From assembly GCF_016918855.1 (NCBI RefSeq), contig NZ_JADKYB010000002.1, positions 1 through 64,000 of the forward strand: a DNA stretch of 64,000 nucleotides. The letters are read 5' to 3'. Numbering within the stretch: position 1 is the stretch's first letter; each line of letters starts with the position of its first letter. The translations under genes and the position numbers were made by a program. The stretch is from Actinacidiphila acididurans (GTDB lineage: Bacteria > Actinomycetota > Actinomycetes > Streptomycetales > Streptomycetaceae). Under the pieces are notes generated by a model. It had not been told where the DNA came from. It made no database searches and was given only the letters and a program-made list of their open reading frames with translations. This document shows, piece by piece, positions 1 through 64,000 of this stretch.

Positions 1-1031
1 CACCCCCTCCGACCTCGGCCGCGCCGCCCCCCCCGCCGCCGCCGGCGCCCGCCGCCCCCACGCCGCCCCCGGGCTTCACCCCGCCCCCCGGCGACCCCTC
101 GATCCACCAGGCGCCCACGATGATCGCGCCCATGGCGCCGCCTCCCGGCCAGGCCCCGCCCGCGCCGCCGTCCTTCGGCCAGGTCCCGCCGCCTCAGCCG
201 CCGCCCGGCGCCGGCGGGTTCCCCGCGCCCCCCGGATACGGTCAGCCCCCCGGCCAGCAGCCGCCGCCCGGTTACGCCCAGCCGCCCGGTTACCAGCAGC
301 CCCCGGCCCCGCCCGGCTACCCGCAACCCGGCGGCTACGGGCAGCCCCAGGTCCCCGCCGGTCCCGGCCCGGGCCTGGCCGTCGCGATGCAGAAGTACCG
401 CGAGGTGCCCACCGGCCGGCGCTGGACGCAGCAGAACCCCAAGATGATGCGCGCCGACCTCTCCCAGGGCGGCGGCCAGCCGGTGCTGGCCCGCCAGGGC
501 AGCATGGTGCTCTACCAGGGCAAAGTCGATTTCGGCTACAAGGGCGCGGGTTTCACCGGGCGCATCGTCGGCAACCTGACCGGCCAGGAGATGCAGCTCA
601 TGCGCTGCACCGGCGGCGGCCAGGTCTTCTTCGCCGAGAACGCCTCCTACCTGCACCCAATCGAGCTGCAGAACGACGCACTTTGCGTGTCGGCGGAGAA
701 CGTGCTGGCCTTCGACGAGGGCCTGCAGCACGAGGTGCGCCGGATCGAGGGCCACGGCATCCCCGGCGGTGCCCTGTTCATCATGCAGTTCCAGGGCACC
801 GGCACCCTGATCGTCAAGACCCACGGCACCCCCGTGGTGCTGCCGGTCACCCCCACCACCTACGCCGACAGCAACGCCATCGTGGCCTGGTCGGCCGCCG
901 CCCAGGTGATCGTCTCCAGCCAGGTCCGTCTGCGCCGCAGCGCGTATCCCGGCCACAGCGGCGAGACCGTGAACCTCCAGTTCCGCGGCGCCCCCGGCAA
1001 CTTCATCGTCGTCCAGCCCTACGAGGTGTGA
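1..1031 (+). CDS. AIM24 family protein, 5' end outside window
   Basis: The frame is open to the left edge without a stop, so the true start lies outside the window; the ATG at 120 is probably internal. The first 130 visible codons are a low-complexity Pro/Gly/Gln/Tyr linker with repeated GYGQPP-like units, as seen between domains of fusion proteins. The rest is an AIM24 (DUF124) beta-rich domain with the typical core ARQGSMVLYQGKVDF, a GTGTLIVKTHGTP turn and the C-terminal FIVVQP signature. AIM24 proteins have no firmly known biochemical activity in bacteria. It is followed after 6 bp by a second AIM24 gene, so the genes form an operon. From memory of related streptomycetes, the missing N-terminus could be a TerD domain, but that is not visible here. 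Confidence 0.8.
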   Translation, partial: PPPTSAAPPPPPPPAPAAPTPPPGFTPPPGDPSIHQAPTMIAPMAPPPGQAPPAPPSFGQVPPPQPPPGAGGFPAPPGYGQPPGQQPPPGYAQPPGYQQPPAPPGYPQPGGYGQPQVPAGPGPGLAVAMQKYREVPTGRRWTQQNPKMMRADLSQGGGQPVLARQGSMVLYQGKVDFGYKGAGFTGRIVGNLTGQEMQLMRCTGGGQVFFAENASYLHPIELQNDALCVSAENVLAFDEGLQHEVRRIEGHGIPGGALFIMQFQGTGTLIVKTHGTPVVLPVTPTTYADSNAIVAWSAAAQVIVSSQVRLRRSAYPGHSGETVNLQFRGAPGNFIVVQPYEV

Positions 1032-1037
1032 CCCGCC

Positions 1038-1715
1038 ATGGACCAGCAGATGATTGCGGGATACGCGCCCACGCCGGTGACCGCCCGCATGGAGAACCAC
1101 GGCTCGGCGATGCTCAAGGTCGCCATGCAGACCGGCCACGACCTGTTCGCCCGTACCGGCTCGATGATCGCGTACGAGGGCTTCGTCCAGTACGAGCCCA
1201 ACCCGCCGGCCGTGCGCCAGATGGCCTCCGCCTGGCTGACCGGTGAGAGCACCCCGCTGATGAAGTGCAGCGGCGACGGCCTGCTCTACCTCGCCGACTA
1301 CGGCGCCGACGTGGTCTGCCTGAACCTCAACAACGAGTCCGTGTCCGTCAACGGCACCAACCTGCTGGCCTTCGACGCGCACCTCACCTGGGGCGTCGAG
1401 CGGGTCAAGGGCCTGGCCAAGTTCGCCGGGCAGGGCCTGTTCAACGTCGGTGTGTCCGGTCAGGGCTGGGTCGCCGTCACCTCCCGCGGCACGCCGATCG
1501 TGGTGGACTGCGGCGCCGACGAGACGTACGTCGACCCGGACGCGCTCGTCGCCTGGTCGTCGGGGCTGAAGATGAAGGCCAAGCGCAGCTTCAAGGCGTC
1601 CTCGCTGATCGGCCGGGGCAGCGGCGAGGCGTTCCAGATCGGTTTCTCGGGCCAGGGCTTCGTGGTCGTCCAGCCCAGCGAGGACAGCAGCGACCGGCTC
1701 CGGATCCGGGGCTGA
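1038..1715 (+). CDS. AIM24 family protein (second of three)
   Basis: A 225-residue protein made almost entirely of one AIM24/DUF124 domain. It carries the family marks: FARTGSMIAYEGFVQY near residue 50, a long run of short beta strands with FAGQGLFNVGVSGQGWVAV in the middle, and a terminal GQGFVVVQPSE. It has no signal peptide or membrane segment, so it is probably cytoplasmic or peripherally bound. The ATG at 1038 lies 6 bp after the stop of the preceding AIM24 gene, and the next begins 16 bp downstream, so the three are almost certainly co-transcribed. They are diverged paralogues rather than recent copies. The family function is unknown; a scaffold or ligand-binding role is inference only. 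Confidence 0.85.
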   Translation: MDQQMIAGYAPTPVTARMENHGSAMLKVAMQTGHDLFARTGSMIAYEGFVQYEPNPPAVRQMASAWLTGESTPLMKCSGDGLLYLADYGADVVCLNLNNESVSVNGTNLLAFDAHLTWGVERVKGLAKFAGQGLFNVGVSGQGWVAVTSRGTPIVVDCGADETYVDPDALVAWSSGLKMKAKRSFKASSLIGRGSGEAFQIGFSGQGFVVVQPSEDSSDRLRIRG

Positions 1716-1731
1716 GGGGGAGCGACACACC

Positions 1732-2499
1732 ATGCAGAGCCCGCTTTTCGCGTACACCGAGGTCCAGAACCAGGACCACTACAGCCTGCAGAACTCGTAC
1801 CTGCTGCGGGTCCGGCTGGACGGCGCCACCGGACCGGACTGCCTGGCCCGCAAGGGGACGATGGTCGCGTACCAGGGAATGGTGGAGTTCGACGGGGAGT
1901 ACCAGTCGCACCACCAGCGCAGCGGCCGCCGCCACACCGGCGAGGGCCTGGACCTGATGCGCTGCTCCGGCCAGGGCACGGTCTACCTCGCCAACCTCGC
2001 GCAGCAGATCCACATCATGGACGTGGACCACGACGGACTGACCGTCGACAGCGCGTACGTGCTCGCGCTCGACTCCGGGCTGCACTGGGACGTCATCGCG
2101 GTGGACAGCGAGTTCGGCGTGTCCGGTACGGGCAAGTACAACCTGGTGATCAGTGGTACGGGCAAGGCCGCGCTGATGACGTCTGGCAAGCCGCTGATGA
2201 TGCCGGTCACGCCGGACAAGTACGTGTCCTGTGACGCGGACGCCGTCGTCGCCTGGTCCACCGGGCTGCGGGTCCAGATGCAGGCGCAGACCAGCAGCTC
2301 CGGGGTGTTCCGGCGGCGTGGCAGCACCGGCGAGGGCTGGGAGCTCAATTTTGTGGGCCAGGGGTACGTGCTGGTTCAGCCCAGTGAGCAGATGCCCCCG
2401 CAGGGGGCGGAGATCGGGCATGGATTGCGGGCCCAATACGGCCTTGGCCCGCAGGGGGCGCATGGGGCGAACCCGGGGAACATCTGGTCCAACCGCTGA
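1732..2499 (+). CDS. AIM24 family protein (third of three)
   Basis: A 255-residue AIM24/DUF124 protein, last in a run of three. Its core repeats the family pattern: ARKGTMVAYQGMVEF near residue 40, MRCSGQGTVYLA, KYNLVISGTGKAAL, and GQGYVLVQPSE near residue 215. A tail of about 35 residues rich in Gly, Ala and Pro follows and is absent from the second copy. The start is the ATG at 1732 with GGGGAG about 10 bp upstream. After the stop comes a repeat-rich stretch with GC hairpins, and then the convergent NUDIX gene. Annotation is by family only; the molecular role is unknown. Confidence 0.85.
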   Translation: MQSPLFAYTEVQNQDHYSLQNSYLLRVRLDGATGPDCLARKGTMVAYQGMVEFDGEYQSHHQRSGRRHTGEGLDLMRCSGQGTVYLANLAQQIHIMDVDHDGLTVDSAYVLALDSGLHWDVIAVDSEFGVSGTGKYNLVISGTGKAALMTSGKPLMMPVTPDKYVSCDADAVVAWSTGLRVQMQAQTSSSGVFRRRGSTGEGWELNFVGQGYVLVQPSEQMPPQGAEIGHGLRAQYGLGPQGAHGANPGNIWSNR

Positions 2500-2587
2500 G
2501 TGCCGGGCCCTCCGGGTTGGGCTTGCGTTTCGGGGTCCAGCTCGGGGGGTTCTGTTGGGTTGCCGGGTGGCGGATGGAGGGTGGTTT

Positions 2588-2690
2588 CTCGCGCAGTTCC
2601 CCGCGCCCCTTTCGGCAACCGGGGTGGGGGGTTCTGTGCGTTGCCGACCGCGCCTTCGCTGTGGCTTGTCGCGCAGTTCCTCGCGCCCCT
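2588..2690. repeat. Two tandem copies of the dispersed intergenic repeat
   Basis: The core CTCGCGCAGTTCCCCGCGCC plus CCT occurs at 2588-2610, and a near copy (C to T inside the core) at 2668-2690. Each is preceded by a similar lead-in containing GTTGCCG and GTGG. The same module occurs at six further places in this window. It lies in the 243-bp gap between the convergent AIM24 and NUDIX genes, which holds no other gene. Confidence 0.8.
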
Positions 2691-2709
2691 AAGGGGCCTG
2701 CGGCCCCTC

Positions 2710-2729
2710 GCGGCCCCTTGCGGGGCCGC
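2710..2729. terminator. GC hairpin between convergent genes
   Basis: A perfect 8-bp inverted repeat, GCGGCCCC-TTGC-GGGGCCGC, lies directly downstream of the second repeat core and 14 bp beyond the stop of the NUDIX gene. It has no U-run, as is usual for streptomycete terminators, and could serve both converging genes. Confidence 0.55.
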
Positions 2730-2742
2730 AGCCATTTCCGGC

Positions 2743-3285
2743 CTACAGCACGTCCTGCAAAAGCTTCAGCGTGCGGGTCAAAAGGGACTGGACGGACGCG
2801 TCGGCGACTTCCGGGAGCTGGGGGTAGGGGAACCAGCGGAGGTCGAGGGATTCGTCGCTGATGTGGGGGGTGGCGTCGGCGGGGGCGAGGGCGGCGTATT
2901 GGACGTCGAGGTGCCAGGCGCAGGGGGTGAGGTGGCGGTCGAGGGTGACGGGGGCGGGGGCGAGGAGGCGCAGGCCGGGGATGCCGGACTCCTCGGTGGC
3001 CTCGCGGAGGGCGGCGGCAGCCAGGGAGGAGTCCTCGGGTTCGCAGTGGCCGCCCATCTGGAGCCATTGACGCAGCTTGGCGTGGAGGGTGAGCAGGACG
3101 CGCTCGCGCTCCGGGTCGATGACCAGGGCGCTGGCGGTCAGGTGGCCCTCGGCGCAACGCTTCCAGATGCCGTCGGGGTGGGTGGCGAGGTGCGCCAGGT
3201 ATTCCTGGCGCAGCTTCTCCCGGGCGGGGTCGGGCGCGGTCCAGTCCTGAAGGACGCGCACCGCGTCCGCGTGCAGGTCGCTCAC
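2743..3285 (-). CDS. NUDIX hydrolase
   Basis: A 180-residue NUDIX-fold hydrolase. The Nudix box is visible around residues 90-112: G-x5-E with GGHCEPEDSS, then REATEESGI, the REx2E(E)xG(I/L) metal-binding core. These enzymes cleave nucleoside diphosphates linked to another moiety; the substrate cannot be read from the sequence. The start is the GTG at 3285, which overlaps the TGA of the upstream metalloprotease-like gene by four bases (GTGA), implying translational coupling. Longer in-frame extensions run antisense to that gene and are not credible. The pairing with the upstream gene recalls the mycobacterial neighbourhood where a NUDIX gene lies close to the homologue. Confidence 0.9.
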   Translation of the reverse strand: MSDLHADAVRVLQDWTAPDPAREKLRQEYLAHLATHPDGIWKRCAEGHLTASALVIDPERERVLLTLHAKLRQWLQMGGHCEPEDSSLAAAALREATEESGIPGLRLLAPAPVTLDRHLTPCAWHLDVQYAALAPADATPHISDESLDLRWFPYPQLPEVADASVQSLLTRTLKLLQDVL

Positions 3286-4727
3286 TTGCCGGAGTCGCCC
3301 TCGCCGTCCGTGTCCTGACCGTCCTCGTCGGTGGCGGCCTCGCGGCGCTTGCGTTCGATCTCCTCCTGGGCGGCGTCGCCGAGGATGCGGTCGAGTTCGG
3401 CGACGTCGAAGGCCTCGCGGTGCACGAAGCCGTCCGGGTCGTCGAGGTCGGCCGCGGTGGGCAGCATGTCCGGGTGCGCCCAGAGGCCGTCGCGTCCCTC
3501 CATGCCGCGCGCGTCGGTCAGGGAAGCCCACAGCCGGGAGGCGTCGCGCAGCCGGCGCGGCCGCAGTTCGAGGCCGACCAGGGTGGCGAAGGTCTGCTCG
3601 GCGGGACCGCCGGAGGCGCGGCGGCGGCGCAGGGTCTCGCGCAGCGCGCCGGCGGACGGCAGGTGCGGGGCCGCGGCGGCGTGCACCACCGCGTCGACCC
3701 AGCCCTCCACGAGGGCGAGCGCGGTCTCCAGGCGGGCCAGCGCGGCCTTCTGCTCCGGGGTGTCCTCGGGCTGGAACATGCCCTGCTGCAATGCCTCCTG
3801 GAGCTGCTCGGGCTGCGTCGGGTCCAGCTGTCCGACGGCCTCCTCCAGCCGGGAGGTGTCCACCTTGATGCCGCGGGCGTAGCCCTCGACCGCTCCGTAC
3901 AGGTGCGCGCGCAGCCACGGCACGTGGGCGAACAGCCGCTGGTGGGCGGCCTCGCGCAGCGCCAGGTACAGCCGCACTTCCTCCTGCGGGACGCCCAGGT
4001 CCTTGCCGAAGGCGGAGATGTTCGCCGGGAGCAGCGCGGACTTGCCGGCCGGGCCCAGCGGCAGGCCGACGTCGGACGAGCCGAGCACTTCACCGGCGAG
4101 GTTGCCCAGCGCCTGGCCGATCTGCGAGCCGAACATGGCGCCGCCCATCGACCGCATCATGCCGAGCAGCGGGCCGGTCATGGCCTGCATCTCCTCGGGC
4201 ACCACGTCGCCCATGGCGCCGGCCACCCGCTCGGCGACCGGGTCCACCAGCTCCTGCCAGGCGGGCTGGGTGGCCTCCACCCATTCCGCGCGGCTCCAGG
4301 CCACCGCGGTGCCCGAGCCCGACGGGAGCGAGGTGACCCCGTCCAGCCAGAGGTCGGCCAGCCGGACCGCCTCCTCCACCCACGACCGCTCGGCGCGGCT
4401 GACGCTGGCGTCCTTCACCCCGTCCGGGGTGCCCTGGGCCACCGTCTGGCGCGCGATGTCCTTGGCCATGTCCCAGTTCACCGGCCCGCCCTCGTACGAG
4501 AGCATCTGGCCGAGCTGCTGGAACGCGGCTCCGATGTCGTTCGGGTTCAGCGAGCCGAACATGGCCGCGAACGGGTTGTCGCCGCCCGGGCCGAACGGCG
4601 AGCCACCGCCGAAACCGAAGGGGTCGGGCTGTCCGCCGCCCTCGCCGTCACCCTTGCGCTGCTTGCCGTCGTCGCCGTCCTCGGGCTCCTCGGGAGGGAC
4701 GCCGAATCCGAAGGGGATGTCGCTCAC
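3282..4727 (-). CDS. Zinc-dependent metalloprotease-like protein (F420-associated hydrolase family)
   Basis: A 481-residue protein of the actinobacterial family annotated as putative hydrolase or zinc-dependent metalloprotease (TIGR03624 type). The N-terminal 70 residues are a Gly/Pro/Asp-rich linker (FGFGGGSPFGPGG). The conserved body starts near NPFAAMFGSLNPNDIGAAF and includes a Gly/Met-rich stretch (GPLLGMMRSMGGAMFGSQIG) and a REAAHQRLF helix that supplies the HxxF-like motif. The C-terminus is acidic. The GTG at 4727 has GAGGA 6 bp upstream. It is first of a two-gene operon with the NUDIX gene. Enzymatic activity is inferred from family naming; I see no classical HExxH. Confidence 0.8.
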   Translation of the reverse strand: MSDIPFGFGVPPEEPEDGDDGKQRKGDGEGGGQPDPFGFGGGSPFGPGGDNPFAAMFGSLNPNDIGAAFQQLGQMLSYEGGPVNWDMAKDIARQTVAQGTPDGVKDASVSRAERSWVEEAVRLADLWLDGVTSLPSGSGTAVAWSRAEWVEATQPAWQELVDPVAERVAGAMGDVVPEEMQAMTGPLLGMMRSMGGAMFGSQIGQALGNLAGEVLGSSDVGLPLGPAGKSALLPANISAFGKDLGVPQEEVRLYLALREAAHQRLFAHVPWLRAHLYGAVEGYARGIKVDTSRLEEAVGQLDPTQPEQLQEALQQGMFQPEDTPEQKAALARLETALALVEGWVDAVVHAAAAPHLPSAGALRETLRRRRASGGPAEQTFATLVGLELRPRRLRDASRLWASLTDARGMEGRDGLWAHPDMLPTAADLDDPDGFVHREAFDVAELDRILGDAAQEEIERKRREAATDEDGQDTDGEGDSGK

Positions 4728-4921
4728 GGGATTCCTCGGCTCTGTGTCGTAATGGCTGGGTCGTAGTGGCTGGGTCGTAGTCGCTGTGTCGCAGCCCCGC
4801 CGGCTGTGTGCGAGGGCTACGAATCCGGGTCGGCTTTTGTCTGCGGGCTGTACCTCCAGCCTAGACACCTGTCCGGCAGGATGGCTGCGTACATAACTGA
4901 GACAACCGTGGGAGACACCCG

Positions 4922-6025
4922 GTGAGTTCCCCAGAAGCACACGTTCGCCCAGAGCGGAGCGCCCAGCGCCCGGGGACGGGTCCGGTGGTCGCGGTCACCG
5001 GCGCGGCCTCCGGGGTGGGCCACGCGCTGGCGTGCCGGCTCGCCGCGTCCGACCAGGTCAAGAAGGTCGTGGCGATCGACGAGCGGCGGGCGGACGTGCC
5101 GGGGGCCACCTGGCGGGTGCTGGACGTGCGCGACCCCGCGATCGCGGACAAGCTGCGCGGCGCCGACGTGGTGGTGCACCTCGCCCTCGACCTCGACCTG
5201 GACTCCGACCCCAAGGCCCGCTCGGCGTTCAACGTCCGCGGCACCCAGACGGTGCTGACCGCGGCCGCCGCGGCCGGGGTACGGCGGGTGGTGCTGTGCA
5301 CCTCGGCGATGGTCTACGGCGCCCAGGCCGACAACGACGTGCCGCTCGCCGAGGACGCGCCGCTGCGCGCCACCTCCGAGGCGAGCTTCGTGGACGACCT
5401 GCTGGAGATCGAGCGCCTCGGCCGCCGCGCCCCGCGCGCCCACCCCGGCCTCAATGTGACGGTGCTGCGCCCTGCGGTGCTGGTCGGCGGCACCGACACC
5501 GCGCTCACCCGGTACTTCGAGTCGCCGCGGCTGCTGGTGGTGGCCGGCAGCCGGCCGTGCTGGCAGTTCTGCCACGTGGAGGACCTGGTCTCCGCGCTGG
5601 AGTTCGCGGCGCTGGAGAAGGTCGACGGCGAGATGTCGGTCGGCTGCGACGGCTGGCTGGAGCAGGAGGAGGTCGAGGAGCTGACCGGGATCCGGCGGAT
5701 GGAGCTGCCGCCGTCCATCGCCTTCGGCACCGCCTCCCGGCTGCACCGCCTGGGCCTGACCCCCTCGCCGGCCGGCGACCTGGCGTACACCATGCACCCC
5801 TGGGTGGTCAGCGGCAGCCGCCTCCATGACGCGGGCTGGCGGCCGTCCTGGACGAACGAGGAGGTGCTGGCCGAACTGATCACCGAGGTGGCCGGGCGCA
5901 ATTCCGTCGCCGGGCGGCGGCTGGGCCGCAAGGACGCCACCGCCCTCGGCGCGGCCGGCGCCACTGTTGCCCTGGTGGGCGCCGCGGCCGCGGTCCGCCG
6001 GGCTCGCAGACGCAGGGGTATTTAG
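4922..6025 (+). CDS. NAD-dependent epimerase/dehydratase (extended SDR family)
   Basis: A 367-residue extended short-chain dehydrogenase/reductase. The Rossmann dinucleotide motif TGAASGVG sits near residues 27-34, and VVHLAL and the TSAMVYG active-site segment follow in the expected order. An Ala-rich hydrophobic stretch followed by an Arg/Lys-rich end (residues ~340-367) looks like a C-terminal membrane anchor, which is unusual for a soluble sugar epimerase and typical of this actinobacterial subfamily. The substrate is unknown. The start is the GTG at 4922, after GGGAGACACCCG. It is divergent from the metalloprotease-like gene, with about 195 bp between them, and upstream of moaE. Confidence 0.85.
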   Translation: MSSPEAHVRPERSAQRPGTGPVVAVTGAASGVGHALACRLAASDQVKKVVAIDERRADVPGATWRVLDVRDPAIADKLRGADVVVHLALDLDLDSDPKARSAFNVRGTQTVLTAAAAAGVRRVVLCTSAMVYGAQADNDVPLAEDAPLRATSEASFVDDLLEIERLGRRAPRAHPGLNVTVLRPAVLVGGTDTALTRYFESPRLLVVAGSRPCWQFCHVEDLVSALEFAALEKVDGEMSVGCDGWLEQEEVEELTGIRRMELPPSIAFGTASRLHRLGLTPSPAGDLAYTMHPWVVSGSRLHDAGWRPSWTNEEVLAELITEVAGRNSVAGRRLGRKDATALGAAGATVALVGAAAAVRRARRRRGI

Positions 6026-6103
6026 GGGTACGGCGTCGCAGATGCGAGGCCGTTTCGGGGCTGGAATGGAACCGCCTTTCCGTATCGCGGCACATGAGGC
6101 AGC

Positions 6104-6550
6104 ATGAGCCGCATGACGACCGTCCACGACCCCATCCGGCTGCTTTCCGTCCGCGACACGCCCCTGTCGGTGGACGAGGTGTTCGCCGCGGTCGGCGACG
6201 CCGCGGCGGGCGGCACCACGCTCTTCGTCGGCACGGTGCGGGACCACGACGGGCGCCCGGACGCGGAGGTCACCGCCCTCACCTATACGGCGCACCCTTC
6301 CGCCGAGGCGGAGCTGCGCCGGGTGGCGGAGAAGGTGGTCGCGGACTTTCCCGTCAGCGCGCTCGCCGCCGTGCACCGGGTCGGTGAGCTCGCCGTCGGC
6401 GACATAGCGGTCGTGGTCGCCGTTGCCTGCCCGCACCGGGCGGAGGCTTTCGCGGCGAGCAGGCGCTTGATCGACGAGCTGAAAAGTACGGTGCCGATTT
6501 GGAAGCACCAGGTGTTCGGTGACGGCTCCGAGGAGTGGGTGGGGGTCTGA
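6104..6550 (+). CDS. moaE: Molybdopterin synthase catalytic subunit MoaE
   Basis: A 148-residue MoaE, the large subunit that with thiocarboxylated MoaD converts cyclic pyranopterin monophosphate to molybdopterin in the cytoplasm. Family motifs are in order: FVGTVRDHDGR, the central VHRVGELAVGD, the CPHRAEAF helix and the KSTVPIWKHQ segment carrying the active-site lysine. Length is normal for the family. The ATG at 6104 is used here; MTT three codons later is an alternative. No moaD or moaA is nearby, so it acts with partners encoded elsewhere. It follows the SDR gene by about 80 bp on the same strand. Confidence 0.93.
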   Translation: MSRMTTVHDPIRLLSVRDTPLSVDEVFAAVGDAAAGGTTLFVGTVRDHDGRPDAEVTALTYTAHPSAEAELRRVAEKVVADFPVSALAAVHRVGELAVGDIAVVVAVACPHRAEAFAASRRLIDELKSTVPIWKHQVFGDGSEEWVGV

Positions 6551-6712
6551 GCGGGTTGGGCTTCTGGCGGAGCCCGGCTCGGGGGCGGTGATCACCCTCC
6601 GTCGGGGGGATGTGGGGTTGCGTGACCTCGGTGGCGGTATGAACGTGGGGGAGTGGGTGGCTAATCTGCTCATACGTCCGCTTTTGGGGTAGTACGGGGT
6701 CGGGAGTTCGCC

Positions 6713-6952
6713 GTGGGAGCACTCGCTTGGCTGGTCATTCCGATGGTGGCGCTCTGTGCGGCGGCCCTGTGGTCCAAGTGGGCGTCGCGCAACAAGGGGG
6801 CGACCGGGGACGGGGCTTCGCTGGCCGGGTACGAGCGGTTCCGGCAGGCCATGCAGCAGCCGGCCGGGCGGGGCGGGACTGCCCCCGCCGAGGGGCCCTC
6901 GGAAGGGGACGAGGACTCACCCAGGGGCCCGCTGGCCGGTCCGGTCCCGTAG
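6713..6952 (+). CDS. Small membrane-anchored hypothetical protein
   Basis: A 79-residue protein starting at the GTG at 6713. Residues 2-21 form one hydrophobic segment (ALAWLVIPMVALCAAALW), followed by a positively charged turn and a hydrophilic Gly/Pro/Glu-rich tail, so it probably sits in the membrane with the tail in the cytoplasm. It ends only 9 bp before the PDZ protease gene and is on the same strand, so the two are likely co-transcribed. I do not recognise a family. Codon use has the strong third-position GC of its neighbours, which supports coding. Confidence 0.65.
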   Translation: MGALAWLVIPMVALCAAALWSKWASRNKGATGDGASLAGYERFRQAMQQPAGRGGTAPAEGPSEGDEDSPRGPLAGPVP

Positions 6953-6961
6953 ATTCGTCGT

Positions 6962-8038
6962 ATGCCACGCCGCACCGCGACCCTGCTCGCCTCGACCCTG
7001 ACCCTCATAGCGCTGCTGTGCGTGGCACTGCTCGCGCCCACTCCGTACTCGGAGATGTCGCCGGGCCCGACCGTGAACACGCTGGGGGACTACGGCAGCG
7101 ACACGGTGATCCAGATCTCCGGCCACAAGACGTATCCGGCCGACGGGCACCTGAACATGACCACCGTCCGGGTCACCGGCGCCGACTACACCATGAACCT
7201 GGTCGAGGCGTTCATGGGCTGGGTGCGGCACGACGACAAGGTGGTCGAGCACGACACCCTCTACCCGCAGGGGCAGACCGCCCAGCAGGCGGACCAGCAG
7301 AACGCCGAGGAGTTCAGCCAGTCCCAGGACAGCGCCAAGGTGGCCGCGCTCGACGAGCTGCACATCCCGGTGACGTCGCGGGTGATCGTGGCGGCAGTCG
7401 TCAAGGGCGGCGCCTCGGAGGGCGTGCTGCACGCCGGTGACGTGATCAAGGCGGTGGACGGCTCCCCGGTGAACAAGGCCGAGGACGTGGCCCCGCTGGT
7501 CACCAAGCACAAGCCCGGTCAGCGGGTCACCTTCACCGTGGTCAGGGCGGCGGACGCGAAGAACAAGCAGGCCCCCACCCAGCAGGTGACCGTCGTCACC
7601 CGTACCTCGAACGACCAGGGGCCCAAGCGCGCGGTGGTCGGCATCCAGGCCGGCGTCGAGCACACCTTCCCGTTCACCATCGACATCAAGCTGGCCGACG
7701 TGGGCGGCCCCAGCGCCGGCATGATGTTCGCGCTCGGCATCATCGACAAGCTCACCCCGGGCAACCTCACCGGCGGCCAGTTCGTCGCGGGCACCGGGAC
7801 CATAGACGACAGCGGCAAGGTCGGCCCGATCGGCGGCATCAGCCTCAAGACGATCGGCGCGCGCGACAAGGGCGCGAAGTACTTCCTGACCCCGGCCGAC
7901 AACTGCGAGGAAGCCGCGAAGGACATCCCGCACGGCCTCACCCTGGTCAAGGTCTCGACGCTGAACGACGCGATGTCGGCGCTCACCGACATCCGCACCG
8001 GCCACACGTCCGCGCTGCCGAGCTGCGCCAAAGGCTGA
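6962..8038 (+). CDS. PDZ-domain Lon-like serine protease (YlbL family)
   Basis: A 358-residue membrane-anchored S16-type protease. Residues ~7-27 form an uncleaved signal anchor, a PDZ domain covers ~125-200 (VVKGGASEGVLHAGDVIKA), and a Lon-type proteolytic domain covers ~220-345. The Ser-Lys dyad is visible: Ser251 in GGPSAGMMFALG and Lys296 in GGISLKT, with spacing close to that of Lon. It lacks an AAA+ module. Related Bacillus YlbL acts in cell-division regulation, but the substrate here is unknown. Mycobacteria carry the homologue next to UPF0182, as here. Confidence 0.88.
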   Translation: MPRRTATLLASTLTLIALLCVALLAPTPYSEMSPGPTVNTLGDYGSDTVIQISGHKTYPADGHLNMTTVRVTGADYTMNLVEAFMGWVRHDDKVVEHDTLYPQGQTAQQADQQNAEEFSQSQDSAKVAALDELHIPVTSRVIVAAVVKGGASEGVLHAGDVIKAVDGSPVNKAEDVAPLVTKHKPGQRVTFTVVRAADAKNKQAPTQQVTVVTRTSNDQGPKRAVVGIQAGVEHTFPFTIDIKLADVGGPSAGMMFALGIIDKLTPGNLTGGQFVAGTGTIDDSGKVGPIGGISLKTIGARDKGAKYFLTPADNCEEAAKDIPHGLTLVKVSTLNDAMSALTDIRTGHTSALPSCAKG

Positions 8039-8094
8039 CCCCAGGGGCTGACACCGAGGGCTGACGCCCAGGGCCGGCGGGACGGAAACGGACA

Positions 8095-8136
8095 CGGGAC
8101 GGCATCGCGCGGGTCCCCGCGCCGTACGCCGTCCCG
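8095..8136. terminator. Bidirectional hairpin between convergent genes
   Basis: A 9-bp outer stem, CGGGACGGC with GCCGTCCCG, encloses a second inner hairpin, GCGCGGG-TC-CCCGCGC. It lies between the stops of the converging PDZ protease and PPA1309-family genes. Confidence 0.65.
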
Positions 8137-8159
8137 CACCCGTGACGCGGATTACGGGA

Positions 8160-8711
8160 TTACGCGAAGGTCGCCGACAGGGCGTCCGCCAGGCCCGGCA
8201 CCAGGTCGGCGCCGGTGAGCACCTCGGTGGCGGAGTCCTTGTCCCGCAGCCGCACCGCCGACTCGCGGGCGCCGTCGCGCAGCACCGCGACCGTCATGCG
8301 CACCTCCTGCCGGTCCGGGTGGGCGGCCACCCAGGCGGTCAGGGCGGCCTCGTCCAGGTCGCCGGGGATGGCGGCCTCGGCGGACGGCGGCAGCATCAGG
8401 CGTTCCACGGTGAGCGCGCAGCCGGCGATCACCTCCGGCCAGGCGATGGTGGCCAGGAACTCGTCCAGCGGGCGCCCGGGCGGCAGTTCCTCCTGCTCGA
8501 TCGGGGTCAGGCCGGCTTCGGACGGCTCGTCCAGGCCGAGCCGGTCGGCCAGCCCCGGCTCCTGGGCGCGCAGATGCGCGGTGTCGACGAGGGCGAACAA
8601 CCGGGCCGGCTGGTCCCAGCCCAGCCCGGCGGCATAGGTGTCGATCTCCAGGACGGCTCGGGTCAGCGGGCTCGCGGCGAGTGGGGCACCGTCGGGGGTG
8701 GTCTCAGGCAT
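8160..8711 (-). CDS. PPA1309 family protein
   Basis: A 183-residue soluble protein of the actinobacterial PPA1309 family, which has no assigned function. Recognisable features are the N-terminal LTRAVLEIDTYAAGLGWDQP, the EEELPPGRPLDEFLATIAWPE segment and the C-terminal half with PDRQEVRMTVAVLRDGARESAVRLR. It has no signal peptide or membrane helix. The start is the ATG at 8711. It is divergent from UPF0182, with 109 bp between starts, and convergent with the PDZ protease. This arrangement is repeatedly conserved in actinobacteria and suggests a shared process, but nothing in the sequence shows an enzymatic site. Confidence 0.85.
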   Translation of the reverse strand: MPETTPDGAPLAASPLTRAVLEIDTYAAGLGWDQPARLFALVDTAHLRAQEPGLADRLGLDEPSEAGLTPIEQEELPPGRPLDEFLATIAWPEVIAGCALTVERLMLPPSAEAAIPGDLDEAALTAWVAAHPDRQEVRMTVAVLRDGARESAVRLRDKDSATEVLTGADLVPGLADALSATFA

Positions 8712-8820
8712 GGTCACTATCCTGCCTCTTCCCCGGCCGGAATCGGGAACCGGCCAAAGCGTGAGTAAGTTGCACCAGTGGGGTCCGAGCCGGGCACCCG
8801 CGAAACCGTGACATTTCGAG

Positions 8821-11799
8821 GTGTGCGCCTTGGTATTCCAGATGCCGGACCGGAGCGAAGGGCCGCCGGGACCGCGGACGAGGGTCGGCCGTCCGTCACG
8901 GCGCGCGCGGACGCTTCTGGTCACCATCGGCGTCCTCATGGTGCTCATGATCGCCTTCGTGATGTTCGCCGGTTTCTGGACCGACCTGCTGTGGTACCGC
9001 TCGGTGCACTACTCGTCGGTGTTCTCCACCATGGTGTGGACGAAGATCGGGCTGTTCTGCGTCTTCGGACTGGTGATGGCCACGGTCGTGGGCGTCAACA
9101 TCTACCTTGCGTACCGGCTGCGGCCGCCGCTGAGCGCCATGTCGGCCGAGCAGCAGAACCTGGACCGCTACCGGATGGGGATCGCGCCGTACCGGGCCTG
9201 GGCGCTGGCCGGGATCTGCGCCGCGGTCGGGCTGGTGGCCGGCGGCTCGGCGGCCACCCAGTGGCGGCTGTGGCTGCTGACCACCAACGCCACCCCCTTT
9301 CACGTGAAGGACCCGCAGTTCCACAAGGACGTTTCCTTCTACGCCTTCGACCTGCCCTGGTACCGCTTCCTGCTCGGCTTCGGCTTCGCCGCCGTGCTGC
9401 TCTCCCTGGTCGCCGCCCTGCTGGTGCACTACCTCTACGGCGGCCTGCGGCTGACCTCACCCGGCGGCGGCCGGGCCACCGCCGCGGCCACCGGCCACCT
9501 GTCGGTGCTGCTCGGCGTGTTCGTGTCGCTCAAGGCGGTCGCCTACTGGCTGGACCGGTACGGCCTGGCCGTCAAGCACAGCGACTTCAAGGCCACCGAC
9601 AACTGGACCGGCCTGCGGTACGTGGACGCCAACGCCTATCTGCCGGCCAAGACGATCCTGTTCTTCATCGCGGTGATCTGCGCGCTGCTGTTCTTCGCCA
9701 CCTTGTGGCGGCGTACCTGGTCGCTGCCGATGATCGGGCTCGGCCTGCTGGTGCTGTCCGCGATCCTGATCGGCGGCGTGTACCCGGCGCTGGTGCAGAA
9801 GTTCCAGGTGCAGCCCAACGAGGCCGCCAAGGAAGCGCCGTACATCCAGAAGAACATCGACGCCACCAGGGCCGCGTACGGCATCGCCGACAGCAAGGTG
9901 ACGGATTACGCCGGCACCAGCACCGCGTCCGACTCGACGCTGCGGGCCGACAGCAACACCTCCGCGTCGATCCGCGTGCTCGACCCCAATGTGGTCTCGC
10001 CCACCTTCCAGCAGACGCAGCAGTCGCGCGGCTACTACTCCTTCCCCTCCACGCTCGACGTGGACCGCTACACCGACGGCGGCAAGGAGCAGGACACCGT
10101 GGTGGGGCTGCGCGAGCTGAACATCAAGGGCGTGCCCGAGAGCAACTGGATCAACGACCACTTCACGTACACCCACGGCTTCGGCATAGTCGCGGCCAAG
10201 GGCACCGAGGTGACCAGCGGCGGGGGCGCCACGGAGGGCAACGACCCGAACGGCCAGCCCGTCTACACCGAGAAGGACCTGCCGACGACCGGCAGCATGG
10301 GGCCGTACGAGCAGCGCATCTACTTCGGCGAGCAGACCACGCAGTACTCGATCGTGGGCGGGCCGGCCAAGGAACTGGACTACGCGGACAAGCGGTCGTA
10401 CTCCTACCACGGCAAGGGCGGGGTCAGCCTCAGCAACCCGGTGACGCGCGCCGCCTATGCGGTGGCTTTCGGGGAGCCGCAGATCCTGTATTCCGGCGCC
10501 ATAGGTCACGGTTCGAAGATCCTGTACAACCGCACACCCAAGGACCGGGTCGAGGCGGTCGCGCCCTGGCTGACGATCGACGGCGACCCGTACCCGGCGG
10601 TGGTCGACGGGCACATCGTGTGGATCGTGGACGCCTATACGACGACCGACGGCTATCCCTACGCCTCGCGGACCACGCTCGGCGACACCACCACCGACTC
10701 GCTCACCGACGACCAGCGCTCGGTGGTCGCGCAGCAGAACCAGGTCAACTACATCCGCAACTCGGTCAAGGCGACCGTGGACGCCTACGACGGGACGGTG
10801 ACCCTCTACCAGTGGGACACCCAGGACCCGGTGCTCAAGACCTGGATGAAGGCCTTCCCGCACACCGTGCAGCCCAGGAGCGCCATCCCGCCGGACCTGC
10901 TGGCCCACCTGCGCTACCCGCAGGACCTGTTCAAGGTGCAGCGGCAACTGCTGGCCAAGTACCACGTCACCAAGGCGGCGCAGTTCTACGCCGGCAGCGA
11001 GGTGTGGGAGGTGCCCGACGACCCGGCCTCGAAGTCCGGCAAGGCGGTGCCGCCGTACTACCTGAGCCTGAAGATGCCGGGCCAGGACGCCCAGGCGTTC
11101 TCGCTCACCTCCACCTTCACCCCCAACAGCCGCAAGAACCTGGCCGCCTTCGTGGCGGTGGACGCCGACGCCACCAGCCCCGACTACGGCACGATGCGGA
11201 TGCTCAAACTGCCCAGCGACGCGCCGGTGGACGGCCCGCAGCTCGTGCAGAGCAAGTTCAACTCCGACTACGCCCAGTCGATCACCCTGCTGCGCGGCAA
11301 GGACTCCACGATCGAGTACGGCAATCTGCTGACGCTGCCGCTGGACGGGGGGCTGCTGTACGTGGAGCCGGTCTACGTACGCGGCGCCAACACCGACTAC
11401 CCGTTGATGAAGAAGGTGTTCGTCAACTTCAACGGTCAACAGACCGCCCTGGAAGACACCCTCGGCAAGGCACTGGATTCCGCCTTCGGCACGACCGGCG
11501 CCGGCCCGCCCTCCGGGCCCGGTACGGGACCGGGTACGGGAGGCGGCACCGGCACCGGCGGGGGCACGGCGACCAGCCCGCCGCACGCGGCCTCGCCCTC
11601 GCTCCAGGACGCGCTCAACCGCGCGCAACAGGCGTACGACGACGGGCAGCAGGCGCTCAAGGACGGCGACTGGCAGAAGTACGGCGAGGCGCAGAAGCGG
11701 CTCGCGGCGGCCCTGAAGGACGCTCGGGCGGCGGAAAAGGGGACGTCATCCGGCGCATCGGCCTCACCCGCCCCGAAGGCATCGGGAAAGAAGGGCTGA
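8821..11799 (+). CDS. UPF0182 family large membrane protein
   Basis: A 992-residue protein. The N-terminal third has about seven membrane helices (near residues 31-53, 68-98, 122-140, 183-206, 222-245, 277-297 and 302-325). A soluble domain of about 500 residues follows, presumably extracytoplasmic, and then a Gly/Thr/Pro linker and a C-terminal helical tail rich in Ala, Lys and Gln. This is the UPF0182 (COG1615) architecture, restricted largely to actinobacteria and cyanobacteria and without known function. The GTG at 8821 is used because the FQMPDR segment upstream of the ATG at 8842 looks conserved; the ATG remains possible. The stop lies 44 bp before a tRNA gene. Confidence 0.9.
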
Positions 11800-11843
11800 G
11801 TCGGGAAAGACCCCGCGTCGTGGTACTGTTTGGGACACAACGA

Positions 11844-11917
11844 CGCGGGGTGGAGCAGCTCGGTAGCTCGCTGGGCTCATAACCCAGAGGTCGCAGGTTC
11901 AAATCCTGTCCCCGCTA
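11844..11917 (+). tRNA. Initiator tRNA-fMet (CAT), copy 1
   Basis: A 74-nt cloverleaf without encoded CCA. The anticodon loop is CTCATAA, closed by CTGGG/CCCAG, so the anticodon is CAT. Two initiator hallmarks are present: a C1-U72 mismatch at the top of the acceptor stem, and three consecutive G-C pairs at the base of the anticodon stem. The T loop is GTTCAAATC. An identical copy lies at 14368. Confidence 0.95.
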
Positions 11918-11923
11918 CGTATC

Positions 11924-11957
11924 AAGAGGCCCGAAGTCAACCGACTTCGGGCCTCTT
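11924..11957 (+). terminator. Terminator after tRNA-fMet copy 1
   Basis: A perfect 15-bp inverted repeat, AAGAGGCCCGAAGTC with its complement, separated by four bases, begins 7 bp after the tRNA. Confidence 0.8.
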
Positions 11958-12108
11958 CACGTGAACGTGAATTCACTTGAACCGGGGACGTCGTCGCGTA
12001 CGTGTTTGATCGTGAGCGATGTCGGGAAGTCGGGAAGTCGACAAAACGCTGAAGTGACCGATCGGGTTGCGGTATACCTGGTGTACGCCGGTAACAGGTG
12101 GTGCGACG

Positions 12109-14034
12109 ATGGGGCTTATGGGGGACGGTGCGAGGCTGCTGAACACTCGTCAGATCCATGATCAGCGTGGGTCGGCGGGCGGTCCGGCCACGCCCGCGGG
12201 CCCTGCGCAGGGAGCCGCGGCGGGAGCGCTGCTGCCCGCCCAGCGCACCGAGGACGCCGTGCCGCAGCTCGCCGTCCCCGCGGGCGACGGGAGCGGACCG
12301 GCGGGCGAGGAGCTGCCCGCCCCCGTCCTGCTCACCGAGCTGCCCGACGAGGAGACCCTCGCCATGCGCGAGGAGGCCGAGATAGAGGCCAGGCACCGCA
12401 GGGCGGCCGAGCAGGGCGACCCGGGGGCGATGAGCGCGCTCGGCACGCTGCTGCTGCGCCGCGGCGACCTGGACGGCGCGGAGCCGTTCCTGCGCGCCGC
12501 CGTCCAGCACGGCGACCGGGCCGCCGCCAACAACCTCGCGGTCCTGCTGCACCAGCGCGGGTACGCCGACGAGGCGGCCGGCTGGTGGCGGATCGCCGCC
12601 GTCGCCGGCTCCGCGCCGGCCGCGCACGCGCTCGGCCGGCACTTCCGGGAGCGCGGCGACGAGCCGGGCGCCGAGTACTGGCTGCGCCAGGCCGCCGAGT
12701 CCGGCCACACCCTGGGCGCCTACGCGCTGGCCGACCTGCTCGACCACCGGCGCGACGTCGGCGCCGAGCGCTGGTACCGGGCCGCGGCCGAGCACGGCCA
12801 CCGCGAGGCCGCGTACCGGGTGGCCCGGATCTGCGCGGAGCGCGGCCACGACCGCGAGGCCGAGCAGTGGTACCGGCAGGCCGCCGCGCGCCGCCACCGG
12901 CGGGCCGCGCTGCGCCTGGGCACCCTGCTGGAGGAGCGCGGCGAGATCAAGGAGGCCGGGCACTGGTACCTGACCGCGGCCCGTGACGGCGAGGCCCGCG
13001 CGGCCTGCGCGCTCGGCTTCCTGCTGCGCGACGCCGGCGACGTGGAGCAGGCCGCCACCTGGTGGCGGCGCGCCGCCCAGGCCGGCGACGGGAACGCGGC
13101 GAACGCGCTCGGCGCCTTGCACGCGCAGGGCGGCGAGACCCAGACCGCCGAGCGGTGGTACCGCTCCGCCATGGCAGCCGGTGACGTCAACGGCGCCTAC
13201 AACCTCGGCCTGCTCTGCGCCGGGCAGGGCCGCACCACGCAGGCCGAGCAGTGGTACCGCAAGGCGGCGTACGCCGGGCACCGCGAGGCGGCCAACGCGC
13301 TGGCCGTCCTGCTGCTCCAGCGCGGCGACGCGGCCGGGGCCGAGCCCTGGTTCTCCAAGGCGGCCGAGGCCGGCTCCATCGACGCGGCCTTCAACCTCGG
13401 CATCCTGCACGCCGGGCGGGACGAGAGCGAGGACGCCCGGCGCTGGTACGAGCGGGCCGCCGCGGCCGGACACGCCGAGGCCGCGCTTCAGGTGGCGATC
13501 GCGCTCCAGCACGAGGGCGACCACCACGCCGCCGAGCGCCATCTGCGGTGCGCCGCGGGCGGAGGCAGCCCCGAGGCCGCCTTCCGGCTCGGCGGGCTGC
13601 TCGAGCGGCGCGAGCAGGAGGAGGGCGCCGTCGCGCACGGCGAGGCGGAGGAGTGGTACGAGCGGGCCGCCCGGCAGGGGCACGCCCGGGCCCAGGTGCG
13701 GCTCGGCATGTGCGCGGCCAAGCGCGGTGACGTGGTGGGCGCCGCCCACTGGTACCGCCAGGCCGCCGAGTCCGGCTCCCGCAACGGCGCGTTCAATCTC
13801 GGGCTGCTGCTGGCCCGGGAGGGGTCCGAGCCCGAGGCCGCGCTGTGGTGGACCCGCGCGGCGGATGCCGGGCACGGGCGCGCTGCGCTGCGCTTGGCTC
13901 TGCTTTCCGCTCGTCGCGGTGACTTGTCCGCGGCGCAGTCGTGGTGTGCCCGCGCGATTTCCTGCGGGCCGCCGGAAGTGGCCGAGCGGGCGGCTCGGCT
14001 CACCGATGCGGTGGCTCACGAATTGACGGCTTGA
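12109..14034 (+). CDS. Sel1/TPR-type repeat protein
   Basis: A protein of about 641 residues. The first ~90 residues are a disordered Ala/Gly/Pro linker. The rest consists of some fourteen to sixteen tandem ~35-residue repeats with the pattern A-x-x-W-Y-R-x-A-A-x-x-G-x-x-x-A-A, typical of Sel1-like repeats (for example EQWYRKAAYAGHREAANALA). Such solenoids act as protein-protein scaffolds; the partner is unknown. The ATG at 12109 has AGGTGG 7 bp upstream; an ATG at 12118 is also possible. There is no signal peptide. It lies between two identical initiator tRNA genes. Confidence 0.85.
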   Translation: MGLMGDGARLLNTRQIHDQRGSAGGPATPAGPAQGAAAGALLPAQRTEDAVPQLAVPAGDGSGPAGEELPAPVLLTELPDEETLAMREEAEIEARHRRAAEQGDPGAMSALGTLLLRRGDLDGAEPFLRAAVQHGDRAAANNLAVLLHQRGYADEAAGWWRIAAVAGSAPAAHALGRHFRERGDEPGAEYWLRQAAESGHTLGAYALADLLDHRRDVGAERWYRAAAEHGHREAAYRVARICAERGHDREAEQWYRQAAARRHRRAALRLGTLLEERGEIKEAGHWYLTAARDGEARAACALGFLLRDAGDVEQAATWWRRAAQAGDGNAANALGALHAQGGETQTAERWYRSAMAAGDVNGAYNLGLLCAGQGRTTQAEQWYRKAAYAGHREAANALAVLLLQRGDAAGAEPWFSKAAEAGSIDAAFNLGILHAGRDESEDARRWYERAAAAGHAEAALQVAIALQHEGDHHAAERHLRCAAGGGSPEAAFRLGGLLERREQEEGAVAHGEAEEWYERAARQGHARAQVRLGMCAAKRGDVVGAAHWYRQAAESGSRNGAFNLGLLLAREGSEPEAALWWTRAADAGHGRAALRLALLSARRGDLSAAQSWCARAISCGPPEVAERAARLTDAVAHELTA

Positions 14035-14129
14035 CCGGGGGGAGGGCCGCGGCTCCCTGCGGGGCTCGCCTTTGTGGCGTCCAGCTCGGGGGGTGCGGTG
14101 CGTTGCCGGGTGTCGGTGCGTTGTGGTTT

Positions 14130-14313
14130 CTCGCGCAGTTCCTCGCGCCCCTGGTGGGGCGGCCTGCTTCCCGGCTCACCCGCGCCCCTGGTGGGGCGGC
14201 GTGCTCCTTTGCGCCCCTGGCGGGGCGGCCTGCTTCCCGGCTCAGCCGCGCCCCTGGCGGGGCGGCCCTGCCCGACCCGCGCCCTCTGCCCAGCCGCGCC
14301 CCTGCGGGGCGGC
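14130..14313. repeat. Dispersed repeat core followed by a hairpin array
   Basis: The gap 14035-14367 has no gene. It contains one dispersed-repeat core (CGCGCAGTTCCTCGCGCCCC, ending at 14152) and then five copies of a hairpin unit of the form GCGCCCCTG-N-GGGGCGG, near 14145, 14181, 14210, 14246 and 14294. Several are separated by the spacer GGCCTGCTTCCCGGCTCA. The unit length is roughly 30-48 bp. Each unit can fold into a short GC stem like a terminator, and the array ends just before the promoter of the second tRNA gene. Confidence 0.8.
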
Positions 14314-14326
14314 CTGGGAAACGGAT

Positions 14327-14356
14327 TTGGTCGGGTCACCGTGCGTGGTCTAGAGT
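14327..14356 (+). promoter_or_regulatory. Candidate promoter of tRNA-fMet copy 2
   Basis: TTGGTC at 14327-14332 and TAGAGT at 14351-14356, with an 18-bp spacer, put the expected start of transcription about 5 bp before the mature tRNA. Both boxes match the housekeeping sigma consensus moderately. Confidence 0.5.
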
Positions 14357-14367
14357 GGTCGCAACGA

Positions 14368-14441
14368 CGCGGGGTGGAGCAGCTCGGTAGCTCGCTGGGC
14401 TCATAACCCAGAGGTCGCAGGTTCAAATCCTGTCCCCGCTA
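14368..14441 (+). tRNA. Initiator tRNA-fMet (CAT), copy 2
   Basis: Identical over 74 nt to the copy at 11844, including the CAT anticodon, the C1-U72 mismatch and the three G-C pairs of the anticodon stem. The identity extends only about six bases upstream and three downstream, so the flanks have diverged. It has its own promoter and its own terminator. Confidence 0.95.
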
Positions 14442-14447
14442 CGAAAA

Positions 14448-14481
14448 GAAGGGCCCGGAGGCAAGTGCCTCCGGGCCCTTC
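14448..14481 (+). terminator. Terminator after tRNA-fMet copy 2
   Basis: A perfect 15-bp inverted repeat, GAAGGGCCCGGAGGC with its complement and a four-base AAGT loop, begins 7 bp after the tRNA. Its sequence differs from the terminator of copy 1, which argues against a recent block duplication. Confidence 0.8.
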
Positions 14482-14679
14482 GTCTGTTCCGGCAAATGTT
14501 CCGGCAAAGACCGGTCGAACCGGGTTGGTGGAGACCGGGCCGGAGGGAGATCCTGGAGCCGGCACCGGAGGTGCCGGACGCAGCGCGCGGCGGGAGGGAA
14601 CCCCGCACGGCCCGGGAAGACCAGCCCGCGGTCGCGCGCGGCGCGAGGTGCCGCCGTAACGGGGAAGATCCAGGCAAGC

Positions 14680-15966
14680 GTGGAGGCGGGATTGCTGCGC
14701 AGACGGCGGAGCCGGTCCGCGGTGACCGTGAACACGGCGCGCTGGAGCATGTGGTGCGCCCGCGCCCAGTCCGGCCGCCCCGAGGACGTGCGCTCTCTCG
14801 TCGTTCAGTTGCGGGGAGCGGTCGAGCAGGGGCCGGTCTACGACCGTGCCGCGGCTCTGGACGCGCTCGCCCGGGATCCCGTGCCGCTGCTGATCCACTT
14901 GGACCGGCACGCCCGTCCGGGCGGACTGACCACGGGTGTGCCCGAGGGCCCCGCCGACCTGCTGCGCCTGCTGATGTGCTCGCTCGACTCCGACGGCCGG
15001 CTCCGCGAGGCGGCCGTCGAGGGGCTGGCGGGGCGGGGCGGGCCGCTGCCGACCGCCGCACTGGCGCTGCGGGCCGTCGACTGGGTGCCCCGGGTCCGGG
15101 ACCGCGCGGTCGCGGCGCTGCTCGCCCGCTGCGCGCCGGACGAGGTGGCCGCCGCCGTCCGGGTGCTGCTCCGGCTGGACGGCCGGCGCCGGGCGGACGG
15201 CCTGCTCGCCGCCTACCGCCGGACGCTGGCCACGCCCCCGCACCGCCGCGCGGTGCGCGCGCTGGCCGCGGACACCGACCCGCCGACCCGCCGCTTCGGT
15301 ATGGAGCTGGCCCTGGACCTGGGCGAATACGTGCGCGGTGACCTGCTGCGCACCGCCCTGCACGACCGGGACCAGGTGTGCCGCAAGCTGTGCGCCCAGC
15401 GGCTGCTGGAACTCGACCCCGGGCAGGCCGGCCGGCTGCTGCGGGCCAGGGGGGCGGGGGTACGGGAAATGGCGGTGGCCGCGCTGCCCGGTGACGTACC
15501 GGCCGCGCGGCTGGTCCCGCTGCTCGCCGACCGCGCCCGGATGGTGCGCGCCCAGGCCCGCTGGCAGCTCTACCAGCGCGGCGAGCCGCCCGCCGACGTC
15601 TACCGCGGACAGCTCCGCCGGGCGCTGCGTGCCCAGGCATCGCCGGGTTTACTGGCCGGTCTGGCCCGGGGGCTCGGCGAATGCGGGGACGCGGCGGACA
15701 CCGAACTGCTCACCCGCCTGCTCGGCCGCCCGCCGGCCGCGGTGCGCCGGGCCGCCGTCCACGCGGTGGGCCGGCTGGCCAAGCCCGAGGAACTGGTCGG
15801 CCTGCTCGGCCCGCTGGCCAACGACCCCGACCCGGGCGTGGCCCGCGAGGTCTTCGAAGCGCTCACCCGCGTGCCCGAAGGGGTGCCGGCTGAGACCGTC
15901 TGGGTCGGCCGGGTCCGCAGCGAGCCGGCCGTCCGCCGCGCCGCGGAGCGCATACGCCGCAGGTGA
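14680..15966 (+). CDS. HEAT-repeat protein
   Basis: A protein of about 428 residues built of Ala/Leu/Arg-rich helical pairs, with recurrent patterns such as DRAVAALLARCAPDEVAAAV, VRRAAVHAVGRLAKPEELV and LANDPDPGVAREVFEAL, characteristic of HEAT or PBS-lyase-like repeats. It has no catalytic motif, signal peptide or membrane helix. The true start is uncertain: the ATG at 14680 is used, but conservation may begin near WSMWCARAQSGRPED about 22 residues in. It lies alone between the tRNA and the catR gene. The role is unknown; repeats of this kind generally mediate protein binding. Confidence 0.7.
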   Translation: MEAGLLRRRRSRSAVTVNTARWSMWCARAQSGRPEDVRSLVVQLRGAVEQGPVYDRAAALDALARDPVPLLIHLDRHARPGGLTTGVPEGPADLLRLLMCSLDSDGRLREAAVEGLAGRGGPLPTAALALRAVDWVPRVRDRAVAALLARCAPDEVAAAVRVLLRLDGRRRADGLLAAYRRTLATPPHRRAVRALAADTDPPTRRFGMELALDLGEYVRGDLLRTALHDRDQVCRKLCAQRLLELDPGQAGRLLRARGAGVREMAVAALPGDVPAARLVPLLADRARMVRAQARWQLYQRGEPPADVYRGQLRRALRAQASPGLLAGLARGLGECGDAADTELLTRLLGRPPAAVRRAAVHAVGRLAKPEELVGLLGPLANDPDPGVAREVFEALTRVPEGVPAETVWVGRVRSEPAVRRAAERIRRR

Positions 15967-16019
15967 CGCGGATTCGTCGCAGGTGAGAGGGATACGACAC
16001 GCCGGACACCCAGCCGTAC

Positions 16020-16070
16020 GGACGTACGCCGGGCCGCCGTCAGGACGTACGCCGTCCTCGGGACGTACGA
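16020..16070. repeat. Three GGACGTACG direct repeats
   Basis: GGACGTACG occurs at about 16020, 16043 and 16061, in the gap between the HEAT-repeat gene and the 3' end of the convergent Fur-family gene. Each unit contains the palindrome CGTACG. The function is unknown. Confidence 0.45.
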
Positions 16071-16074
16071 CCTG

Positions 16075-16497
16075 CTACGCCGCCGCGCGGGCGCAGTCCG
16101 GGCACAGGCCGCGGTAGGTGACCTCGACGTCCGCGACCGCGAAGCCGAAGCGCTCCTCCGCCGGCAGGCTCGCCAGCGGGTCGCCGTGCGGGTGGACGTC
16201 GCGGATCGTGCCGCAGCGGGAGCACACCAGGTGCTGGTGCGGCCGGTGGGCGTTCGGGTCGTACCGCTTGGCGCGGCCGTCGGTCGCGACCTCGATGACT
16301 TCCCCGATGCCGACCATCTCGCCGAGCGTGTTGTAGACGGTCGCACGGGAGATCTCGGGCAGCCGCTCGATGGCGCGCGCGTGCACCTCGTCGGCGGTCA
16401 GGTGGACGTGCTCGCCGTCGAGGACCTCGGCCACGACGCGGCGCTGGGCGGTCAGCCGCCATCCCCGCTCGCGCAGGCGTTCCAGCAGGTCACTCAT
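16075..16497 (-). CDS. catR: Fur-family peroxide-sensing repressor (CatR-like)
   Basis: A 140-residue Fur/PerR-type regulator. The winged helix occupies residues ~1-80 (RLTAQRRVVAEVL, then SRATVYNTLGEM as recognition helix). The dimer domain has the HRPHQHLVCSRCG metal-binding segment and a second CxxC, CPDC, near the C-terminus, giving a structural zinc site. In Streptomyces coelicolor, CatR represses the adjacent catalase gene and its own gene and is released by peroxide. The divergent arrangement with a catalase, 131 bp between starts, matches that pair. The palindrome between the genes is the likely operator. Confidence 0.85.
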   Translation of the reverse strand: MSDLLERLRERGWRLTAQRRVVAEVLDGEHVHLTADEVHARAIERLPEISRATVYNTLGEMVGIGEVIEVATDGRAKRYDPNAHRPHQHLVCSRCGTIRDVHPHGDPLASLPAEERFGFAVADVEVTYRGLCPDCARAAA

Positions 16498-16555
16498 GCC
16501 ATCAGGGTAACAGCCCGGCTCCTGGAGCAGAATATGTCCGCAACTGACTCACATC

Positions 16556-16583
16556 TTGACTTGGACAAAGTCCATTGTAGGAT
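16556..16583 (+). promoter_or_regulatory. Catalase promoter with overlapping palindromic operator
   Basis: TTGACT at 16556-16561 and TAGGAT at 16578-16583, separated by 16 bp, form a good promoter for the catalase gene. The spacer holds a perfect palindrome TGGAC-AAA-GTCCA (16562-16574), and TTGACTT precedes it. A repressor bound there would cover both boxes. Assignment to the Fur-family neighbour is inference from context. Confidence 0.7.
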
Positions 16584-16628
16584 CAGGTCCGGTACAGCCG
16601 AGGACAGCTCGATCGCAGGGAGAAGCAC

Positions 16629-18089
16629 GTGACCGTATCGGAGACGGGTCCGCTGACCACGGAGGCCGGCGCGCCGGTAGCGGACAACCAGAACAGCGAG
16701 ACGGCCGGCCTCGGCGGACCGGTCCTGATCCAGACCCAGCACCTCATCGAGAAGCTGGCCCACTTCAACCGGGAGCGCATCCCGGAGCGCATCGTGCACG
16801 CCCGGGGCGCGGGGGCGTACGGCACCTTCACCCTCACCCGGGACGTCTCGCAGTGGACCAGGGCCGCCTTCCTCTCCGAGGCCGGCAAGCAGACCGAGGT
16901 CTTCCTGCGCTTCTCCACGGTGGCCGGCAACCTCGGCTCGGCGGACGCGGTGCGCGACCCGCGCGGCTTCGCGCTGAAGTTCTACACCGAGGAGGGCAAC
17001 TACGACCTCGTCGGCAACAACACCCCGGTGTTCTTCATCAAGGACGCCCTCAAGTTCCCCGACTTCATCCACACCCAGAAGCGCGATCCGTACAGCGGCT
17101 CGCAGGAGGCGGACAACGTCTGGGACTTCTGGGGCCTGTCGCCGGAGTCCACGCACCAGGTGACCTGGCTGTTCGGCGACCGCGGCATCCCCGCGTCCTA
17201 CCGCCACATGAACGGCTACGGCTCGCACACCTACCAGTGGAGCAACGAGGCCGGCGAGGCCTTCTGGGTCAAGTACCACTTCAAGACCGACCAGGGGATC
17301 AAGAACCTGACGCAGGCTGAGGCCAACCTGCTGGCCGGCGAGGACCCCGACAGCCACCAGCGCGACCTGCGCGAGGCCATCGAGCGCGGCGAGTTCCCCA
17401 GCTGGACCGTGCAGGTGCAGATCATGCCGGCGGCGGACGCGGCCACGTACCGCTTCAACCCCTTCGACCTGACCAAGGTCTGGCCGCACGCGGACTACCC
17501 GCCGATCGAGATCGGCCGGCTGGAGCTGAACCGCAACCCGGAGAACATCTTCGCCGAGGTCGAGCAGTCGATCTTCAGCCCGGCGCACCTGGTGCCCGGC
17601 ATCGGCCCGTCCCCGGACAAGATGCTCCAGGGCCGGCTGTTCGCCTACGGTGACGCGCACCGCTACCGGGTCGGCATCAACGCCGACCACCTGCCGGTGA
17701 ACCGGCCGCACGCCACGACGGTGCGCACCCACAGCCGGGACGGCGCCCTCTACGACGGCCGGCACGGCGGGGCGAAGAACTACGAACCCAACAGCTTCGG
17801 CGGCCCGTTCGAGACCGGCCGGCCGCTGTGGGAGCCGTCGGAGGTGTCCGGCACCACGCAGTACAGCGCGGCGCCCACGCACGCCGAGGACAACGACTTC
17901 GTCCAGGCCGGCACCCTCTACCGGCTGATGCCGGAGGACGAGAAGGGCCGGCTGATCGACAACCTGGCGGGCTTCATCGCGAAGGTGTCGCGCGACGACA
18001 TCGCCGAGCGCGCGGTGAACAACTTCCGTCAGGCCGACCCCGACTTCGGCAAGCGGCTGGAGGCCGCGGTCCAGGCCCTCCGCGGCTGA
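16629..18089 (+). CDS. catA: Monofunctional heme catalase
   Basis: A 486-residue catalase, decomposing hydrogen peroxide in the cytoplasm. The distal-side motif [19 protein letters not shown] places the catalytic histidine at residue 57, and [14 protein letters not shown] gives the proximal heme-ligand tyrosine at 340. Length fits the small-subunit clade. The GTG at 16629 has AGGGAG about 9 bp upstream. It is divergent from the CatR-like repressor and preceded by a promoter with an operator in its spacer, so peroxide induction is expected. A strong hairpin follows the stop. Confidence 0.95.
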
Positions 18090-18114
18090 CGACCCACCGC
18101 TTGACCGAAAGGCC

Positions 18115-18151
18115 GAAGGGGGCCGGATGTCATGGGACTCCGGCCCCCTTC
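18115..18151 (+). terminator. Terminator after catalase
   Basis: A 13-bp perfect inverted repeat, GAAGGGGGCCGGA and its complement with an 11-base loop, lies 25 bp after the catalase stop and before the convergent CBS gene. Confidence 0.8.
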
Positions 18152-18183
18152 GCCGCGCGTGATCGCCGATCGGGCGGCGCGGA

Positions 18184-18591
18184 TCAGGCCGGGACGGACG
18201 CCGCCGGGACGCCGGTCTTCAGCGGTGCCCAGCAGCGGACGATGTCGCGGACCGAGACCACCCCGACCGGATCACGGCCGTCGAGCACGATCAGGTGGCG
18301 GAAGTTGCCGCGCAACATCGCTCCGGCCGCCTCGTCCAGGGTCCACTGGGGGGCGGCGAAGACGACGTCGGTGGTGGTGTGGGCGTGGGCGTGCTCACGG
18401 TCGGGGTCCAGACCGGCGCCGATCGCGTTGAGTACATCGCGTTCGGTGAGAATGCCCAGGCCGTATGTGTCGGGGTCGAGGACGATGGCCGCACCGACCC
18501 GGCGGGCGGACATGAGCTGGGCTGCCTTGCGGAGGGTATGGGCGGGGCCGATCGTGAGAACGACCGTGCTCATCGCGTCGCGGACCAGCAT
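18184..18591 (-). CDS. Tandem CBS-domain protein
   Basis: A 135-residue protein consisting of two CBS motifs and nothing else: MLVRDAMST...GAAIVLDPDTYGLGILTERDVLNA for the first, TTDVVFAAPQWTLDEAAGAML...HLIVLDGRDPVGVVSVRDIVR for the second. Such Bateman modules bind adenine nucleotides and often regulate partner proteins; related stand-alone forms respond to hypoxia or stress. The ATG at 18591 is chosen because a strong AGGAGG lies 11 bp upstream, whereas the GTG at 18603 would overlap that site. A CRP-like palindrome lies 33-48 bp upstream of the start. It is convergent with catalase. The partner is unknown. Confidence 0.85.
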   Translation of the reverse strand: MLVRDAMSTVVLTIGPAHTLRKAAQLMSARRVGAAIVLDPDTYGLGILTERDVLNAIGAGLDPDREHAHAHTTTDVVFAAPQWTLDEAAGAMLRGNFRHLIVLDGRDPVGVVSVRDIVRCWAPLKTGVPAASVPA

Positions 18592-18623
18592 ATGGGGGGA
18601 CACCTCCTAGGCGAACGCACTCG

Positions 18624-18639
18624 CGTGAATGCGTTCACA
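18624..18639 (-). promoter_or_regulatory. CRP-like palindrome upstream of CBS gene
   Basis: Reading with the gene, TGTGAACGCATTCACG matches the CRP consensus TGTGA-N6-TCACA at nine of ten fixed positions. Two further GTTCACA elements occur at 18640-18675. Nearly the same 16-mer occurs upstream of wblE. Confidence 0.55.
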
Positions 18640-18840
18640 AGTTCACAAGCGGGGGTTTTCTCATGTTCACATGCCCCCGCTCGCCCCACAAGGGGGCGCG
18701 CACAGCACTCCCTTGACGGGCCGGTGCCTCGCGCGCTGCCCCGTTCGGCGGTTGCCGACCCTCCGACCGGCCCGGATCAGGGACCGACCAGGCTCTGATC
18801 AGGGCCCTGACCGGGCGTCAGGCGTCAGGCCCGACAGCCG

Positions 18841-19638
18841 TCAGCGCGGCGCGAGATGGCCGAGCAGCGCGTCGTGCAGCAGCCCGTTGGAAGCCGCCGC
18901 GTCCTGGCCGAACGGCCCGGGCACCCCGTCCAGTGACGTGAACTCCCCGCCGGCCTCACGCACGATGACCTCGTTCGCAGCCATGTCCCACACGCTCAGT
19001 TCCGGCTCCGCGCAGATGTCCACCGACCCCTCGGCGACCATCATGTACGGCCAGAAGTCGCCGTATCCGCGGGTCCGCCAGCAGGCCCGGGTCAGGTCCA
19101 GGAACCCGGGCAGCCGGCCCCGCTCCTCCCAGCCGCTCAGCGAGGAGTACGCGAAGGAGGCGTCGGCCAGCCGGCTCACCGCCGACACCCGCAGCCGGGT
19201 CGCGGAGATCAGGTTGCGCCCGGTGTACGCGCCCCCGCCCAGCACCGCCCACCAGCGCCTGCCCAGCGCCGGCGCCGACACCAGGCCGACCACCCCCCGG
19301 TCACCGCCCTCGCCCCGCACCACCAGCGCGATCAGCGTGGCCCACACCGGCACCCCGCGCACGTAGTTCTTGGTGCCGTCGATCGGGTCGATGATCCAGC
19401 GGCGCGAGCCGCCGCCCTCGATGCCGAACTCCTCGCCGAGCACCGCGTCGCGCGGCCTGGCGCGGGCGAGCTGACCGCGGATCAGCTCCTCGGCGGCCTT
19501 GTCGGCCTCGCTGACCGGGGTCAGGTCGGGTTTGGTCTCCACCTTCAGGTCAAGGGCCTTGAAGCGGGACATGGTCGCGGCGTCGGCGGCGTCGGCGAGC
19601 ACATGGGCCAGCCGCAGGTCGTCGTGGTAATCCGGCAT
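18841..19638 (-). CDS. hisN: Histidinol-phosphatase, inositol monophosphatase-like
   Basis: A 265-residue IMPase-superfamily phosphatase. The metal-binding motifs are complete: GEEFG near residue 70, [15 protein letters not shown] near 80-95, and [12 protein letters not shown] near 215. Actinobacterial proteins of this kind (HisN) catalyse the penultimate step of histidine synthesis, histidinol phosphate to histidinol, in place of the HisB phosphatase. Closely related inositol phosphatases cannot be excluded by sequence alone. The ATG at 19638 is used. It is transcribed alone. Confidence 0.88.
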
Positions 19639-19801
19639 GAGCCGAACAGTAGCGAGCCCGCCCGGCCCCGGTCATGCACCGACCGCGGCGGACCGCGGCG
19701 CGAGCCCTTGACACGCCCTCGGGCCGCGCCGATTCTTTCGGCACGGCCGCGGCCCGCGGGTACGCGGGATCGGAGGGGCCCGCGGCGGCTTGGAGGCGAT
19801 G

Positions 19802-20368
19802 ATGCCTGCCGCGCCCACCGCGCGCGAGTCGCTGCTGAACGCCGCCTGCGCCGCCCTGGGCGACCGCCCCTGGGCCGCGGTGCGCATGGTCGACGTGGCC
19901 GCCGCCGCGGGAGTGTCGCGGCAGACCCTCTACAACGAGTTCGCCGGCAAGGCCGGGCTGGCCCGCGCACTGGTGGGGCGGGAGACCGGGGCGTATCTGG
20001 CGGGCGTGGAGCGGTCGCTGACGCTGGCCGGGCGGGACGGCGGAGACGCCGGGGAGTGCTTCGCCGCCGCCGCGGGCTGGACCCTGCGCACCGCGCGCCG
20101 CAGCCCCCTGGTCCGCGCGGCCCTCACCGGCGGCCGCACCCCCGCCCCACTGCCCGTGCCCGACCTGGTGCCCGCCGTTCAGTCCCGCGCGGTGCGCGCC
20201 ATCGGCGCCGGCCTCCCGGGCCTGCCGCCCGCCGACGTCGCGTGGGCCTGCGAGGCGGCGATAAGGCTCACGCTGTCGTACGTCATCGCGCCCGCGCCCA
20301 GCGACGAGACCGCGTGCCTGGGGGTGGGCCGACTGGTCCGGGAACTGCTGCGGCGGGCTCCGGGCTGA
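19802..20368 (+). CDS. TetR-family transcriptional regulator
   Basis: About 188 residues with a TetR N-terminal helix-turn-helix (TARESLLNAACAALGDRPWAA, then VAAAAGVSRQTLYNEFAGKAGL as turn and recognition helix). The C-terminal ligand/dimer domain has no further recognisable signature. The ATG at 19802 is preferred because GGAGG lies five bases upstream; the ATG at 19799 is also possible. The next gene downstream, an SMR exporter, is convergent, so its control by this regulator is possible but not shown. No operator palindrome was identified. Confidence 0.85.
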   Translation: MPAAPTARESLLNAACAALGDRPWAAVRMVDVAAAAGVSRQTLYNEFAGKAGLARALVGRETGAYLAGVERSLTLAGRDGGDAGECFAAAAGWTLRTARRSPLVRAALTGGRTPAPLPVPDLVPAVQSRAVRAIGAGLPGLPPADVAWACEAAIRLTLSYVIAPAPSDETACLGVGRLVRELLRRAPG

Positions 20369-20405
20369 CCTGATCCCCGCGCGCAGGGACCGCCGGGCGG
20401 CGCCG

Positions 20406-20729
20406 TCAGTGCGCGGAGCCGGAGATCTGCAGGCCGATCACGCCGAGGATGACCAGGCTGATGGACACCAGCTTCAGCGTGGACACGATGTCACCGAGGA
20501 AGGCCATGCCGTAGATCGCGGTGCCGGCCGCGCCGATACCGGTCCACACCGCGTACGCGGGGCCGACGTCCAGCTTCTTCAGCGACAGCGTGAGCATGCC
20601 GAACGAACCGAGGGCGAACAGGCAGAAGGCCACGGTCGGCCACAGCCGGGTGAAGCCGTGGGAGAGCTTCAGGCAGACCGCGAAACCGGTCTCGAAGAAG
20701 CCCGCGACCACCACCAGGAGCCAGGCCAT
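20406..20729 (-). CDS. sugE: SMR-family exporter (SugE/Gdx type)
   Basis: A 107-residue small multidrug resistance protein with four membrane helices. The essential membrane glutamate is Glu13 in GFFETGF. The CLKLSHGFTRLWPT loop and AYAVWTGIGAAGTAIYG helix resemble SugE, now known in several bacteria as the guanidinium exporter Gdx, rather than EmrE. Proton antiport of guanidinium or quaternary ammonium is expected by family. The ATG at 20729 follows a GGAGGC site. I looked for a guanidine riboswitch in the leader and did not find a convincing one. Confidence 0.88.
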   Translation of the reverse strand: MAWLLVVVAGFFETGFAVCLKLSHGFTRLWPTVAFCLFALGSFGMLTLSLKKLDVGPAYAVWTGIGAAGTAIYGMAFLGDIVSTLKLVSISLVILGVIGLQISGSAH

Positions 20730-20889
20730 CGGGTGTGCCTCCGTTCCGTCCGCCCGCCCGCCGCGTGCGATGTGTGTGTGCTGTGTGCGGGGTCGATCAT
20801 CACACAGCGGGACGGGTGAGCGGGAAACGCCCCTGGACCGCGGTTCCACGGCGGTCCACGAGCAGGCGCGGGGACAGGGCCGCCGCGGC

Positions 20890-21891
20890 CTAGTCGCCTT
20901 CCTTGCGGTCCCGGGTGGACAGCAGCCGGCGCAGCGAGTCCAGCCGGGCGGGCTCCGCGTGGCCCTCGGCCACCCAGGCGTCCAGCGCGCAGTCCGGCTC
21001 GTCGTGCGAGCAGGCCCGCGGGCAGCCGGCGGTGCCCGGTTCGAGGTCGGGGAAGGCGTGGATGACCCGCGAGGGGTCGATGTGGGCCAGCCCGAAGGAG
21101 CGTACGCCGGGGGTGTCGATGACCCAGCCCGCGTCGTCCGGCAGCGGCAGGGCCAGCGCGGAGACGGTGGTGTGCCGGCCGCGGCCGGTGACCGCGTTGA
21201 CCACCCCGGTCAGCCGCTGCCGCTCCACCAGCGAGTTGACCAGCGTGGTCTTGCCCACCCCGCTGTGCCCGACGAAGGCGGTCACCCGCCCGCTCAGCCG
21301 GTCGCGTATCGCGTCGATCTCGCCGGCCTCCAGGTCCTCCTTGCGGGTCACCACATAGGCCAGGTCGAGCATGCCGTACGTCTCCAGCAGCGGCTCGGGC
21401 GAGGCCAGGTCGGACTTGGTGAGCACCAGCAGCGGGTCGAGACCCGCGTCGTAGGCCGCGACCAGGCAGCGGTCGATCAGCCGGGGCCGCGGCTCGGGGT
21501 CGGCCAGCGCGGTGACCACCGCGAGCTGGTCGGCGTTGGCGACCACCACCCGCTCGAACGGGTCGGTGTCGTCGGCGGTGCGGCGCAGCGCCGAACTGCG
21601 CTCCTCCACCCGGACCACCCGGGCCAGGGTGTCCTTTGCGCCGGACAGGTCGCCGACCACCGCCACCCGGTCGCCGACCACCGCCGACTTGCGGCCCAAC
21701 TCCCGGGCCTTGACCGCGGTGACCTCTCGGTCCCCGACCAGCACGGTGAGCCGGCCGCGGTCCACGGTGAGCACCATGCCCTCGGCGGCGTCCTCGTGCT
21801 TGGGGCGGTTGCTGCTGCGGGGGCGGTTGCCCTTGGGGTTGGGGCGGACGCGTACGTCGTCCTCGTCCGGGTTCTTGCCGTAGCGGCGCAT
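20890..21891 (-). CDS. rsgA: Ribosome small-subunit GTPase RsgA
   Basis: A 333-residue circularly permuted GTPase acting in late 30S maturation. The motif order is G4-G1-G3, diagnostic for the family: TKSD, then GHSGVGKTT, then DTPGVRSFG. An N-terminal OB domain precedes it and a zinc-binding C-terminal element, CPRACSHDEPDC, follows. The basic N-terminus (RYGKNPDEDDVRVRPNPKG) is typical for streptomycete RsgA. The ATG at 21891 lies 9 bp after the stop of aroA, so the two form an operon. Confidence 0.94.
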   Translation of the reverse strand: MRRYGKNPDEDDVRVRPNPKGNRPRSSNRPKHEDAAEGMVLTVDRGRLTVLVGDREVTAVKARELGRKSAVVGDRVAVVGDLSGAKDTLARVVRVEERSSALRRTADDTDPFERVVVANADQLAVVTALADPEPRPRLIDRCLVAAYDAGLDPLLVLTKSDLASPEPLLETYGMLDLAYVVTRKEDLEAGEIDAIRDRLSGRVTAFVGHSGVGKTTLVNSLVERQRLTGVVNAVTGRGRHTTVSALALPLPDDAGWVIDTPGVRSFGLAHIDPSRVIHAFPDLEPGTAGCPRACSHDEPDCALDAWVAEGHAEPARLDSLRRLLSTRDRKEGD

Positions 21892-21900
21892 GGGAGTCCG

Positions 21901-23298
21901 TCAGCTCCGCCCGGCCGGCCCGGCGTCGCCCGCCGGGGTACGCGGCGCCGAGGCTTCCGGGGCGTCCCGGTCGTCCGGCGCGGGAGGCCCGGCGAGCATC
22001 GCCGTCCACAGTTCGGGGAAGTCGGGCAGGGTCTTGGCGGTGGTCGCCACGTCCTCCACCAGGATGCCGGGGACCGCCAGGCCCAGGACGGCCGCGGCAG
22101 TGGCCAGCCGGTGGTCCTCGTAGGTGTGGAAGATCCCGCCGCGCAGCCGCTGCGGGCGGATCAGCAGCCCGTCGTCCGTCTCGGTGACGTCGCCGCCGAG
22201 CCCGTTGATCTCCTTGGTGAGCGCGGCCAGCCGGTCGGTCTCGTGCAGCCGCAGGTGGGCGATGCCGAGCAGCTCGCTCTCGCCGTCGGCCAGCGCCGCG
22301 ACCGCCGCGATCACCGGGGCCAGCTCGCCCACGTCGTGCAGGTCGGCCCGGATGCCGCGGACCTGCCCGGTGCCGGTGAACGTCAGCCCCCGGTCGCCGA
22401 GCTCGTACGAGCCGCCCATCCGGCTGAAGATCGCCCGCAGCGCGTCCCCGGGCTGGGTGGTGCGCTGCGGCCAGCCCGGAATGGTCACCCGGCCGCCGGT
22501 GATCAGGGCGGCGGCCAGGAACGGCGCCGCGTTGGACAGGTCCGGGTCCACCGTCAGGTCCCGCCCCAGCAGGGCGCTGGGCGCGACCCGCCACACGTTG
22601 CGGGTGCCGCCGTCCTGCGGGGAGTCCACCTTCGCGCCGGCCCGGCGCAGCATGTGCACGGTCATCCGGATGTGCGGCACCGACGGCAGCAGCCGCCCGG
22701 TGTGCCGCAGCTCCAGGCCCTTGTTGAAACGCGGCGCCGACAGCAGCAGGGCGCTGATGAACTGCGACGACTTCGAGGCGTCCACGTCCACCGCGCCGCC
22801 GGCCAGCGACCCCGCGCCGTGCACGGTCAGCGGCAGCGAGCCGCGGCCCTCGTCCTCGACCCGGGCGCCCAGCGACCGCAGCGCGTCGATCACCCCGCCC
22901 AGCGGACGCTCACGGGCCCGCGCGTCGCCCTCGAACCGGACCGGCCCGTCGGCCAGCGCGGCCACCGGCGGCAGGAACCGCATCACGGTCCCGGCGTTGC
23001 CGACGTCCACCGTGGCCGGGCCGTGCAGGCCCGCGGGGATGATCCGCCACGCCTCGCCGCCGTCCGGGTTGACCGTCTCGTCGATCTGCACCCCCATGGC
23101 CCGCAGCGCGTCGGCCATCAGGGTCGTGTCGCGGCTGCGCAGCGGCCTGCGCACCCACCCGGGCTCGGCGGAGTGAGCGGCCAGCACCAGCGCGCGGTTG
23201 GTCACCGACTTGGAACCGGGCACCGTGACGGTCGCGTGCACGGCACCGGTCGCGGTCGGCGCGGGCCACAGGGCGTTCTGCGGCGTGCTGTCGGTCAT
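21901..23298 (-). CDS. aroA: 3-phosphoshikimate 1-carboxyvinyltransferase (EPSP synthase)
   Basis: A 465-residue EPSP synthase, sixth step of the shikimate pathway, joining shikimate 3-phosphate and phosphoenolpyruvate. Motifs include PGSKSVTNRALVLAA at the N-terminus, VGNAGTVMRFLPP, DASKSSQF and the YEDHRLATAAAVLGL active-site segment. The glycine-alanine-glycine core of the PEP site is kept, but the residue after GNAGTVMR is Phe where the E. coli-type enzyme has Pro. The C-terminus has about 30 extra low-complexity residues (APDDRDAPEASAPRTP). The ATG at 23298 is used. rsgA follows 9 bp downstream. Confidence 0.95.
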   Translation of the reverse strand: MTDSTPQNALWPAPTATGAVHATVTVPGSKSVTNRALVLAAHSAEPGWVRRPLRSRDTTLMADALRAMGVQIDETVNPDGGEAWRIIPAGLHGPATVDVGNAGTVMRFLPPVAALADGPVRFEGDARARERPLGGVIDALRSLGARVEDEGRGSLPLTVHGAGSLAGGAVDVDASKSSQFISALLLSAPRFNKGLELRHTGRLLPSVPHIRMTVHMLRRAGAKVDSPQDGGTRNVWRVAPSALLGRDLTVDPDLSNAAPFLAAALITGGRVTIPGWPQRTTQPGDALRAIFSRMGGSYELGDRGLTFTGTGQVRGIRADLHDVGELAPVIAAVAALADGESELLGIAHLRLHETDRLAALTKEINGLGGDVTETDDGLLIRPQRLRGGIFHTYEDHRLATAAAVLGLAVPGILVEDVATTAKTLPDFPELWTAMLAGPPAPDDRDAPEASAPRTPAGDAGPAGRS

Positions 23299-23490
23299 GG
23301 GCGCAAGCGTAGTGGCTCGAGTACCGGGAGATAAGTCGGCGAATGCGGCGAAACCTACCGGAAACACGAAGGTAGTGGGGTTCGGGAGGGGCTGGGCCGT
23401 ACGTGTGGTGCGGGTTTTTTTGGGGTTGGGCTTCTTGCCGTCCGGGTGGGGTGGTGCTGTCGTTGCCGGACCTTACGGTCCGTGGGGGCT

Positions 23491-23514
23491 TGTCGCGCAG
23501 TTCCCCGCGCCCCT
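23491..23514 (+). repeat. Dispersed intergenic repeat core
   Basis: A copy of the TGTCGCGCAGTTCCCCGCGC plus CCCT core, in the 268-bp gap between the M50 protease gene and aroA. It is preceded by the hairpin GGACC-TTAC-GGTCC and by TGCTGTCGTTGCCGG, a lead-in shared with other copies. Unlike most copies, it separates two genes on the same strand. Confidence 0.75.
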
Positions 23515-23566
23515 GACTACTCCCGGCGAGCCGCCCTTCATCGAGGCCGCGCCCCTTCGGGGCGCC

Positions 23567-24280
23567 TCAGCGCGGGAGGAGCCAGCGGGCGCCGGCCACG
23601 AGGGAGCAGAGGGCGATGGCGTAGAAGAGGAGGATCCAGAGGCCGGCGGGGGTGTGGGTGAGGCGGCCGAGTTGGTCGGCGTCGGAGGAGCCGGTGCGGT
23701 CGCGGTGGCGGCCGCGCTGGAGTTCGGTGACCGGGCGGGCGCCGCCGACCAGGAGGAACCAGACGGCGAGGTAGGCGAAGGCGGCCTGGACCTGGGCGGA
23801 AGTGAGCCAGGAGACGGCCAGGAAGAGGGCGCAGGCGATCACCACGGTGAGGACGCCGTAGGCGTTGCGGATCATCACCAGCATGATCAGGAGCAGGGCG
23901 GTCGCGCCCCACAACAGGGCGGTGATGTGGCCGGCGGACAGCAGTGCGGCGCCCGCCAGGCCCAGCAGGGGTGGCGCGGTGTAGCCGGCGGCGGCCGTGA
24001 GGACCATGCCCGGGCCGTGCGGCTTGCCGCGGGAGACGGTCAGGCCCGAGGTGTCGGAGTGCAGGCGTATGCCGTCCAGCCGGCGGCCGGTGAGCAGGGC
24101 GATCAGCCCGTGACCGCCCTCGTGCGCGATGGTCACCGCGTTGCGGGTGACCCGCCAGGTGGCGCGGGAGAGCACCGCGGCCAGGGCCAGCAGCGCGGTC
24201 GCCCCCACCAGCCAGTGCGACGGGTCGGGCTGGGTTCCGGTCAGGCGGTCCCACATCTGGTGGATGCTCGCGGGATTCAT
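23567..24280 (-). CDS. M50-family membrane metallopeptidase
   Basis: A 237-residue integral membrane protein with the zinc-binding motif HEGGH at residues 53-57, inside or next to a membrane helix, and about six further hydrophobic segments. This matches the M50B-like (site-2 protease related) family common in actinobacteria. The second zinc ligand region is not obvious. The substrate is unknown. The ATG at 24280 is 67 bp from the divergent YedK-type gene. It may share the aroA-rsgA direction of transcription, but a repeat with a hairpin lies between them. Confidence 0.85.
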   Translation of the reverse strand: MNPASIHQMWDRLTGTQPDPSHWLVGATALLALAAVLSRATWRVTRNAVTIAHEGGHGLIALLTGRRLDGIRLHSDTSGLTVSRGKPHGPGMVLTAAAGYTAPPLLGLAGAALLSAGHITALLWGATALLLIMLVMIRNAYGVLTVVIACALFLAVSWLTSAQVQAAFAYLAVWFLLVGGARPVTELQRGRHRDRTGSSDADQLGRLTHTPAGLWILLFYAIALCSLVAGARWLLPR

Positions 24281-24347
24281 GGTGCGGGATTCATGTTTCT
24301 GTGCGGTCCTTGCTTCTGCGGGCGGGGGTCGTGGCAGTGTGGCAGCT

Positions 24348-25163
24348 ATGTGCGGTCGATACGCAGCCAGCCGGAAACCCGAGGATCTCGCGGGCATCTT
24401 CGAGGTCAACCACTGGGACCCCACGGAGACCCTCGCGCCGGACTGGAACGTGGCTCCGACGAAGGACGTCTACGTGGTACTTGACCGTCCGGTACGGGAC
24501 TCCGGTTCCCCCGACCCGGTACGCCAGCTGCGGGTGCTGCGGTGGGGCCTGGTCCCGTCCTGGGCGAAAACCCCCGAGGGCGGCGCCAAAATGATCAACG
24601 CGCGGTCCGAGACCGCGCTGGACAAGCCGTCCTTCCGCCGCGCCCTGACCGCCCGGCGCTGCCTCATACCCGCCGACGGCTATTACGAATGGATGACCGC
24701 CCACGACGAGCGGCGCCTGGAGGAAGAGGGCAAGCGCAAGCGCGCTCCCAAGCAGCCCTATTTCGTCACGCCCGCCGACGGTTCCGTCTTCGCCATGGCC
24801 GGCCTCTACGAGTTCTGGCGCGACCGCACCCTCCCCGACGATCACCCCCGGGCCTGGTGGGTCACCTGCTCCGTCCTCACCACCGCCGCGGAGTCCGGCG
24901 ACCTCGCCGGGTACGCCGGGACGGGACCCCGTTCCCTCTCGGACATCCACCCGCGCATGCCTTTGATGATGACGGCGGACCGGTGGGCGTCCTGGCTCGA
25001 CCCCGGCACCACCGACCCCGACGTCGTGCGTGAGCTTTTGGCCGCGCCGCCCGAGGGGTTGCTTCGCGCCTATCCCGTCGGGACCGCGGTGAGCAGCGTT
25101 CGCAACAACGGACCCGAGCTCATGGAAGAGCTTTCCGGCCCGGAAGTGGGCACCCTTTTCTGA
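24348..25163 (+). CDS. SOS response-associated peptidase (YedK/HMCES family)
   Basis: A 271-residue SRAP-domain protein. Met1-Cys2-Gly-Arg-Tyr starts at the ATG at 24348; after Met removal Cys2 forms a thiazolidine crosslink with abasic sites in single-stranded DNA, protecting them from cleavage. Other hallmark residues are present: NARSETALDKPSFR, the GYYEWMT segment with the active-site Glu, and HPRMPLMM with the conserved His. Because Cys2 must be at the N-terminus, longer in-frame starts upstream can be rejected. It is divergent from the M50 gene. Confidence 0.95.
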   Translation: MCGRYAASRKPEDLAGIFEVNHWDPTETLAPDWNVAPTKDVYVVLDRPVRDSGSPDPVRQLRVLRWGLVPSWAKTPEGGAKMINARSETALDKPSFRRALTARRCLIPADGYYEWMTAHDERRLEEEGKRKRAPKQPYFVTPADGSVFAMAGLYEFWRDRTLPDDHPRAWWVTCSVLTTAAESGDLAGYAGTGPRSLSDIHPRMPLMMTADRWASWLDPGTTDPDVVRELLAAPPEGLLRAYPVGTAVSSVRNNGPELMEELSGPEVGTLF

Positions 25164-25167
25164 GTCC

Positions 25168-25365
25168 GGTTCGCCGGGAGTACCTAAGGGGCGCGGGGCT
25201 GTGGTCGACATGCGGCCGGCGCCGCGTGGGCGCGCTCAGCCACATCCGTGGCGCGGGTCGCCACCGGCCCGAAGGGGCAGTTGCTGCCGCGTCCGGACCA
25301 CCGGCCGTTGGCCGGTTGCTCGCGCAGTTCCCCGCGCCCCTTTGGGGCGCTCCCGGCGAACCCGG
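25168..25365. repeat. Composite dispersed repeat element
   Basis: The gap after the YedK-type gene begins with TTCGCCGGGAGTACCTAAGG and GGCGCGGGG. It continues with a block containing GAAGGGGCAGTTGCTG and CCACCGGCCGTTGGCCGGTTG, and ends with the core CGCGCAGTTCCCCGCGCCCC at 25321-25340. That core is part of a hairpin, GCGCCCC-TTT-GGGGCGC, followed by TCCCGGCGAA. The same order of blocks is seen at 31268-31430. Confidence 0.75.
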
Positions 25366-25383
25366 CGTGGTCTCATGGACCCC

Positions 25384-26058
25384 ATGAACGCCGAGACGGA
25401 GCTGGTCGAAACCCCGGCCGGGCAGGCCAGGATCACGTGGCACCGGGCGGCGAACCGCCCGAAGAGCGTGGTGGCGCTCAGCCATGGGGCGGGGGGCGGG
25501 ATCGAGGCCCGCGACCTGGCGGCGTTGGCGGGCGTACTCCCGGCGCGAGGTGTGGACGTCGCCCTGGTGGAGCAACCGTGGCGGGTCGCGGGAAAAAGGT
25601 TGGCGCCGGCGCCGAAGACGCTGGACGCGGGGTGGACGGGGCTGTGGCCGGTGCTGGCCGCGCGAGGGCTGCCGGTGATTTCGGGTGGGCGCAGCGCCGG
25701 CGCAAGAGTGGCGTGCCGGACGGCGGAGGAGCTGGGGGCGGCGGCGGTGCTGGCCCTGGCCTTTCCGCTGCATCCGCCGGGGAAGCCGGAGAAGTCGCGG
25801 GCGCAGGAGCTGGCGGCGCCGGGGCCGGGGCGGCCGGTGCTGGTGGTGCAGGGCGGGAACGACACGTTCGGGCGGCCGGCGGAGTTCCCGCCGGGGCACG
25901 AGCCGGTCGAGGTGCCGTACGCCGACCACGGTTTCAAGGTGCCGGCCCGGGCGGAGATCACCCAGGAAGCGGCGATCGAGGTGGTGACCGGGGCGGTCAG
26001 CGACTGGCTGGCCGGGCTCGGACATGCATCCGTTCGCCCTGGCGGCCGAAGAGGCTGA
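25384..26058 (+). CDS. Alpha/beta-hydrolase family protein
   Basis: About 224 residues with the fold of dienelactone-hydrolase-like proteins: an early SHGAGGG oxyanion segment near residue 33, a nucleophile elbow GGRSAGAR near residue 100, VLVVQGGNDTFG with the acidic residue near 160, and ADHGFKV with the catalytic His near 180. The ATG at 25384 is used; an in-frame ATG at 25375 is possible. Its last 62 bp overlap the 3' end of the convergent XRE gene, where its residues become Arg/Gly-rich and probably non-structural. The substrate is unknown. Confidence 0.85.
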   Translation: MNAETELVETPAGQARITWHRAANRPKSVVALSHGAGGGIEARDLAALAGVLPARGVDVALVEQPWRVAGKRLAPAPKTLDAGWTGLWPVLAARGLPVISGGRSAGARVACRTAEELGAAAVLALAFPLHPPGKPEKSRAQELAAPGPGRPVLVVQGGNDTFGRPAEFPPGHEPVEVPYADHGFKVPARAEITQEAAIEVVTGAVSDWLAGLGHASVRPGGRRG

Positions 26059-26644
26059 GGACTTCCACGGGCTGCGAGCCGGCCGGGCCGAACCAGTGGG
26101 GGAGGCGGGTGTCGAACTCCGCCGCTTCTCCGGGCCGCAGCTCGAGGTCGCGGTCGCCGAGGAGCAGGCGGAGGCGGCCGGAGAGGACGTAGAGCCACTC
26201 GTAGCCCTCGTGGGTGCGCTGCTCGGCGGGGCTGGGGTCGATGATCAGTTTGTACGCCTGGAGGGCGCCGGGCTGGCGGGTCAGCGGCAGGACGGTCATC
26301 CGGTCCATCCGGCGCGGCACCGCCCGTACCCGGGGATCGCCCACCTCGGGCGCCCCGACCAGCTCGTCCAGCGGCACCTGGTGCGCCCGGGCCAGCGGCA
26401 GCAGCAGCTCCAGTGTGGCCCGCCGCCGCCCGGACTCCAGCCGCGACAAGGTGCTCACCGAGATCCCGGTCGCCGCCGACAGCCCGGCCAGCGTCACCCC
26501 GCGCTCCACCCGCGCCGCCCGCAACCGGGCCCCGACCTCGGCCAATGTCCGCTCGACGTCGTCACTGACCCCTGCCGCCCCCCGCGCGCCGGGTCCCTTG
26601 GCGGCGGTCGCGTCCTCGTCCGTCCTGCCGGTCATACCCACCAT
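25997..26644 (-). CDS. XRE-family regulator with cupin domain
   Basis: A 215-residue regulator. A Cro/CI helix-turn-helix covers residues ~37-92 ([21 protein letters not shown]), and a cupin domain covers ~130-205 ([38 protein letters not shown]). The cupin probably binds a small ligand that controls DNA binding. Start ATG at 26644, with an alternative at 26635. The 3' end overlaps the convergent hydrolase gene by 62 bp, so each gene is antisense to the other's end. The upstream neighbour sigR is divergent. Confidence 0.88.
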
Positions 26645-26708
26645 TTTTACGGCCGGATTTCACCCTCGGCAAAACCCCTTGCCACGGCGGCGAAAATTTC
26701 TCGTCCCC

Positions 26709-26735
26709 GGGAATGACGACACCGGCGGCGGTGTT
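26709..26735 (+). promoter_or_regulatory. SigR-type autoregulatory promoter of sigR
   Basis: GGGAAT at 26709-26714 and GTT at 26733-26735 with exactly 18 bp between match the published SigR consensus GGAAT-N18-GTT, as in the sigRp2 promoter of S. coelicolor. It lies about 70 bp upstream of the extended start codon at 26805, so its transcripts can encode the longer isoform. Confidence 0.85.
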
Positions 26736-26804
26736 GTGGAAAGCGTTCGAACGGGACACCAGCAGCGAACGCAGCCGCACAGCACGGTGAGAGAGGCAGA
26801 CCGC

Positions 26805-27656
26805 ATGGTTTCAGCCGCATGCCGGCCAAGTGACCAGGCCGCCGCACAGCAGGCCGCCGCGCCGTATCTGGACTGGGCCGAATGGTCCGGGAAGAAGGAC
26901 GCGAAGGCCGACCTCGGCGTGCCTGTCCCCGGTGCAATATCCTCCCAGACGAGCGGGTCAGCGTATGGCCTCGCAGGCGTCACCAAGGAGGTGGGTCCGG
27001 TCACCGGCACCGACGACAGCACGGCGAGCACCGCGGGTGCGTCCGGCCAGACGGCACAGGAGAGCGACCTGGAGCGCACGGCGCGCTTCGAACGCGACGC
27101 CCTGGGCTACCTGGACCAGATGTACTCTGCCGCGCTGCGGATGACCCGTAACCCGGCCGACGCGGAGGATCTGGTCCAGGAGACGTACGCGAAGGCGTAT
27201 GCCTCGTTCCACCAGTTCCGCGAGGGCACCAACCTCAAGGCGTGGCTGTACCGCATCCTCACCAACAGCTTCATCAACTCCTACCGCAAGAAGCAGCGCG
27301 AGCCGCTGCGCAGCGGCGCGGAGGAGATCGAGGACTGGCAGCTCGCCCGCGCCGAGTCCCACATGTCGACCGGTCTGCGGTCGGCCGAGGCCCAGGCGCT
27401 GGACCACCTTCCGGACTCCGACGTGAAGGCGGCCCTTCAGGCGATCCCCGAGGAGTTCCGCATCGCGGTCTATCTCGCGGACGTCGAGGGCTTTGCCTAC
27501 AAGGAGATCGCGGACATCATGGGTACACCCATCGGCACGGTGATGTCCCGGCTGCACCGCGGACGTCGCCAGTTGCGCGAGCTGCTCGAGGACTACGCCC
27601 GGGACCGCGGGCTCGTCCCGGCGGGCGCGGCAGACGAGAAGGGCGCGGATTCATGA
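26805..27656 (+). CDS. sigR: ECF sigma factor SigR (thiol-oxidative stress), with long-isoform start
   Basis: The RNA polymerase sigma factor controlling the disulphide-stress response. Region 2 ([35 protein letters not shown]) and region 4 ([31 protein letters not shown]) are nearly identical to S. coelicolor SigR. The ordinary protein starts at the GTG at 26991 (221 residues). An in-frame ATG at 26805 with GAGAGG 8 bp upstream adds 62 residues, giving 283, and corresponds to the unstable isoform sigma-R-prime known in S. coelicolor. The 3' end overlaps rsrA by four bases. Free SigR activates its own upstream promoter. Confidence 0.95.
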
Positions 27657-27955
27657 GTTGCGGCCACCCGCACGCGACGGACTGCTCCGAGGTGCTCGAC
27701 CACCTCTACGAGTATCTCGACGACGAGATGTCCGACGACGCCTGCGCCAAGTTCCGGGAGCACTTCGACGAGTGCGCCCCGTGCCTGGAGAAGTACGGCC
27801 TCGAGGCGGCCGTCAAGAAGCTGGTCAAGCGGTGCTGCGGGTCCGACGACGTACCCACCGACCTGCGCTCGAAGGTGCTGATGCGGATCGAGCTGATCCG
27901 GGCCGGCGAGGCCGTGGGGGAGGCCGGGAGCGTCACGCAGGCGCCCTCGGCCTGA
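27653..27955 (+). CDS. rsrA: Zinc-binding anti-sigma factor RsrA
   Basis: A 100-residue ZAS-family redox switch that holds SigR inactive when reduced. The cysteine pattern equals that of S. coelicolor RsrA: Cys3, Cys11, Cys31, His37, Cys41, Cys44, Cys61 and Cys62, with the HxxxCxxC motif at 37-44. Oxidation forms a disulphide, expels zinc and frees SigR. The start ATG at 27653 overlaps the sigR stop (ATGA), giving coupled synthesis of the pair. A strong hairpin follows. Confidence 0.96.
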
Positions 27956-27984
27956 GCGACCACATCGCTGCTACGGACCGTTCA

Positions 27985-28026
27985 AGGGGTCCGCGTCTCA
28001 CTCGTGCGGGTGAGATGCGGACCCCT
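27985..28026 (+). terminator. Terminator after sigR-rsrA
   Basis: A long imperfect inverted repeat, AGGGGTCCGC-N2-CTCAC paired with GTGAG-N2-GCGGACCCCT around a short loop, lies 29 bp after rsrA and ends in CTGTTC. Confidence 0.8.
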
Positions 28027-28247
28027 GTTCATAGCGGGACGCGACAGGAACCACCCGAACCGGGGTACCGGCGCGGGGCCCCACCAGGGCATGGTTGGAT
28101 GCCGATCGGGACGGCGACCCGGCCGGTCCCGGCCGCATGCGCCCGGGAGAGCCGGTTTTCGGGCTGAGACAGCCGACAGAATGTGCAAGGTTGGTGTCGT
28201 ACGGGGGGACGTGATCGTGGTGCGGGAAGGCGACGTCCTGGCAGGGA

Positions 28248-29285
28248 ATGGGCCGATCGGGCAGGCGGGTATCGACGTTGAAGATCTTCGGTAAAGTGCG
28301 GCACCGGCCGTCGCCCACCTGGCGCCAGGCCACCGACCGGGCGTTCTCGCTGATCGACGACGGCCGCTACGAGGACGCGGGCGCCCTGCTGACCCGCGCC
28401 GCCGACCTGGAGCCGTGGCTGTCGGAGTCCTGGTACAACCTCGCGCTGCTGCACAAGTTCCGGCACGACTGGGCGCAGGCCCGCATCGCCGGGCTGCGCG
28501 CGGTGGCCCTGCTGGACCGCCCGGCCGGGGCTCCCGACTGGTGGAACCTGGGCATCGCCGCCACCGCGCTGCAGGACTGGCCGCTCGCCCGGCGCGCCTG
28601 GCAGGCGTACGGGCTGCGGATGCCGGCCGGTACCGCGGACCGGATCGGCGAGGAGTCGGTGCGGATGCCGCTGGGCAGCGCCACCGTACGGCTGTCCCCG
28701 GAGGGCGAGGCCGAGGTGGTCTGGGGCCGCCGGCTGGACCCGGCCCGGATAGAGGTGCTGTCCATTCCGCTGCCGTCCTCCGGCCGCCGCTGGGGCGAGG
28801 TCGTGCTGCACGACGGGGTCCCGCACGGCGAGCGGGCCACCGCCGACGCGCTCGGCGGCCCGGCGGTCTACCCGGTCTTCGACGAGATCGAGCTGTGGGC
28901 ACCCTCGCCGGTGCCCACCTGGCTGGTGCTGCTGGAGGCCGCCGACGAGTCCGACCGGGACGCGCTGGAACGGCTGGCCGCCGAGGCCGGATACGCGGCG
29001 GAGGACTGGTCCTCCTCGGTCCGGCTGCTGTGCCGCACCTGCTCGGAGAGCCGGATGCCCACCGACGACGGCTCGGCCGCCACCCGCGACCCGCACGACC
29101 AGGGCGAACCCGGCCACCCCGGTCACCTCAGCCACCTCAGCCACGGCAGCGAGGGACCCCAGTGGTCCACGGAACGCGAGTGCGGCATCGCCGCCCCCGC
29201 CGCCCTCGTCCGCGGCCTGCTCGACAGCTGGGTCGCCGACAGCCCGGACACCCGCGACTGGCGGGACCTCGAAGAGGTCTGCTGA
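28248..29285 (+). CDS. Tetratricopeptide-repeat protein
   Basis: About 345 residues. The N-terminal ~120 residues hold TPR-like helices ([40 protein letters not shown]). A middle beta-rich part follows, and then a Cys-containing segment ([12 protein letters not shown]), a His/Gly-rich linker and a C-terminal helix. The function is unknown; a homologue regularly follows rsrA in streptomycetes as far as I recall. Start choice is uncertain: the ATG at 28248 is used, but a TTG at 28278 ([12 protein letters not shown]) begins where the family seems conserved. It lies downstream of the rsrA terminator and upstream of def. Confidence 0.75.
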
Positions 29286-29394
29286 AGCCCGCTCGAGACC
29301 CGCTTTGTGGCTCGGATCGGCCGTGCCCACTTGCGGGGCACCGTACCCTGGGAAGGATCACAACCAGCAGGATCCGGGAAGGCGTACGGCGGAG

Positions 29395-30018
29395 ATGTCC
29401 CAGCAGCAGACCGAGCAGGACCAGGCGTTCACCGACGACGCGACGGACGCCGAGGCCCGTGAGCAGGCGTACCGGGAGCGGGGTACGGTCCGCCCGATCA
29501 CCGTGGTCGGCAACCCGGTGCTGCACCGCGAGTGCCGGGACGTCACCTCCTTCGACGAGGAGTTGGCCGCGCTCGTCGACGACATGTTCGCCAGCCAGCG
29601 CGCCGCCGAGGGCGTGGGCCTGGCCGCCAACCAGATCGGCGTCGACCTGAAGGTCTTCGTCTACGACTGCCCGGACGACGACAACGTCCGGCACGTCGGC
29701 GTGGTGTGCAACCCGGTGCTGGAGGAAGTGCCGGCCGACAAGCGGCGGCTGGACGACTCCAACGAGGGCTGCCTGTCCGTGCCGGGCGCCTACATGGAGC
29801 TGGCCCGCCCCGACTACGCCGTCGTCCGCGGCCAGGACGCCCAGGGCAACCCCATCCGCGTCCGCGGCACCGGGTACTTCGCGCGCTGCCTCCAGCACGA
29901 GACGGACCACCTCTACGGGCGGCTCTACATCGACCGCCTCTCCAAGCGCGAACGCAAGGACGTGATGCGGCAGATGGCCGAGACTACGCCCAAGTTCGCG
30001 ACGGTCCCGAACGACTGA
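29395..30018 (+). CDS. def: Peptide deformylase
   Basis: A 207-residue enzyme removing the N-formyl group from nascent proteins. All three motifs are intact: GVGLAANQ (73-80), EGCLSVP (124-130, metal ligand Cys126) and HETDH (168-172, two His ligands and the catalytic Glu). An N-terminal extension of about 35 residues, rich in Asp, Glu and Gln, precedes the fold, as in other streptomycete paralogues. The ATG at 29395 has GGCGGAG directly upstream. It follows the TPR gene by about 110 bp. Confidence 0.95.
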
Positions 30019-30226
30019 CCCGGCGCCCGGTCCCGGATTCCGTCCCCTTCTCGCTGCCGGCCCCGGCCCCGGCTCTGTCCGGCTGTCCGGGGCCGGACCT
30101 CTGCCGCGCCTGCGCGCGCTCTATCTGCTTGGTGATCCTGCGGTCGGCCAGCAGCCACAGCCCCGGGACGAAGGTCAGGGCCAGCAGCAGCGCGCCCAGC
30201 GCGGCGATGTCGAGTAGCACTGTCAT
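29984..30226 (-). CDS. Putative small membrane protein
   Basis: An 80-residue frame whose first 25 residues are hydrophobic ([24 protein letters not shown]), followed by the amphipathic segment [16 protein letters not shown] and a low-complexity tail. The N-terminal part looks like a genuine single-span protein. The tail overlaps the last 35 bp of def in antisense and may be unconstrained. It is divergent from the GlxA-type regulator, 91 bp start to start. I recognise no family. Confidence 0.4.
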
Positions 30227-30316
30227 GAGTCAACCGTGCCGTCGGTGATGACATCCTGCCCAGTGGCAGGACTGTCGTACTACCGCAACATCCTGCCACG
30301 TGGCACGCTGGGTTCC

Positions 30317-31312
30317 ATGCTGCAGAACGTGGTGGCCGTGGTGCTCGACGGTGTGCATCCGTTCGAGCTCGGCGTGGTCTGCGAGGTGTTCGGGCTGGAC
30401 CGCGGCGACGAGGGGCTGCCGGTCTACGACTTCGCGGTCGTCTCGGCGGAGGGCCGCGAACTGTCCACCCACGCCGGGTTCGGGCTGGTCGCCGACCCCG
30501 ACCTGTCCCGGCTCGAACAGGCGGACCTGATCGCCGTACCCGCCGGCGACTCCTACGCCGTACGGGACTTCCCGCCGGAACTGCTGGCCGCGCTGCGCGC
30601 CGCCGTCGACCGGGGCGCCACCGTGCTCAGCGTGTGCGCCGGCGTCTTCGTGCTCGCCGCCGCCGGACTCCTGGACGGCCGGCGGTGCGCAGCGCACTGG
30701 CGGCACACCGAGGAACTGGCCCGCCGCTACCCCCGGGCCCAGGTCGAGGGCGACGTCCTCTACGTCGACGACACCGGCGTCGTCACCTCGGCCGGCACCG
30801 CCGCCGGCATCGACGCCTGCCTCCACCTCGTACGCAAGGAACAGGGCACCGCCGTCGCCAACGGCATCGCCCGCCGCATGGTGGTCCCGCCCCACCGCGA
30901 GGGCGGCCAGGCGCAGTACGTCGACCGGCCGTTGCCGCGTGCCAAGACCGACACGGTGGGTCAGGTTCTCTCCTGGATGGAGCGGCACCTGGACCGCGAG
31001 GTCACGATTGAGGACCTCGCGGCCCGGGCGCACATGTCGCCCCGAACCTTCGCCCGTCGCTTCCAGCAGGAGACCGGGACGACGCCCTATCGCTGGCTTC
31101 TCGGGCAAAGGGTGCTTCTGGCCCGGGAATTGCTCGAGGGTACGGACGAGACGATCGATGCGATTTCCGTTCGGGCCGGGTTCGGTAATGCGGCGACCTT
31201 GCGGCATCACTTCGCCCGGTGGACCGGGACGACCCCCCACGCCTACAGGCGCGCCTTTGCGGGAAGCCGGTTCGCCGGGAGTACTCAGGGGCGCGGGGAA
31301 CTGCGCGACTAG
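30317..31312 (+). CDS. GlxA-family transcriptional regulator (DJ-1/PfpI plus AraC)
   Basis: A 331-residue regulator with an N-terminal DJ-1/PfpI-like domain (residues ~1-170; the Cys elbow is VLSVCAGVFVLA) and a C-terminal AraC double helix-turn-helix (~215-315; LAARAHMSPRTFARRFQQE and ISVRAGFGNAATLRHHF). The DJ-1 domain in this family senses metabolites and is usually not proteolytic. The ATG at 30317 is used. The last ~14 residues (GSTQGRGELRD end) and the stop codon are encoded by a copy of the dispersed repeat, so the natural C-terminus has probably been replaced. Confidence 0.88.
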   Translation: MLQNVVAVVLDGVHPFELGVVCEVFGLDRGDEGLPVYDFAVVSAEGRELSTHAGFGLVADPDLSRLEQADLIAVPAGDSYAVRDFPPELLAALRAAVDRGATVLSVCAGVFVLAAAGLLDGRRCAAHWRHTEELARRYPRAQVEGDVLYVDDTGVVTSAGTAAGIDACLHLVRKEQGTAVANGIARRMVVPPHREGGQAQYVDRPLPRAKTDTVGQVLSWMERHLDREVTIEDLAARAHMSPRTFARRFQQETGTTPYRWLLGQRVLLARELLEGTDETIDAISVRAGFGNAATLRHHFARWTGTTPHAYRRAFAGSRFAGSTQGRGELRD

Positions 31313-31470
31313 CCCAATTCCGGGCTGAGGGTCGTCACCGCCCCAAAGGGGCAATTGCTGTCGTTCCCGGGCCACCGGCCGTCAGTGGTTGCTCGCGCAG
31401 TTCCCCGCGCCCCTGGGTATTCCGGTGTTGCCGCACCGCGCACGGATCCCCGCGCCCCTTGGGTACTCCG
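31268..31470. repeat. Composite dispersed repeat element overlapping a 3' coding end
   Basis: An inverted core, AGGGGCGCGGGGAACTGCGC plus GA (31287-31308), lies inside the GlxA gene end. A direct core lies at 31392-31414, so the two cores form 22-bp inverted arms. Between them are CCAAAGGGGCAATTGCTGTC and CCACCGGCCGTCAGTGGTTG, blocks shared with the element at 25168. A partial third core (CCCCGCGCCCCTTGGGTACT) follows near 31449. The symporter gene converges on it. Confidence 0.75.
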
Positions 31471-31481
31471 GGGCGAAGCCC

Positions 31482-33146
31482 CTACGCCCCTGCGGGTTCG
31501 GGCAGGCCCGGCGGCACTCCCGGCTCGCCCGGCTTCGGGGAGGTGCCCGGGAGAGGGGCGGGATCTTCCGTGTCCAGGACGTAATCCTCGCGTGCCGTTT
31601 CGTCGACCCCGGCGGGAGCCCGAAGCGCGTTCAGGACAACGGAAAGGACGAGCACGATCGCGATGTTGAGGACGAACGCGGTCAGGCCGATGTAGCCCTT
31701 TTCGCCGATGCCCGGGATGACATCGGAATTGCCGCCGAAGTGGGACTGGGTGGCGGAGGACTGGTCGTACGCCTTCCACGTGCCGTAGGCCATGCCGGCG
31801 GCCCAGCCGGCGAGCAGGGCCCAGCGGTGGAACCAGCGGGTGAAGAGGCCGCCGACGATGGCCGGGACGGTCTGGAGGATCCAGATGCCGCCCAGGAGTT
31901 GGAAGTTGATGGCCACCGTCTTGTCCATGGCGAGCACGAAGACCAGGGCGCCGACCTTGACGACCAGGGAGACCAGCTTGGAGACGCGGGTCTCCTGCTC
32001 GGGTGTGGCGTCGGGCTTGATCAGGTCCTTGTAGATGTTGCGGGTGAAGAGGTTGGCCGCGGCGATGGACATGATGGCGGCCGGCACCAGGGCGCCGATC
32101 CCGACCGCCGCGAAGGCGACGCCGGCGAACCAGGAGGGGAACATGTTCTCGAAGAGCTGCGGGATGGCGAGCTGGGCGTTGTAGCCCTTGATGCCCTTGC
32201 CGACGCCGTCGGCGATCGCCATGAAGCCGAGCATGGCCAGCAGGCCGAGCATGAGCGAGTACAGCGGCAGGATCGTGGTGTTGCGCCGTACCACGTTGCG
32301 GCTCTTGCTGGAGAGCACCGCGGTGACCGAGTGCGGGTACAGGAAGAGCGCCATCGCCGAGCCCATGGCCAGCGTGGCGTACGCCCATTGGGCCTTGGGC
32401 CCGGACACCAGGGAGCCGCGTGGCTGTTTGGTCACCGGGTTCTGCACGGCGTAGGCGGTCTTGGCCGAGTGGAAGATGTCGTGGAAGCCGCCCAGCTTGT
32501 ACGGGATGTAGATGATCGCCACGATGATCACGATGTAGATCAACGCGTCCTTGACGAAGGCGATCAGCGCCGGGGCCCGCAGCCCGGAGGAGTAGGTGTA
32601 GGCGGCGAGCACGCCGAAGGCGATGAACAGCGGCAGGTCCTTGGCGAACCAGTTGCCGCTGTTGCCGATGCCCATCACGTTCAGCACCGCCTGGATGCCG
32701 ACGAGTTGCAGGGCGATGTACGGCATGGTGGCCACGATGCCGGTGAGCGCGACCGCCACCGACAGGCTCTTGGAGCCGAACCGCCCGCGGATGAAGTCCG
32801 ACGAGGTCACGTACCCGTGCTTGCGGGAGACCGACCACAGCCGGGGCAGGAACAGGAACACCAGCGGGTAGGCCAGGATCGTGTACGGCAGGGCGAAGAA
32901 GCCGGACGCGCCGGCGCCGTAGACCGCGGCCGGGACGGCGACGAAGGTGTATGCGGTGTACAGGTCGCCGCCGAGCAGGAACCAGGTGACCCAGGTGCCG
33001 AAGCTGCGCCCGCCCAGGCCCCATTCGTCCAGGTGCAGGGCGTTCTCGGCGCGCCGCCAGCGGGCGGCCATGAAGCCCAGCACCGTGACGGCCAGGAAGA
33101 AGGCGATGCAGACGCCGAGCGCGACGCCGTTGACTCCGTTCTTCAT
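31482..33146 (-). CDS. Sodium:solute symporter (SSS family, MctP-like)
   Basis: A 554-residue membrane protein with about thirteen hydrophobic helices. The N-terminus carries the WGLGGRSFGTWVTWFLLGGD segment characteristic of SSS transporters, followed by LYTAYTFVAVPAAVYG; NLFTRNIYK occurs in the middle. Actinobacterial relatives resemble the monocarboxylate permease MctP, so organic-acid uptake is likely but the substrate is not fixed by sequence. The C-terminal 40 residues are acidic and Pro-rich, cytosolic. The ATG at 33146 overlaps the stop of the DUF3311 gene (ATGA). Confidence 0.88.
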   Translation of the reverse strand: MKNGVNGVALGVCIAFFLAVTVLGFMAARWRRAENALHLDEWGLGGRSFGTWVTWFLLGGDLYTAYTFVAVPAAVYGAGASGFFALPYTILAYPLVFLFLPRLWSVSRKHGYVTSSDFIRGRFGSKSLSVAVALTGIVATMPYIALQLVGIQAVLNVMGIGNSGNWFAKDLPLFIAFGVLAAYTYSSGLRAPALIAFVKDALIYIVIIVAIIYIPYKLGGFHDIFHSAKTAYAVQNPVTKQPRGSLVSGPKAQWAYATLAMGSAMALFLYPHSVTAVLSSKSRNVVRRNTTILPLYSLMLGLLAMLGFMAIADGVGKGIKGYNAQLAIPQLFENMFPSWFAGVAFAAVGIGALVPAAIMSIAAANLFTRNIYKDLIKPDATPEQETRVSKLVSLVVKVGALVFVLAMDKTVAINFQLLGGIWILQTVPAIVGGLFTRWFHRWALLAGWAAGMAYGTWKAYDQSSATQSHFGGNSDVIPGIGEKGYIGLTAFVLNIAIVLVLSVVLNALRAPAGVDETAREDYVLDTEDPAPLPGTSPKPGEPGVPPGLPEPAGA

Positions 33147-33418
33147 CGGGCCGCACCCCCCTCGCGGGCGGCGCGCTGCGCCCGCTCCTCGGCACGTACC
33201 AGGAGGTAGGCGGTGTAGGTCAGCGCGGCGGACACCGGGACCCAGGCCATCTGGTACCAGTAGAAGAAGGGGATGCCGATGAACTCAGGAGTCGTCCGCG
33301 CGTAGGAGTTGACCCACAGCAGCGCGACGAACGGAATGACGATGCAGATCCCGGCCAGGGCCCGCCTGGGCGTGACGAGCGGTGGCCGATCTGCCGAGTC
33401 CGGCCGATCTTGCGACAT
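33143..33418 (-). CDS. DUF3311 small membrane protein
   Basis: A 91-residue protein with two membrane helices (residues ~23-40 and ~54-72; the loop PFFYWYQMAWVPVS is typical for DUF3311). These proteins are almost always encoded directly before an SSS symporter and are presumed to be a small accessory subunit; that role is inferred from context. The ATG at 33418 has GGGAG 8 bp upstream, and the stop overlaps the symporter start by four bases, so both are translated together. Confidence 0.88.
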   Translation of the reverse strand: MSQDRPDSADRPPLVTPRRALAGICIVIPFVALLWVNSYARTTPEFIGIPFFYWYQMAWVPVSAALTYTAYLLVRAEERAQRAAREGGAAR

Positions 33419-33534
33419 AGATGGTGCTCCCATCCCCTAGAGCTGCGGCTGTTGCCCGCGAGAATCTAGGGGAGTGGACCGACAGTCGTCACTACTTGTG
33501 CCGTTGTCAATCCGCTGGGCGGCTGATGTTGCTG

Positions 33535-34302
33535 TCAATCTGCCGGGCGGCTGAGGCGCGCGACGAACTTGTAGCGGTCACCGCGGTAGACCGAGCGCAC
33601 CCACTCCACCGGTTCGCCGGTGGTGTCGATGGAGTGCCGGGAGAGCATCAGCATCGGCAGCCCGACGTCGGTGCCGAGCAGGCCGGCCTCCCGCGGGGTG
33701 GCCAGTGACGTCTCGATGGTCTCCTCGGCCTCGGCGAGCCGCACGTCGTACACCTCGGCCAGCGCGGTGTAGAGGGAGGTGTACTTGGCGAGGCTGCGGC
33801 GCAGCGCGGGGAAGCGCTTGGCGGACAGGTGGGTGGTCTCGATGGCCATCGGCTCGCCGTTGGCCAGCCGCAGCCGCTCGATCCGCAGCACCCTGCCGCC
33901 GGCCTTCATGTCCAGCAGCCCGGCCAGCCGGTCGTCGGCGGTGATGTAGCCGATGTCCAGCAGCTGCGAGGCCGGCTCCAGGCCCTGGGCGCGCATGTCC
34001 TCGGTGTACGAGGTCAGTTGGAGGGCCTGCGAGACCTTCGGTTTCGCCACGAAGGTGCCCTTGCCCTGGATACGCTCCAGCCGGCCCTCGACCACGAGTT
34101 CCTGGAGGGCCTGCCGGACGGTGGTGCGGGAGGTGTCGAACTCGGTGGCCAGGGTGCGCTCGGGCGGGACGGGGGTGCCGGGCGGCATGGTCTGGGTGAT
34201 GTCCAGCAGGTGGCGCTTGAGCCGGTAGTACTTGGGCACGCGCGCGGTGCGGCCCGCGGTGCCGTTCCCCGTGGTCTCCGCCGTCCCCGCGTCGCTGTCC
34301 AT
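33535..34302 (-). CDS. dasR: GntR/HutC-family aminosugar regulator DasR
   Basis: The 255-residue global repressor of chitin and GlcNAc use, which also links nutrition to development and antibiotic production in Streptomyces. The winged helix ([35 protein letters not shown]) and the effector domain starting with [18 protein letters not shown] are almost identical to S. coelicolor DasR. It binds dre sites and is released by glucosamine-6-phosphate and related phosphosugars. The ATG at 34302 has GGGAG 8 bp upstream; the only other in-frame start is 63 bp earlier and the extension looks non-conserved. It is divergent from dasA. Confidence 0.96.
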
Positions 34303-34473
34303 GACGTCCACTCCCGACTGCTGTCGTGCTGCCGTCACCGGCTTCCTCCGTTGATTGCGGCTCACATGGTGGCACGGGCTGTCCTGGTGAAGGGAGGCAG
34401 TCCGGGGCCGGTCGCTCAGGTGTCGGTCCGATAACAGACCCGACCTGTGCTCTTATACACCCTTGACACCCCT

Positions 34474-34489
34474 AAAGGTCTAGGCCAAG
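34474..34489 (+). promoter_or_regulatory. dre operator 1 of the dasR-dasA region
   Basis: AAAGGTCTAGGCCAAG matches the DasR consensus ACTGGTCTAGACCACT in its palindromic core. It begins a few bases after TTGACA (34463-34468), a likely -35 box for dasA, so binding would block transcription of the transporter operon. The rest of the 315-bp gap 34303-34617 holds no gene. Confidence 0.8.
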
Positions 34490-34497
34490 CTCCGGTT

Positions 34498-34513
34498 ACT
34501 GGTCTACACCATT
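34498..34513 (+). promoter_or_regulatory. dre operator 2 of the dasR-dasA region
   Basis: ACTGGTCTACACCATT matches the dre consensus closely (one change inside TGGTCTAGACCA). Its centre lies 24 bp from the centre of dre 1, slightly more than two helical turns, which suits cooperative binding. Confidence 0.85.
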
Positions 34514-34617
34514 AAGGCCTACCCAGACCCACGAGCAGGACGCGGCTGTCACTTGTCGTGCGGTAACCGCCGATTCGGGCGGTGGGGGGAGTTTCGGGCA
34601 TCCTTGAGGAGGGTGGC

Positions 34618-35922
34618 GTGAAGCGCAAGCTCATCGCGGCGATCGGCGTCGCGGTCATGATCACTGGCATCGCGGCCTGCGGGTCCAGCAAGAAGGACGA
34701 CAACAAGGCCGGCGGCGGCTCTGCCGCGAAGTCCAGTGCCTCGTCGATCACCGTGTGGCTGACCGTCGACGCCCAGCACAACTGGCCGGAGCTGGTGAAG
34801 GCCGCGGACGACGCGCTGGTCGCCAAGCACCCGGGGCTGAAGGTCAATCACGAGTACTACGCCTGGCCGGACAAGAACGCCAAGCTCGACGCCGTGCTCG
34901 CCACCGACAAGGCGCCCGACGTGGTCGAGATGGGCAACACCGAGATGGTCGCCTACATGGCCGAAGGCGCCTTCGCCCAGATCGACCCCTCCAAGTTCGA
35001 CAACTCCGCCGCCTGGCTGGACGGCCTGAAGCAGTCGGTCACCTACGACGGCCAGGTCTACGGCGTCCCGTACTACGCCGCCGCCCGCATCGCCACCTGG
35101 CGCAAGGACATCGCCGCGGCCGCCGGCGTGACCACCACCCCCAAGACCTGGACCGAGCTGACCGGCGACCTGGACAAGATCCAGGCCAAGGAGGGCGCGA
35201 AGTTCAGCGCCTGGTACCAGCCCACCCGTGACTGGTACGCCGCGATGTCCTTCGTCTACGACGCCGGCGGCGCCATCGCCAAGCAGTCCGGCGGCCAGTG
35301 GAAGTCCTCGCTGGAGGACCCGGCCGCCATCCAGGGCCTGACCGCGTGGAAGAACGCCGAGGCCAAGTACATGCACGGCGACCTGACCAAGGACGAGTCC
35401 GACCGGTACATCGTCTACGGCCAGGGCAAGTCCGCGATGATCTACGCCCCCGGCTGGGAGGCGCCCTCCGCCGCCGACCCGAAGTTCGACAAGACCGGCG
35501 GCAAGCTCAAGACCAACCTGGTCAACTTCGTCATGCCCGGCCCGTCCGGCAAGGCGCTGCCGGTCTTCCTCGGCGGCTCGGACCTGGCCATCCCGACCAA
35601 GTCCAAGAACCAGGACCTGGCCGCGGAGTGGATCAACGACTTCACCGACACCAAGGGCCAGCAGGGCCTGATGGGCAAGGGCAACCTGCCCAACAACAAC
35701 ACCCAGCTCGCCACCCTCAAGGCGGACCCGGCCTCCGCGGTCACCGCGCAGGCGGCCGAGATCAGCTGGTTCGTGCCGACCGCGCCCGGCTGGGGCACGG
35801 TCGAGAAGCAGAACACGCTGCAGGACATGCTCCAGTCCATCGCCACGGGCAAGAAGTCGGTGCAGCAGGCGGCCAAGGACGCGGACGCCGCGATCGACAA
35901 GGTCATCAACGTCAAGAACTGA
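34618..35922 (+). CDS. dasA: Chitobiose-binding lipoprotein DasA
   Basis: A 434-residue ABC-transporter solute-binding protein for N,N'-diacetylchitobiose. It starts at the GTG at 34618, with GAGGAGGG just upstream, and has a lipoprotein signal with the lipobox IAAC, the lipid-attachment cysteine being Cys21. A Ser/Lys/Gly linker leads to the family 1 binding-protein fold (ITVWLTVDAQHNWPELV; VYGVPYYAAARIATWR). It acts at the outer face of the membrane with DasB and DasC and an ATPase encoded elsewhere, in Streptomyces MsiK. No ATPase gene is present in this operon, as expected. Confidence 0.95.
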   Translation: MKRKLIAAIGVAVMITGIAACGSSKKDDNKAGGGSAAKSSASSITVWLTVDAQHNWPELVKAADDALVAKHPGLKVNHEYYAWPDKNAKLDAVLATDKAPDVVEMGNTEMVAYMAEGAFAQIDPSKFDNSAAWLDGLKQSVTYDGQVYGVPYYAAARIATWRKDIAAAAGVTTTPKTWTELTGDLDKIQAKEGAKFSAWYQPTRDWYAAMSFVYDAGGAIAKQSGGQWKSSLEDPAAIQGLTAWKNAEAKYMHGDLTKDESDRYIVYGQGKSAMIYAPGWEAPSAADPKFDKTGGKLKTNLVNFVMPGPSGKALPVFLGGSDLAIPTKSKNQDLAAEWINDFTDTKGQQGLMGKGNLPNNNTQLATLKADPASAVTAQAAEISWFVPTAPGWGTVEKQNTLQDMLQSIATGKKSVQQAAKDADAAIDKVINVKN

Positions 35923-35976
35923 CCCGGCCCCACGATCCGCCCCGCACCACGACCAGGGACGCCTGAGGAGCACGTG

Positions 35977-36969
35977 ATGAGTGCCGCAGAGACAACCACC
36001 ACCGAGGTGCCGCCGCCGCGGCACTCATCACCTCCCTCCGACGGAGGCACGCCACGCCGCCCGCCACGCGGCAGACGCGCCGGCCGCTGGGCCGCCCCCT
36101 GGCTGCTGCTTGCCCCCTGCCTGCTGGTGCTGGTGCTGGTCCTCGGCTATCCGCTGGTGCGGCTGGCCACCCTGTCCTTCCAGGACTACAAGAAACCCCA
36201 GCTGTGGGGCTTCAAGCCGGCCACCTGGGTCGGCTTCGACAACTACAAGGCGGTCCTGACCGACAACGAGTTCTGGTCGGTCGTCGTCCGCACGGTCATC
36301 TTCGCCGGCGGCTCGGTGCTGCTCACCATGGTCGCCGGCATGCTGGTCGCGCTGCTGCTCCAGCGCGTGTCGTCCTGGGTGAAGACCCTGGTCAACATCG
36401 CCCTGGTGGCGAGCTGGGCGATGCCGGTGGTCGTCGCGGTCACCGTCTTCAAGTGGATGTTCGACACCGACTACGGCGTCGTGAACTGGGTGCTCAGCAA
36501 GCTGCCCGGAGTGAACTACGACGGCCACAACTGGTTCGCGTCCGGTCCCGAGGGCCTGACCGTGATCATGCTGCTGGTGGTCTGGGGCGCCATTCCGTTC
36601 GTCGCGATCACCCTGAGCGCGGGCCTGACCCAGGTGCCCAAGGAACTGGAGGAGGCCGCCCGGCTCGACGGAGCCGGCGCCTTCGGCACGTTCCGCTACG
36701 TCACCTTCCCCATCATCAAGCCGCTCGTGGTGATGATGACCACCCTCTCGGTGATCTGGGACATGGGCGTCTTCCCGCAGGTGTGGCTGATGCGCGGCGG
36801 CCACCCCGAGCCGGAGTTCCAGCTGCTGACCACCTACTCGTACGAAAAGGCGTTCGGCGTCAACGACTACGCGGCCGGCGCGGCCATCGCGCTGATCACC
36901 GTGGTGCTCCTGATGGGCGTGGTCGCCGTCTACATGCGCCAGATGCTGAAGATCGGAGAGGTGGAATGA
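35977..36969 (+). CDS. dasB: Chitobiose ABC transporter permease DasB
   Basis: A 330-residue MalF-type permease with six membrane helices after a Pro/Arg-rich cytosolic N-terminus of about 45 residues. The EAA loop that contacts the ATPase is EEAARLDGAGAFGTFRYVTF near residue 230. The ATG at 35977 is preferred: GAGGAG ends six bases upstream, whereas a GTG at 35974 would be too close. The stop overlaps dasC by four bases. Confidence 0.94.
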   Translation: MSAAETTTTEVPPPRHSSPPSDGGTPRRPPRGRRAGRWAAPWLLLAPCLLVLVLVLGYPLVRLATLSFQDYKKPQLWGFKPATWVGFDNYKAVLTDNEFWSVVVRTVIFAGGSVLLTMVAGMLVALLLQRVSSWVKTLVNIALVASWAMPVVVAVTVFKWMFDTDYGVVNWVLSKLPGVNYDGHNWFASGPEGLTVIMLLVVWGAIPFVAITLSAGLTQVPKELEEAARLDGAGAFGTFRYVTFPIIKPLVVMMTTLSVIWDMGVFPQVWLMRGGHPEPEFQLLTTYSYEKAFGVNDYAAGAAIALITVVLLMGVVAVYMRQMLKIGEVE

Positions 36970-37856
36970 GCGCCCTGACCACGCAGCCGCCCGCGAGGCC
37001 CGCGCCGTCGGCCGGGGCCGCCCTGCTCGCCGCCCGCCGGCGCCGCAGCAGGATCACGTACAACATCCTCGGCCTGATCGTCTTCTGCCTGAGCGCCTTC
37101 CCGGTCTACTGGATGCTCAACACGGCGTTCAAGCCGGCCAAGGACGCGATCGACCCCAACCCGCACTTCTTCCCGTTTCCCCTGTCGCTGGAGAACTTCC
37201 GGCGCGCGCTGAACATCAGCGACTTCTGGGGGCCGGTCGAGCGCAGCCTGATCGTCAGCGCCGCCACCGTGCTGATCGGCGCGGTCGTCGGGCTGCTGGC
37301 CGCGCTGGCCATCTCCCGGTTCGCCTTCCGCGGCCGCAAGATCGTGATCGTCGGCATCCTCACCGTCCAGATGGTGCCGCTGGTCGCGATGATCATCCCG
37401 GTGTTCCTGCTGCTCAACCAGATCCACCAGATCGACAAGCTGTCCGGCCTGGTGCTGACCTATCTGACCTTCATCCTGCCCTTCACGGTGTGGACGCTGC
37501 GCGGCTTCCTCGTCAACATCCCCAAGGAGCTGGAGGAGGCGGCGATGGTGGACGGGTGCAGCCGCGCCGGTGCCTTCATCCGGGTGGTCCTGCCGCTGCT
37601 CGCCCCGGGCCTGGTCGCCACCTCGATCTACGGTTTCATCCAGGCGTGGAACGAGTTCCTCTACGCCCTGCTGGTGATGAGCCAGGAGCATCAGACCGCC
37701 ACCGTGTGGCTGAGCTCCTTCACCACCCAGCACGGCACCGAATACGCTCCGATGATGGCGGGCTCGACCATGATGGGCATCCCCATCGTGCTGCTGTTCC
37801 TGCTCGTCCAGCGCAAGATGGCAGCCGGCCTGACCGCCGGCGCGGTGAAGGGATGA
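36966..37856 (+). CDS. dasC: Chitobiose ABC transporter permease DasC
   Basis: A 296-residue MalG-type permease with six helices. The EAA motif is ELEEAAMVDGCSRAGAFIRV near residue 190, and VYWMLNTAFKP marks the first periplasmic loop typical of sugar permeases. The ATG at 36966 overlaps the dasB stop, and its own stop overlaps dasD, both as ATGA, so dasB, dasC and dasD are translationally coupled. Forms a heterodimeric channel with DasB. Confidence 0.94.
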   Translation: MSALTTQPPARPAPSAGAALLAARRRRSRITYNILGLIVFCLSAFPVYWMLNTAFKPAKDAIDPNPHFFPFPLSLENFRRALNISDFWGPVERSLIVSAATVLIGAVVGLLAALAISRFAFRGRKIVIVGILTVQMVPLVAMIIPVFLLLNQIHQIDKLSGLVLTYLTFILPFTVWTLRGFLVNIPKELEEAAMVDGCSRAGAFIRVVLPLLAPGLVATSIYGFIQAWNEFLYALLVMSQEHQTATVWLSSFTTQHGTEYAPMMAGSTMMGIPIVLLFLLVQRKMAAGLTAGAVKG

Positions 37857-39361
37857 CCGTCATTTCCGCCGACACCCCCGCGGACGCCCTCACCCGGGAC
37901 GCGCTCACCGTCCTCCAGCCCGGCTTCGGCGGCCTGACCCCGCCGGACTGGGTGCTGCGCCTGCTGGACGAGGGGCTGGGCGCGGTCGCCCTGTTCTCCC
38001 GCAACATCCAGACCGCGGAACAGGTCGCCGCGCTCACCGCCCGGCTGCGCGAGGTCCGGCCGGACCTGCTCATCGCCGCCGACGAGGAGGGCGGCGATGT
38101 CACCCGGATCGAGGTGCGCGGCGGCTCGTCCTTCCCCGGCAACCTCGCGCTCGGCGCGGTGGACGACCTCAAGCTGACCCGGGCGGTGGCCGCCGAACTC
38201 GGCCGCCGGCTCGCCGAGGTCGGCGTCAACCTGGACTGGGCGCCCTCCGTCGACGTCAACTCCGACCCGCGCAACCCGGTCATCGGGGTCCGCTCCTTCG
38301 GTGCCGACCCCGACCTGGTGGCCCGCAACACCGCCGCCTGGGTGGAGGGCCTGCAGTCCGCCGGCGTCGCCGCCAGCGTCAAGCACTTCCCGGGCCACGG
38401 CGACACCTCGGTCGACTCCCACCACGCCCTGCCGCGCATCGACGTCGACCTCGACACCCTGCACCACCGCGAGCTGGTCCCCTTCCGGGCCGCGCTGGCC
38501 GCCGGCGCCAAGGTCGTGATGAGCGCTCACATCCTGGTGCCCGCCCTCGACCCCGACCTGCCGGCCACCTTGTCGCCCGCGGTGCTGGGCGGCCTGCTGC
38601 GGGCCCCCCGCTCGGCCGGCGGCCTCGGCTACGACGGGCTGATCATCACCGACGGCATCGACATGCAGGCGATCGCGGCCACGTACGGCATGGAACGCGG
38701 CACCGCGATGGCCATCGCGGCCGGCGCCGACGCGATCTGCGTGGGCGGCGGCCCCTACGACGAGGGCACCGTCCTCGCGCTGCGGGACGCCCTGGTGGCC
38801 GCCGTACGCGACGGGTCGCTGCCCGAGGAACGCCTCGCCGACGCCGCCGCCCGGGTCCGCGCGCTCGCCGCCTGGACCCAGGAGCAGTCCGGCGCCGCCA
38901 CCCGCCTCGTGGCCGGCCCCGAACTGGGCCTGGAAGCCGCCCGCCGCGCGGTCCGTATCACCCGCGGCCCCGGCTTCACCCCGCTCACCGCCCCGCCCTA
39001 CGTCGCGGCCTTCACCCCGATGGCCAACATCGCCGTCGGCGACGTCACCCCCTGGGGCGTGGCCGCCGAACTCGAACGCGCCCTGCCCGGCACCGAGACT
39101 GGCACCTACCGCTCCGAGGATGTCTCCGACGTGCTCGCCGCGGCCGGCTCCCGCCGCCTGGTCGCCGTCGTCCGCGACGTCCACCGGCACCCCTGGATGG
39201 CCGGCGCCCTCACCGCGCTGCTCGCCGCCCGCCCCGACACCATCGTCGTCGAGATGGGCGTCCCGCAGTCCCCGCCCGCCGGCGCGCTCCACGTCGCCAC
39301 CCACGGCGCCGCCCGCGTCTGCGGCGAAGCGGCGGCGGAAGCGATTCTGTCGGCGCGCTGA
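37853..39361 (+). CDS. dasD: Family GH3 beta-N-acetylglucosaminidase DasD
   Basis: A 502-residue intracellular glycosidase, with no signal peptide, that cleaves imported chitobiose to GlcNAc. The NagZ-type motif KHFPGHGDTSVDSHHALP supplies the His/Asp acid-base pair, and IITDGIDM carries the nucleophile Asp. A C-terminal domain of about 150 residues follows the TIM barrel. The ATG at 37853 overlaps the dasC stop. A 77-bp structured hairpin separates it from the convergent nagB. Confidence 0.93.
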   Translation: MTVISADTPADALTRDALTVLQPGFGGLTPPDWVLRLLDEGLGAVALFSRNIQTAEQVAALTARLREVRPDLLIAADEEGGDVTRIEVRGGSSFPGNLALGAVDDLKLTRAVAAELGRRLAEVGVNLDWAPSVDVNSDPRNPVIGVRSFGADPDLVARNTAAWVEGLQSAGVAASVKHFPGHGDTSVDSHHALPRIDVDLDTLHHRELVPFRAALAAGAKVVMSAHILVPALDPDLPATLSPAVLGGLLRAPRSAGGLGYDGLIITDGIDMQAIAATYGMERGTAMAIAAGADAICVGGGPYDEGTVLALRDALVAAVRDGSLPEERLADAAARVRALAAWTQEQSGAATRLVAGPELGLEAARRAVRITRGPGFTPLTAPPYVAAFTPMANIAVGDVTPWGVAAELERALPGTETGTYRSEDVSDVLAAAGSRRLVAVVRDVHRHPWMAGALTALLAARPDTIVVEMGVPQSPPAGALHVATHGAARVCGEAAAEAILSAR

Positions 39362-39397
39362 GGTCACCCACCGACTGTTCGGCCTTACGGGGCCGGA

Positions 39398-39474
39398 GGA
39401 GCGGGGGTCCGAAATGCTGCCGTCTATTTGTGAGCCGCCAGGCTCGTGAACAGACGATTTCGGACTCCCGCTCC
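39398..39474. terminator. Long nested hairpin between dasD and nagB
   Basis: The 18-bp arms, GGAGCGGGGGTCCGAAAT and ATTTCGGACTCCCGCTCC, pair with a single mismatch. Inside, CGTCT pairs with AGACG, and GAGCC-GCCA-GGCTC forms an inner stem. It lies between two convergent genes and is the likely bidirectional terminator; the layered structure is more elaborate than usual. Confidence 0.75.
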
Positions 39475-39538
39475 GGAGGTCCCGCACGGACCGCCACCAC
39501 AGCGGGCAACGGCGGTCCGACGGACTACGGCACCCTTC

Positions 39539-40324
39539 TCAGAGCCCCTGCCAAGAAGGCTTGGCCGCATACGTCGCGCGGAAGTACGGCGCCAGCTTCA
39601 GCTCGGAGGCGGCGGCCTCGTCCACGACGACGGTGGCGTGCGGGTGCAACTGGAGCGCGGAGGCCGGGACGATCGCGGCGACCGGGCCCTCGACCGTCTG
39701 GGCGACCGCCTCCGCCTTGCCCTCGCCGGTGGCCAGCAGCACCAGGTGCCGCGCCTCCAGGATCGTGCCGATGCCCTGCGTGATCACGTGGTGCGGCACC
39801 TGCTCGATGTCCCCGTCGAAGAACCGCGCGTTGTCCACCCGGGTCTGCTCGGTGAGCGTCTTGATCCGGGTCCGCGACGCCAGCGACGAGCCGGGCTCGT
39901 TGAACCCGATGTGGCCGTCCGTGCCGATGCCGAGCAGTTGCAGGTCCACCCCGCCCGCCGCCGACAGCGCCGCGTCGTACGCCTGGCACGCCGCCGGTAT
40001 GTCCTGGGCGGCCCCGTCCGGCCCGAGGAACGCGTCGGGGGACAGCCCCAGCGGCTCGACCACCTCGCGCAGCAGCACCGAGCGGTAGGACTCCGGGTGC
40101 CCGGCCGGCAGCCCCACGTACTCGTCGAGCTGGCAGACCCTGGCCCGGTCCACCTGCACCTCGCCGGCCCCCACCTTCGCCGCCAGCGCCCGGTAGACGG
40201 GCAGCGGGGTGGACCCCGTCGCCACCCCCAGCAGTGCGTCCGGCTTGCGGCGGAGCAGTTGGGCCATGGCCTCGGCGACGATCTCGCCGCCTGTCGCGGC
40301 GTCCGGAACGATGACAACTTCCAC
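39539..40324 (-). CDS. nagB: Glucosamine-6-phosphate deaminase NagB
   Basis: A 261-residue hexameric-type deaminase converting glucosamine-6-phosphate to fructose-6-phosphate and ammonia. Motifs are GVATGSTPLPVYRAL, QLDEYVGL with the catalytic Asp, GIGTDGHIGFNEPGS and TRIKTLTEQTRVDNARFF. The GTG at 40324 follows GGCAGGA with a five-base spacing. Two dre operators lie 30-58 bp upstream, so DasR control is expected. It is divergent from a SIS-domain gene and convergent with dasD. Confidence 0.95.
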   Translation of the reverse strand: MEVVIVPDAATGGEIVAEAMAQLLRRKPDALLGVATGSTPLPVYRALAAKVGAGEVQVDRARVCQLDEYVGLPAGHPESYRSVLLREVVEPLGLSPDAFLGPDGAAQDIPAACQAYDAALSAAGGVDLQLLGIGTDGHIGFNEPGSSLASRTRIKTLTEQTRVDNARFFDGDIEQVPHHVITQGIGTILEARHLVLLATGEGKAEAVAQTVEGPVAAIVPASALQLHPHATVVVDEAAASELKLAPYFRATYAAKPSWQGL

Positions 40325-40353
40325 GCTGGTCCTGCCGTTCTGGAGAGGATGAG

Positions 40354-40369
40354 TGTGGTATAGACCAAT
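40354..40369. promoter_or_regulatory. dre operator 1 of the nagB region
   Basis: TGTGGTATAGACCAAT keeps TGG-x-x-TAGACCA of the DasR consensus. It lies between the divergent nagB and SIS-domain genes. Confidence 0.8.
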
Positions 40370-40382
40370 CGTATAGACCAAT
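40367..40382. promoter_or_regulatory. dre operator 2 of the nagB region
   Basis: AATCGTATAGACCAAT repeats the TATAGACCAAT half of the neighbouring site. It overlaps that site by three bases, with centres 13 bp apart. The right half matches dre well and the left half poorly. Confidence 0.65.
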
Positions 40383-40474
40383 TTAGCAGACGGGCTCCGT
40401 TCCGCCGATGGTGCGGCCCCGCCCCTCCTGTGGTCGACTTGTGGGGTCGGGCGCGGCCGGAGGAGGCGGTGCGG

Positions 40475-41524
40475 ATGTCGGCGCCGACGAAGGGCCGACC
40501 GGGCTGGATCATGTCCGGGGAGATGGCCGAGCAGCCGGCGGTGCTGCGCCGGGTCCTGGTCGAGGGCGGCCCGGCGATCCGGGACACGGCCCGGCGGATC
40601 GCCGCCCACCGCCCGCGTTTCGTGCTGCTCAGCGCCCGCGGCACCTCCGACCACGCCGCCCTCTACGCCAAGTACCTGATCGAGGCGGAGCTCGGCCTGC
40701 CCTGCGGGCTGACCTCGATGTCCACCGCGACCGCCTCCGGGGTGCGCCCGCAGCTCGCCGGCGTGCTGCTGATCACGGTCAGCCAGTCCGGGGGCTCGCC
40801 GGACCTGGCCGCCGCATCGAGGGCCGCCCGGGAGGCGGGGGCGATCACCCTGGCCGTCACCAACAACCCGGACTCGCCGGTCGCGGAGGCCTCCGAATAC
40901 CACGTCGACCTGCTGGCCGGGCCGGAGAAGGCGCTGCCGGCCACCAAGACGTACACGGCCGAACTCCTCGCGCTCTACCTGTTCGTCAAGGGCCTGCGCG
41001 GGGAGTCCGGCACCGAGGCGGCGCCGGTGCCGGAGCTGGCCGAGGGGGTGCTGGCCCGCGACGCGGAAGTACGGCACCTGGCCGGGCGCTACCGGTTCGC
41101 CGAGCGGATGGTGATCACCTCGCGCGGCTACGGCTACCCGACCGCCCGTGAGGCCGCGCTGAAGCTGATGGAGACCTCGTACATCCCCGCGCTGGCCTAC
41201 TCCGGGGCGGACCTGCTGCACGGCCCCCTGGCGATGGTCGACAACATCTCGCCGGTCATCGCGATCGTCACCGAGGGGCGGGGCGGCGCGGCCCTGCAAC
41301 CCGTACTGGACCGGCTGCGCGGCCGCGGCGCGGACCTGGTGGTCGTCGGCCCGCCCGGCCAGGTCGCCGCCGCACCCCTGGGCTTCGCCCTGCCCACCAC
41401 CTCCGTGCCCGAGGCCCTCCAGCCCGTCCTGGAGATCCTGCCCCTCCAGAAGCTCGCCTACGAGGTCTCCCTCGCCCGCGGCCAGGACCCGGACGCCCCA
41501 CGGGCCCTGCTGAAGTCGGCGTAG
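40475..41524 (+). CDS. SIS-domain aminosugar isomerase/deaminase-like protein
   Basis: A 349-residue protein with two SIS (sugar isomerase) domains like the C-terminal half of GlmS, but without the glutaminase domain. Key segments are LLSARGTSDHAALYAKYLIE, ITVSQSGGSPDL with the phosphosugar Ser loop, PATKTYTAELLALYLF, and SYIPALAYSGADLLHGPLA near the C-terminus. Relatives include NagB-II and AgaS-type deaminases and FrlB-like deglycases. The ATG at 40475 has GGAGGAGG eight bases upstream. The divergent nagB and shared dre sites place it in aminosugar metabolism; the exact reaction is not decided by sequence. Confidence 0.85.
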   Translation: MSAPTKGRPGWIMSGEMAEQPAVLRRVLVEGGPAIRDTARRIAAHRPRFVLLSARGTSDHAALYAKYLIEAELGLPCGLTSMSTATASGVRPQLAGVLLITVSQSGGSPDLAAASRAAREAGAITLAVTNNPDSPVAEASEYHVDLLAGPEKALPATKTYTAELLALYLFVKGLRGESGTEAAPVPELAEGVLARDAEVRHLAGRYRFAERMVITSRGYGYPTAREAALKLMETSYIPALAYSGADLLHGPLAMVDNISPVIAIVTEGRGGAALQPVLDRLRGRGADLVVVGPPGQVAAAPLGFALPTTSVPEALQPVLEILPLQKLAYEVSLARGQDPDAPRALLKSA

Positions 41525-41932
41525 CCGCGCGAGGCCGTGCAAGGGGGCGGCGCAGGGGCGGAAAAAACTCGGGGCCGCGGTGCCGGGAGAGGACCCTCAA
41601 CCTCATCGGCACCGCAGCCCGGAGTCGCTGTCGGCGCCGTGGCCTGCGAGGTGTGCGGTCCCCGCGGGCCCGATAGGGCCGACCGGGAGGCGCCGACGTA
41701 GTCAGGGCAGAGAACGCGCCGCCTCGGTCCGCGCTCCTGTGCGGGGAGCGCGGAGGTTCACGAGAGGAATTGTGGACTAGACCATTGCCGGTTGTCCATG
41801 CCCTCAGCAGGGAATCCTAGGAGAATTCCCTGTGAATCACGGCACCCGCGGGCTGCCCCGCCGGCCACCCTCCCACCGCTCGCGACCCCGCCGCCGGTCC
41901 GCCCCGGGGGGTACCCTCGCAGCGTGCCCTCC
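41525..41932 (+). other. 408-bp gap with regulatory-looking sequence, no gene seen
   Basis: It starts with a possible terminator (GGTGCCG at 41579 pairing with CGGCACC at 41607). It then has a GC-rich stretch, a dre-like site at 41771-41786 and an inverted repeat AGGGAAT-N9-ATTCCCT at 41809-41831. I see no coding frame and no known riboswitch class. Confidence 0.5.
41771..41786 (+). promoter_or_regulatory. dre-like site upstream of the sensor kinase gene
   Basis: TGTGGACTAGACCATT contains TGGACTAGACCA, which differs from the dre core TGGTCTAGACCA at one base. It lies about 150 bp before the kinase start and about 250 bp after the SIS-domain gene. Confidence 0.6.
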
Positions 41933-43381
41933 ATGAACGACCTCGTCCGCGAGCACACGGCCCTCGGCGACTCCGACCTCGAATGGCTGCACCTGCTCGT
42001 CTCGGAGTGGCAGCTCCTGTCCGACCTGTCCTTCGCCGACCTGGTGCTGTGGGTCCCCACCCGGGACGGCACCCGCTACGTGTCGGTGGCCCAGATGCGG
42101 CCCAACACCGGCCCCACCTCGTACCAGGACGACATGGTCGGCCACCTGGTGCCGCGCGGCCGGCGCCCGCTGCTGGACGCCGCGCTGGACGAGGGGCGGA
42201 TCGTCCGGGAGGGCGACCCGGAGTGGCGCGAGGAGGTGCCGGTCCGGGTGGAGTCGATCCCGGTACGGCGGGACGGGCGCGTGCTGGGCGTGATCGCGCG
42301 CAACACCAACCTGCTGACCGTGCGCACCCCGAGCCGGCTGGAGCTCACCTACCTGCAGAGCGCCTCCGACCTGGCGCAGATGATCGCCGCCGGGGCGTTC
42401 CCGTTCCCGGCCGAGCAGGTGGACATGGACGCCTCGCCGCGGGCCGGCGACGGGCTGATCCGGCTGGACGCCGACGGCATGGTGCAGTACGCCAGCCCCA
42501 ACGCCCTGTCCGCGTACCACCGCCTGGGCATGGCCACCGACCTGGTGGGCCAGCACCTGGGCAAGGCCACCGCCGAACTCGCCCCGGTCCGCGGGCCGGT
42601 GGACGAGGCCCTGGTGAAGCTGGCCAGCGGCTGGGCACCCCGGGAGTTCGAGGTCGAGGGCGGCGACGGGGTGATCCAGCTGCGGGCCATCCCGCTCAAG
42701 CCCAAGGGCACCCACACCGGTTCGCTGGTGCTGCTCCGCGATGTCACCGAACTGCGGCGCCGCGAACGGGAGTTGATAACCAAGGACGCCACCATCCGGG
42801 AGATCCACCACCGGGTGAAGAACAACCTCCAGACGGTGGCCGCCCTTCTCCGGCTCCAGGCCCGCCGAATGGACTCCGACCCGGCCCGCGAGGCGCTGGA
42901 GGAGGCGGTACGGCGGGTCGGCTCGATCGCCATCGTGCACGAGACACTCAGTCAGACGCTGGACGAGAGTGTGGAGTTCGACGAGATCGCCGACCGGGTG
43001 CTGGCGATGGTCGCCGAGATTTCCCCCGGACGAGTGACGACCCGGCGCACCGGCAAGTTCGGCGTGCTGACCGCGGAGATCGCCACCCCGTTGTCCATGG
43101 TGCTCACCGAACTGCTGCAGAACGCCCTCGAACACGGCTTCGGGCCGGGGGAGTCGGGCACCGTCGAGGTCACGGTCACCCGCGGCCGGGAGCTGATCAC
43201 CGTGGTCGTCCAGGACGACGGCCGCGGCCTGCCGCCCGGCTTCGACGCCCAGCAGGCCGGCAACCTCGGCCTGCAGATCGTCCGCACCCTCGTGGTCGGC
43301 GAGCTGTCCGGCACCTTCGACATGCTCCCCGCGCCCGGCGGCGGCACCCGGGTACTGCTCGAACTCCCGCTGGACTCCTAG
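41933..43381 (+). CDS. Sensor histidine kinase, PdtaS-like
   Basis: A 482-residue soluble kinase. An N-terminal GAF-like domain (residues ~1-150), a PAS domain (~165-290; GLIRLDADGMVQYASPNALSAYHRLG) and a HisKA_2 domain (~295-375; the H-box is IREIHHRVKNNLQTVAALLRLQ) precede an HATPase_c domain (VLTELLQNALEHGFG; VVQDDGRGLP; GNLGLQIVRTLV). This equals the architecture of mycobacterial PdtaS, which signals to the ANTAR-type regulator PdtaR. The partner is encoded elsewhere. A GTG at 41924 is an alternative start. wblE follows convergently, just as whiB1 neighbours pdtaS in mycobacteria. Confidence 0.92.
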   Translation: MNDLVREHTALGDSDLEWLHLLVSEWQLLSDLSFADLVLWVPTRDGTRYVSVAQMRPNTGPTSYQDDMVGHLVPRGRRPLLDAALDEGRIVREGDPEWREEVPVRVESIPVRRDGRVLGVIARNTNLLTVRTPSRLELTYLQSASDLAQMIAAGAFPFPAEQVDMDASPRAGDGLIRLDADGMVQYASPNALSAYHRLGMATDLVGQHLGKATAELAPVRGPVDEALVKLASGWAPREFEVEGGDGVIQLRAIPLKPKGTHTGSLVLLRDVTELRRRERELITKDATIREIHHRVKNNLQTVAALLRLQARRMDSDPAREALEEAVRRVGSIAIVHETLSQTLDESVEFDEIADRVLAMVAEISPGRVTTRRTGKFGVLTAEIATPLSMVLTELLQNALEHGFGPGESGTVEVTVTRGRELITVVVQDDGRGLPPGFDAQQAGNLGLQIVRTLVVGELSGTFDMLPAPGGGTRVLLELPLDS

Positions 43382-43433
43382 CAGTCGGCGCCCGGCGGAC
43401 GACGCACGCCCGTCGTCGCACAGTTGGCGGCAC

Positions 43434-43473
43434 AAAAAAAGGAACCCCCGTACCGGGTTCGGTACGGGGTCCC
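43434..43473 (-). terminator. Rho-independent-type terminator of wblE
   Basis: The hairpin GGAACCCCCGTACC / GGTACGGGGTCCC with a six-base loop (43441-43473) is followed on the minus strand by seven T residues. It is a classical intrinsic terminator for wblE; the kinase gene enters it from the other side. Confidence 0.85.
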
Positions 43474-43539
43474 TTCGATCCTGCGTGCTGCGCGTGTTGG
43501 CAGGTGCTGCGCGCTGCGGCTCGGTCGGAATGCCAGGGA

Positions 43540-43797
43540 TCAGGCGCTGGCGTTGCGGGCCCGGTTACGAGCGGCGCGACGCTTCATCGCGCGACGCTCG
43601 TCCTCGCTGAGCCCGCCCCAGACACCGGCGTCCTGGCCGCTCTCAAGGGCCCACTGCAGGCACTGCTCCATGACGGGGCAGCGGCGGCAGACGGCCTTGG
43701 CTTCCTCGATCTGCAGCAGCGCAGGATCGGTGTTGCCGATGGGGAAGAAGAGCTCCGGGTCTTCCTCGCGGCAAACGGCGCGGTGACGCCAGTCCAT
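43540..43797 (-). CDS. wblE: WhiB-like iron-sulfur regulator WblE
   Basis: An 85-residue WhiB-family protein, orthologous to WblE of Streptomyces and WhiB1 of mycobacteria. The four cluster-binding cysteines are Cys9, Cys37, Cys40 and Cys46; the GVWGG turn is at 58-62; and a basic C-terminal stretch (ERRAMKRRAARNRARN) binds DNA. WhiB1 carries an NO-sensitive [4Fe-4S] cluster and binds the primary sigma factor; the same is expected here by family. The ATG at 43797 has GGAG five bases upstream. A CRP-like palindrome lies 43-58 bp before the start. Confidence 0.95.
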   Translation of the reverse strand: MDWRHRAVCREEDPELFFPIGNTDPALLQIEEAKAVCRRCPVMEQCLQWALESGQDAGVWGGLSEDERRAMKRRAARNRARNASA

Positions 43798-43839
43798 GGC
43801 TGCTCCAACTCCTCGTGTGACAAGCACGTTGCTTGTGAA

Positions 43840-43855
43840 TGTGAACGCTTTCACG
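43840..43855. promoter_or_regulatory. CRP-like palindrome upstream of wblE
   Basis: TGTGAACGCTTTCACG fits the CRP consensus TGTGA-N6-TCACA at nine of ten fixed positions. It is nested inside a wider pair, TGTGAA (43834) and TTCACA (43862). It equals the site upstream of the CBS-domain gene at 15 of 16 positions. The remainder of the gap to 44123 holds a T8 run near 44025 and no gene. Confidence 0.6.
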
Positions 43856-44123
43856 AATCCCTTCACAGCGAACGGGACGTCAACCAGCCTGGCGGCTGGT
43901 GCGGTCCCGCGCCTGGTGTGAAGTGGAGGATTCGGGCTCTCATGGGGGTCGTCTACCCGACCCGTCCCGATCGCCACCTAGAGACTCGCAAACCTCGGCG
44001 GGAGATACAACCCCTTCCGAAAAGTTTTTTTTGATTCCTCGGTGTCGCCTCGGTCACAGCCCTACTTCCATGGGGTGCCGGGCAGGCTAAACGTTCGAGT
44101 AAAAGGACTTTAGGCTCTTCGAC

Positions 44124-45092
44124 TTACACAATGACACGCAGTGCACGGCGTACACCTGTGAAGGTCGCGCTCGTTCGCAGCCCCAGGTGGTCACCGTCCA
44201 CCTGGAAGGGCAGCGGCGCCTGCGATTGCAAGGTGAAGTCGGTCAGGTCGTGCAGGCTCACCGTGTGCCGCCCGCGCGGCCCCCGCTCCGGTGTGGAGCG
44301 GAGCAACTGCGCGGCGTAACGCGTTCCGGACACCGTGGACATCCGGGTGACCCCGAGGACGTCCAGCGCCGTGTCGAACGAGGCCTCCGGAGAGGCGTAC
44401 ACTGGCCGGTTCCCGATGTACGTCCAGGGCGCGGTGTTGCAGATTATGGCCATCGCCAGCCCCGGGACCGGCTCCTCGTCCGGGCGGTCCAAGGTGATCG
44501 TGCCCTTGCGCCGGTGCGGGTCGGCCATGAACTGCCGGGCCACCTGCCGCAGATACAGCGCGGGCGTCGAACGCTTGCCCAACTCCCGCTGCTGCTCGAC
44601 CCGGCCGATCACCCCGGCGTCGAAGCCGAAGCCCGCGCAGAAGGTGAACCAGCGGGCCGGCACGCCCTCGTCCTCGGTGCCGGGAGTGCCGCTGACCAGA
44701 CCGAGCCCGACCGTACGGGAGGAGCCGGCCCGCAGGGCGCCCAGCAGGGCGCCGGTGGCCTCCACCGGGTCGTTGGGCAGCCCCAGCGCCCGGGCGAACA
44801 CGTTGGTCGAGCCGCCGGGCACCACCGCGAGCTGCGGCAGGTCGTCAGGATCGGGGCCGTGGTGCAGCAGGCCGTTGACGATCTCGTTGACGGTGCCGTC
44901 GCCGCCGAGCGAGACCACCAGCTCCACCTCGCCGCTCTCCGCGGCTCTGCGCGCCAGGTCCCGGGCGTGCCCCCGGTACTCCGTCGTGGCCACCTCCAGC
45001 TTGAGGTCGCTGGCGAGCGCGGTACCGATCACCTCACGGACCCGCGCGCTGGTGGTCGTGGCAGCCGGATTGACCACGAGAAGTGCACGCAT
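44124..45092 (-). CDS. Diacylglycerol kinase-family lipid kinase
   Basis: A 322-residue DagK/YegS-type kinase. The catalytic N-domain shows VVNPAA near the start, the signature SLGGDGTVNEIVNGL near residue 63 and the VVPGGSTNVFARALGLP substrate loop near residue 92; a beta-rich C-domain follows. Such enzymes phosphorylate diacylglycerol or related lipids at the inner membrane. The substrate is not fixed by sequence. The ATG at 45092 is used. It lies upstream of wblE on the same strand but 326 bp away, and is divergent from a small membrane protein gene. Confidence 0.88.
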   Translation of the reverse strand: MRALLVVNPAATTTSARVREVIGTALASDLKLEVATTEYRGHARDLARRAAESGEVELVVSLGGDGTVNEIVNGLLHHGPDPDDLPQLAVVPGGSTNVFARALGLPNDPVEATGALLGALRAGSSRTVGLGLVSGTPGTEDEGVPARWFTFCAGFGFDAGVIGRVEQQRELGKRSTPALYLRQVARQFMADPHRRKGTITLDRPDEEPVPGLAMAIICNTAPWTYIGNRPVYASPEASFDTALDVLGVTRMSTVSGTRYAAQLLRSTPERGPRGRHTVSLHDLTDFTLQSQAPLPFQVDGDHLGLRTSATFTGVRRALRVIV

Positions 45093-45140
45093 GGCCGACA
45101 GCGTACCCACCGATTTTCCGGCCCGGCTACGCTGGCCGGT

Positions 45141-45587
45141 GTGAGCAACACGTCCAAGCGCCCCCGTACCGCCCCTCCCGCGGACCCGGCCGCCGGGGCT
45201 CCGGCCCCCGCCGGCCGGCCCGTACTGCGGCTGATGCTGGCCGCCGCCGTGGCCGGACTCGAAGGGCTGGCCGTGGCGGTGTGGGGCATCACCATGTGCT
45301 TCACCGGCGGCCACAACGCGGTGCCGGCCGGCCTGCTGGTGCTGGTGCTCGCCGCGATCCCACTGGCCGCCGCCCACGGCCTGCGCAAGGCCCGCAAGTG
45401 GAGCCGCGGGCCCGCGCTGATCATGCAGCTGATCGCGCTGCCCATGGCCTGGACCATGCTGCACAGCGGCGGCCCCGCCGTCGCCGGTGGCATCGTGCTC
45501 GGCCTGCTCGCGGTCCTGGGCCTGGTGCTGCTGGTCCACCCGGCCACCACCGACGCCCTCGGCATCAAGCGGACCGCGTCCTCGTAG
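45141..45587 (+). CDS. Conserved integral membrane protein
   Basis: A 148-residue protein with an Ala/Pro-rich N-terminus of about 26 residues and four predicted membrane helices (around residues 30-50, 63-80, 92-108 and 113-133). A short KARKWSRGPAL loop carries positive charge. The start is the GTG at 45141, 48 bp from the divergent lipid-kinase gene. No catalytic motif or named family is recognised; it resembles small hypothetical membrane proteins found at this place in streptomycetes. It is convergent with sigH. Confidence 0.75.
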   Translation: MSNTSKRPRTAPPADPAAGAPAPAGRPVLRLMLAAAVAGLEGLAVAVWGITMCFTGGHNAVPAGLLVLVLAAIPLAAAHGLRKARKWSRGPALIMQLIALPMAWTMLHSGGPAVAGGIVLGLLAVLGLVLLVHPATTDALGIKRTASS

Positions 45588-45722
45588 CGGCGCCTGTAAG
45601 GGGCCCTGGGGCGCCTGGGGCGGGGGAGCCCTGTGGAGGGGCCCCGTAGGCGCTCTCGGCCGCGGACGGGCCCCTCGGCGTCCAGGTAGGTCCGGGCGTG
45701 CCACCGACGGCACGCCCGGCGC

Positions 45723-46859
45723 TCACTCGTCGATGAGCAGCTTGTCCCGCAGCTGGGCGAGGGTACGGGCCAGCAGCCGGGAGACGTGCATCTGGGAGAT
45801 GCCCACCTCCTGGGCGATCTGCGACTGGGTCATGTTGCCGAAGAACCGCAGCAGCAGGATCGTCTTCTCGCGCGGCGGCAACTGCTCCAGCAGCGGCTTG
45901 AGGGACTCGCGGTACTCCACGCCCTCCAGCGCCTCGTCCTCCGAGCCGAGGGTGTCCGCGACGGCCGGCGACTCGTCGTCGGTGTCCGGCACGTCCAGCG
46001 AGAGCGTGCTGTAGGCGTTGGCCGACTCCAGGCCCTCCAGCACCTCCTCCTCGGAGATCTTCAGGTGCTCGGCCAGCTCGTGCACGGTCGGCGCGCGCCC
46101 GTGCCGCTGGGACAGCTCGCCGGTGGCCGTGGTCAGCGCCAGCCGCAGCTCCTGGAGCCGGCGCGGCACCCGTACCGCCCAGCCCTTGTCCCGGAAGTGC
46201 CGCTTGATCTCGCCGACCACCGTCGGGGTGGCGTAGGTGGAGAACTCCACCCCGCGCTCGACGTCGAACCGGTCCACCGACTTGATCAGCCCGATCGTGG
46301 CGACCTGGGTGAGGTCGTCCAGCGGCTCCCCGCGGTTGCGGAACCGCCGGGCCAGGTGCTCCACCAGCGGCAGGTGCATCCGCACCAGCTGGTTGCGCAG
46401 CTCGGCGCGCTCCGGCGACCCCTCCGGCAGCTTGCTCAGCTCGACGAACAGGGCCCGGGCCCCGGAGCGGTCCTGCGGGTCGTGCGGCTCGTAACTGTCG
46501 ACCGTGTCGACGGTGTCGGCACCTTCGGCGCTCTCGGCACCGCCGGTGTCCGCCGCGCGCTCGTGCTGCTCCGCCGGCGCCACGTCCGCCGTGCCCGCCG
46601 TGTCCTGGTCGTCGTCCATCGGGTCCATCGGGTCCATCGGGTCCGTCTGCTCCGCCGCGTCGATCACTTCCCTGGGGGTGGCCGCCCGGTCGGCCGGGTC
46701 GTGCGCCGGTTCCGGATGCGGCCGGGCCGTCTGCTGCCGCCCGGCGGGCTCGGGTCCGGCCGGGTCCGGCGCCTGGGCCGGTACGGAGGCACGCTCCCGT
46801 GCCGCCGCGGCCGGTGCCTCGTGCTCGGCGGGGATGCCCGGGGTCTCCGACGGCTTCAC
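45723..46859 (-). CDS. sigH: SigB/SigF-family stress sigma factor SigH
   Basis: A 378-residue sigma factor. The C-terminal 255 residues hold regions 2 (LAQ-type helix ARRFRNRGEPLDDLTQVATIGLIKSVDRFD, then VEFSTYATPTVVGEIKRHFRD), 3 and 4 (GNMTQSQIAQEVGISQMHVSRLLARTL). The first ~120 residues are a disordered acidic Ala/Glu/Asp extension with a triple DPM repeat. S. coelicolor SigH, osmotic-stress and development related, is made as several isoforms from such an extension. The GTG at 46859 overlaps the stop of the anti-sigma gene (GTGA). Confidence 0.9.
   Translation of the reverse strand: MKPSETPGIPAEHEAPAAAARERASVPAQAPDPAGPEPAGRQQTARPHPEPAHDPADRAATPREVIDAAEQTDPMDPMDPMDDDQDTAGTADVAPAEQHERAADTGGAESAEGADTVDTVDSYEPHDPQDRSGARALFVELSKLPEGSPERAELRNQLVRMHLPLVEHLARRFRNRGEPLDDLTQVATIGLIKSVDRFDVERGVEFSTYATPTVVGEIKRHFRDKGWAVRVPRRLQELRLALTTATGELSQRHGRAPTVHELAEHLKISEEEVLEGLESANAYSTLSLDVPDTDDESPAVADTLGSEDEALEGVEYRESLKPLLEQLPPREKTILLLRFFGNMTQSQIAQEVGISQMHVSRLLARTLAQLRDKLLIDE
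46614..46640 (-). repeat. Three perfect 9-bp tandem repeats in sigH
   Basis: GTCCATCGG is repeated three times in tandem and encodes the repeated DPM of the SigH extension. Slippage here would change length in steps of three residues and keep the frame. Confidence 0.8.
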
Positions 46860-47281
46860 GACAGTCCTGGTACCGCGCCGCGCTTCTTGTGCAGGCTGAT
46901 GCTGACCGTGCGGTCGTCGGCCACCGAGGAGTCCACCTCGCCGGCCAGCGCGGACAGCACCGTCCAGGCGAACGTGTCGCGCTCGGGCGCGCGGCCGTCG
47001 GTGGTCGGCGCCGACACGGTGACCCACAGCGAGTCGCCGACCAGCCGGAACACGCAGCTCAGCACCGAACCCGGCACGGCCTGCTGCAGGAGGATCGCGC
47101 ACGCCTCGTCCACGGCGATGCGCAGGTCCTCGATCTCGTCGAGGGTGAAGTCCAGCCGGGCCGCGAGTCCGGCCGTGGCCGTCCGCAGCACCGACAGATA
47201 CGCCCCCGCCGCGGGCAGCCGGACCTCGACGAAGTCCTTCGACCCGGGCTCGCCTGCGATCTGGGACACCCTCACCTCCAC
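46856..47281 (-). CDS. RsbW-like anti-sigma factor (UshX/PrsH type)
   Basis: A 141-residue GHKL-fold kinase/anti-sigma protein. Motifs are the N-box DEIEDLRIAVDEACAILLQQA near residue 50 and the degenerate C-terminal TFAWTVLSALAGEVDSS segment. In S. coelicolor the homologue binds and inhibits SigH. The GTG at 47281 is used, and the last codons overlap the sigH start by four bases, so the inhibitor and its target are made together. A perfect palindrome lies about 110 bp upstream of this operon. Confidence 0.88.
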   Translation of the reverse strand: MEVRVSQIAGEPGSKDFVEVRLPAAGAYLSVLRTATAGLAARLDFTLDEIEDLRIAVDEACAILLQQAVPGSVLSCVFRLVGDSLWVTVSAPTTDGRAPERDTFAWTVLSALAGEVDSSVADDRTVSISLHKKRGAVPGLS

Positions 47282-47388
47282 AGTGGCACACAGTGATTGC
47301 TCTGGTTCGCAGCGACGCTATCGCGATCCGCCGCCCGGTGTCGCCCGGACGGAGCACGGTTGGCCACTGCTCTTGTCACCCATGGTAA

Positions 47389-47402
47389 GCGTACGAGTAC
47401 GC
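47389..47402. promoter_or_regulatory. Palindrome upstream of the anti-sigma/sigH operon
   Basis: GCGTACGAGTACGC is a perfect 6+6 inverted repeat with a two-base spacer, in the 144-bp gap between the acetyltransferase gene and the anti-sigma gene. It is a likely regulator site; the protein is unknown. Confidence 0.4.
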
Positions 47403-47425
47403 ACCGTGGGTAGTGCTCCGAGGTC

Positions 47426-47977
47426 TCAATTCGTCTGCGAAATCGCTCGGTTGTGCGCAGGCGTAGCCGGCCCGGCCGCCAGTGACGCCAGCGCGTGCAG
47501 GGCCGGGCCGGTGAGCCGCTGTACCGTCCACTCGTCCTGCGGCAGTGCGCCGATCGAGCGGTAGACGCCGAGCGCCTTCTCGTTCCAGTCCAGGACCGAC
47601 CACTCGAACCGCTGCCAGCCGCGCTCGACGCATATCGCGGCGAGCGCGGCCAGCAGCGCCTTGCCGTGGCCGGCGCCGCGGGCCCCCGGTGTCACGTACA
47701 GGTCCTCCAGGTACAGCCCCGCGGTGCCGGTCCAGGTGGAGAAGGACCGGAACCACAGCGCGAAGCCGACCGGCTCCGCAGCCCCGCCGTCCGCCCCGTC
47801 GGAGCTTTCGGTGCTTTCGGCGATCAGCGCGTACGCCGCCGGGTCGGGACCGAACAGGCTGGCGTGAAGCTGTTCCTCGGTGGCCCGTGCCTGCTCCAGT
47901 TCGCGTTCGTACGCGGCGAGTTCACGGATCAGGGTGTGGATCACCGGGATGTCGGCGGGCGTCGCGGCGCGGATCAT
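47426..47977 (-). CDS. GNAT-family N-acetyltransferase
   Basis: A 183-residue acetyltransferase of the diamine/thialysine type. The acetyl-CoA site is LYLEDLYVTPGARGAGHGKALLAAL near residues 92-116, with the R/Q-x-x-G-x-G/A pattern, followed by RFEWSVLDWNEKALGVYRSIGA, the conserved Asn and Tyr segment. The substrate is unknown; polyamine-like amines are suggested by family. The ATG at 47977 is used. It lies upstream of the sigH operon on the same strand. Confidence 0.88.
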   Translation of the reverse strand: MIRAATPADIPVIHTLIRELAAYERELEQARATEEQLHASLFGPDPAAYALIAESTESSDGADGGAAEPVGFALWFRSFSTWTGTAGLYLEDLYVTPGARGAGHGKALLAALAAICVERGWQRFEWSVLDWNEKALGVYRSIGALPQDEWTVQRLTGPALHALASLAAGPATPAHNRAISQTN

Positions 47978-48112
47978 GCCCCCCAGGGTACGGCGGCCCG
48001 CTGTGCGCGGACGAAGGCCGCCGCCTCCGGTGCCGCCGACCGGCAAGCGGCGGCCGAACCACCGGAGCGTTCGGGCGAGGGCGAGGGGCGGGGGCGGCGC
48101 TCCCGGGCCGGC

Positions 48113-49087
48113 TCAGCCGGTGATCACCGCCGCCACCCGGGTGCCGGGCGGGAAGGCGCCCTCCTCGGCGAGCGTGACCAGGGCGTGCAGCGCCTTGGCG
48201 ACGTAGACCGGCTCGGGGACCAGGCCGTGCCGGGCGGCGAAGTCCGCCGCGAAGGCGTCCAGCAGGGGGGTGGTACGGGCGTAGCCGCCGTGGTGGAAGC
48301 GCGCCTCCAGCGCCCAGTCGCCGCGCGGGCCACCGTAGGCGGCCTGTTGCAGCGCCCGTACGTCGTCGGCCAGGAAGCCGCCACCGCGCAGCACGGGCAC
48401 GCCGATCGCCCGACCGGCGCCGTCCAGCCCGGCCGCGAGCCCGGCCAGGGTGCCGCCGGTACCGCAGGGCACCACCGCCACGTCGGCCAGGCCGCGCAGT
48501 TCCCGGCCCAGCTCCGCGCAGCCCAGCACGGCCGGCGCGTTGGAGCCGCCCTCGGGCAGTACGTACGCCCTGCCGTGCCGGGCCGCCAGCGCCGCCGCCA
48601 CCTCCGGCTCGGCCTTGCGGCGGTAGAGCGCGCGGTCCACGAAGTCCAGCGTCATCCCGTCGGCCGCGGCCCGGGCCAGGGACGGGTTGAGCGGCCGGCC
48701 GGCCAGTTCCTCGCCGCGTACGACGCCCACCGTGCGCAGGCCCAGCAGGCGGCCCGCGGCGGCGGTCGCCCGCAGGTGGTTGGAGTAGGCGCCGCCGAAG
48801 GTGAGCAGGGTGTCGTGGCCGCCGGCGAGCGCCGCCGCCAGGTTCAGCCGCAGTTTGCGGTACTTGTTGCCCACCAGGTCCGGGTGGATCAGGTCGTCCC
48901 GCTTGAGCAGCAACGTCACCCCGCGCCGCGCCAGCCGTGCGTCCGCCGCCTCCTCCAGCGGCGAGGGCAGTGCCACCCCGCCCCGCGCGAGCGCCGCGTC
49001 CACCTCGGCCGGCGCGGGCCCGAGGGCACCCGGGGCCGGGACTGCGGCGGGTTCGGTGGCGGGGTCGGTGCCAGGATCGGCGGTCAC
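48113..49087 (-). CDS. PLP-dependent D-cysteine desulfhydrase / ACC deaminase-like
   Basis: A 324-residue fold-type II PLP enzyme. LLLKRDDLIHPDLVGNKYRKL near residue 52 carries the Schiff-base lysine (GNKxRKL). Further motifs are TFGGAYSNHLRATAAAG, LPEGGSNAPAVLGCAEL and PCGTGGTLAGLAAGL, the phosphate-binding loop. Deaminase versus desulfhydrase cannot be decided without the substrate-loop residues being compared. The GTG at 49087 has AGGA seven bases upstream; an ATG at 49105 is possible. It is divergent from the RpiR regulator. Confidence 0.85.
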   Translation of the reverse strand: MTADPGTDPATEPAAVPAPGALGPAPAEVDAALARGGVALPSPLEEAADARLARRGVTLLLKRDDLIHPDLVGNKYRKLRLNLAAALAGGHDTLLTFGGAYSNHLRATAAAGRLLGLRTVGVVRGEELAGRPLNPSLARAAADGMTLDFVDRALYRRKAEPEVAAALAARHGRAYVLPEGGSNAPAVLGCAELGRELRGLADVAVVPCGTGGTLAGLAAGLDGAGRAIGVPVLRGGGFLADDVRALQQAAYGGPRGDWALEARFHHGGYARTTPLLDAFAADFAARHGLVPEPVYVAKALHALVTLAEEGAFPPGTRVAAVITG

Positions 49088-49282
49088 CCGCCCATCCTGG
49101 CGCATTCCGCGCCCCGCCGGTGCTCCGGTGTCACCCGCAGCCGTGACAGTCGCCATGGACGCGGGCCGGGAACGGCGGGCCGGATACGGGGCGCGAATCT
49201 GCCGCACCTGATCCCATGAGGCCGGTTCGCGGTGCATTCTGCTGCCGTGCACCAAGAAGCCGCGGCCCGCGACGGGTCCCCC

Positions 49283-50164
49283 ATGGAGAGCGCCACTGCG
49301 CCCAGTGACGCCGGTGACGCGCTGACCGCGACCGTACGGGGGCTGCTGCCCTCGCTGACGCCCGCCGCGGCGCGGATCGCCTCGCTGATCGTGGCGGACC
49401 CCGCGCAGGTGGCGCGCAGCACCATCTCCGAGCTCAGCGCGCTGGCCGGGACCAGCGAGTCCTCGATCGTGCGCACCGCGCGGGCGCTGGGCTTCGCCGG
49501 CTACCCGGAACTGCGGCTCGCCCTCGCGGCCTCGGCGGCCCGGCAGGGCCCGAAGACCACCCTCAGCTCGGGCATCACCCCGCAGGACTCGGCGGAGGAA
49601 GTGGTGGCCAAGCTGGTGCACACCGAGTCGCAGGCGGTGCTGGAGACGGCCACCCAGCTCGACCCCGACCAGCTGCGCGGGGCGGTGGCCGCGGTGTGCG
49701 GCGGCGGGCAGTTGCACATCGCCGGGGTCGGGGCGTCCGGGCTGGTCGCCCAGGACCTCCAGCAGAAGCTGGCCCGGATAGGCCGGCCCTGCCACGCGCA
49801 CGGCGACTCGCAGTCCGCGCTCACCAGTGCGGTGCTTCTGGGTCCTGGTGATGTGTTTCTGGTCGTGTCGCACTCCGGGGAGAGCCGGGACGTGCTCGAG
49901 CCGCTGCGGCGGGCGGCGGACGAGGGGGCCGCGACCGTGGTGATCACGAATCATCCGTTGTCCACCGCGGCCCGGCTCGCCGACTGGGTGCTGGTGTCGG
50001 CGGGCCGGGAGACCACGTTCCGGCCGGGTGCGATGGCCAGCCGGATCAGTCAGTTGGTGGTGGTGGACTGTTTGTTCGTGTGCGTGGCGCAACACACGTA
50101 TGAGATGTCGAGCAGGGCGTTGCGGTTGACGCACCAGGCACTCGAGGGTGACCGGGAGCATTGA
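49283..50164 (+). CDS. MurR/RpiR-family regulator with SIS domain
   Basis: About 293 residues. An N-terminal HTH_6 domain (STISELSALAGTSESSIVRTARALGFAGYPELRLALA) is followed by a SIS domain (GGGQLHIAGVGASGLVAQDLQQKL; FLVVSHSGESRDVLEPL) that binds a phosphosugar effector. Such regulators control amino-sugar or pentose use. Start is uncertain: the ATG at 49283 gives a family-typical N-terminus, while GTG codons at 49247 and 49232 are possible. Its neighbours are a PLP enzyme and a secreted cell-wall amidase; a link to wall-sugar recycling is inference. Confidence 0.85.
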   Translation: MESATAPSDAGDALTATVRGLLPSLTPAAARIASLIVADPAQVARSTISELSALAGTSESSIVRTARALGFAGYPELRLALAASAARQGPKTTLSSGITPQDSAEEVVAKLVHTESQAVLETATQLDPDQLRGAVAAVCGGGQLHIAGVGASGLVAQDLQQKLARIGRPCHAHGDSQSALTSAVLLGPGDVFLVVSHSGESRDVLEPLRRAADEGAATVVITNHPLSTAARLADWVLVSAGRETTFRPGAMASRISQLVVVDCLFVCVAQHTYEMSSRALRLTHQALEGDREH

Positions 50165-50169
50165 GTTCC

Positions 50170-50285
50170 GCCCTGACGGGGCGCGGGTTGGTGCCGGGCC
50201 GGAGGGGTTGTTGCTGTCGTCTCCGGACCACCCGTTTTCGGTGGTTTCTCGCGCAGTTCCCCGCGCCCCTGCGGGGCGCTCCCGG
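50170..50285. repeat. Dispersed intergenic repeat with hairpin
   Basis: A copy with lead-in GTTGCTGTCGTCTCCGGACC, the core CGCGCAGTTCCCCGCGCCCC (50251-50269) and the stem GCGCCCC-TGC-GGGGCGC (50263-50279), followed by TCCCGGC. It lies between the convergent RpiR and amidase genes and may act as their terminator. Confidence 0.75.
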
Positions 50286-50291
50286 CCCGCC

Positions 50292-52331
50292 CTACTTCAC
50301 CAGGTCCACGTCGGCCGCGTTCACGAAGGCCATGCGGTGGTTGTAGACGATTTCGTAGACCTTGGTCTGGCCGACGAAGTCGTGCTGGTCGTAGGGGGCG
50401 GAGCCGTCGTAGTTGATGGCGTAGTAGGAGTCGGTGTTCACCGCGGGGCCGGCGGCGACGTAGGACTGGCCGGCGGGGATGGTGTATTTGGCGCGGGCGG
50501 TCTGGGGGCGGGGCGGGGTGCCGCCTTCGAAGGCGACGAAGTCGGGCGGGTAGACGGAGGCCTCGGGGTAGGCGGTGGTGTAGACCGGGATCGAGGTGCG
50601 GCCGGGCTTGGGGACGATCCGCAGGGCCTGCTGGGGGACGGTGGCCGGGTGGGCGGCGGAGTCCTGGAACCAGGCCTCCTGGCCGCCGAACCAGATGGCG
50701 GTCCAGCCGGGCCGGCGGTCGGCGACGACGTACTGCTCGCCGGTGGGCGCCTTGTCGCCCCAGTCGTTCATGGCGTCGGTGCCGGGTGAGCCGTCCTTGT
50801 GCAGGTAGGGGTCGGACAGCAGCGCGGCGGTGGTGCTGGGCGCGGTGTACAGCGGGACGAAGCTGCTCGGGGCGTCCGTGGAGGTCACCGGGCAGTCGAA
50901 GCTGCGGTAGGGGCCGGGGAACTGCTTGTAGCCCTGCACGTCGTCGCAGTACGTGGTGGTCTGCGGGTTGTGCGCGAAGCCCGGCTTGATGGCCACGACC
51001 GGGCTGCCGGGCGCGGCGGTGGGGTGGATCGGGGCGCCGAGCAGGTCGAAGAAGTGCTCCCAGTCCCAGCCCGGGCCCGGGTCCCAGTGCTGGGTGGCGA
51101 CGCCGCTCTCGGTGGTGCCCGGCACGTTGTCGTGGCCGAGGATGTGGGCGCGGTCCAGCGGGATGTCGTACTTGGCGGCGAGGTACTTCACCAGCGACGC
51201 GGTCGAGCGGTAGAGGTCCTCGCTGAACCAGGCGGCGCCGTGGGTGGCCCAGGCTTCCTGCTCGATGCCGATGGAGTGCTGGTAGAAGGAGCGGTTGCCG
51301 CTGTCCCAGGCGATGTCCTTGGTGGGGATCATCTGGGTGACGTGGCCGTCGGAGGAGCGCACGACGTAGTGGGCGCCGGCGGCGTAGGTCGGGTCGCGGA
51401 ACAGGTCCAGCGTGCCGTCGTACGTCTCGTCGGTGGTGTGCAGGGTGATGTAACGGATCTGCAGGTCGTGCGGGCGGTCGGCCAGGTCGTGGCTGCCGTA
51501 GTCGGTCAGGTTGTTCGGGTCGAGCAGGGTGTACGCCCCGGGGATGACGTCGCAGTCGAGGGAGGGCGGGCACTCCGGCTTCTGGTCGCTCTTGGGCGGG
51601 GTGACGTCCTTCAGGCCGAGCTTGGTCACGTCCTCGCGGTTCGGGTGCAGGCCGGGCACCGGGGCGAGGGTGATCTGCTGGCCGTCCTGGGTGGTACGCG
51701 TCTGGCCGCTGCGCATCGTGTCCCACACGCCGTCGGCGAAGGTCTGCGCGACCTTGTCCTCGGTGGCCTGGCTGTAGCGGGCCGCGGCGGCGTACCAGCC
51801 GTCGACCGTACGCGGCAGTTCGCCCCGCCCGTAGCCGCGGGCGTACTGCGCCAGCAGGGCGGCGCCGCCGCGGATGTTCTGCGCCTCGTCGCTCTGCACG
51901 GTGGCGGCGTCGGTGCCCAGCAGCGCGGCGGCGGCCGGCGCGGTGTGCTCGGCGGGCGCCTTCAGCAGGTCGGCGTAGCGCGGCGAAAGCGTGGACAGGC
52001 CGTCCGCGTCCAGTTCCTTGGTCGTCAGGTCGGTGAGGTTCATCGGGCCGTAGCCCGCCTCGGCGTTCTCCTGCCCGGCGTGCGCCTCCCACCGGGTCTC
52101 GTAGTACGACACCGCTTCCAGCACGGGCAGGGGTACGCCGAACTCCTGTGCCGCCGCGGCGAATTCGGCCTGCCGCCGGCCTTGCGGATCCACCGCGTGC
52201 GCGGCGGTCGACGTGACCGCGGTGACCGACAGACCGGCCAGCAACGACAGCGCGGCGGCCAGCGTCACCGCGCGCCGCCGCGGCCGTCCGAGCCGCGGCT
52301 CCGGAGTGTGTGGGCTGAGGGGGCTGTGCAT
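50292..52331 (-). CDS. Secreted N-acetylmuramoyl-L-alanine amidase
   Basis: A 679-residue exported protein. A signal peptide covers residues ~1-46 (RRRAVTLAAALSLLAGLSVT, then AHA cleavage). A lysozyme/transglycosylase-like helical region follows (EFGVPLPVLEAVSYYETRWEA), and then an Amidase_2 domain at ~290-420 with the zinc ligands in RYITLHTTDE and RAHILGHDNVPG and the typical HWDPGPGWDW. The C-terminal part has SH3-like repeats. It cleaves the amide between muramic acid and peptide. The ATG at 52331 has GAGGAG eight bases upstream. Confidence 0.88.
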   Translation of the reverse strand: MHSPLSPHTPEPRLGRPRRRAVTLAAALSLLAGLSVTAVTSTAAHAVDPQGRRQAEFAAAAQEFGVPLPVLEAVSYYETRWEAHAGQENAEAGYGPMNLTDLTTKELDADGLSTLSPRYADLLKAPAEHTAPAAAALLGTDAATVQSDEAQNIRGGAALLAQYARGYGRGELPRTVDGWYAAAARYSQATEDKVAQTFADGVWDTMRSGQTRTTQDGQQITLAPVPGLHPNREDVTKLGLKDVTPPKSDQKPECPPSLDCDVIPGAYTLLDPNNLTDYGSHDLADRPHDLQIRYITLHTTDETYDGTLDLFRDPTYAAGAHYVVRSSDGHVTQMIPTKDIAWDSGNRSFYQHSIGIEQEAWATHGAAWFSEDLYRSTASLVKYLAAKYDIPLDRAHILGHDNVPGTTESGVATQHWDPGPGWDWEHFFDLLGAPIHPTAAPGSPVVAIKPGFAHNPQTTTYCDDVQGYKQFPGPYRSFDCPVTSTDAPSSFVPLYTAPSTTAALLSDPYLHKDGSPGTDAMNDWGDKAPTGEQYVVADRRPGWTAIWFGGQEAWFQDSAAHPATVPQQALRIVPKPGRTSIPVYTTAYPEASVYPPDFVAFEGGTPPRPQTARAKYTIPAGQSYVAAGPAVNTDSYYAINYDGSAPYDQHDFVGQTKVYEIVYNHRMAFVNAADVDLVK

Positions 52332-52488
52332 CCAGGCTGCTCCTCGCAAGACGGGGACCACGATTGGTGCGTACGAGCGTGCGGATCTGCTGGCCGCAGC
52401 CTGACGACCCCGCCTGGCAACAAGCAACCTCTCCACCCCAATTGGTGAAACTTTTTGCCCGTCACCCCCTCTTGCCCTTTGCCTCGCC

Positions 52489-53043
52489 TCAGAACTGCGC
52501 GGTGTCCAGCTCCATGTCGAACGGCGCCGGCAGCCGGATCGGCGTCCCGAACGGATGGGGGCCTTCCGCGGTGGTGTAGCCGAGCGGGCCAGGGTGCGAG
52601 AAGAGGGTGCTCGTGCGGGACCGGCGGTCGATCAGCAGGTGGAGCGGGGCGCCGTACTCCGCGTACCGCCGGCGCTTGGTGACGCGGTTGGTGTCGCCGT
52701 TGGACTCCGAGGTGACCTCCACGACGAGGAGGGTCTGGTCGGGAGCAAGGGCGGCTGCGCCTTTGGCGAGCTCGCGAGGGACCACGGCAAGGTCCGGCAC
52801 GTACCAGTTGGAGCTTCCCGGCAGATCGAGATTGCCCGAGCCGGCCATGCAACCGAGCCGCCTGACCGCAGGGCCGATCTGTTCCCGTACGGAGTCGGCT
52901 GCGGCCTCGTGGTCCCATGTGGGCGACACCGGTTCGATCACTCCCTCGATGATCTGCACCCGGTCCCCCCGGACGTGCTGAATCGCGTACTTCAATGCCG
53001 TTTCCGGGTCCTCGGCCGCGTAGTAATGCGGCTCAGCGCTCAA
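52489..53043 (-). CDS. Uma2-family (DUF820) PD-(D/E)XK protein
   Basis: A 184-residue protein of the Uma2 family, common in multiple copies in streptomycetes. The nuclease-like core is visible: VPDLAVVP, then LLVVEVTSESN with the Glu of the (D/E)xK motif, and KRRRYAEYGAPLHLLID. The start is a TTG at 53043, supported by GGGAGG five bases upstream; no closer ATG or GTG fits the conserved N-terminus. A nuclease function is suggested by fold only. It is monocistronic as far as can be seen. Confidence 0.8.
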   Translation of the reverse strand: MSAEPHYYAAEDPETALKYAIQHVRGDRVQIIEGVIEPVSPTWDHEAAADSVREQIGPAVRRLGCMAGSGNLDLPGSSNWYVPDLAVVPRELAKGAAALAPDQTLLVVEVTSESNGDTNRVTKRRRYAEYGAPLHLLIDRRSRTSTLFSHPGPLGYTTAEGPHPFGTPIRLPAPFDMELDTAQF

Positions 53044-53153
53044 CGGATCCTCCCTGGGTGATGCCCTGGTCCGATGGTTCCGGTCTACCTCACCGGGCGT
53101 ACACATGGGCGACTTCTCGGGCCGAGATCACTCGTTCGGGAAAACAGCAAAAA

Positions 53154-53193
53154 GCCCCCGTCCGCCGGTACGGGGGACCTGGCGGACGGGGGC
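53154..53193 (-). terminator. Terminator after malic enzyme gene
   Basis: A perfect 13-bp stem, GCCCCCGTCCGCC with its complement and a 14-base loop, is followed on the minus strand by a T-rich run. It lies about 90 bp after the malic enzyme stop. Confidence 0.8.
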
Positions 53194-53284
53194 GACTCGG
53201 GCCGGCGCGCGGCCGGTATGGGTATGAGGCCGCGCGGGGGCCGAGTGTGACACTTTCAGGGTGTGAGGTGGATCACATGGGGGG

Positions 53285-54583
53285 TCAGGCGCGGGCCACG
53301 CCCTCGGCGCGGGCGGCGGCGGCGACCGCGGCGGTCACCGCGGGGCCGACCCGGGGGTCGAAGGGGGAGGGGATGACGCGGTCGGCGGACAGTTCGCCGG
53401 CGACCACCGCGGCCAGGGCCTCGGCGGCGGCCAGTTTCATGCCCTCGGTGATGGCACTGGCCCGCACCTGGAGGGCGCCGGCGAAGATGCCGGGGAAGGC
53501 CAGCACGTTGTTGATCTGGTTGGGGAAGTCGGAGCGGCCGGTGGCGACGACCGCCGCGTACTTGCGGGCGATGTCGGGGTGGATCTCCGGGTTCGGGTTG
53601 GCCATCGCGAAGACGAACGCGCCCGGCGCCATGGTGGCCACCGCCGCCTCCGGCACGGTGCCGCCGCTGACCCCGATGAAGACGTCCGCGCCGGCCATCG
53701 CCGTCTCCAGCGAGCCGGAAAGGCCCGCCTTGTTGGTGTAGCCGGCCAGCATCCGCTTGACCGGGTTGAGGTCCTCCCGCTCGGCGTGCACGACGCCCTT
53801 GCGGTCGGTGACCGCCACGTCCCCGATGCCCGCCTCGACCAGGATCCGCGCGATGGCGACCCCGGCCGCGCCCGCCCCGGAGATCACCGCCCGCAGCTCG
53901 CCCAGCGACCGCCCGGTCAGCGCGCACGCGTTGCGCAGCGCCGCCAGCGTGACCACCGCGGTGCCGTGCTGGTCGTCGTGGAAGACCGGGATGTCCAGCC
54001 GCTCCTTGAGCCGGTCCTCGATCTCGAAGCAGCGCGGCGCCGAGATGTCCTCCAGATTGATCCCGCCGAAGGACGGCGCGAGCCGCACCACCGTCTCCAC
54101 GATCTCGTCCACGTCCGTGCAGTCGAGCGCGATCGGCACCGCGTCCACCCCGCCGAACTGCTTGAAGAGGATCGCCTTGCCCTCCATCACCGGCAGCGAC
54201 GCGCGCGGGCCGATGTCGCCCAGGCCCAGCACGGCCGTGCCGTCGGTGACCACCGCGACCACCTTGGACTTCCAGGTGTACTCGTCGACCAGCTCCGGCT
54301 GTTCGGCGATCGCGGTGCACACCTCGGCCACGCCGGGGGTGTACGCCAGGGACAGGTCCGCCGCGTCGCGCAGCGGCACGGTCGCGGCCACCGCCAGCTT
54401 GCCGCCGCGGTGCAGCGCGAACACGGGCGAGCCGGTATCGCGCGTGGTGGTGTCCTGCTCGGTATGTCCGGTCCGGGTGGAATTCATGGAATCCGTTGAC
54501 TGCGCGCTTTGCGTGGGCTGTTCCGCTTGCGCGGACTGTACGGTGTGCGCGGGCTGTGAGGATTGCACGATCTCCGTTGCCAC
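53285..54583 (-). CDS. Malic enzyme (NAD(P)-dependent malate oxidoreductase)
   Basis: A 432-residue malic enzyme converting malate to pyruvate and CO2. Motifs include YTPGVAEVC, the catalytic Tyr region, [54 protein letters not shown] with metal ligands, and the Rossmann loop GAGAAGVA. The first ~45 residues are a low-complexity Gln/Ser/Thr segment; the GTG at 54583 follows AAGGGG, while an internal ATG at 54487 would remove most of it. Cofactor preference is not obvious. It is monocistronic with a strong terminator. Confidence 0.92.
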
Positions 54584-55012
54584 GTGAAGACCCCTTCGCG
54601 GGAATTGAGGGAACACTCCACCCCGGGACGGGAGGAGTGGGAGTTCGGCGCCGCGCTGCCGGCCGGTGATGGTGGATACGGCGACAGCCGACGCCGGGGC
54701 ACGCCGCACCAGCGCGCCCCGGGGTCCCTGATGAGGGACGAGGGCTTGTACTGCCGGAAAGCCGATTGCGAGCCGTTTCCGGGTTTCCACTGCCGAATGT
54801 GGTTCACAGGGCGCGTCCTCACCGTGACCCGGTCGTGGTCTGCCGGTCCGGTGAGCGCCCGGGGATCGCCCGTTATCCGATTTTGACACAACGGCGACCC
54901 TGACCGGGCCTGTCCGGATGGCAAGATGCACAGATCACTCACGGTGGCGGCACTCGAAGGCGTGTGCGCAGGCCCCCGCAGAAGGACCCTGACCTCGCAG
55001 GAGGAAGCAGCG
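54584..55012. other. 429-bp divergent control region, no gene seen
   Basis: The gap between the malic enzyme and the amino-acid transporter operon contains a TTGACA (54883-54888) without a convincing -10 box. It also holds an inverted repeat CACTCC/GGAGTG near 54615-54640 next to the malic enzyme. I see no coding frame with plausible start and composition. Confidence 0.4.
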
Positions 55013-55999
55013 ATGCCCGCTTGTACGACCAGGCGCTCGACCGCCCTGACCCGTCTCACCGCGGTCGCCGCCGTCGCGGTCGCCGGCACCCTGGTGCTCA
55101 CCGGGTGCGGCGATCAGACCAAGAAGGACTCTTCGAGCAGCGGTTCCTCCTCCTCGGCCACCGCGTCGTCCGGCAGCACTGCCGGTACCGGCAACAGCGC
55201 GGGCGCCGCTCCGCTGTTCGCCAAGCTGCCCAAGAAGTACCAGGACGCCGGCGTGATCAAGGTCGGCACCGACGCCTCGTACGCCCCGATGGAGCAGACC
55301 GAGAACGGCAAGATCGTCGGCATCGACCCGGACCTCGGTGACGCTCTGTCCAAGCAGCTCGGCGTGAAGTTCGAGTTCACCAATGGACAGTTCGACGGCC
55401 TGATCACCTCGCTCTACACCGGCCGCGAGGACATCGTGATGTCGGCCATGAGCGACACCAAGGCCCGCCAGCAGGGCCTGGACGACAAGGGCAAGAAGGT
55501 CGGCAAGGGCGTCGACTTCGTCGACTACTACATGTCCGGTTCCTCCCTGCTGGTCAAGAAGGGCAACCCCAAGGGCGTCAAGACGCTGGCCGACCTGTGC
55601 GGGCAGACCGTGGCGGTGCAGCGAGGCACGATCTACGAGGACGCGTTCAAGCAGCAGAAAACTGCCTGCGGCAGCAAGGGCCTGACCATCGAGTCCTTCG
55701 ACACCGACACCGAGGCGCAGACCCGGGTCAAGGCCGGCGGCGCGGTCGCCGACCTCAACGACACGCCGGTGGCCGCCTACATCGCCCAGAAGTCCGGCGG
55801 CGCCTTCGAGGTGGCCGGCTCCCCGGCCGACGCCGGCCCGTTCGGCATCGCCGTGGACAAGAGCAACAGCCAGCTCCGCGACGCCCTCCAGCAGGCCATG
55901 CAGGCGATCATCGCGGACGGCAGCTACGCCCAGGTGCTCCAGAAGTGGAACGCGAACGTCGGCGCCCTCACCACGGTCAAGATCAACGGCGGCTCGTGA
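55013..55999 (+). CDS. Amino-acid ABC transporter binding lipoprotein
   Basis: A 328-residue family 3 solute-binding protein. The signal ends in the lipobox LTGC, with lipidated Cys32, followed by a long Ser/Thr/Ala/Gly linker. The fold begins at VIKVGTDASYAPMEQ and includes NGQFDGLITSLYTGREDIVMSAMSDT, typical of polar amino-acid binders. The ATG at 55013 has GGAGGA six bases upstream. It is first of a three-gene operon with a permease and an ATPase. The exact amino acid is not determined. Confidence 0.92.
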   Translation: MPACTTRRSTALTRLTAVAAVAVAGTLVLTGCGDQTKKDSSSSGSSSSATASSGSTAGTGNSAGAAPLFAKLPKKYQDAGVIKVGTDASYAPMEQTENGKIVGIDPDLGDALSKQLGVKFEFTNGQFDGLITSLYTGREDIVMSAMSDTKARQQGLDDKGKKVGKGVDFVDYYMSGSSLLVKKGNPKGVKTLADLCGQTVAVQRGTIYEDAFKQQKTACGSKGLTIESFDTDTEAQTRVKAGGAVADLNDTPVAAYIAQKSGGAFEVAGSPADAGPFGIAVDKSNSQLRDALQQAMQAIIADGSYAQVLQKWNANVGALTTVKINGGS

Positions 56000-56000
56000 C

Positions 56001-57023
56001 GTGACGGAGAACTTCGAGAAGGAGCCGGTCGACACTCCCGCGACCGGCTCCCCGGAAGCGGAAGTCCCGGCGACCCCGGCGACTGCGGACACTGCGCCGA
56101 CCTCGGCCGCCCCCGCGGTGGCCGCGGCGCCGGCCGCCGCCCCGTACGAACCCATCCGCGCCATTCCGGTACGCCACTACGGCCGCTGGATCAGCGCGGT
56201 GATCGTGGTGGCGCTGCTGGCCGCGCTGGCCTACGGCTTCTCCCAGGGCGACATCATCTGGGGCACGGTCGGCGACAAGCTGTTCGACAAGACCATCGTG
56301 CAGGGCGCCTGGCACACCATTCTCATCTCGGTGTGCGCCATGCTGATGGGCGTGGTGCTGGGCCTCGTGCTGGCCGTCATGCGGCTGTCGAACAACCCGG
56401 TGACCAGCTCGGTGGCCTGGCTCTACATCTGGTTCTTCCGCGGCACCCCGGTGTACGTGCAGCTGCTGATGTGGTTCAACCTCTCGTTGATCTTCCCCGT
56501 GATCAACCTGATGCCGCTGTACAAGAACAACACCGTCGCGATCATGACCCCCTTCGTGGCCGCCCTGCTGGGCCTCGGCCTCAACGAGGGCGCGTACATG
56601 GCGGAGATCGTCCGGGCCGGCATCCAGTCGGTCGACCTCGGCCAGACCGAGGCGGCGCACGCGCTGGGCATGACGGGCTCGCGGACCATGCGCCGGATCG
56701 TGATGCCGCAGGCCATGCGGCTGATCGTCCCGCCGACCGGCAATGAGTTCATCAACATGCTGAAGACCTCCTCGCTGGTGTCGGTGGTGCAGTACACCGA
56801 ACTGCTGCGCGCCGCGTCGAACATCGGCAGCGACACGACGGCCATCATGGAGATGTACTTCGTCGCCTGCATCTGGTACCTCGCGATCACCAGCGTGTTC
56901 AGCGTCGGCCAGTACTACATGGAGCGCTACTACGCCCGCGGCTCGCAGCGGTCGCTGCCGCCCACCCCGTGGCAGAAGGTCCGGGCGAACCTGACCACCG
57001 TGCGCCGACCGAAGGTGGCCTGA
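56001..57023 (+). CDS. Amino-acid ABC transporter permease
   Basis: A 340-residue HisM/GlnP-type permease. An unusual N-terminus of about 50 residues of Ala/Pro/Thr/Glu precedes five to six helices. The family signature [17 protein letters not shown] and the EAA loop [24 protein letters not shown] (near residues 213-236) are clear. The GTG at 56001 lies one base after the stop of the binding-protein gene. The stop overlaps the ATPase start in TGATG. Confidence 0.93.
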
Positions 57024-57808
57024 TGAGCGCGACGAACGCGAAGAGCGCGCAGCCGATGGTGAAGGCCGAGGCCGTCCACAAGTCGTTCGGGCTCGCGCAC
57101 ATCCTCAAGGGCATCGACCTGGAGGTGGCCCCGCGCGAGGTGTTCTGCCTGATCGGCCCGTCCGGCTCGGGCAAGTCCACCTTCCTGCGCTGCATCAACC
57201 ACCTGGAGAAGATCAACTCCGGGCGGCTGTGGGTGGACGGCGAACTGGTCGGCTACCGGCAGCGCGGGGACCGGCTGTACGAGCTGAAGGACCGTGAGGT
57301 CGCCGCCAAGCGGCGGGACATCGGGATGGTCTTCCAGCGGTTCAACCTGTTCCCGCACATGACGGCGCTGGAGAACGTCATGGAGGCGCCGGTCCAGGTC
57401 AAGCGGGAGAGCAAGGCGGTGGCCCGGGAGCGGGCCGCCAAGCTGCTGGACCGGGTGGGCCTGGCGGACAAGGCGGAGCACTACCCCGCCCAGCTCTCCG
57501 GCGGCCAGCAGCAGCGGGTGGCCATCGCCCGGGCACTGGCCATGGAGCCCAAGCTGATGCTCTTCGACGAGCCCACCTCGGCCCTCGACCCCGAACTCGT
57601 CGGCGACGTGCTCGACGTCATGCGGGGCCTGGCCGAGGACGGCATGACCATGGTCGTGGTCACCCACGAGATGGGCTTCGCCCGCGAGGTCGGCGACGCG
57701 CTGGTCTTCATGGACGACGGTGTGGTCGTCGAGTCCGGCCACCCCCGGGACGTCCTGACCAACCCGCGGCACGACCGCACCAAGGCCTTCCTGTCCAAGG
57801 TGCTGTGA
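57023..57808 (+). CDS. Amino-acid ABC transporter ATP-binding protein
   Basis: A 261-residue GlnQ/HisP-type ATPase. Walker A is GPSGSGKST (45-53), the Q-loop [11 protein letters not shown], the signature LSGGQQQR, Walker B LMLFDEP and the H-loop [13 protein letters not shown]-type insertions between Walker A and the Q-loop are normal. It powers uptake with the two preceding gene products at the inner membrane. The start ATG at 57023 overlaps the permease stop by one base. Confidence 0.95.
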
Positions 57809-58026
57809 CGACCCGCACCACCCGCATGACCTGCACCACGGCGTGACCCGCACGAAGGGCACGGGCCCGCACCCCGTGCCCTCGGCCGTACGACACCTGC
57901 CGTCGGCCGGCCCCCGCTCCGTACCACTGTGTAATACCCTGAATGCGAGTCCGTCTGTTACGCCCGCCGCTTTCCCGGGCCGGGCGGGCTCCGGACCGCA
58001 CCCAGTGCACCGAGTGAGGACCACAA

Positions 58027-58653
58027 GTGGAACTGGCTTATTACGCGGACTACGCCGTGCGCCTGGTGAACAGCGAGGAACCCGATCGCGGCACCGACGC
58101 GCTGACCGGCGTCGACGCCGTACGGGAGCTGTTCGGGCCCGGCGCGCACGCCGCGGCCCGCGCGGTGGAGGCGGACGTGCCCCGGCTGCGCGCGGTGCGC
58201 ACCCGGCTGCGCGGCGTCTTCGAGGCCGCGGACGAGGGCGACGAGACCCGGGCGGTGAGCCTGCTCAACGCCCTGCTGCTGGAGTTCCCGGTCAGCCCGC
58301 AGGTCTCCGGCCACGACCCGGGCGACGGCGGCCGCCCCGCCTGGCACCTGCACCTGGCCGAGCAGGCCGCCAGCGCCACCGCCGGCTGGTCGGCCACCGC
58401 CTGCATGGGCCTGGCCGTCCAGCTCACCTCGCTCGGGGTGGACCGGCTCGGCATCTGCCAGGCCACCCCGTGCCGCAACGCCTACGTGGACACCTCGACC
58501 AACCGGTCGCGCCGCTACTGCTCCGACCGGTGCGCCACCCGGGCGAATGTCGCCGCCTACCGGGCCCGCAAACGCCTGGAGAGCGAGCGGTCCGGGCGCA
58601 ACGGCCGTACGCACGAGGTCACCCAGGAGGCCGCCCCGGCCACGGAGCGCTGA
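58027..58653 (+). CDS. CGNR zinc-finger domain protein
   Basis: A 208-residue protein. The N-terminal ~130 residues are the helical ABATE domain (ELAYYADYAVRLVNSEEP). The C-terminal zinc finger is CQATPCRNAYVDTSTNRSRRYCSDRCATRANVAAYR, the CGNR motif family with four cysteines and the typical RANV end. Such proteins are presumed transcription factors with an N-terminal ligand domain. The start is the GTG at 58027. The last 97 bp overlap the convergent signal-peptidase gene. Confidence 0.85.
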   Translation: MELAYYADYAVRLVNSEEPDRGTDALTGVDAVRELFGPGAHAAARAVEADVPRLRAVRTRLRGVFEAADEGDETRAVSLLNALLLEFPVSPQVSGHDPGDGGRPAWHLHLAEQAASATAGWSATACMGLAVQLTSLGVDRLGICQATPCRNAYVDTSTNRSRRYCSDRCATRANVAAYRARKRLESERSGRNGRTHEVTQEAAPATER

Positions 58654-58982
58654 AGCTCGCCCGGGGGCCGGAACCGCGCCCGGGCTCTGGCCAGCACCAG
58701 CTCGTCGGGGACGGTGCCGAAGTCCCGGCTGTCGTTCTCCACGAACGCGTTGTCACCGAGCACCCACCACCCCCCGTCGCGGCGCTCCACCGCCCGTTTG
58801 ACGATCAGCAGGTCCTGCTGGAGCGGATGGCGCATCACCACGACGTCCCCCTCCCGCACCTGCTCGGCGCCGCTGCTGATCCGCTGGATCAGCAGCCAGT
58901 CCCCGTGCAGCAGCGTGGGTGCCATTGACGGACCGGTGACTTCCACGACCTGCCACGAAAACCGGGCCCCCTGCTCACGCAT
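58557..58982 (-). CDS. sodX: Nickel superoxide dismutase maturation protease SodX
   Basis: A 141-residue S26-type (signal peptidase-like) protease. The catalytic Ser19 is in TGPSMAPTLLHGD and the general base Lys62 in LLIVKRAVER; WWVLGDNAFVENDSRDFG is box E. Unlike export signal peptidases it has no membrane anchor, as expected for the cytoplasmic enzyme that removes the SodN propeptide to free His1. The ATG at 58982 is used. It is divergent from sodN, 141 bp apart. The C-terminal ~32 residues overlap the CGNR gene in antisense. Confidence 0.9.
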   Translation of the reverse strand: MREQGARFSWQVVEVTGPSMAPTLLHGDWLLIQRISSGAEQVREGDVVVMRHPLQQDLLIVKRAVERRDGGWWVLGDNAFVENDSRDFGTVPDELVLARARARFRPPGELQRSVAGAASWVTSCVRPLRPDRSLSRRLRAR

Positions 58983-59123
58983 CCTTGCGCCTCCTGGTTC
59001 GCTCGTCCGCCAGCCCCAGGGTGACACCAGACTTTTGCCCTAAGCCACCTGGGGCACCCGAGAAAACGACTCGTCCAGGGAGTAATGTCCCACCTGGAAG
59101 ACGATCACGAGGAAGGACGGCTG

Positions 59124-59519
59124 ATGTTCACTCGCCTGTTCTCGCCCAGGGTTAAGGTAAGCGCCCACTGCGACCTGCCCTGCGGCGTCTACGACCCGGC
59201 CCAGGCCCGCATCGAGGCGGAGTCGGTCAAGGCCGTGCAGGAGAAGTACCAGGCCAACGAGGACGCGGACTTCCGCACCCGGGCCATCGTCATCAAGGAG
59301 CAGCGCGCGGAGCTCGCCAAGCACCACGTCTCGGTGCTGTGGAGCGACTACTTCAAGCCGCCGCACTTCGAGAAGTACCCGCAGCTCCACCAGCTCGTCA
59401 ACGACACCCTCAAGGCGCTCAGCGCGGCCAAGGCCAGCAACGACCCGGCCACCGGCCAGAAGGCGCTGGAGCTGATCGCCGAGATCGACAAGATCTTCTG
59501 GGAGACCAAGCAGGCCTGA
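59124..59519 (+). CDS. sodN: Nickel superoxide dismutase
   Basis: A 131-residue NiSOD precursor. Fourteen residues (MFTRLFSPRVKVSA) form the propeptide; mature protein starts at His15 with the nickel hook HCDLPCGVYDPAQ, giving ligands His1, Cys2 and Cys6. A four-helix bundle follows with the family's HHVSVLWSDYFKPPHFEK. It dismutates superoxide in the cytoplasm as a homohexamer. The ATG at 59124 has GGAAGGA seven bases upstream. SodX, needed for cleavage, is encoded divergently next door. Confidence 0.97.
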   Translation: MFTRLFSPRVKVSAHCDLPCGVYDPAQARIEAESVKAVQEKYQANEDADFRTRAIVIKEQRAELAKHHVSVLWSDYFKPPHFEKYPQLHQLVNDTLKALSAAKASNDPATGQKALELIAEIDKIFWETKQA

Positions 59520-59567
59520 CCCGGCCCTGCTCCGGTCGCCCCGGCCGCACGCTTCACCGTTCCGCCC

Positions 59568-59596
59568 GCCCCGCGGTGTGACTCACACCGCGGGGC
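59568..59596 (+). terminator. Terminator after sodN
   Basis: A perfect 13-bp stem, GCCCCGCGGTGTG with its complement and a three-base ACT loop, lies 48 bp after the sodN stop. Confidence 0.85.
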
Positions 59597-59634
59597 GGTT
59601 CCGTCCCCACCCGTACGGCCCATAGGGTTCGGCC

Positions 59635-60597
59635 ATGTTTTCCGTATACGCCGCGCGTTTCGATGCCGAGCACCCGCTGAGCGGACTTGAGCTGGGGGAG
59701 CGGCCCGCGCCGGAACGGCGCCAGAACTGGACCACGGTCACCGTCAAGGCGGCCTCCCTCAACCACCACGACCTGTGGACGCTGCGCGGGGTGGGGCTGG
59801 GCGAGGAGAGCCTGCCGATGATCCTCGGCTGCGACGCCGCCGGCCTGGACGAGGACGGCAACGAGGTCGTCGTCCACACGGTGATCGGGCAGAGCGGGCA
59901 CGGGGTGGGCCCGCGCGAGCGGCGGTCCATCCTCACCGAGCGCTACCAGGGCACCTTCGCCGAGCAGGTCACCGTGCCGACCTGGAACGTGCTGCCCAAG
60001 CCCAAGGAGCTGTCCTTCGAGGAAGCGGCCTGCCTGCCCACCGCCTGGCTGACCGCCTACCGGATGCTGTTCACCAACGCCGGGGTACGGCCGGGCGACT
60101 CGGTGCTGGTGCAGGGCGCCGGCGGCGGGGTGGCCACCGCGGCGATCGTGCTCGGCAAGGCCGGCGGCCTGAAGGTCTACGCCACCAGCCGCGACGCGAG
60201 CAAGCGGGAGCGGGCGCTGGCCCTGGGCGCGCACGCCGTCCTCGAGCCCGGCGAGCGGCTGCCCGAGCGGGTGGACGCGGTGATCGAGACCGTGGGCGCG
60301 GCCACCTGGTCGCACTCGGTGAAGTCGCTGCGCCCCGGCGGCACCGTGGTGATCTGCGGTGCCACCAGCGGCTACAGCCCCAAGGCGGCCGAACTCAACC
60401 GGATCTTCTTCCTGGAGCTCAAGGTGGTCGGCTCGACCCTCGGCTCCAAGGACGAGCTCGCCGACCTGCTGTCCTTCTGCGCCCTGACCGGGGTGCGGCC
60501 GGTGATCGACACGGTGCTGCCGCTGGACCGGGCCCGGGAGGGCTTCGAAGTGATGGAGAAGGGCTCGCAGTTCGGCAAGGTCGTCTTCACCGTCTAG
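59635..60597 (+). CDS. Zinc-binding-type (MDR) alcohol dehydrogenase / quinone oxidoreductase
   Basis: A 320-residue medium-chain dehydrogenase. The catalytic domain has SLNHHDLWTLRGVG and LGCDAAG, the coenzyme domain the loop VLVQGAGGGVATAA with the Gly-rich NAD(P) motif, and the end FEVMEKGSQFGKVVFTV is typical. The four-Cys structural zinc loop is absent, so it belongs nearer the quinone-oxidoreductase branch. The ATG at 59635 is used. The substrate is unknown. It follows the sodN terminator. Confidence 0.88.
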   Translation: MFSVYAARFDAEHPLSGLELGERPAPERRQNWTTVTVKAASLNHHDLWTLRGVGLGEESLPMILGCDAAGLDEDGNEVVVHTVIGQSGHGVGPRERRSILTERYQGTFAEQVTVPTWNVLPKPKELSFEEAACLPTAWLTAYRMLFTNAGVRPGDSVLVQGAGGGVATAAIVLGKAGGLKVYATSRDASKRERALALGAHAVLEPGERLPERVDAVIETVGAATWSHSVKSLRPGGTVVICGATSGYSPKAAELNRIFFLELKVVGSTLGSKDELADLLSFCALTGVRPVIDTVLPLDRAREGFEVMEKGSQFGKVVFTV

Positions 60598-60603
60598 GTT
60601 TCT

Positions 60604-61647
60604 TCAGCGTGCGGGCGACGGCGCGGGCGAGCGGCCGGGCAACTGGCCCGGGCGGTCGACGATGCCGGTCGCCTTGCGCGTGTACGTCACGTTGGCGCGC
60701 GGGACGAGCGCGTACTGCGTACGCGATCCGAGATAGGCGTACGTCTTCGGGTCCAGGATCAGGAGTTCGCTGACCTGGGGCCCCAGCAGGAACGAGATGC
60801 CCACTCCCGGTCGGCCCAGCGCGTCCTTCACCGGACCGCCGGACAGCCGGGCCCCCGGGACCAGGGCCAGCGCGCGGTAGAGGGCGGCGCTGACGTGCGG
60901 CGGGATGGCCGGGACCGTCTCCAGGAGGATCAGGATGGTGCGGGCCGGGGGAGTCGGGGGGGTAACGATACCGATTTTGATCACCTTGCCGTCCTTGCCG
61001 CGCTTCAACTCGCCCATCGGGATCCGGTTGGCGAAGAACGGATCGGTCTGAAGCTCTTTCAGCAGCGCGTGCGGCTCGGTGGGCAGCGCGGACAGCTTCC
61101 GGTACGTCGTGCGGAGATCGCTGGTGAAGTCGACGGGCCGCCCCTCCCGCGAGAGCATGACGGCGTCGACGAAGACCTTGCCGTTGGTGCCGTCCTGGTG
61201 CGCGAAGTACTTTCCGTCGCCGCGGAACCACCGCGTCTCGGTCGTACAAGTGGGCTGACAGACGACGTCGCTCTCGTACAACCATTGCCGCGGGCCCGGC
61301 ACCGGCTGCCGGGTGGCCTGCGCCGTGCGCGCCGCGGCGGCCAGGACCGTCTGGACGGTCTGCGTGCCGGGGCCGCCGTCGGCCGCCCCGCCGGGTCCGG
61401 CCCCGCGCGGCAAGAAGGTGAGGACGCCCGCGGCGACCGCGGCGGCGGTCGCCCCTGCGACGAGGCCGCGCCGCAGGGCCCGGCTGCGGGGGAACCAGAT
61501 ACGCGGGAAGCGGTCCGGAGCCGGTGCCGTCTCGGCCCTCGCCGCGGCCATCAGCCGCCAGCGGCCGGCGGCCAGTTGCGAGGTGTCCGCGGCGGGCGCG
61601 TCGGCACGCAGTGCGCGCAGCGCGGTCAGTTCGGTCGGCTCAGCCAC
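60604..61647 (-). CDS. CU044_5270-family membrane protein (sigma-factor partner)
   Basis: A 347-residue protein with a cytosolic N-terminus of about 58 residues, one membrane helix (~61-80, LVAGATAAAVAAGVLTFLP) and an exported beta-rich domain (QWLYESDVVCQPTCTTETRWF with two cysteines; LILDPKTYAYLGSRTQYAL). It belongs to the CU044_5270 family, nearly always encoded after an ECF sigma factor in actinobacteria. That context suggests an anti-sigma or sensor role, though no classical ZAS motif is seen. The GTG at 61647 overlaps the sigma gene by eight bases. Confidence 0.85.
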   Translation of the reverse strand: MAEPTELTALRALRADAPAADTSQLAAGRWRLMAAARAETAPAPDRFPRIWFPRSRALRRGLVAGATAAAVAAGVLTFLPRGAGPGGAADGGPGTQTVQTVLAAAARTAQATRQPVPGPRQWLYESDVVCQPTCTTETRWFRGDGKYFAHQDGTNGKVFVDAVMLSREGRPVDFTSDLRTTYRKLSALPTEPHALLKELQTDPFFANRIPMGELKRGKDGKVIKIGIVTPPTPPARTILILLETVPAIPPHVSAALYRALALVPGARLSGGPVKDALGRPGVGISFLLGPQVSELLILDPKTYAYLGSRTQYALVPRANVTYTRKATGIVDRPGQLPGRSPAPSPAR

Positions 61648-62260
61648 GGTCGGTCTCCTGCGCGTCGTCGTCGGTCAGGGTGGGGTTGACGCCGCCCAGG
61701 GCGGCGCGCATCTTCGTACGGGCCCGGTTCAGCCGGGAGCGGACGGTGCCGAGCGGGATCGCGAGGGCGGCCGCCACCTCCTCGTACGAGAAGTCGGCCC
61801 AGGCGATCAGCAGCAGCACGTGCCGGTCGCGGTCGTTGAGGCCGCGCAGCGCGGCGGCCAGCGCGGCCCCCGAGGCTGCCGCGGCGACCTGCGTGTCGAC
61901 CGTGTCGGACCAGGACTGGGCGACCGGGTCGACGCCCGTCCGCGCCAGCGCCCGGTAGGCCCGCAGCTCGGACCGGCGGTGCCTGCTGATGAGGTTCGCG
62001 GCGATGCCGTACAGCCAGGGCCTGGCCTCGGACCGGCTGGTGTCGTACCGGTGACGCTGCTGAAAGGCGATCAGGAAGGTCTCGCCGACCACGTCCTCGG
62101 CCAGACCCGCGCCGAGCCGGCGCAGCACATACCGGTGCAGGCCGCCGGCATGCCGGTCGTACAGCTCGGCGAACGCCTCGGGTTCCGCAAGCGACCTGAC
62201 GATCAGTTCGGCGTCATCGCCTTGCGCCGCCCTCGGTGGGTGCCCGATGGGGACGATCAC
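61640..62260 (-). CDS. ECF RNA polymerase sigma factor
   Basis: A 206-residue sigma-70 family ECF factor. Region 2 is FAELYDRHAGGLHRYVLRRLG...EDVVGETFLIAFQQRHRYD with RPWLYGIAANLISRHRRS, and region 4 is DRHVLLLIAWADFSYEEVAAALAIPLGTVRSRLNRART. The GTG at 62260 follows GGAG by five bases. Target promoters are unknown. It overlaps its membrane partner gene by eight bases, so both are made together. Confidence 0.9.
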   Translation of the reverse strand: MIVPIGHPPRAAQGDDAELIVRSLAEPEAFAELYDRHAGGLHRYVLRRLGAGLAEDVVGETFLIAFQQRHRYDTSRSEARPWLYGIAANLISRHRRSELRAYRALARTGVDPVAQSWSDTVDTQVAAAASGAALAAALRGLNDRDRHVLLLIAWADFSYEEVAAALAIPLGTVRSRLNRARTKMRAALGGVNPTLTDDDAQETDRG

Positions 62261-62655
62261 ATGGACTCCGTTTCTCGGGGGGAATCCTCCGAGCGCCCCG
62301 TCGGCGCCCACCCCTTGTTGCCCGAAGTCCCGATGGGGGTTCACGGTGTCCTGCGGCGACGTGCGGACGGTACCGGAGTGTGCCGGGCGTGTGCCCGGGC
62401 CCGTGAAGGGCGGGTGGCCCGTGCTCGGGGACGACCCCGGCACGGTTCACGGTGCCGTGCGCGGCGCCCGCGCGGTACGGGAAGCACGCCGGACCTGTGC
62501 GCGGGGCGCGGACGCCGGCGCGCGCGGGCACGACCCGCCCCGGGCTGCCCCAGTTGCCCGCGGGGGCTGTTCGTGCCGCCTCGTGGCGTCGCCGTTGCCC
62601 TGGAGCGCCACGCCGTCGGCCGTGTGCCCAGGCCTCCCGGTGTTGCCGGGCCGAG
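62261..62655. other. 395-bp intergenic region, no gene recognised
   Basis: The stretch between the ECF gene and the upstream PadR gene has long open frames on both strands, but their composition is that of high-GC shadow frames and none resembles a known family. A short palindromic stretch, CTCGGGGGGAATCCTCCGAG, lies at about 62274-62293 just upstream of the sigma gene and could be part of its control. Confidence 0.4.
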
Positions 62656-63636
62656 CTACCCCCGGCCGCTCCCGCCACCCGGGCCGTCCTCACCTCCCGC
62701 GCCGCCCCCTTCGCCGTGCAGCGCCGCCGCGATGTGGGCCGCCGTTGCCTTCAGGTGGCGGCGGACCTGGCGGAGTTGGGTGTCGGTCACGCCGCGGTCG
62801 CGGGCGGTGTCGCGGATGTCGTCGCGGAAGCGGTCGAGGAGGCGTTCCAGGTCGCGCAGGGGGTTCGTGGAGGGCGGGGTGTCGTCCGGCTCCCGGTCGG
62901 CGTCCGAGGTGTCCTTGGCGTTGGGGGGCTGTTCGGCCGTGGCCTGGCCCCATGCGTCGCCGGAGGTGGACGGGGTGTCCGGGCGCATACCGAACTGGCC
63001 CAGTTCCCGGGTGAGTTCGGCAAGACCCTCGCGCAGCCCGGTCTGCCAGTCGCCGTTGCGGGCGTGGGTCTGGACCTGGTCCTGGACCTGGCGGGCGATG
63101 CGCTGCACCTCGTCGCGGGCGCTGTCCACCGCCTCGCGGGCCGCCCGGGCCTGTTGGCGGGCGTCACGCGCCTCCTCCTTGGCGCGCCGGCTGTCCTCCT
63201 TGGCCCGCTGGGCCTGCTCGCGCCACTCCTGGCCGGGCCGGCCGGAGTCCCGGGTCTGCTGCGCCGCGGCCCGCACCTCCCGGCGCAGGTCGCCCGCCGC
63301 GCCCCGGACGTCCTCGCGGATCTCCGCGGCCAGCGCCGAGACCGACTCGCGGATCTCCGCCTCCAGGCCGGCCATCTCCTCGGCGCGCGAGGCCAGTTCG
63401 GCCCGCCCCGCGTCGGTGAGCGCGTACACCTTCCGGCCGCCCTCGGTGGAGTGGGTGACCAGGCCCTCCTTCTCCAGCTTGGCCAGCCGCGGGTAGACCG
63501 TGCCGGCCGAGGGCGCGTACAGCCCCTGGAAGCGCTCCTCCAGCAGCCGGATCACCTCGTACCCGTGGCGCGGCGACTCGTCCAGCAGCTTCAGCAGGTA
63601 CAGCCGCAGCCGTCCGTGCGCGAAGACCGGGGCCAT
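62656..63636 (-). CDS. PadR-family regulator with long coiled-coil extension
   Basis: A 326-residue protein. Residues ~5-80 form the PadR winged helix (LKLLDESPRHGYEVIRLLEERFQGLYAPSAGTVYPRLAKLEKEGLV). Normal PadR proteins end after about 110-180 residues; here a charged helical region rich in Arg, Glu, Ala and Gln (~85-205) looks like a long coiled coil, followed by an acidic linker and a second helical segment (LRDLERLLDRFRDDIRDTAR). The ATG at 63636 lies two bases after the stop of the DUF4097 gene, with AGGAGG shared across the junction, so the genes are coupled. Confidence 0.88.
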   Translation of the reverse strand: MAPVFAHGRLRLYLLKLLDESPRHGYEVIRLLEERFQGLYAPSAGTVYPRLAKLEKEGLVTHSTEGGRKVYALTDAGRAELASRAEEMAGLEAEIRESVSALAAEIREDVRGAAGDLRREVRAAAQQTRDSGRPGQEWREQAQRAKEDSRRAKEEARDARQQARAAREAVDSARDEVQRIARQVQDQVQTHARNGDWQTGLREGLAELTRELGQFGMRPDTPSTSGDAWGQATAEQPPNAKDTSDADREPDDTPPSTNPLRDLERLLDRFRDDIRDTARDRGVTDTQLRQVRRHLKATAAHIAAALHGEGGGAGGEDGPGGGSGRG

Positions 63637-63637
63637 C

Positions 63638-64000
63638 TCAGACCTCCTTACGGAATGAGGGCGCCGACGGTTCGGTGCCGGGTCCGCCGTCGTCGTCGCC
63701 GCGGCCGTCCCCGTCCCACGCCCCGTCCATGTCCTCCAGCGGCGGGCGGCGCAGCAGCGCGATCGCGCCGGAGACGGTGGTGGCCTTCAGCCGGGCCGCG
63801 CCGCTGCCGATCCGGCCGCTGATCCGCCGGGCCCCCCACTGCCCGGTCACGTCCAGCTCGGCGAAGGCGCAGGACGCCTTGCCGCTGGTGGTGGTCGCGT
63901 CGACCTCGGCGTTGCCGGGCTCGGGGATGCGGACGGCCACGTCGCCGGAGACGGTGGTCAGGTGCACGTCGGCGCCGGCGCCCGGGTCCAGGTCCAGCAC
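63638..64000 (-). CDS. DUF4097 beta-strand repeat protein, 5' end outside window
   Basis: The frame is open to the right edge, so only the C-terminal ~120 residues are visible. They show the repeating pattern of DUF4097 adhesin-like beta solenoids: LTTVSGDVAVRIP, ATTTSGKASCAFAELDV, RISGRIGSGAARLKATTVSGAIALL. A flexible Asp/Gly-rich tail ends the protein. It precedes the PadR gene by one base between stop and start. The family has no defined function; DUF4097 proteins are often encoded with PadR regulators. Confidence 0.82.
   Translation of the reverse strand: MLDLDPGAGADVHLTTVSGDVAVRIPEPGNAEVDATTTSGKASCAFAELDVTGQWGARRISGRIGSGAARLKATTVSGAIALLRRPPLEDMDGAWDGDGRGDDDGGPGTEPSAPSFRKEV

Follow-up and report, generated by a model that had tools for sequence, protein, structure and literature searches.

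A YlbL-type PDZ protease gene and a giant UPF0182 gene form a conserved neighbourhood across much of the Actinomycetota

Why should a membrane-anchored protease be encoded next to a giant membrane protein of family UPF0182? The question is raised by a 64,000-nucleotide stretch of Actinacidiphila acididurans (contig NZ_JADKYB010000002.1, positions 1 to 64,000; hereafter the window). A preliminary description of this DNA had seen in it a conserved neighbourhood of two protease-like proteins, one coupled to a NUDIX enzyme, together with PPA1309 and UPF0182 without known function. Profile matches in the window showed that all genes it named are real and correctly placed; the list was right as far as it went but omitted two genes between the zincin homologue and the protease, an SDR and a MoaE gene. 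The features are given below, with start codons of our own choice.

2743..3285, minus strand: NUDIX hydrolase (PF00293, 47.9 bits); the start at 3285 is our reading
3282..4727, minus strand: Zincin_2/TIGR03624 homologue with REAAH instead of HExxH, a probable pseudoenzyme (477 bits Pfam, 413 bits NCBIfam)
4922..6025, plus strand: NAD-dependent epimerase/SDR (PF01370, 67.5 bits)
6104..6550, plus strand: MoaE-like molybdopterin synthase subunit (PF02391, 119 bits)
6962..8038, plus strand: YlbL-type membrane-anchored PDZ and Lon (S16) serine protease (PF13180, PF05362; dyad Ser251/Lys296)
8160..8711, minus strand: PPA1309 family protein, between protease and UPF0182 (NF040618, 203 bits, cut-off 70)
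about 8842..11799, plus strand: UPF0182, seven membrane helices followed by about 640 residues (PF03699, 934.5 bits, cut-off 27)
11844-11918 and 14368-14442: one tRNA-Met gene each (anticodon CAT), both lying downstream of UPF0182

Because the NUDIX start, if at 3285, overlaps the zincin stop codon (3282-3284; overlap of 4 bases), these two genes may be translationally coupled. Upstream of the NUDIX gene, three AIM24-family genes lie in a row on the plus strand (120-2499). In mycobacteria, the genes of the locus presumably carry the numbers Rv3193c-Rv3195.

To see how far the neighbourhood extends, a phylum sample of 119 genomes was searched; it held only 10 genomes of the window's class, and a class sample of 148 genomes was therefore drawn as well, in which protease matches were accepted to E 1e-3, a few of them weak. 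UPF0182 was found in 140 of the class genomes, the protease in 145, TIGR03624 in all 148 (mostly in two copies) and PPA1309 in 93. From the 140 genomes, 80 UPF0182 loci were chosen for family spread and contig size, making 81 with the window. The loci L042, L043, L059 and L060 hold second copies, which score below the other UPF0182 of their own genome. UPF0182 is preceded by the protease gene, in the same orientation, at every one of the 77 primary loci read in the window's class; none of the four second copies of Actinomycetes has a YlbL neighbour. The phylum sample contains 84 genomes with UPF0182, which, less the 10 of the class, leaves 74 from other classes. Fifty of these also have a YlbL-type match (the copy nearest UPF0182 being taken where a genome has several), and both genes lie within 7.3 kb on one strand in 42 of the 50, apart in five and at contig edges in three. 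The nearest match is short or weak in G024, G040, G063 and G080; a full-length copy stands on a different contig in G024 and G063.

As a control, 64 loci of 24 families with 6 kb on each side were compared by a heuristic clustering of neighbour sequences (stop-to-stop frames, named by Pfam from one or two members per cluster). The top upstream cluster occurs in 22 families and the top downstream cluster in seven. The downstream side of UPF0182 is thus not conserved, and the linkage is not general synteny. A scan of named genomes (80 loci, 49 titled Streptomyces) gave three loci, L180, L191 and L193, with the protease near UPF0182 yet on the other strand. In these Actinomadura loci the UPF0182/PPA1309 pair is inverted between the SDR and the MoaE-protease genes, and the cluster is kept.

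The conserved core consists of the YlbL-type PDZ/Lon protease and UPF0182, plus the divergent zincin homologue. The proposed neighbourhood is thus non-random across much of the phylum, but its core is narrower than had been claimed. PPA1309 and NUDIX, listed as if they were fixed members, are not: PPA1309 is present in 48 of the 81 loci, where it separates the protease gene from UPF0182. Its strand is opposite to theirs at 40 of these loci and shared with UPF0182 at eight (L081-L084 and L102-L105, the loci read of family f67, all in the identical place). Matches in the 81 stretches, some of which may stop short, numbered 38 for NUDIX, 34 for SDR, 45 for MoaE and 4 for AIM24, and these four were rejected as core parts on their counts. 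The PPA1309 protein has no hydrophobic stretch; its model (pLDDT 90) gave no clear match in the PDB (Foldseek best E 0.46, VIA best Z 3.6).

The protease carries a single hydrophobic helix (residues 4-30), a PDZ domain and a Lon_C domain, and no AAA+ domain. The numbering Ser251 for its catalytic serine was right (motif GGPS251AG). Ser251 and Lys296 are invariant in 15 aligned rows, and Ser and Lys are present in 174 of 175 copies. Bacillus subtilis YlbL, renamed DdcP in later work, and streptococcal SepM have the same membrane helix, PDZ domain and Lon-type Ser-Lys dyad without an ATPase. The YlbL PDZ structures PDB 2KJP and 2KL1 match the profile. The window protease does not reach the SepM equivalog NF041438 (108.4 bits versus a cut-off of 200). 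Its context is UPF0182, whereas that of Bacillus YlbL is the ylb genes. The corresponding mycobacterial gene is presumably Rv3194c. Published passages treat the Rv3194c product as a serine protease and also assign it an adhesin role (PMC10580313, PMC8875947).

The zincin homologue had been put forward as a second protease-like protein of equal rank. It belongs to the family, above the cut-off in both Pfam and TIGR03624, and by sequence it falls in one family with PDB 3CMN (E 3.4e-23). The zincin-like protein 3CMN, which we take to come from Chloroflexus, has HEMTH where the window protein has REAAH; the zinc motif HExxH is thus absent from the latter. Of the 157 rows of this locus that have a residue at the first motif position, 143 show Arg and 9 show His; most class copies lack HExxH, whereas the second-copy paralogues retain HE..H in 20 of 20 cases. 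Some of the rows with His come from other classes (L211, L212, L226), so the change to Arg probably arose within the phylum. As judged from this motif, the window protein is unlikely to be a catalytic metalloprotease and is a probable pseudoenzyme. The idea of two active proteases at the locus was rejected, the zincin motif being lost.

What, then, is the candidate partner of the protease like? In the AlphaFold2 model of UPF0182 (pLDDT 85.9), the first 344 of 984 residues contain seven long helices; a mixed domain follows, and the C-terminus forms a helical hairpin. The whole protein has a mass of 106.4 kDa and the part from residue 345 has 68.4 kDa; the part beyond the last membrane helix measures 64.9-71.6 kDa in 14 of 15 rows and 60.3 kDa in the remaining one, a second copy. 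A fold search with the whole model gave a best Foldseek E of 1.1 and a best VIA Z of 7.5 over the C-terminal hairpin only, a result with no bearing on fold novelty.

Published relatives can be proposed. We take DIP0733 (67-72p) of Corynebacterium diphtheriae and Cg0896 of C. glutamicum to be UPF0182 proteins. The peptides YDGTVE and DPVLKA, read from two primers printed for Cg0896 and DIP0733, can both be placed in one conserved UPF0182 stretch; at six residues each, where a shuffled sequence scored up to 5/6, they are a weak but consistent sign of such membership. According to the passages concerned, seven helices at the N-terminus of DIP0733 are followed by a long C-terminal part (PMC6123952, PMC8952647) with a terminal coiled coil (PMC6123952); UPF0182 shares the seven helices and the long C-terminal part. 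DIP0733 has been studied as an adhesin and virulence factor, and the passages on it draw no connection to its gene neighbours. Since there is published work on DIP0733 and Cg0896, as well as a screen hit for Rv3193c (below), 'without known function' was too strong.

DIP0733 was first detected as polypeptides of 67 and 72 kDa, as a passage of the review PMC6605028 relates, and the predicted 65-72 kDa fragment fits these bands. Unspecific degradation, the action of another protease or abnormal migration could also account for them. For a Syntrophomonas UPF0182 of 106 kDa predicted mass, the relevant excerpt of PMC3582634 gives a band at 100 kDa, so members of the family need not run fast on gels. 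UPF0182 is also abundant in the biofilm matrix of Micrococcus luteus (PMC9530943); the same passage names membrane proteins such as ATP synthase alongside it, and the finding is therefore no proof of release. Elsewhere, single passages name a UPF0182 protein as part of the M. smegmatis ClpC1 interactome (PMC10433963) and list one for C. pseudotuberculosis (PMC5361795).

The protease and UPF0182 genes of several families stand about 3 kb apart, and the DNA in between encodes a histidine kinase whose N-terminus forms a membrane and sensor part, followed by HAMP, PAS, HisKA and HATPase domains. Pfam found HisKA and HATPase in 14 of 14 kinases and HAMP in 13. Neighbour cluster c7 mixes in unrelated frames, so the kinase claim rests instead on this domain scan, a profile of the sensor half and position checks. 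The profile matched 15 of the 148 class genomes and 15 of the 119 phylum genomes, the ten genomes common to both samples being negative. In 29 of the 30 genomes with a match, the start of the kinase gene lies 13-667 bases behind the protease gene, in the same orientation; the exception, G002, is a weak partial match. In 24 of these 29, the contig goes on to UPF0182. The contig ends first in G249, G239, G179 and G058, and G195 is a true exception, with UPF0182 absent from the 6.7 kb after the kinase. With the same profile, no kinase was detected in the window's genome or in ten other sampled genomes of its family. Regulated proteolysis of the DegS and site-2 type likewise has a PDZ envelope protease and a possible signalling partner; unlike in those systems, the partner here is UPF0182 and a sensor kinase gene is present in some lineages.

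Other genes accompany UPF0182 at deep-branching loci of other classes: MreB in 14 loci of 10 families, 13 of them on the UPF0182 strand, and DivIVA-domain genes in 11 loci of eight families. At L194, L195, L199, L203, L208 and L227, the gene of a protein of about 400-550 residues (cluster c35) separates kinase and UPF0182; L195 supplied the only member scanned, which had no Pfam match.

Can either partner do without the other? Ten class genomes with seemingly one partner were inspected, and in nine of them the contig ends beside that partner. In the tenth, G256, UPF0182 stands beside the zincin gene with the protease absent alongside; in L182, too, the zincin homologue adjoins UPF0182 with no protease between. 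Neither UPF0182 nor a clear YlbL was found by the class-sample profile searches in G155 and G177, and the zincin read in G177 is an HEETH paralogue. Among the 74 UPF0182 genomes of other classes, the profile search listed no YlbL-type gene in 24, and six of six UPF0182 regions read on plasmids or chromids have no YlbL neighbour. Since UPF0182 occurs in this way, it does not need the protease, and an obligate protease substrate was rejected as a role for it. Plasmid UPF0182 genes of Paraburkholderia, Bradyrhizobium (root nodule) and Haloferax (L234, L235, L237) are examples lacking a YlbL neighbour. Family f66, with genomes of 1.2-2.2 Mb, and several MAG contigs include shortened proteases without PDZ; ten such short proteases, three of them from f66, retain Ser and Lys next to UPF0182.

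The linkage counts bear out the earlier suggestion that the protease-UPF0182 pair is the heart of the neighbourhood and UPF0182 a candidate substrate or partner. The reading we prefer takes a protease and its target in the cell envelope as the core. UPF0182 would be held by its seven N-terminal helices, with the 65-72 kDa domain taken as lying outside, and the protease, anchored by its one helix, would expose PDZ domain and Ser-Lys site on the same face as that domain. A cut at about residues 345-380, within the variable stretch that follows helix 7 or close to it, would release the outer domain or tune its amount when the envelope grows or is stressed; the sensor kinase that some lineages encode in the same gene string may report the state of the pair. 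Trimming of UPF0182 is the simplest account because it ties together linkage, catalytic conservation, geometry and band size. The full proposal, from a cut beside the membrane to the kinase as reporter, is held tentatively, as a possibility somewhat short of an even chance. A wider version of it would be an ancient envelope-signalling module of the phylum, in which UPF0182 is released at growth sites marked by MreB and DivIVA and read by a dedicated kinase, many Actinomycetes having later dropped the kinase and kept the dead zincin and often PPA1309 as cytosolic parts; this we regard as improbable.

Against UPF0182 as the target stands the fact that B. subtilis YlbL has another substrate, YneA, which it degrades after DNA damage, as passages of PMC6051672 describe. 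The protease of our locus might then act in checkpoint recovery as DdcP does, by destroying a small division inhibitor, with UPF0182 as its membrane partner, adaptor or brake and not its substrate. Such a role would agree with an excerpt of PMC8093794, in which a mutant lacking normal function of the divisome protein Rv0954 shows an under-representation of insertions in Rv3193c. It would also agree with the make-up of the window protease, which like YlbL combines one membrane helix, a PDZ domain and the Lon dyad, with a UvrD-type helicase cluster near the locus (20 loci, 9 families) and with the MreB and DivIVA genes at deep-branching loci. However, UPF0182 is not known to have a place in the Bacillus scheme and the 67-72 kDa bands are left unexplained, and we find this role rather doubtful.

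The two proteins may also be independent envelope factors joined by operon inheritance or co-expression only, for example under acid stress. That UPF0182 is common without YlbL speaks for independence, as does the 2-fold rise of Cg0896 at pH 6 reported in a passage of PMC2627906; yet the linkage outlasts gaps of up to 7.3 kb, the rearrangement in Actinomadura and the small genomes of f66, while the downstream neighbours of UPF0182 are not kept, and we regard such independence as unlikely. Least probable of all is UPF0182 as a transporter or export-type channel that the protease keeps in repair. It has seven long helices in the model to recommend it, and a Leptospirillum UPF0182 occurs with spermidine genes, a context its authors, in the passage concerned, report in many organisms (PMC7231039); a mechanosensitive channel gene lies just upstream of a clostridial UPF0182, and K+ channel genes lie about 5 kb from a Rhodococcus plasmid UPF0182. 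Against a transporter speak the lack of a fold match in the searches given above and neighbours of UPF0182 that vary between places.

Protease, UPF0182, PPA1309 and zincin homologue are known families. As far as our searches go, the combination of genes, the kinase and the dead zincin are undescribed: a literature search of a collection with few subscription journals found no paper joining UPF0182 with a YlbL-type protease, and none of the papers it brought up, by queries that did not pair UPF0182 with a kinase, joins it with this kinase. UPF0182 is large and present in nearly all class genomes, and it has a probable relative in a pathogen that has been investigated as a surface factor. Conserved neighbours across much of the phylum suggest that this giant protein is trimmed or controlled by the protease at the cell surface. 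With a candidate protease partner, a predicted fragment size that agrees with bands in the literature and a kinase largely confined to the neighbourhood of the protease gene, an uncharacterised family becomes a testable question.

Besides the protease gene of the locus, the window's genome carries a second YlbL/Lon-like gene (G000:C12:103255-104025), which fits the two ends of the profile and not its middle, the PDZ part. Similar paired YlbL/Lon-like matches are present in G023 and G107.
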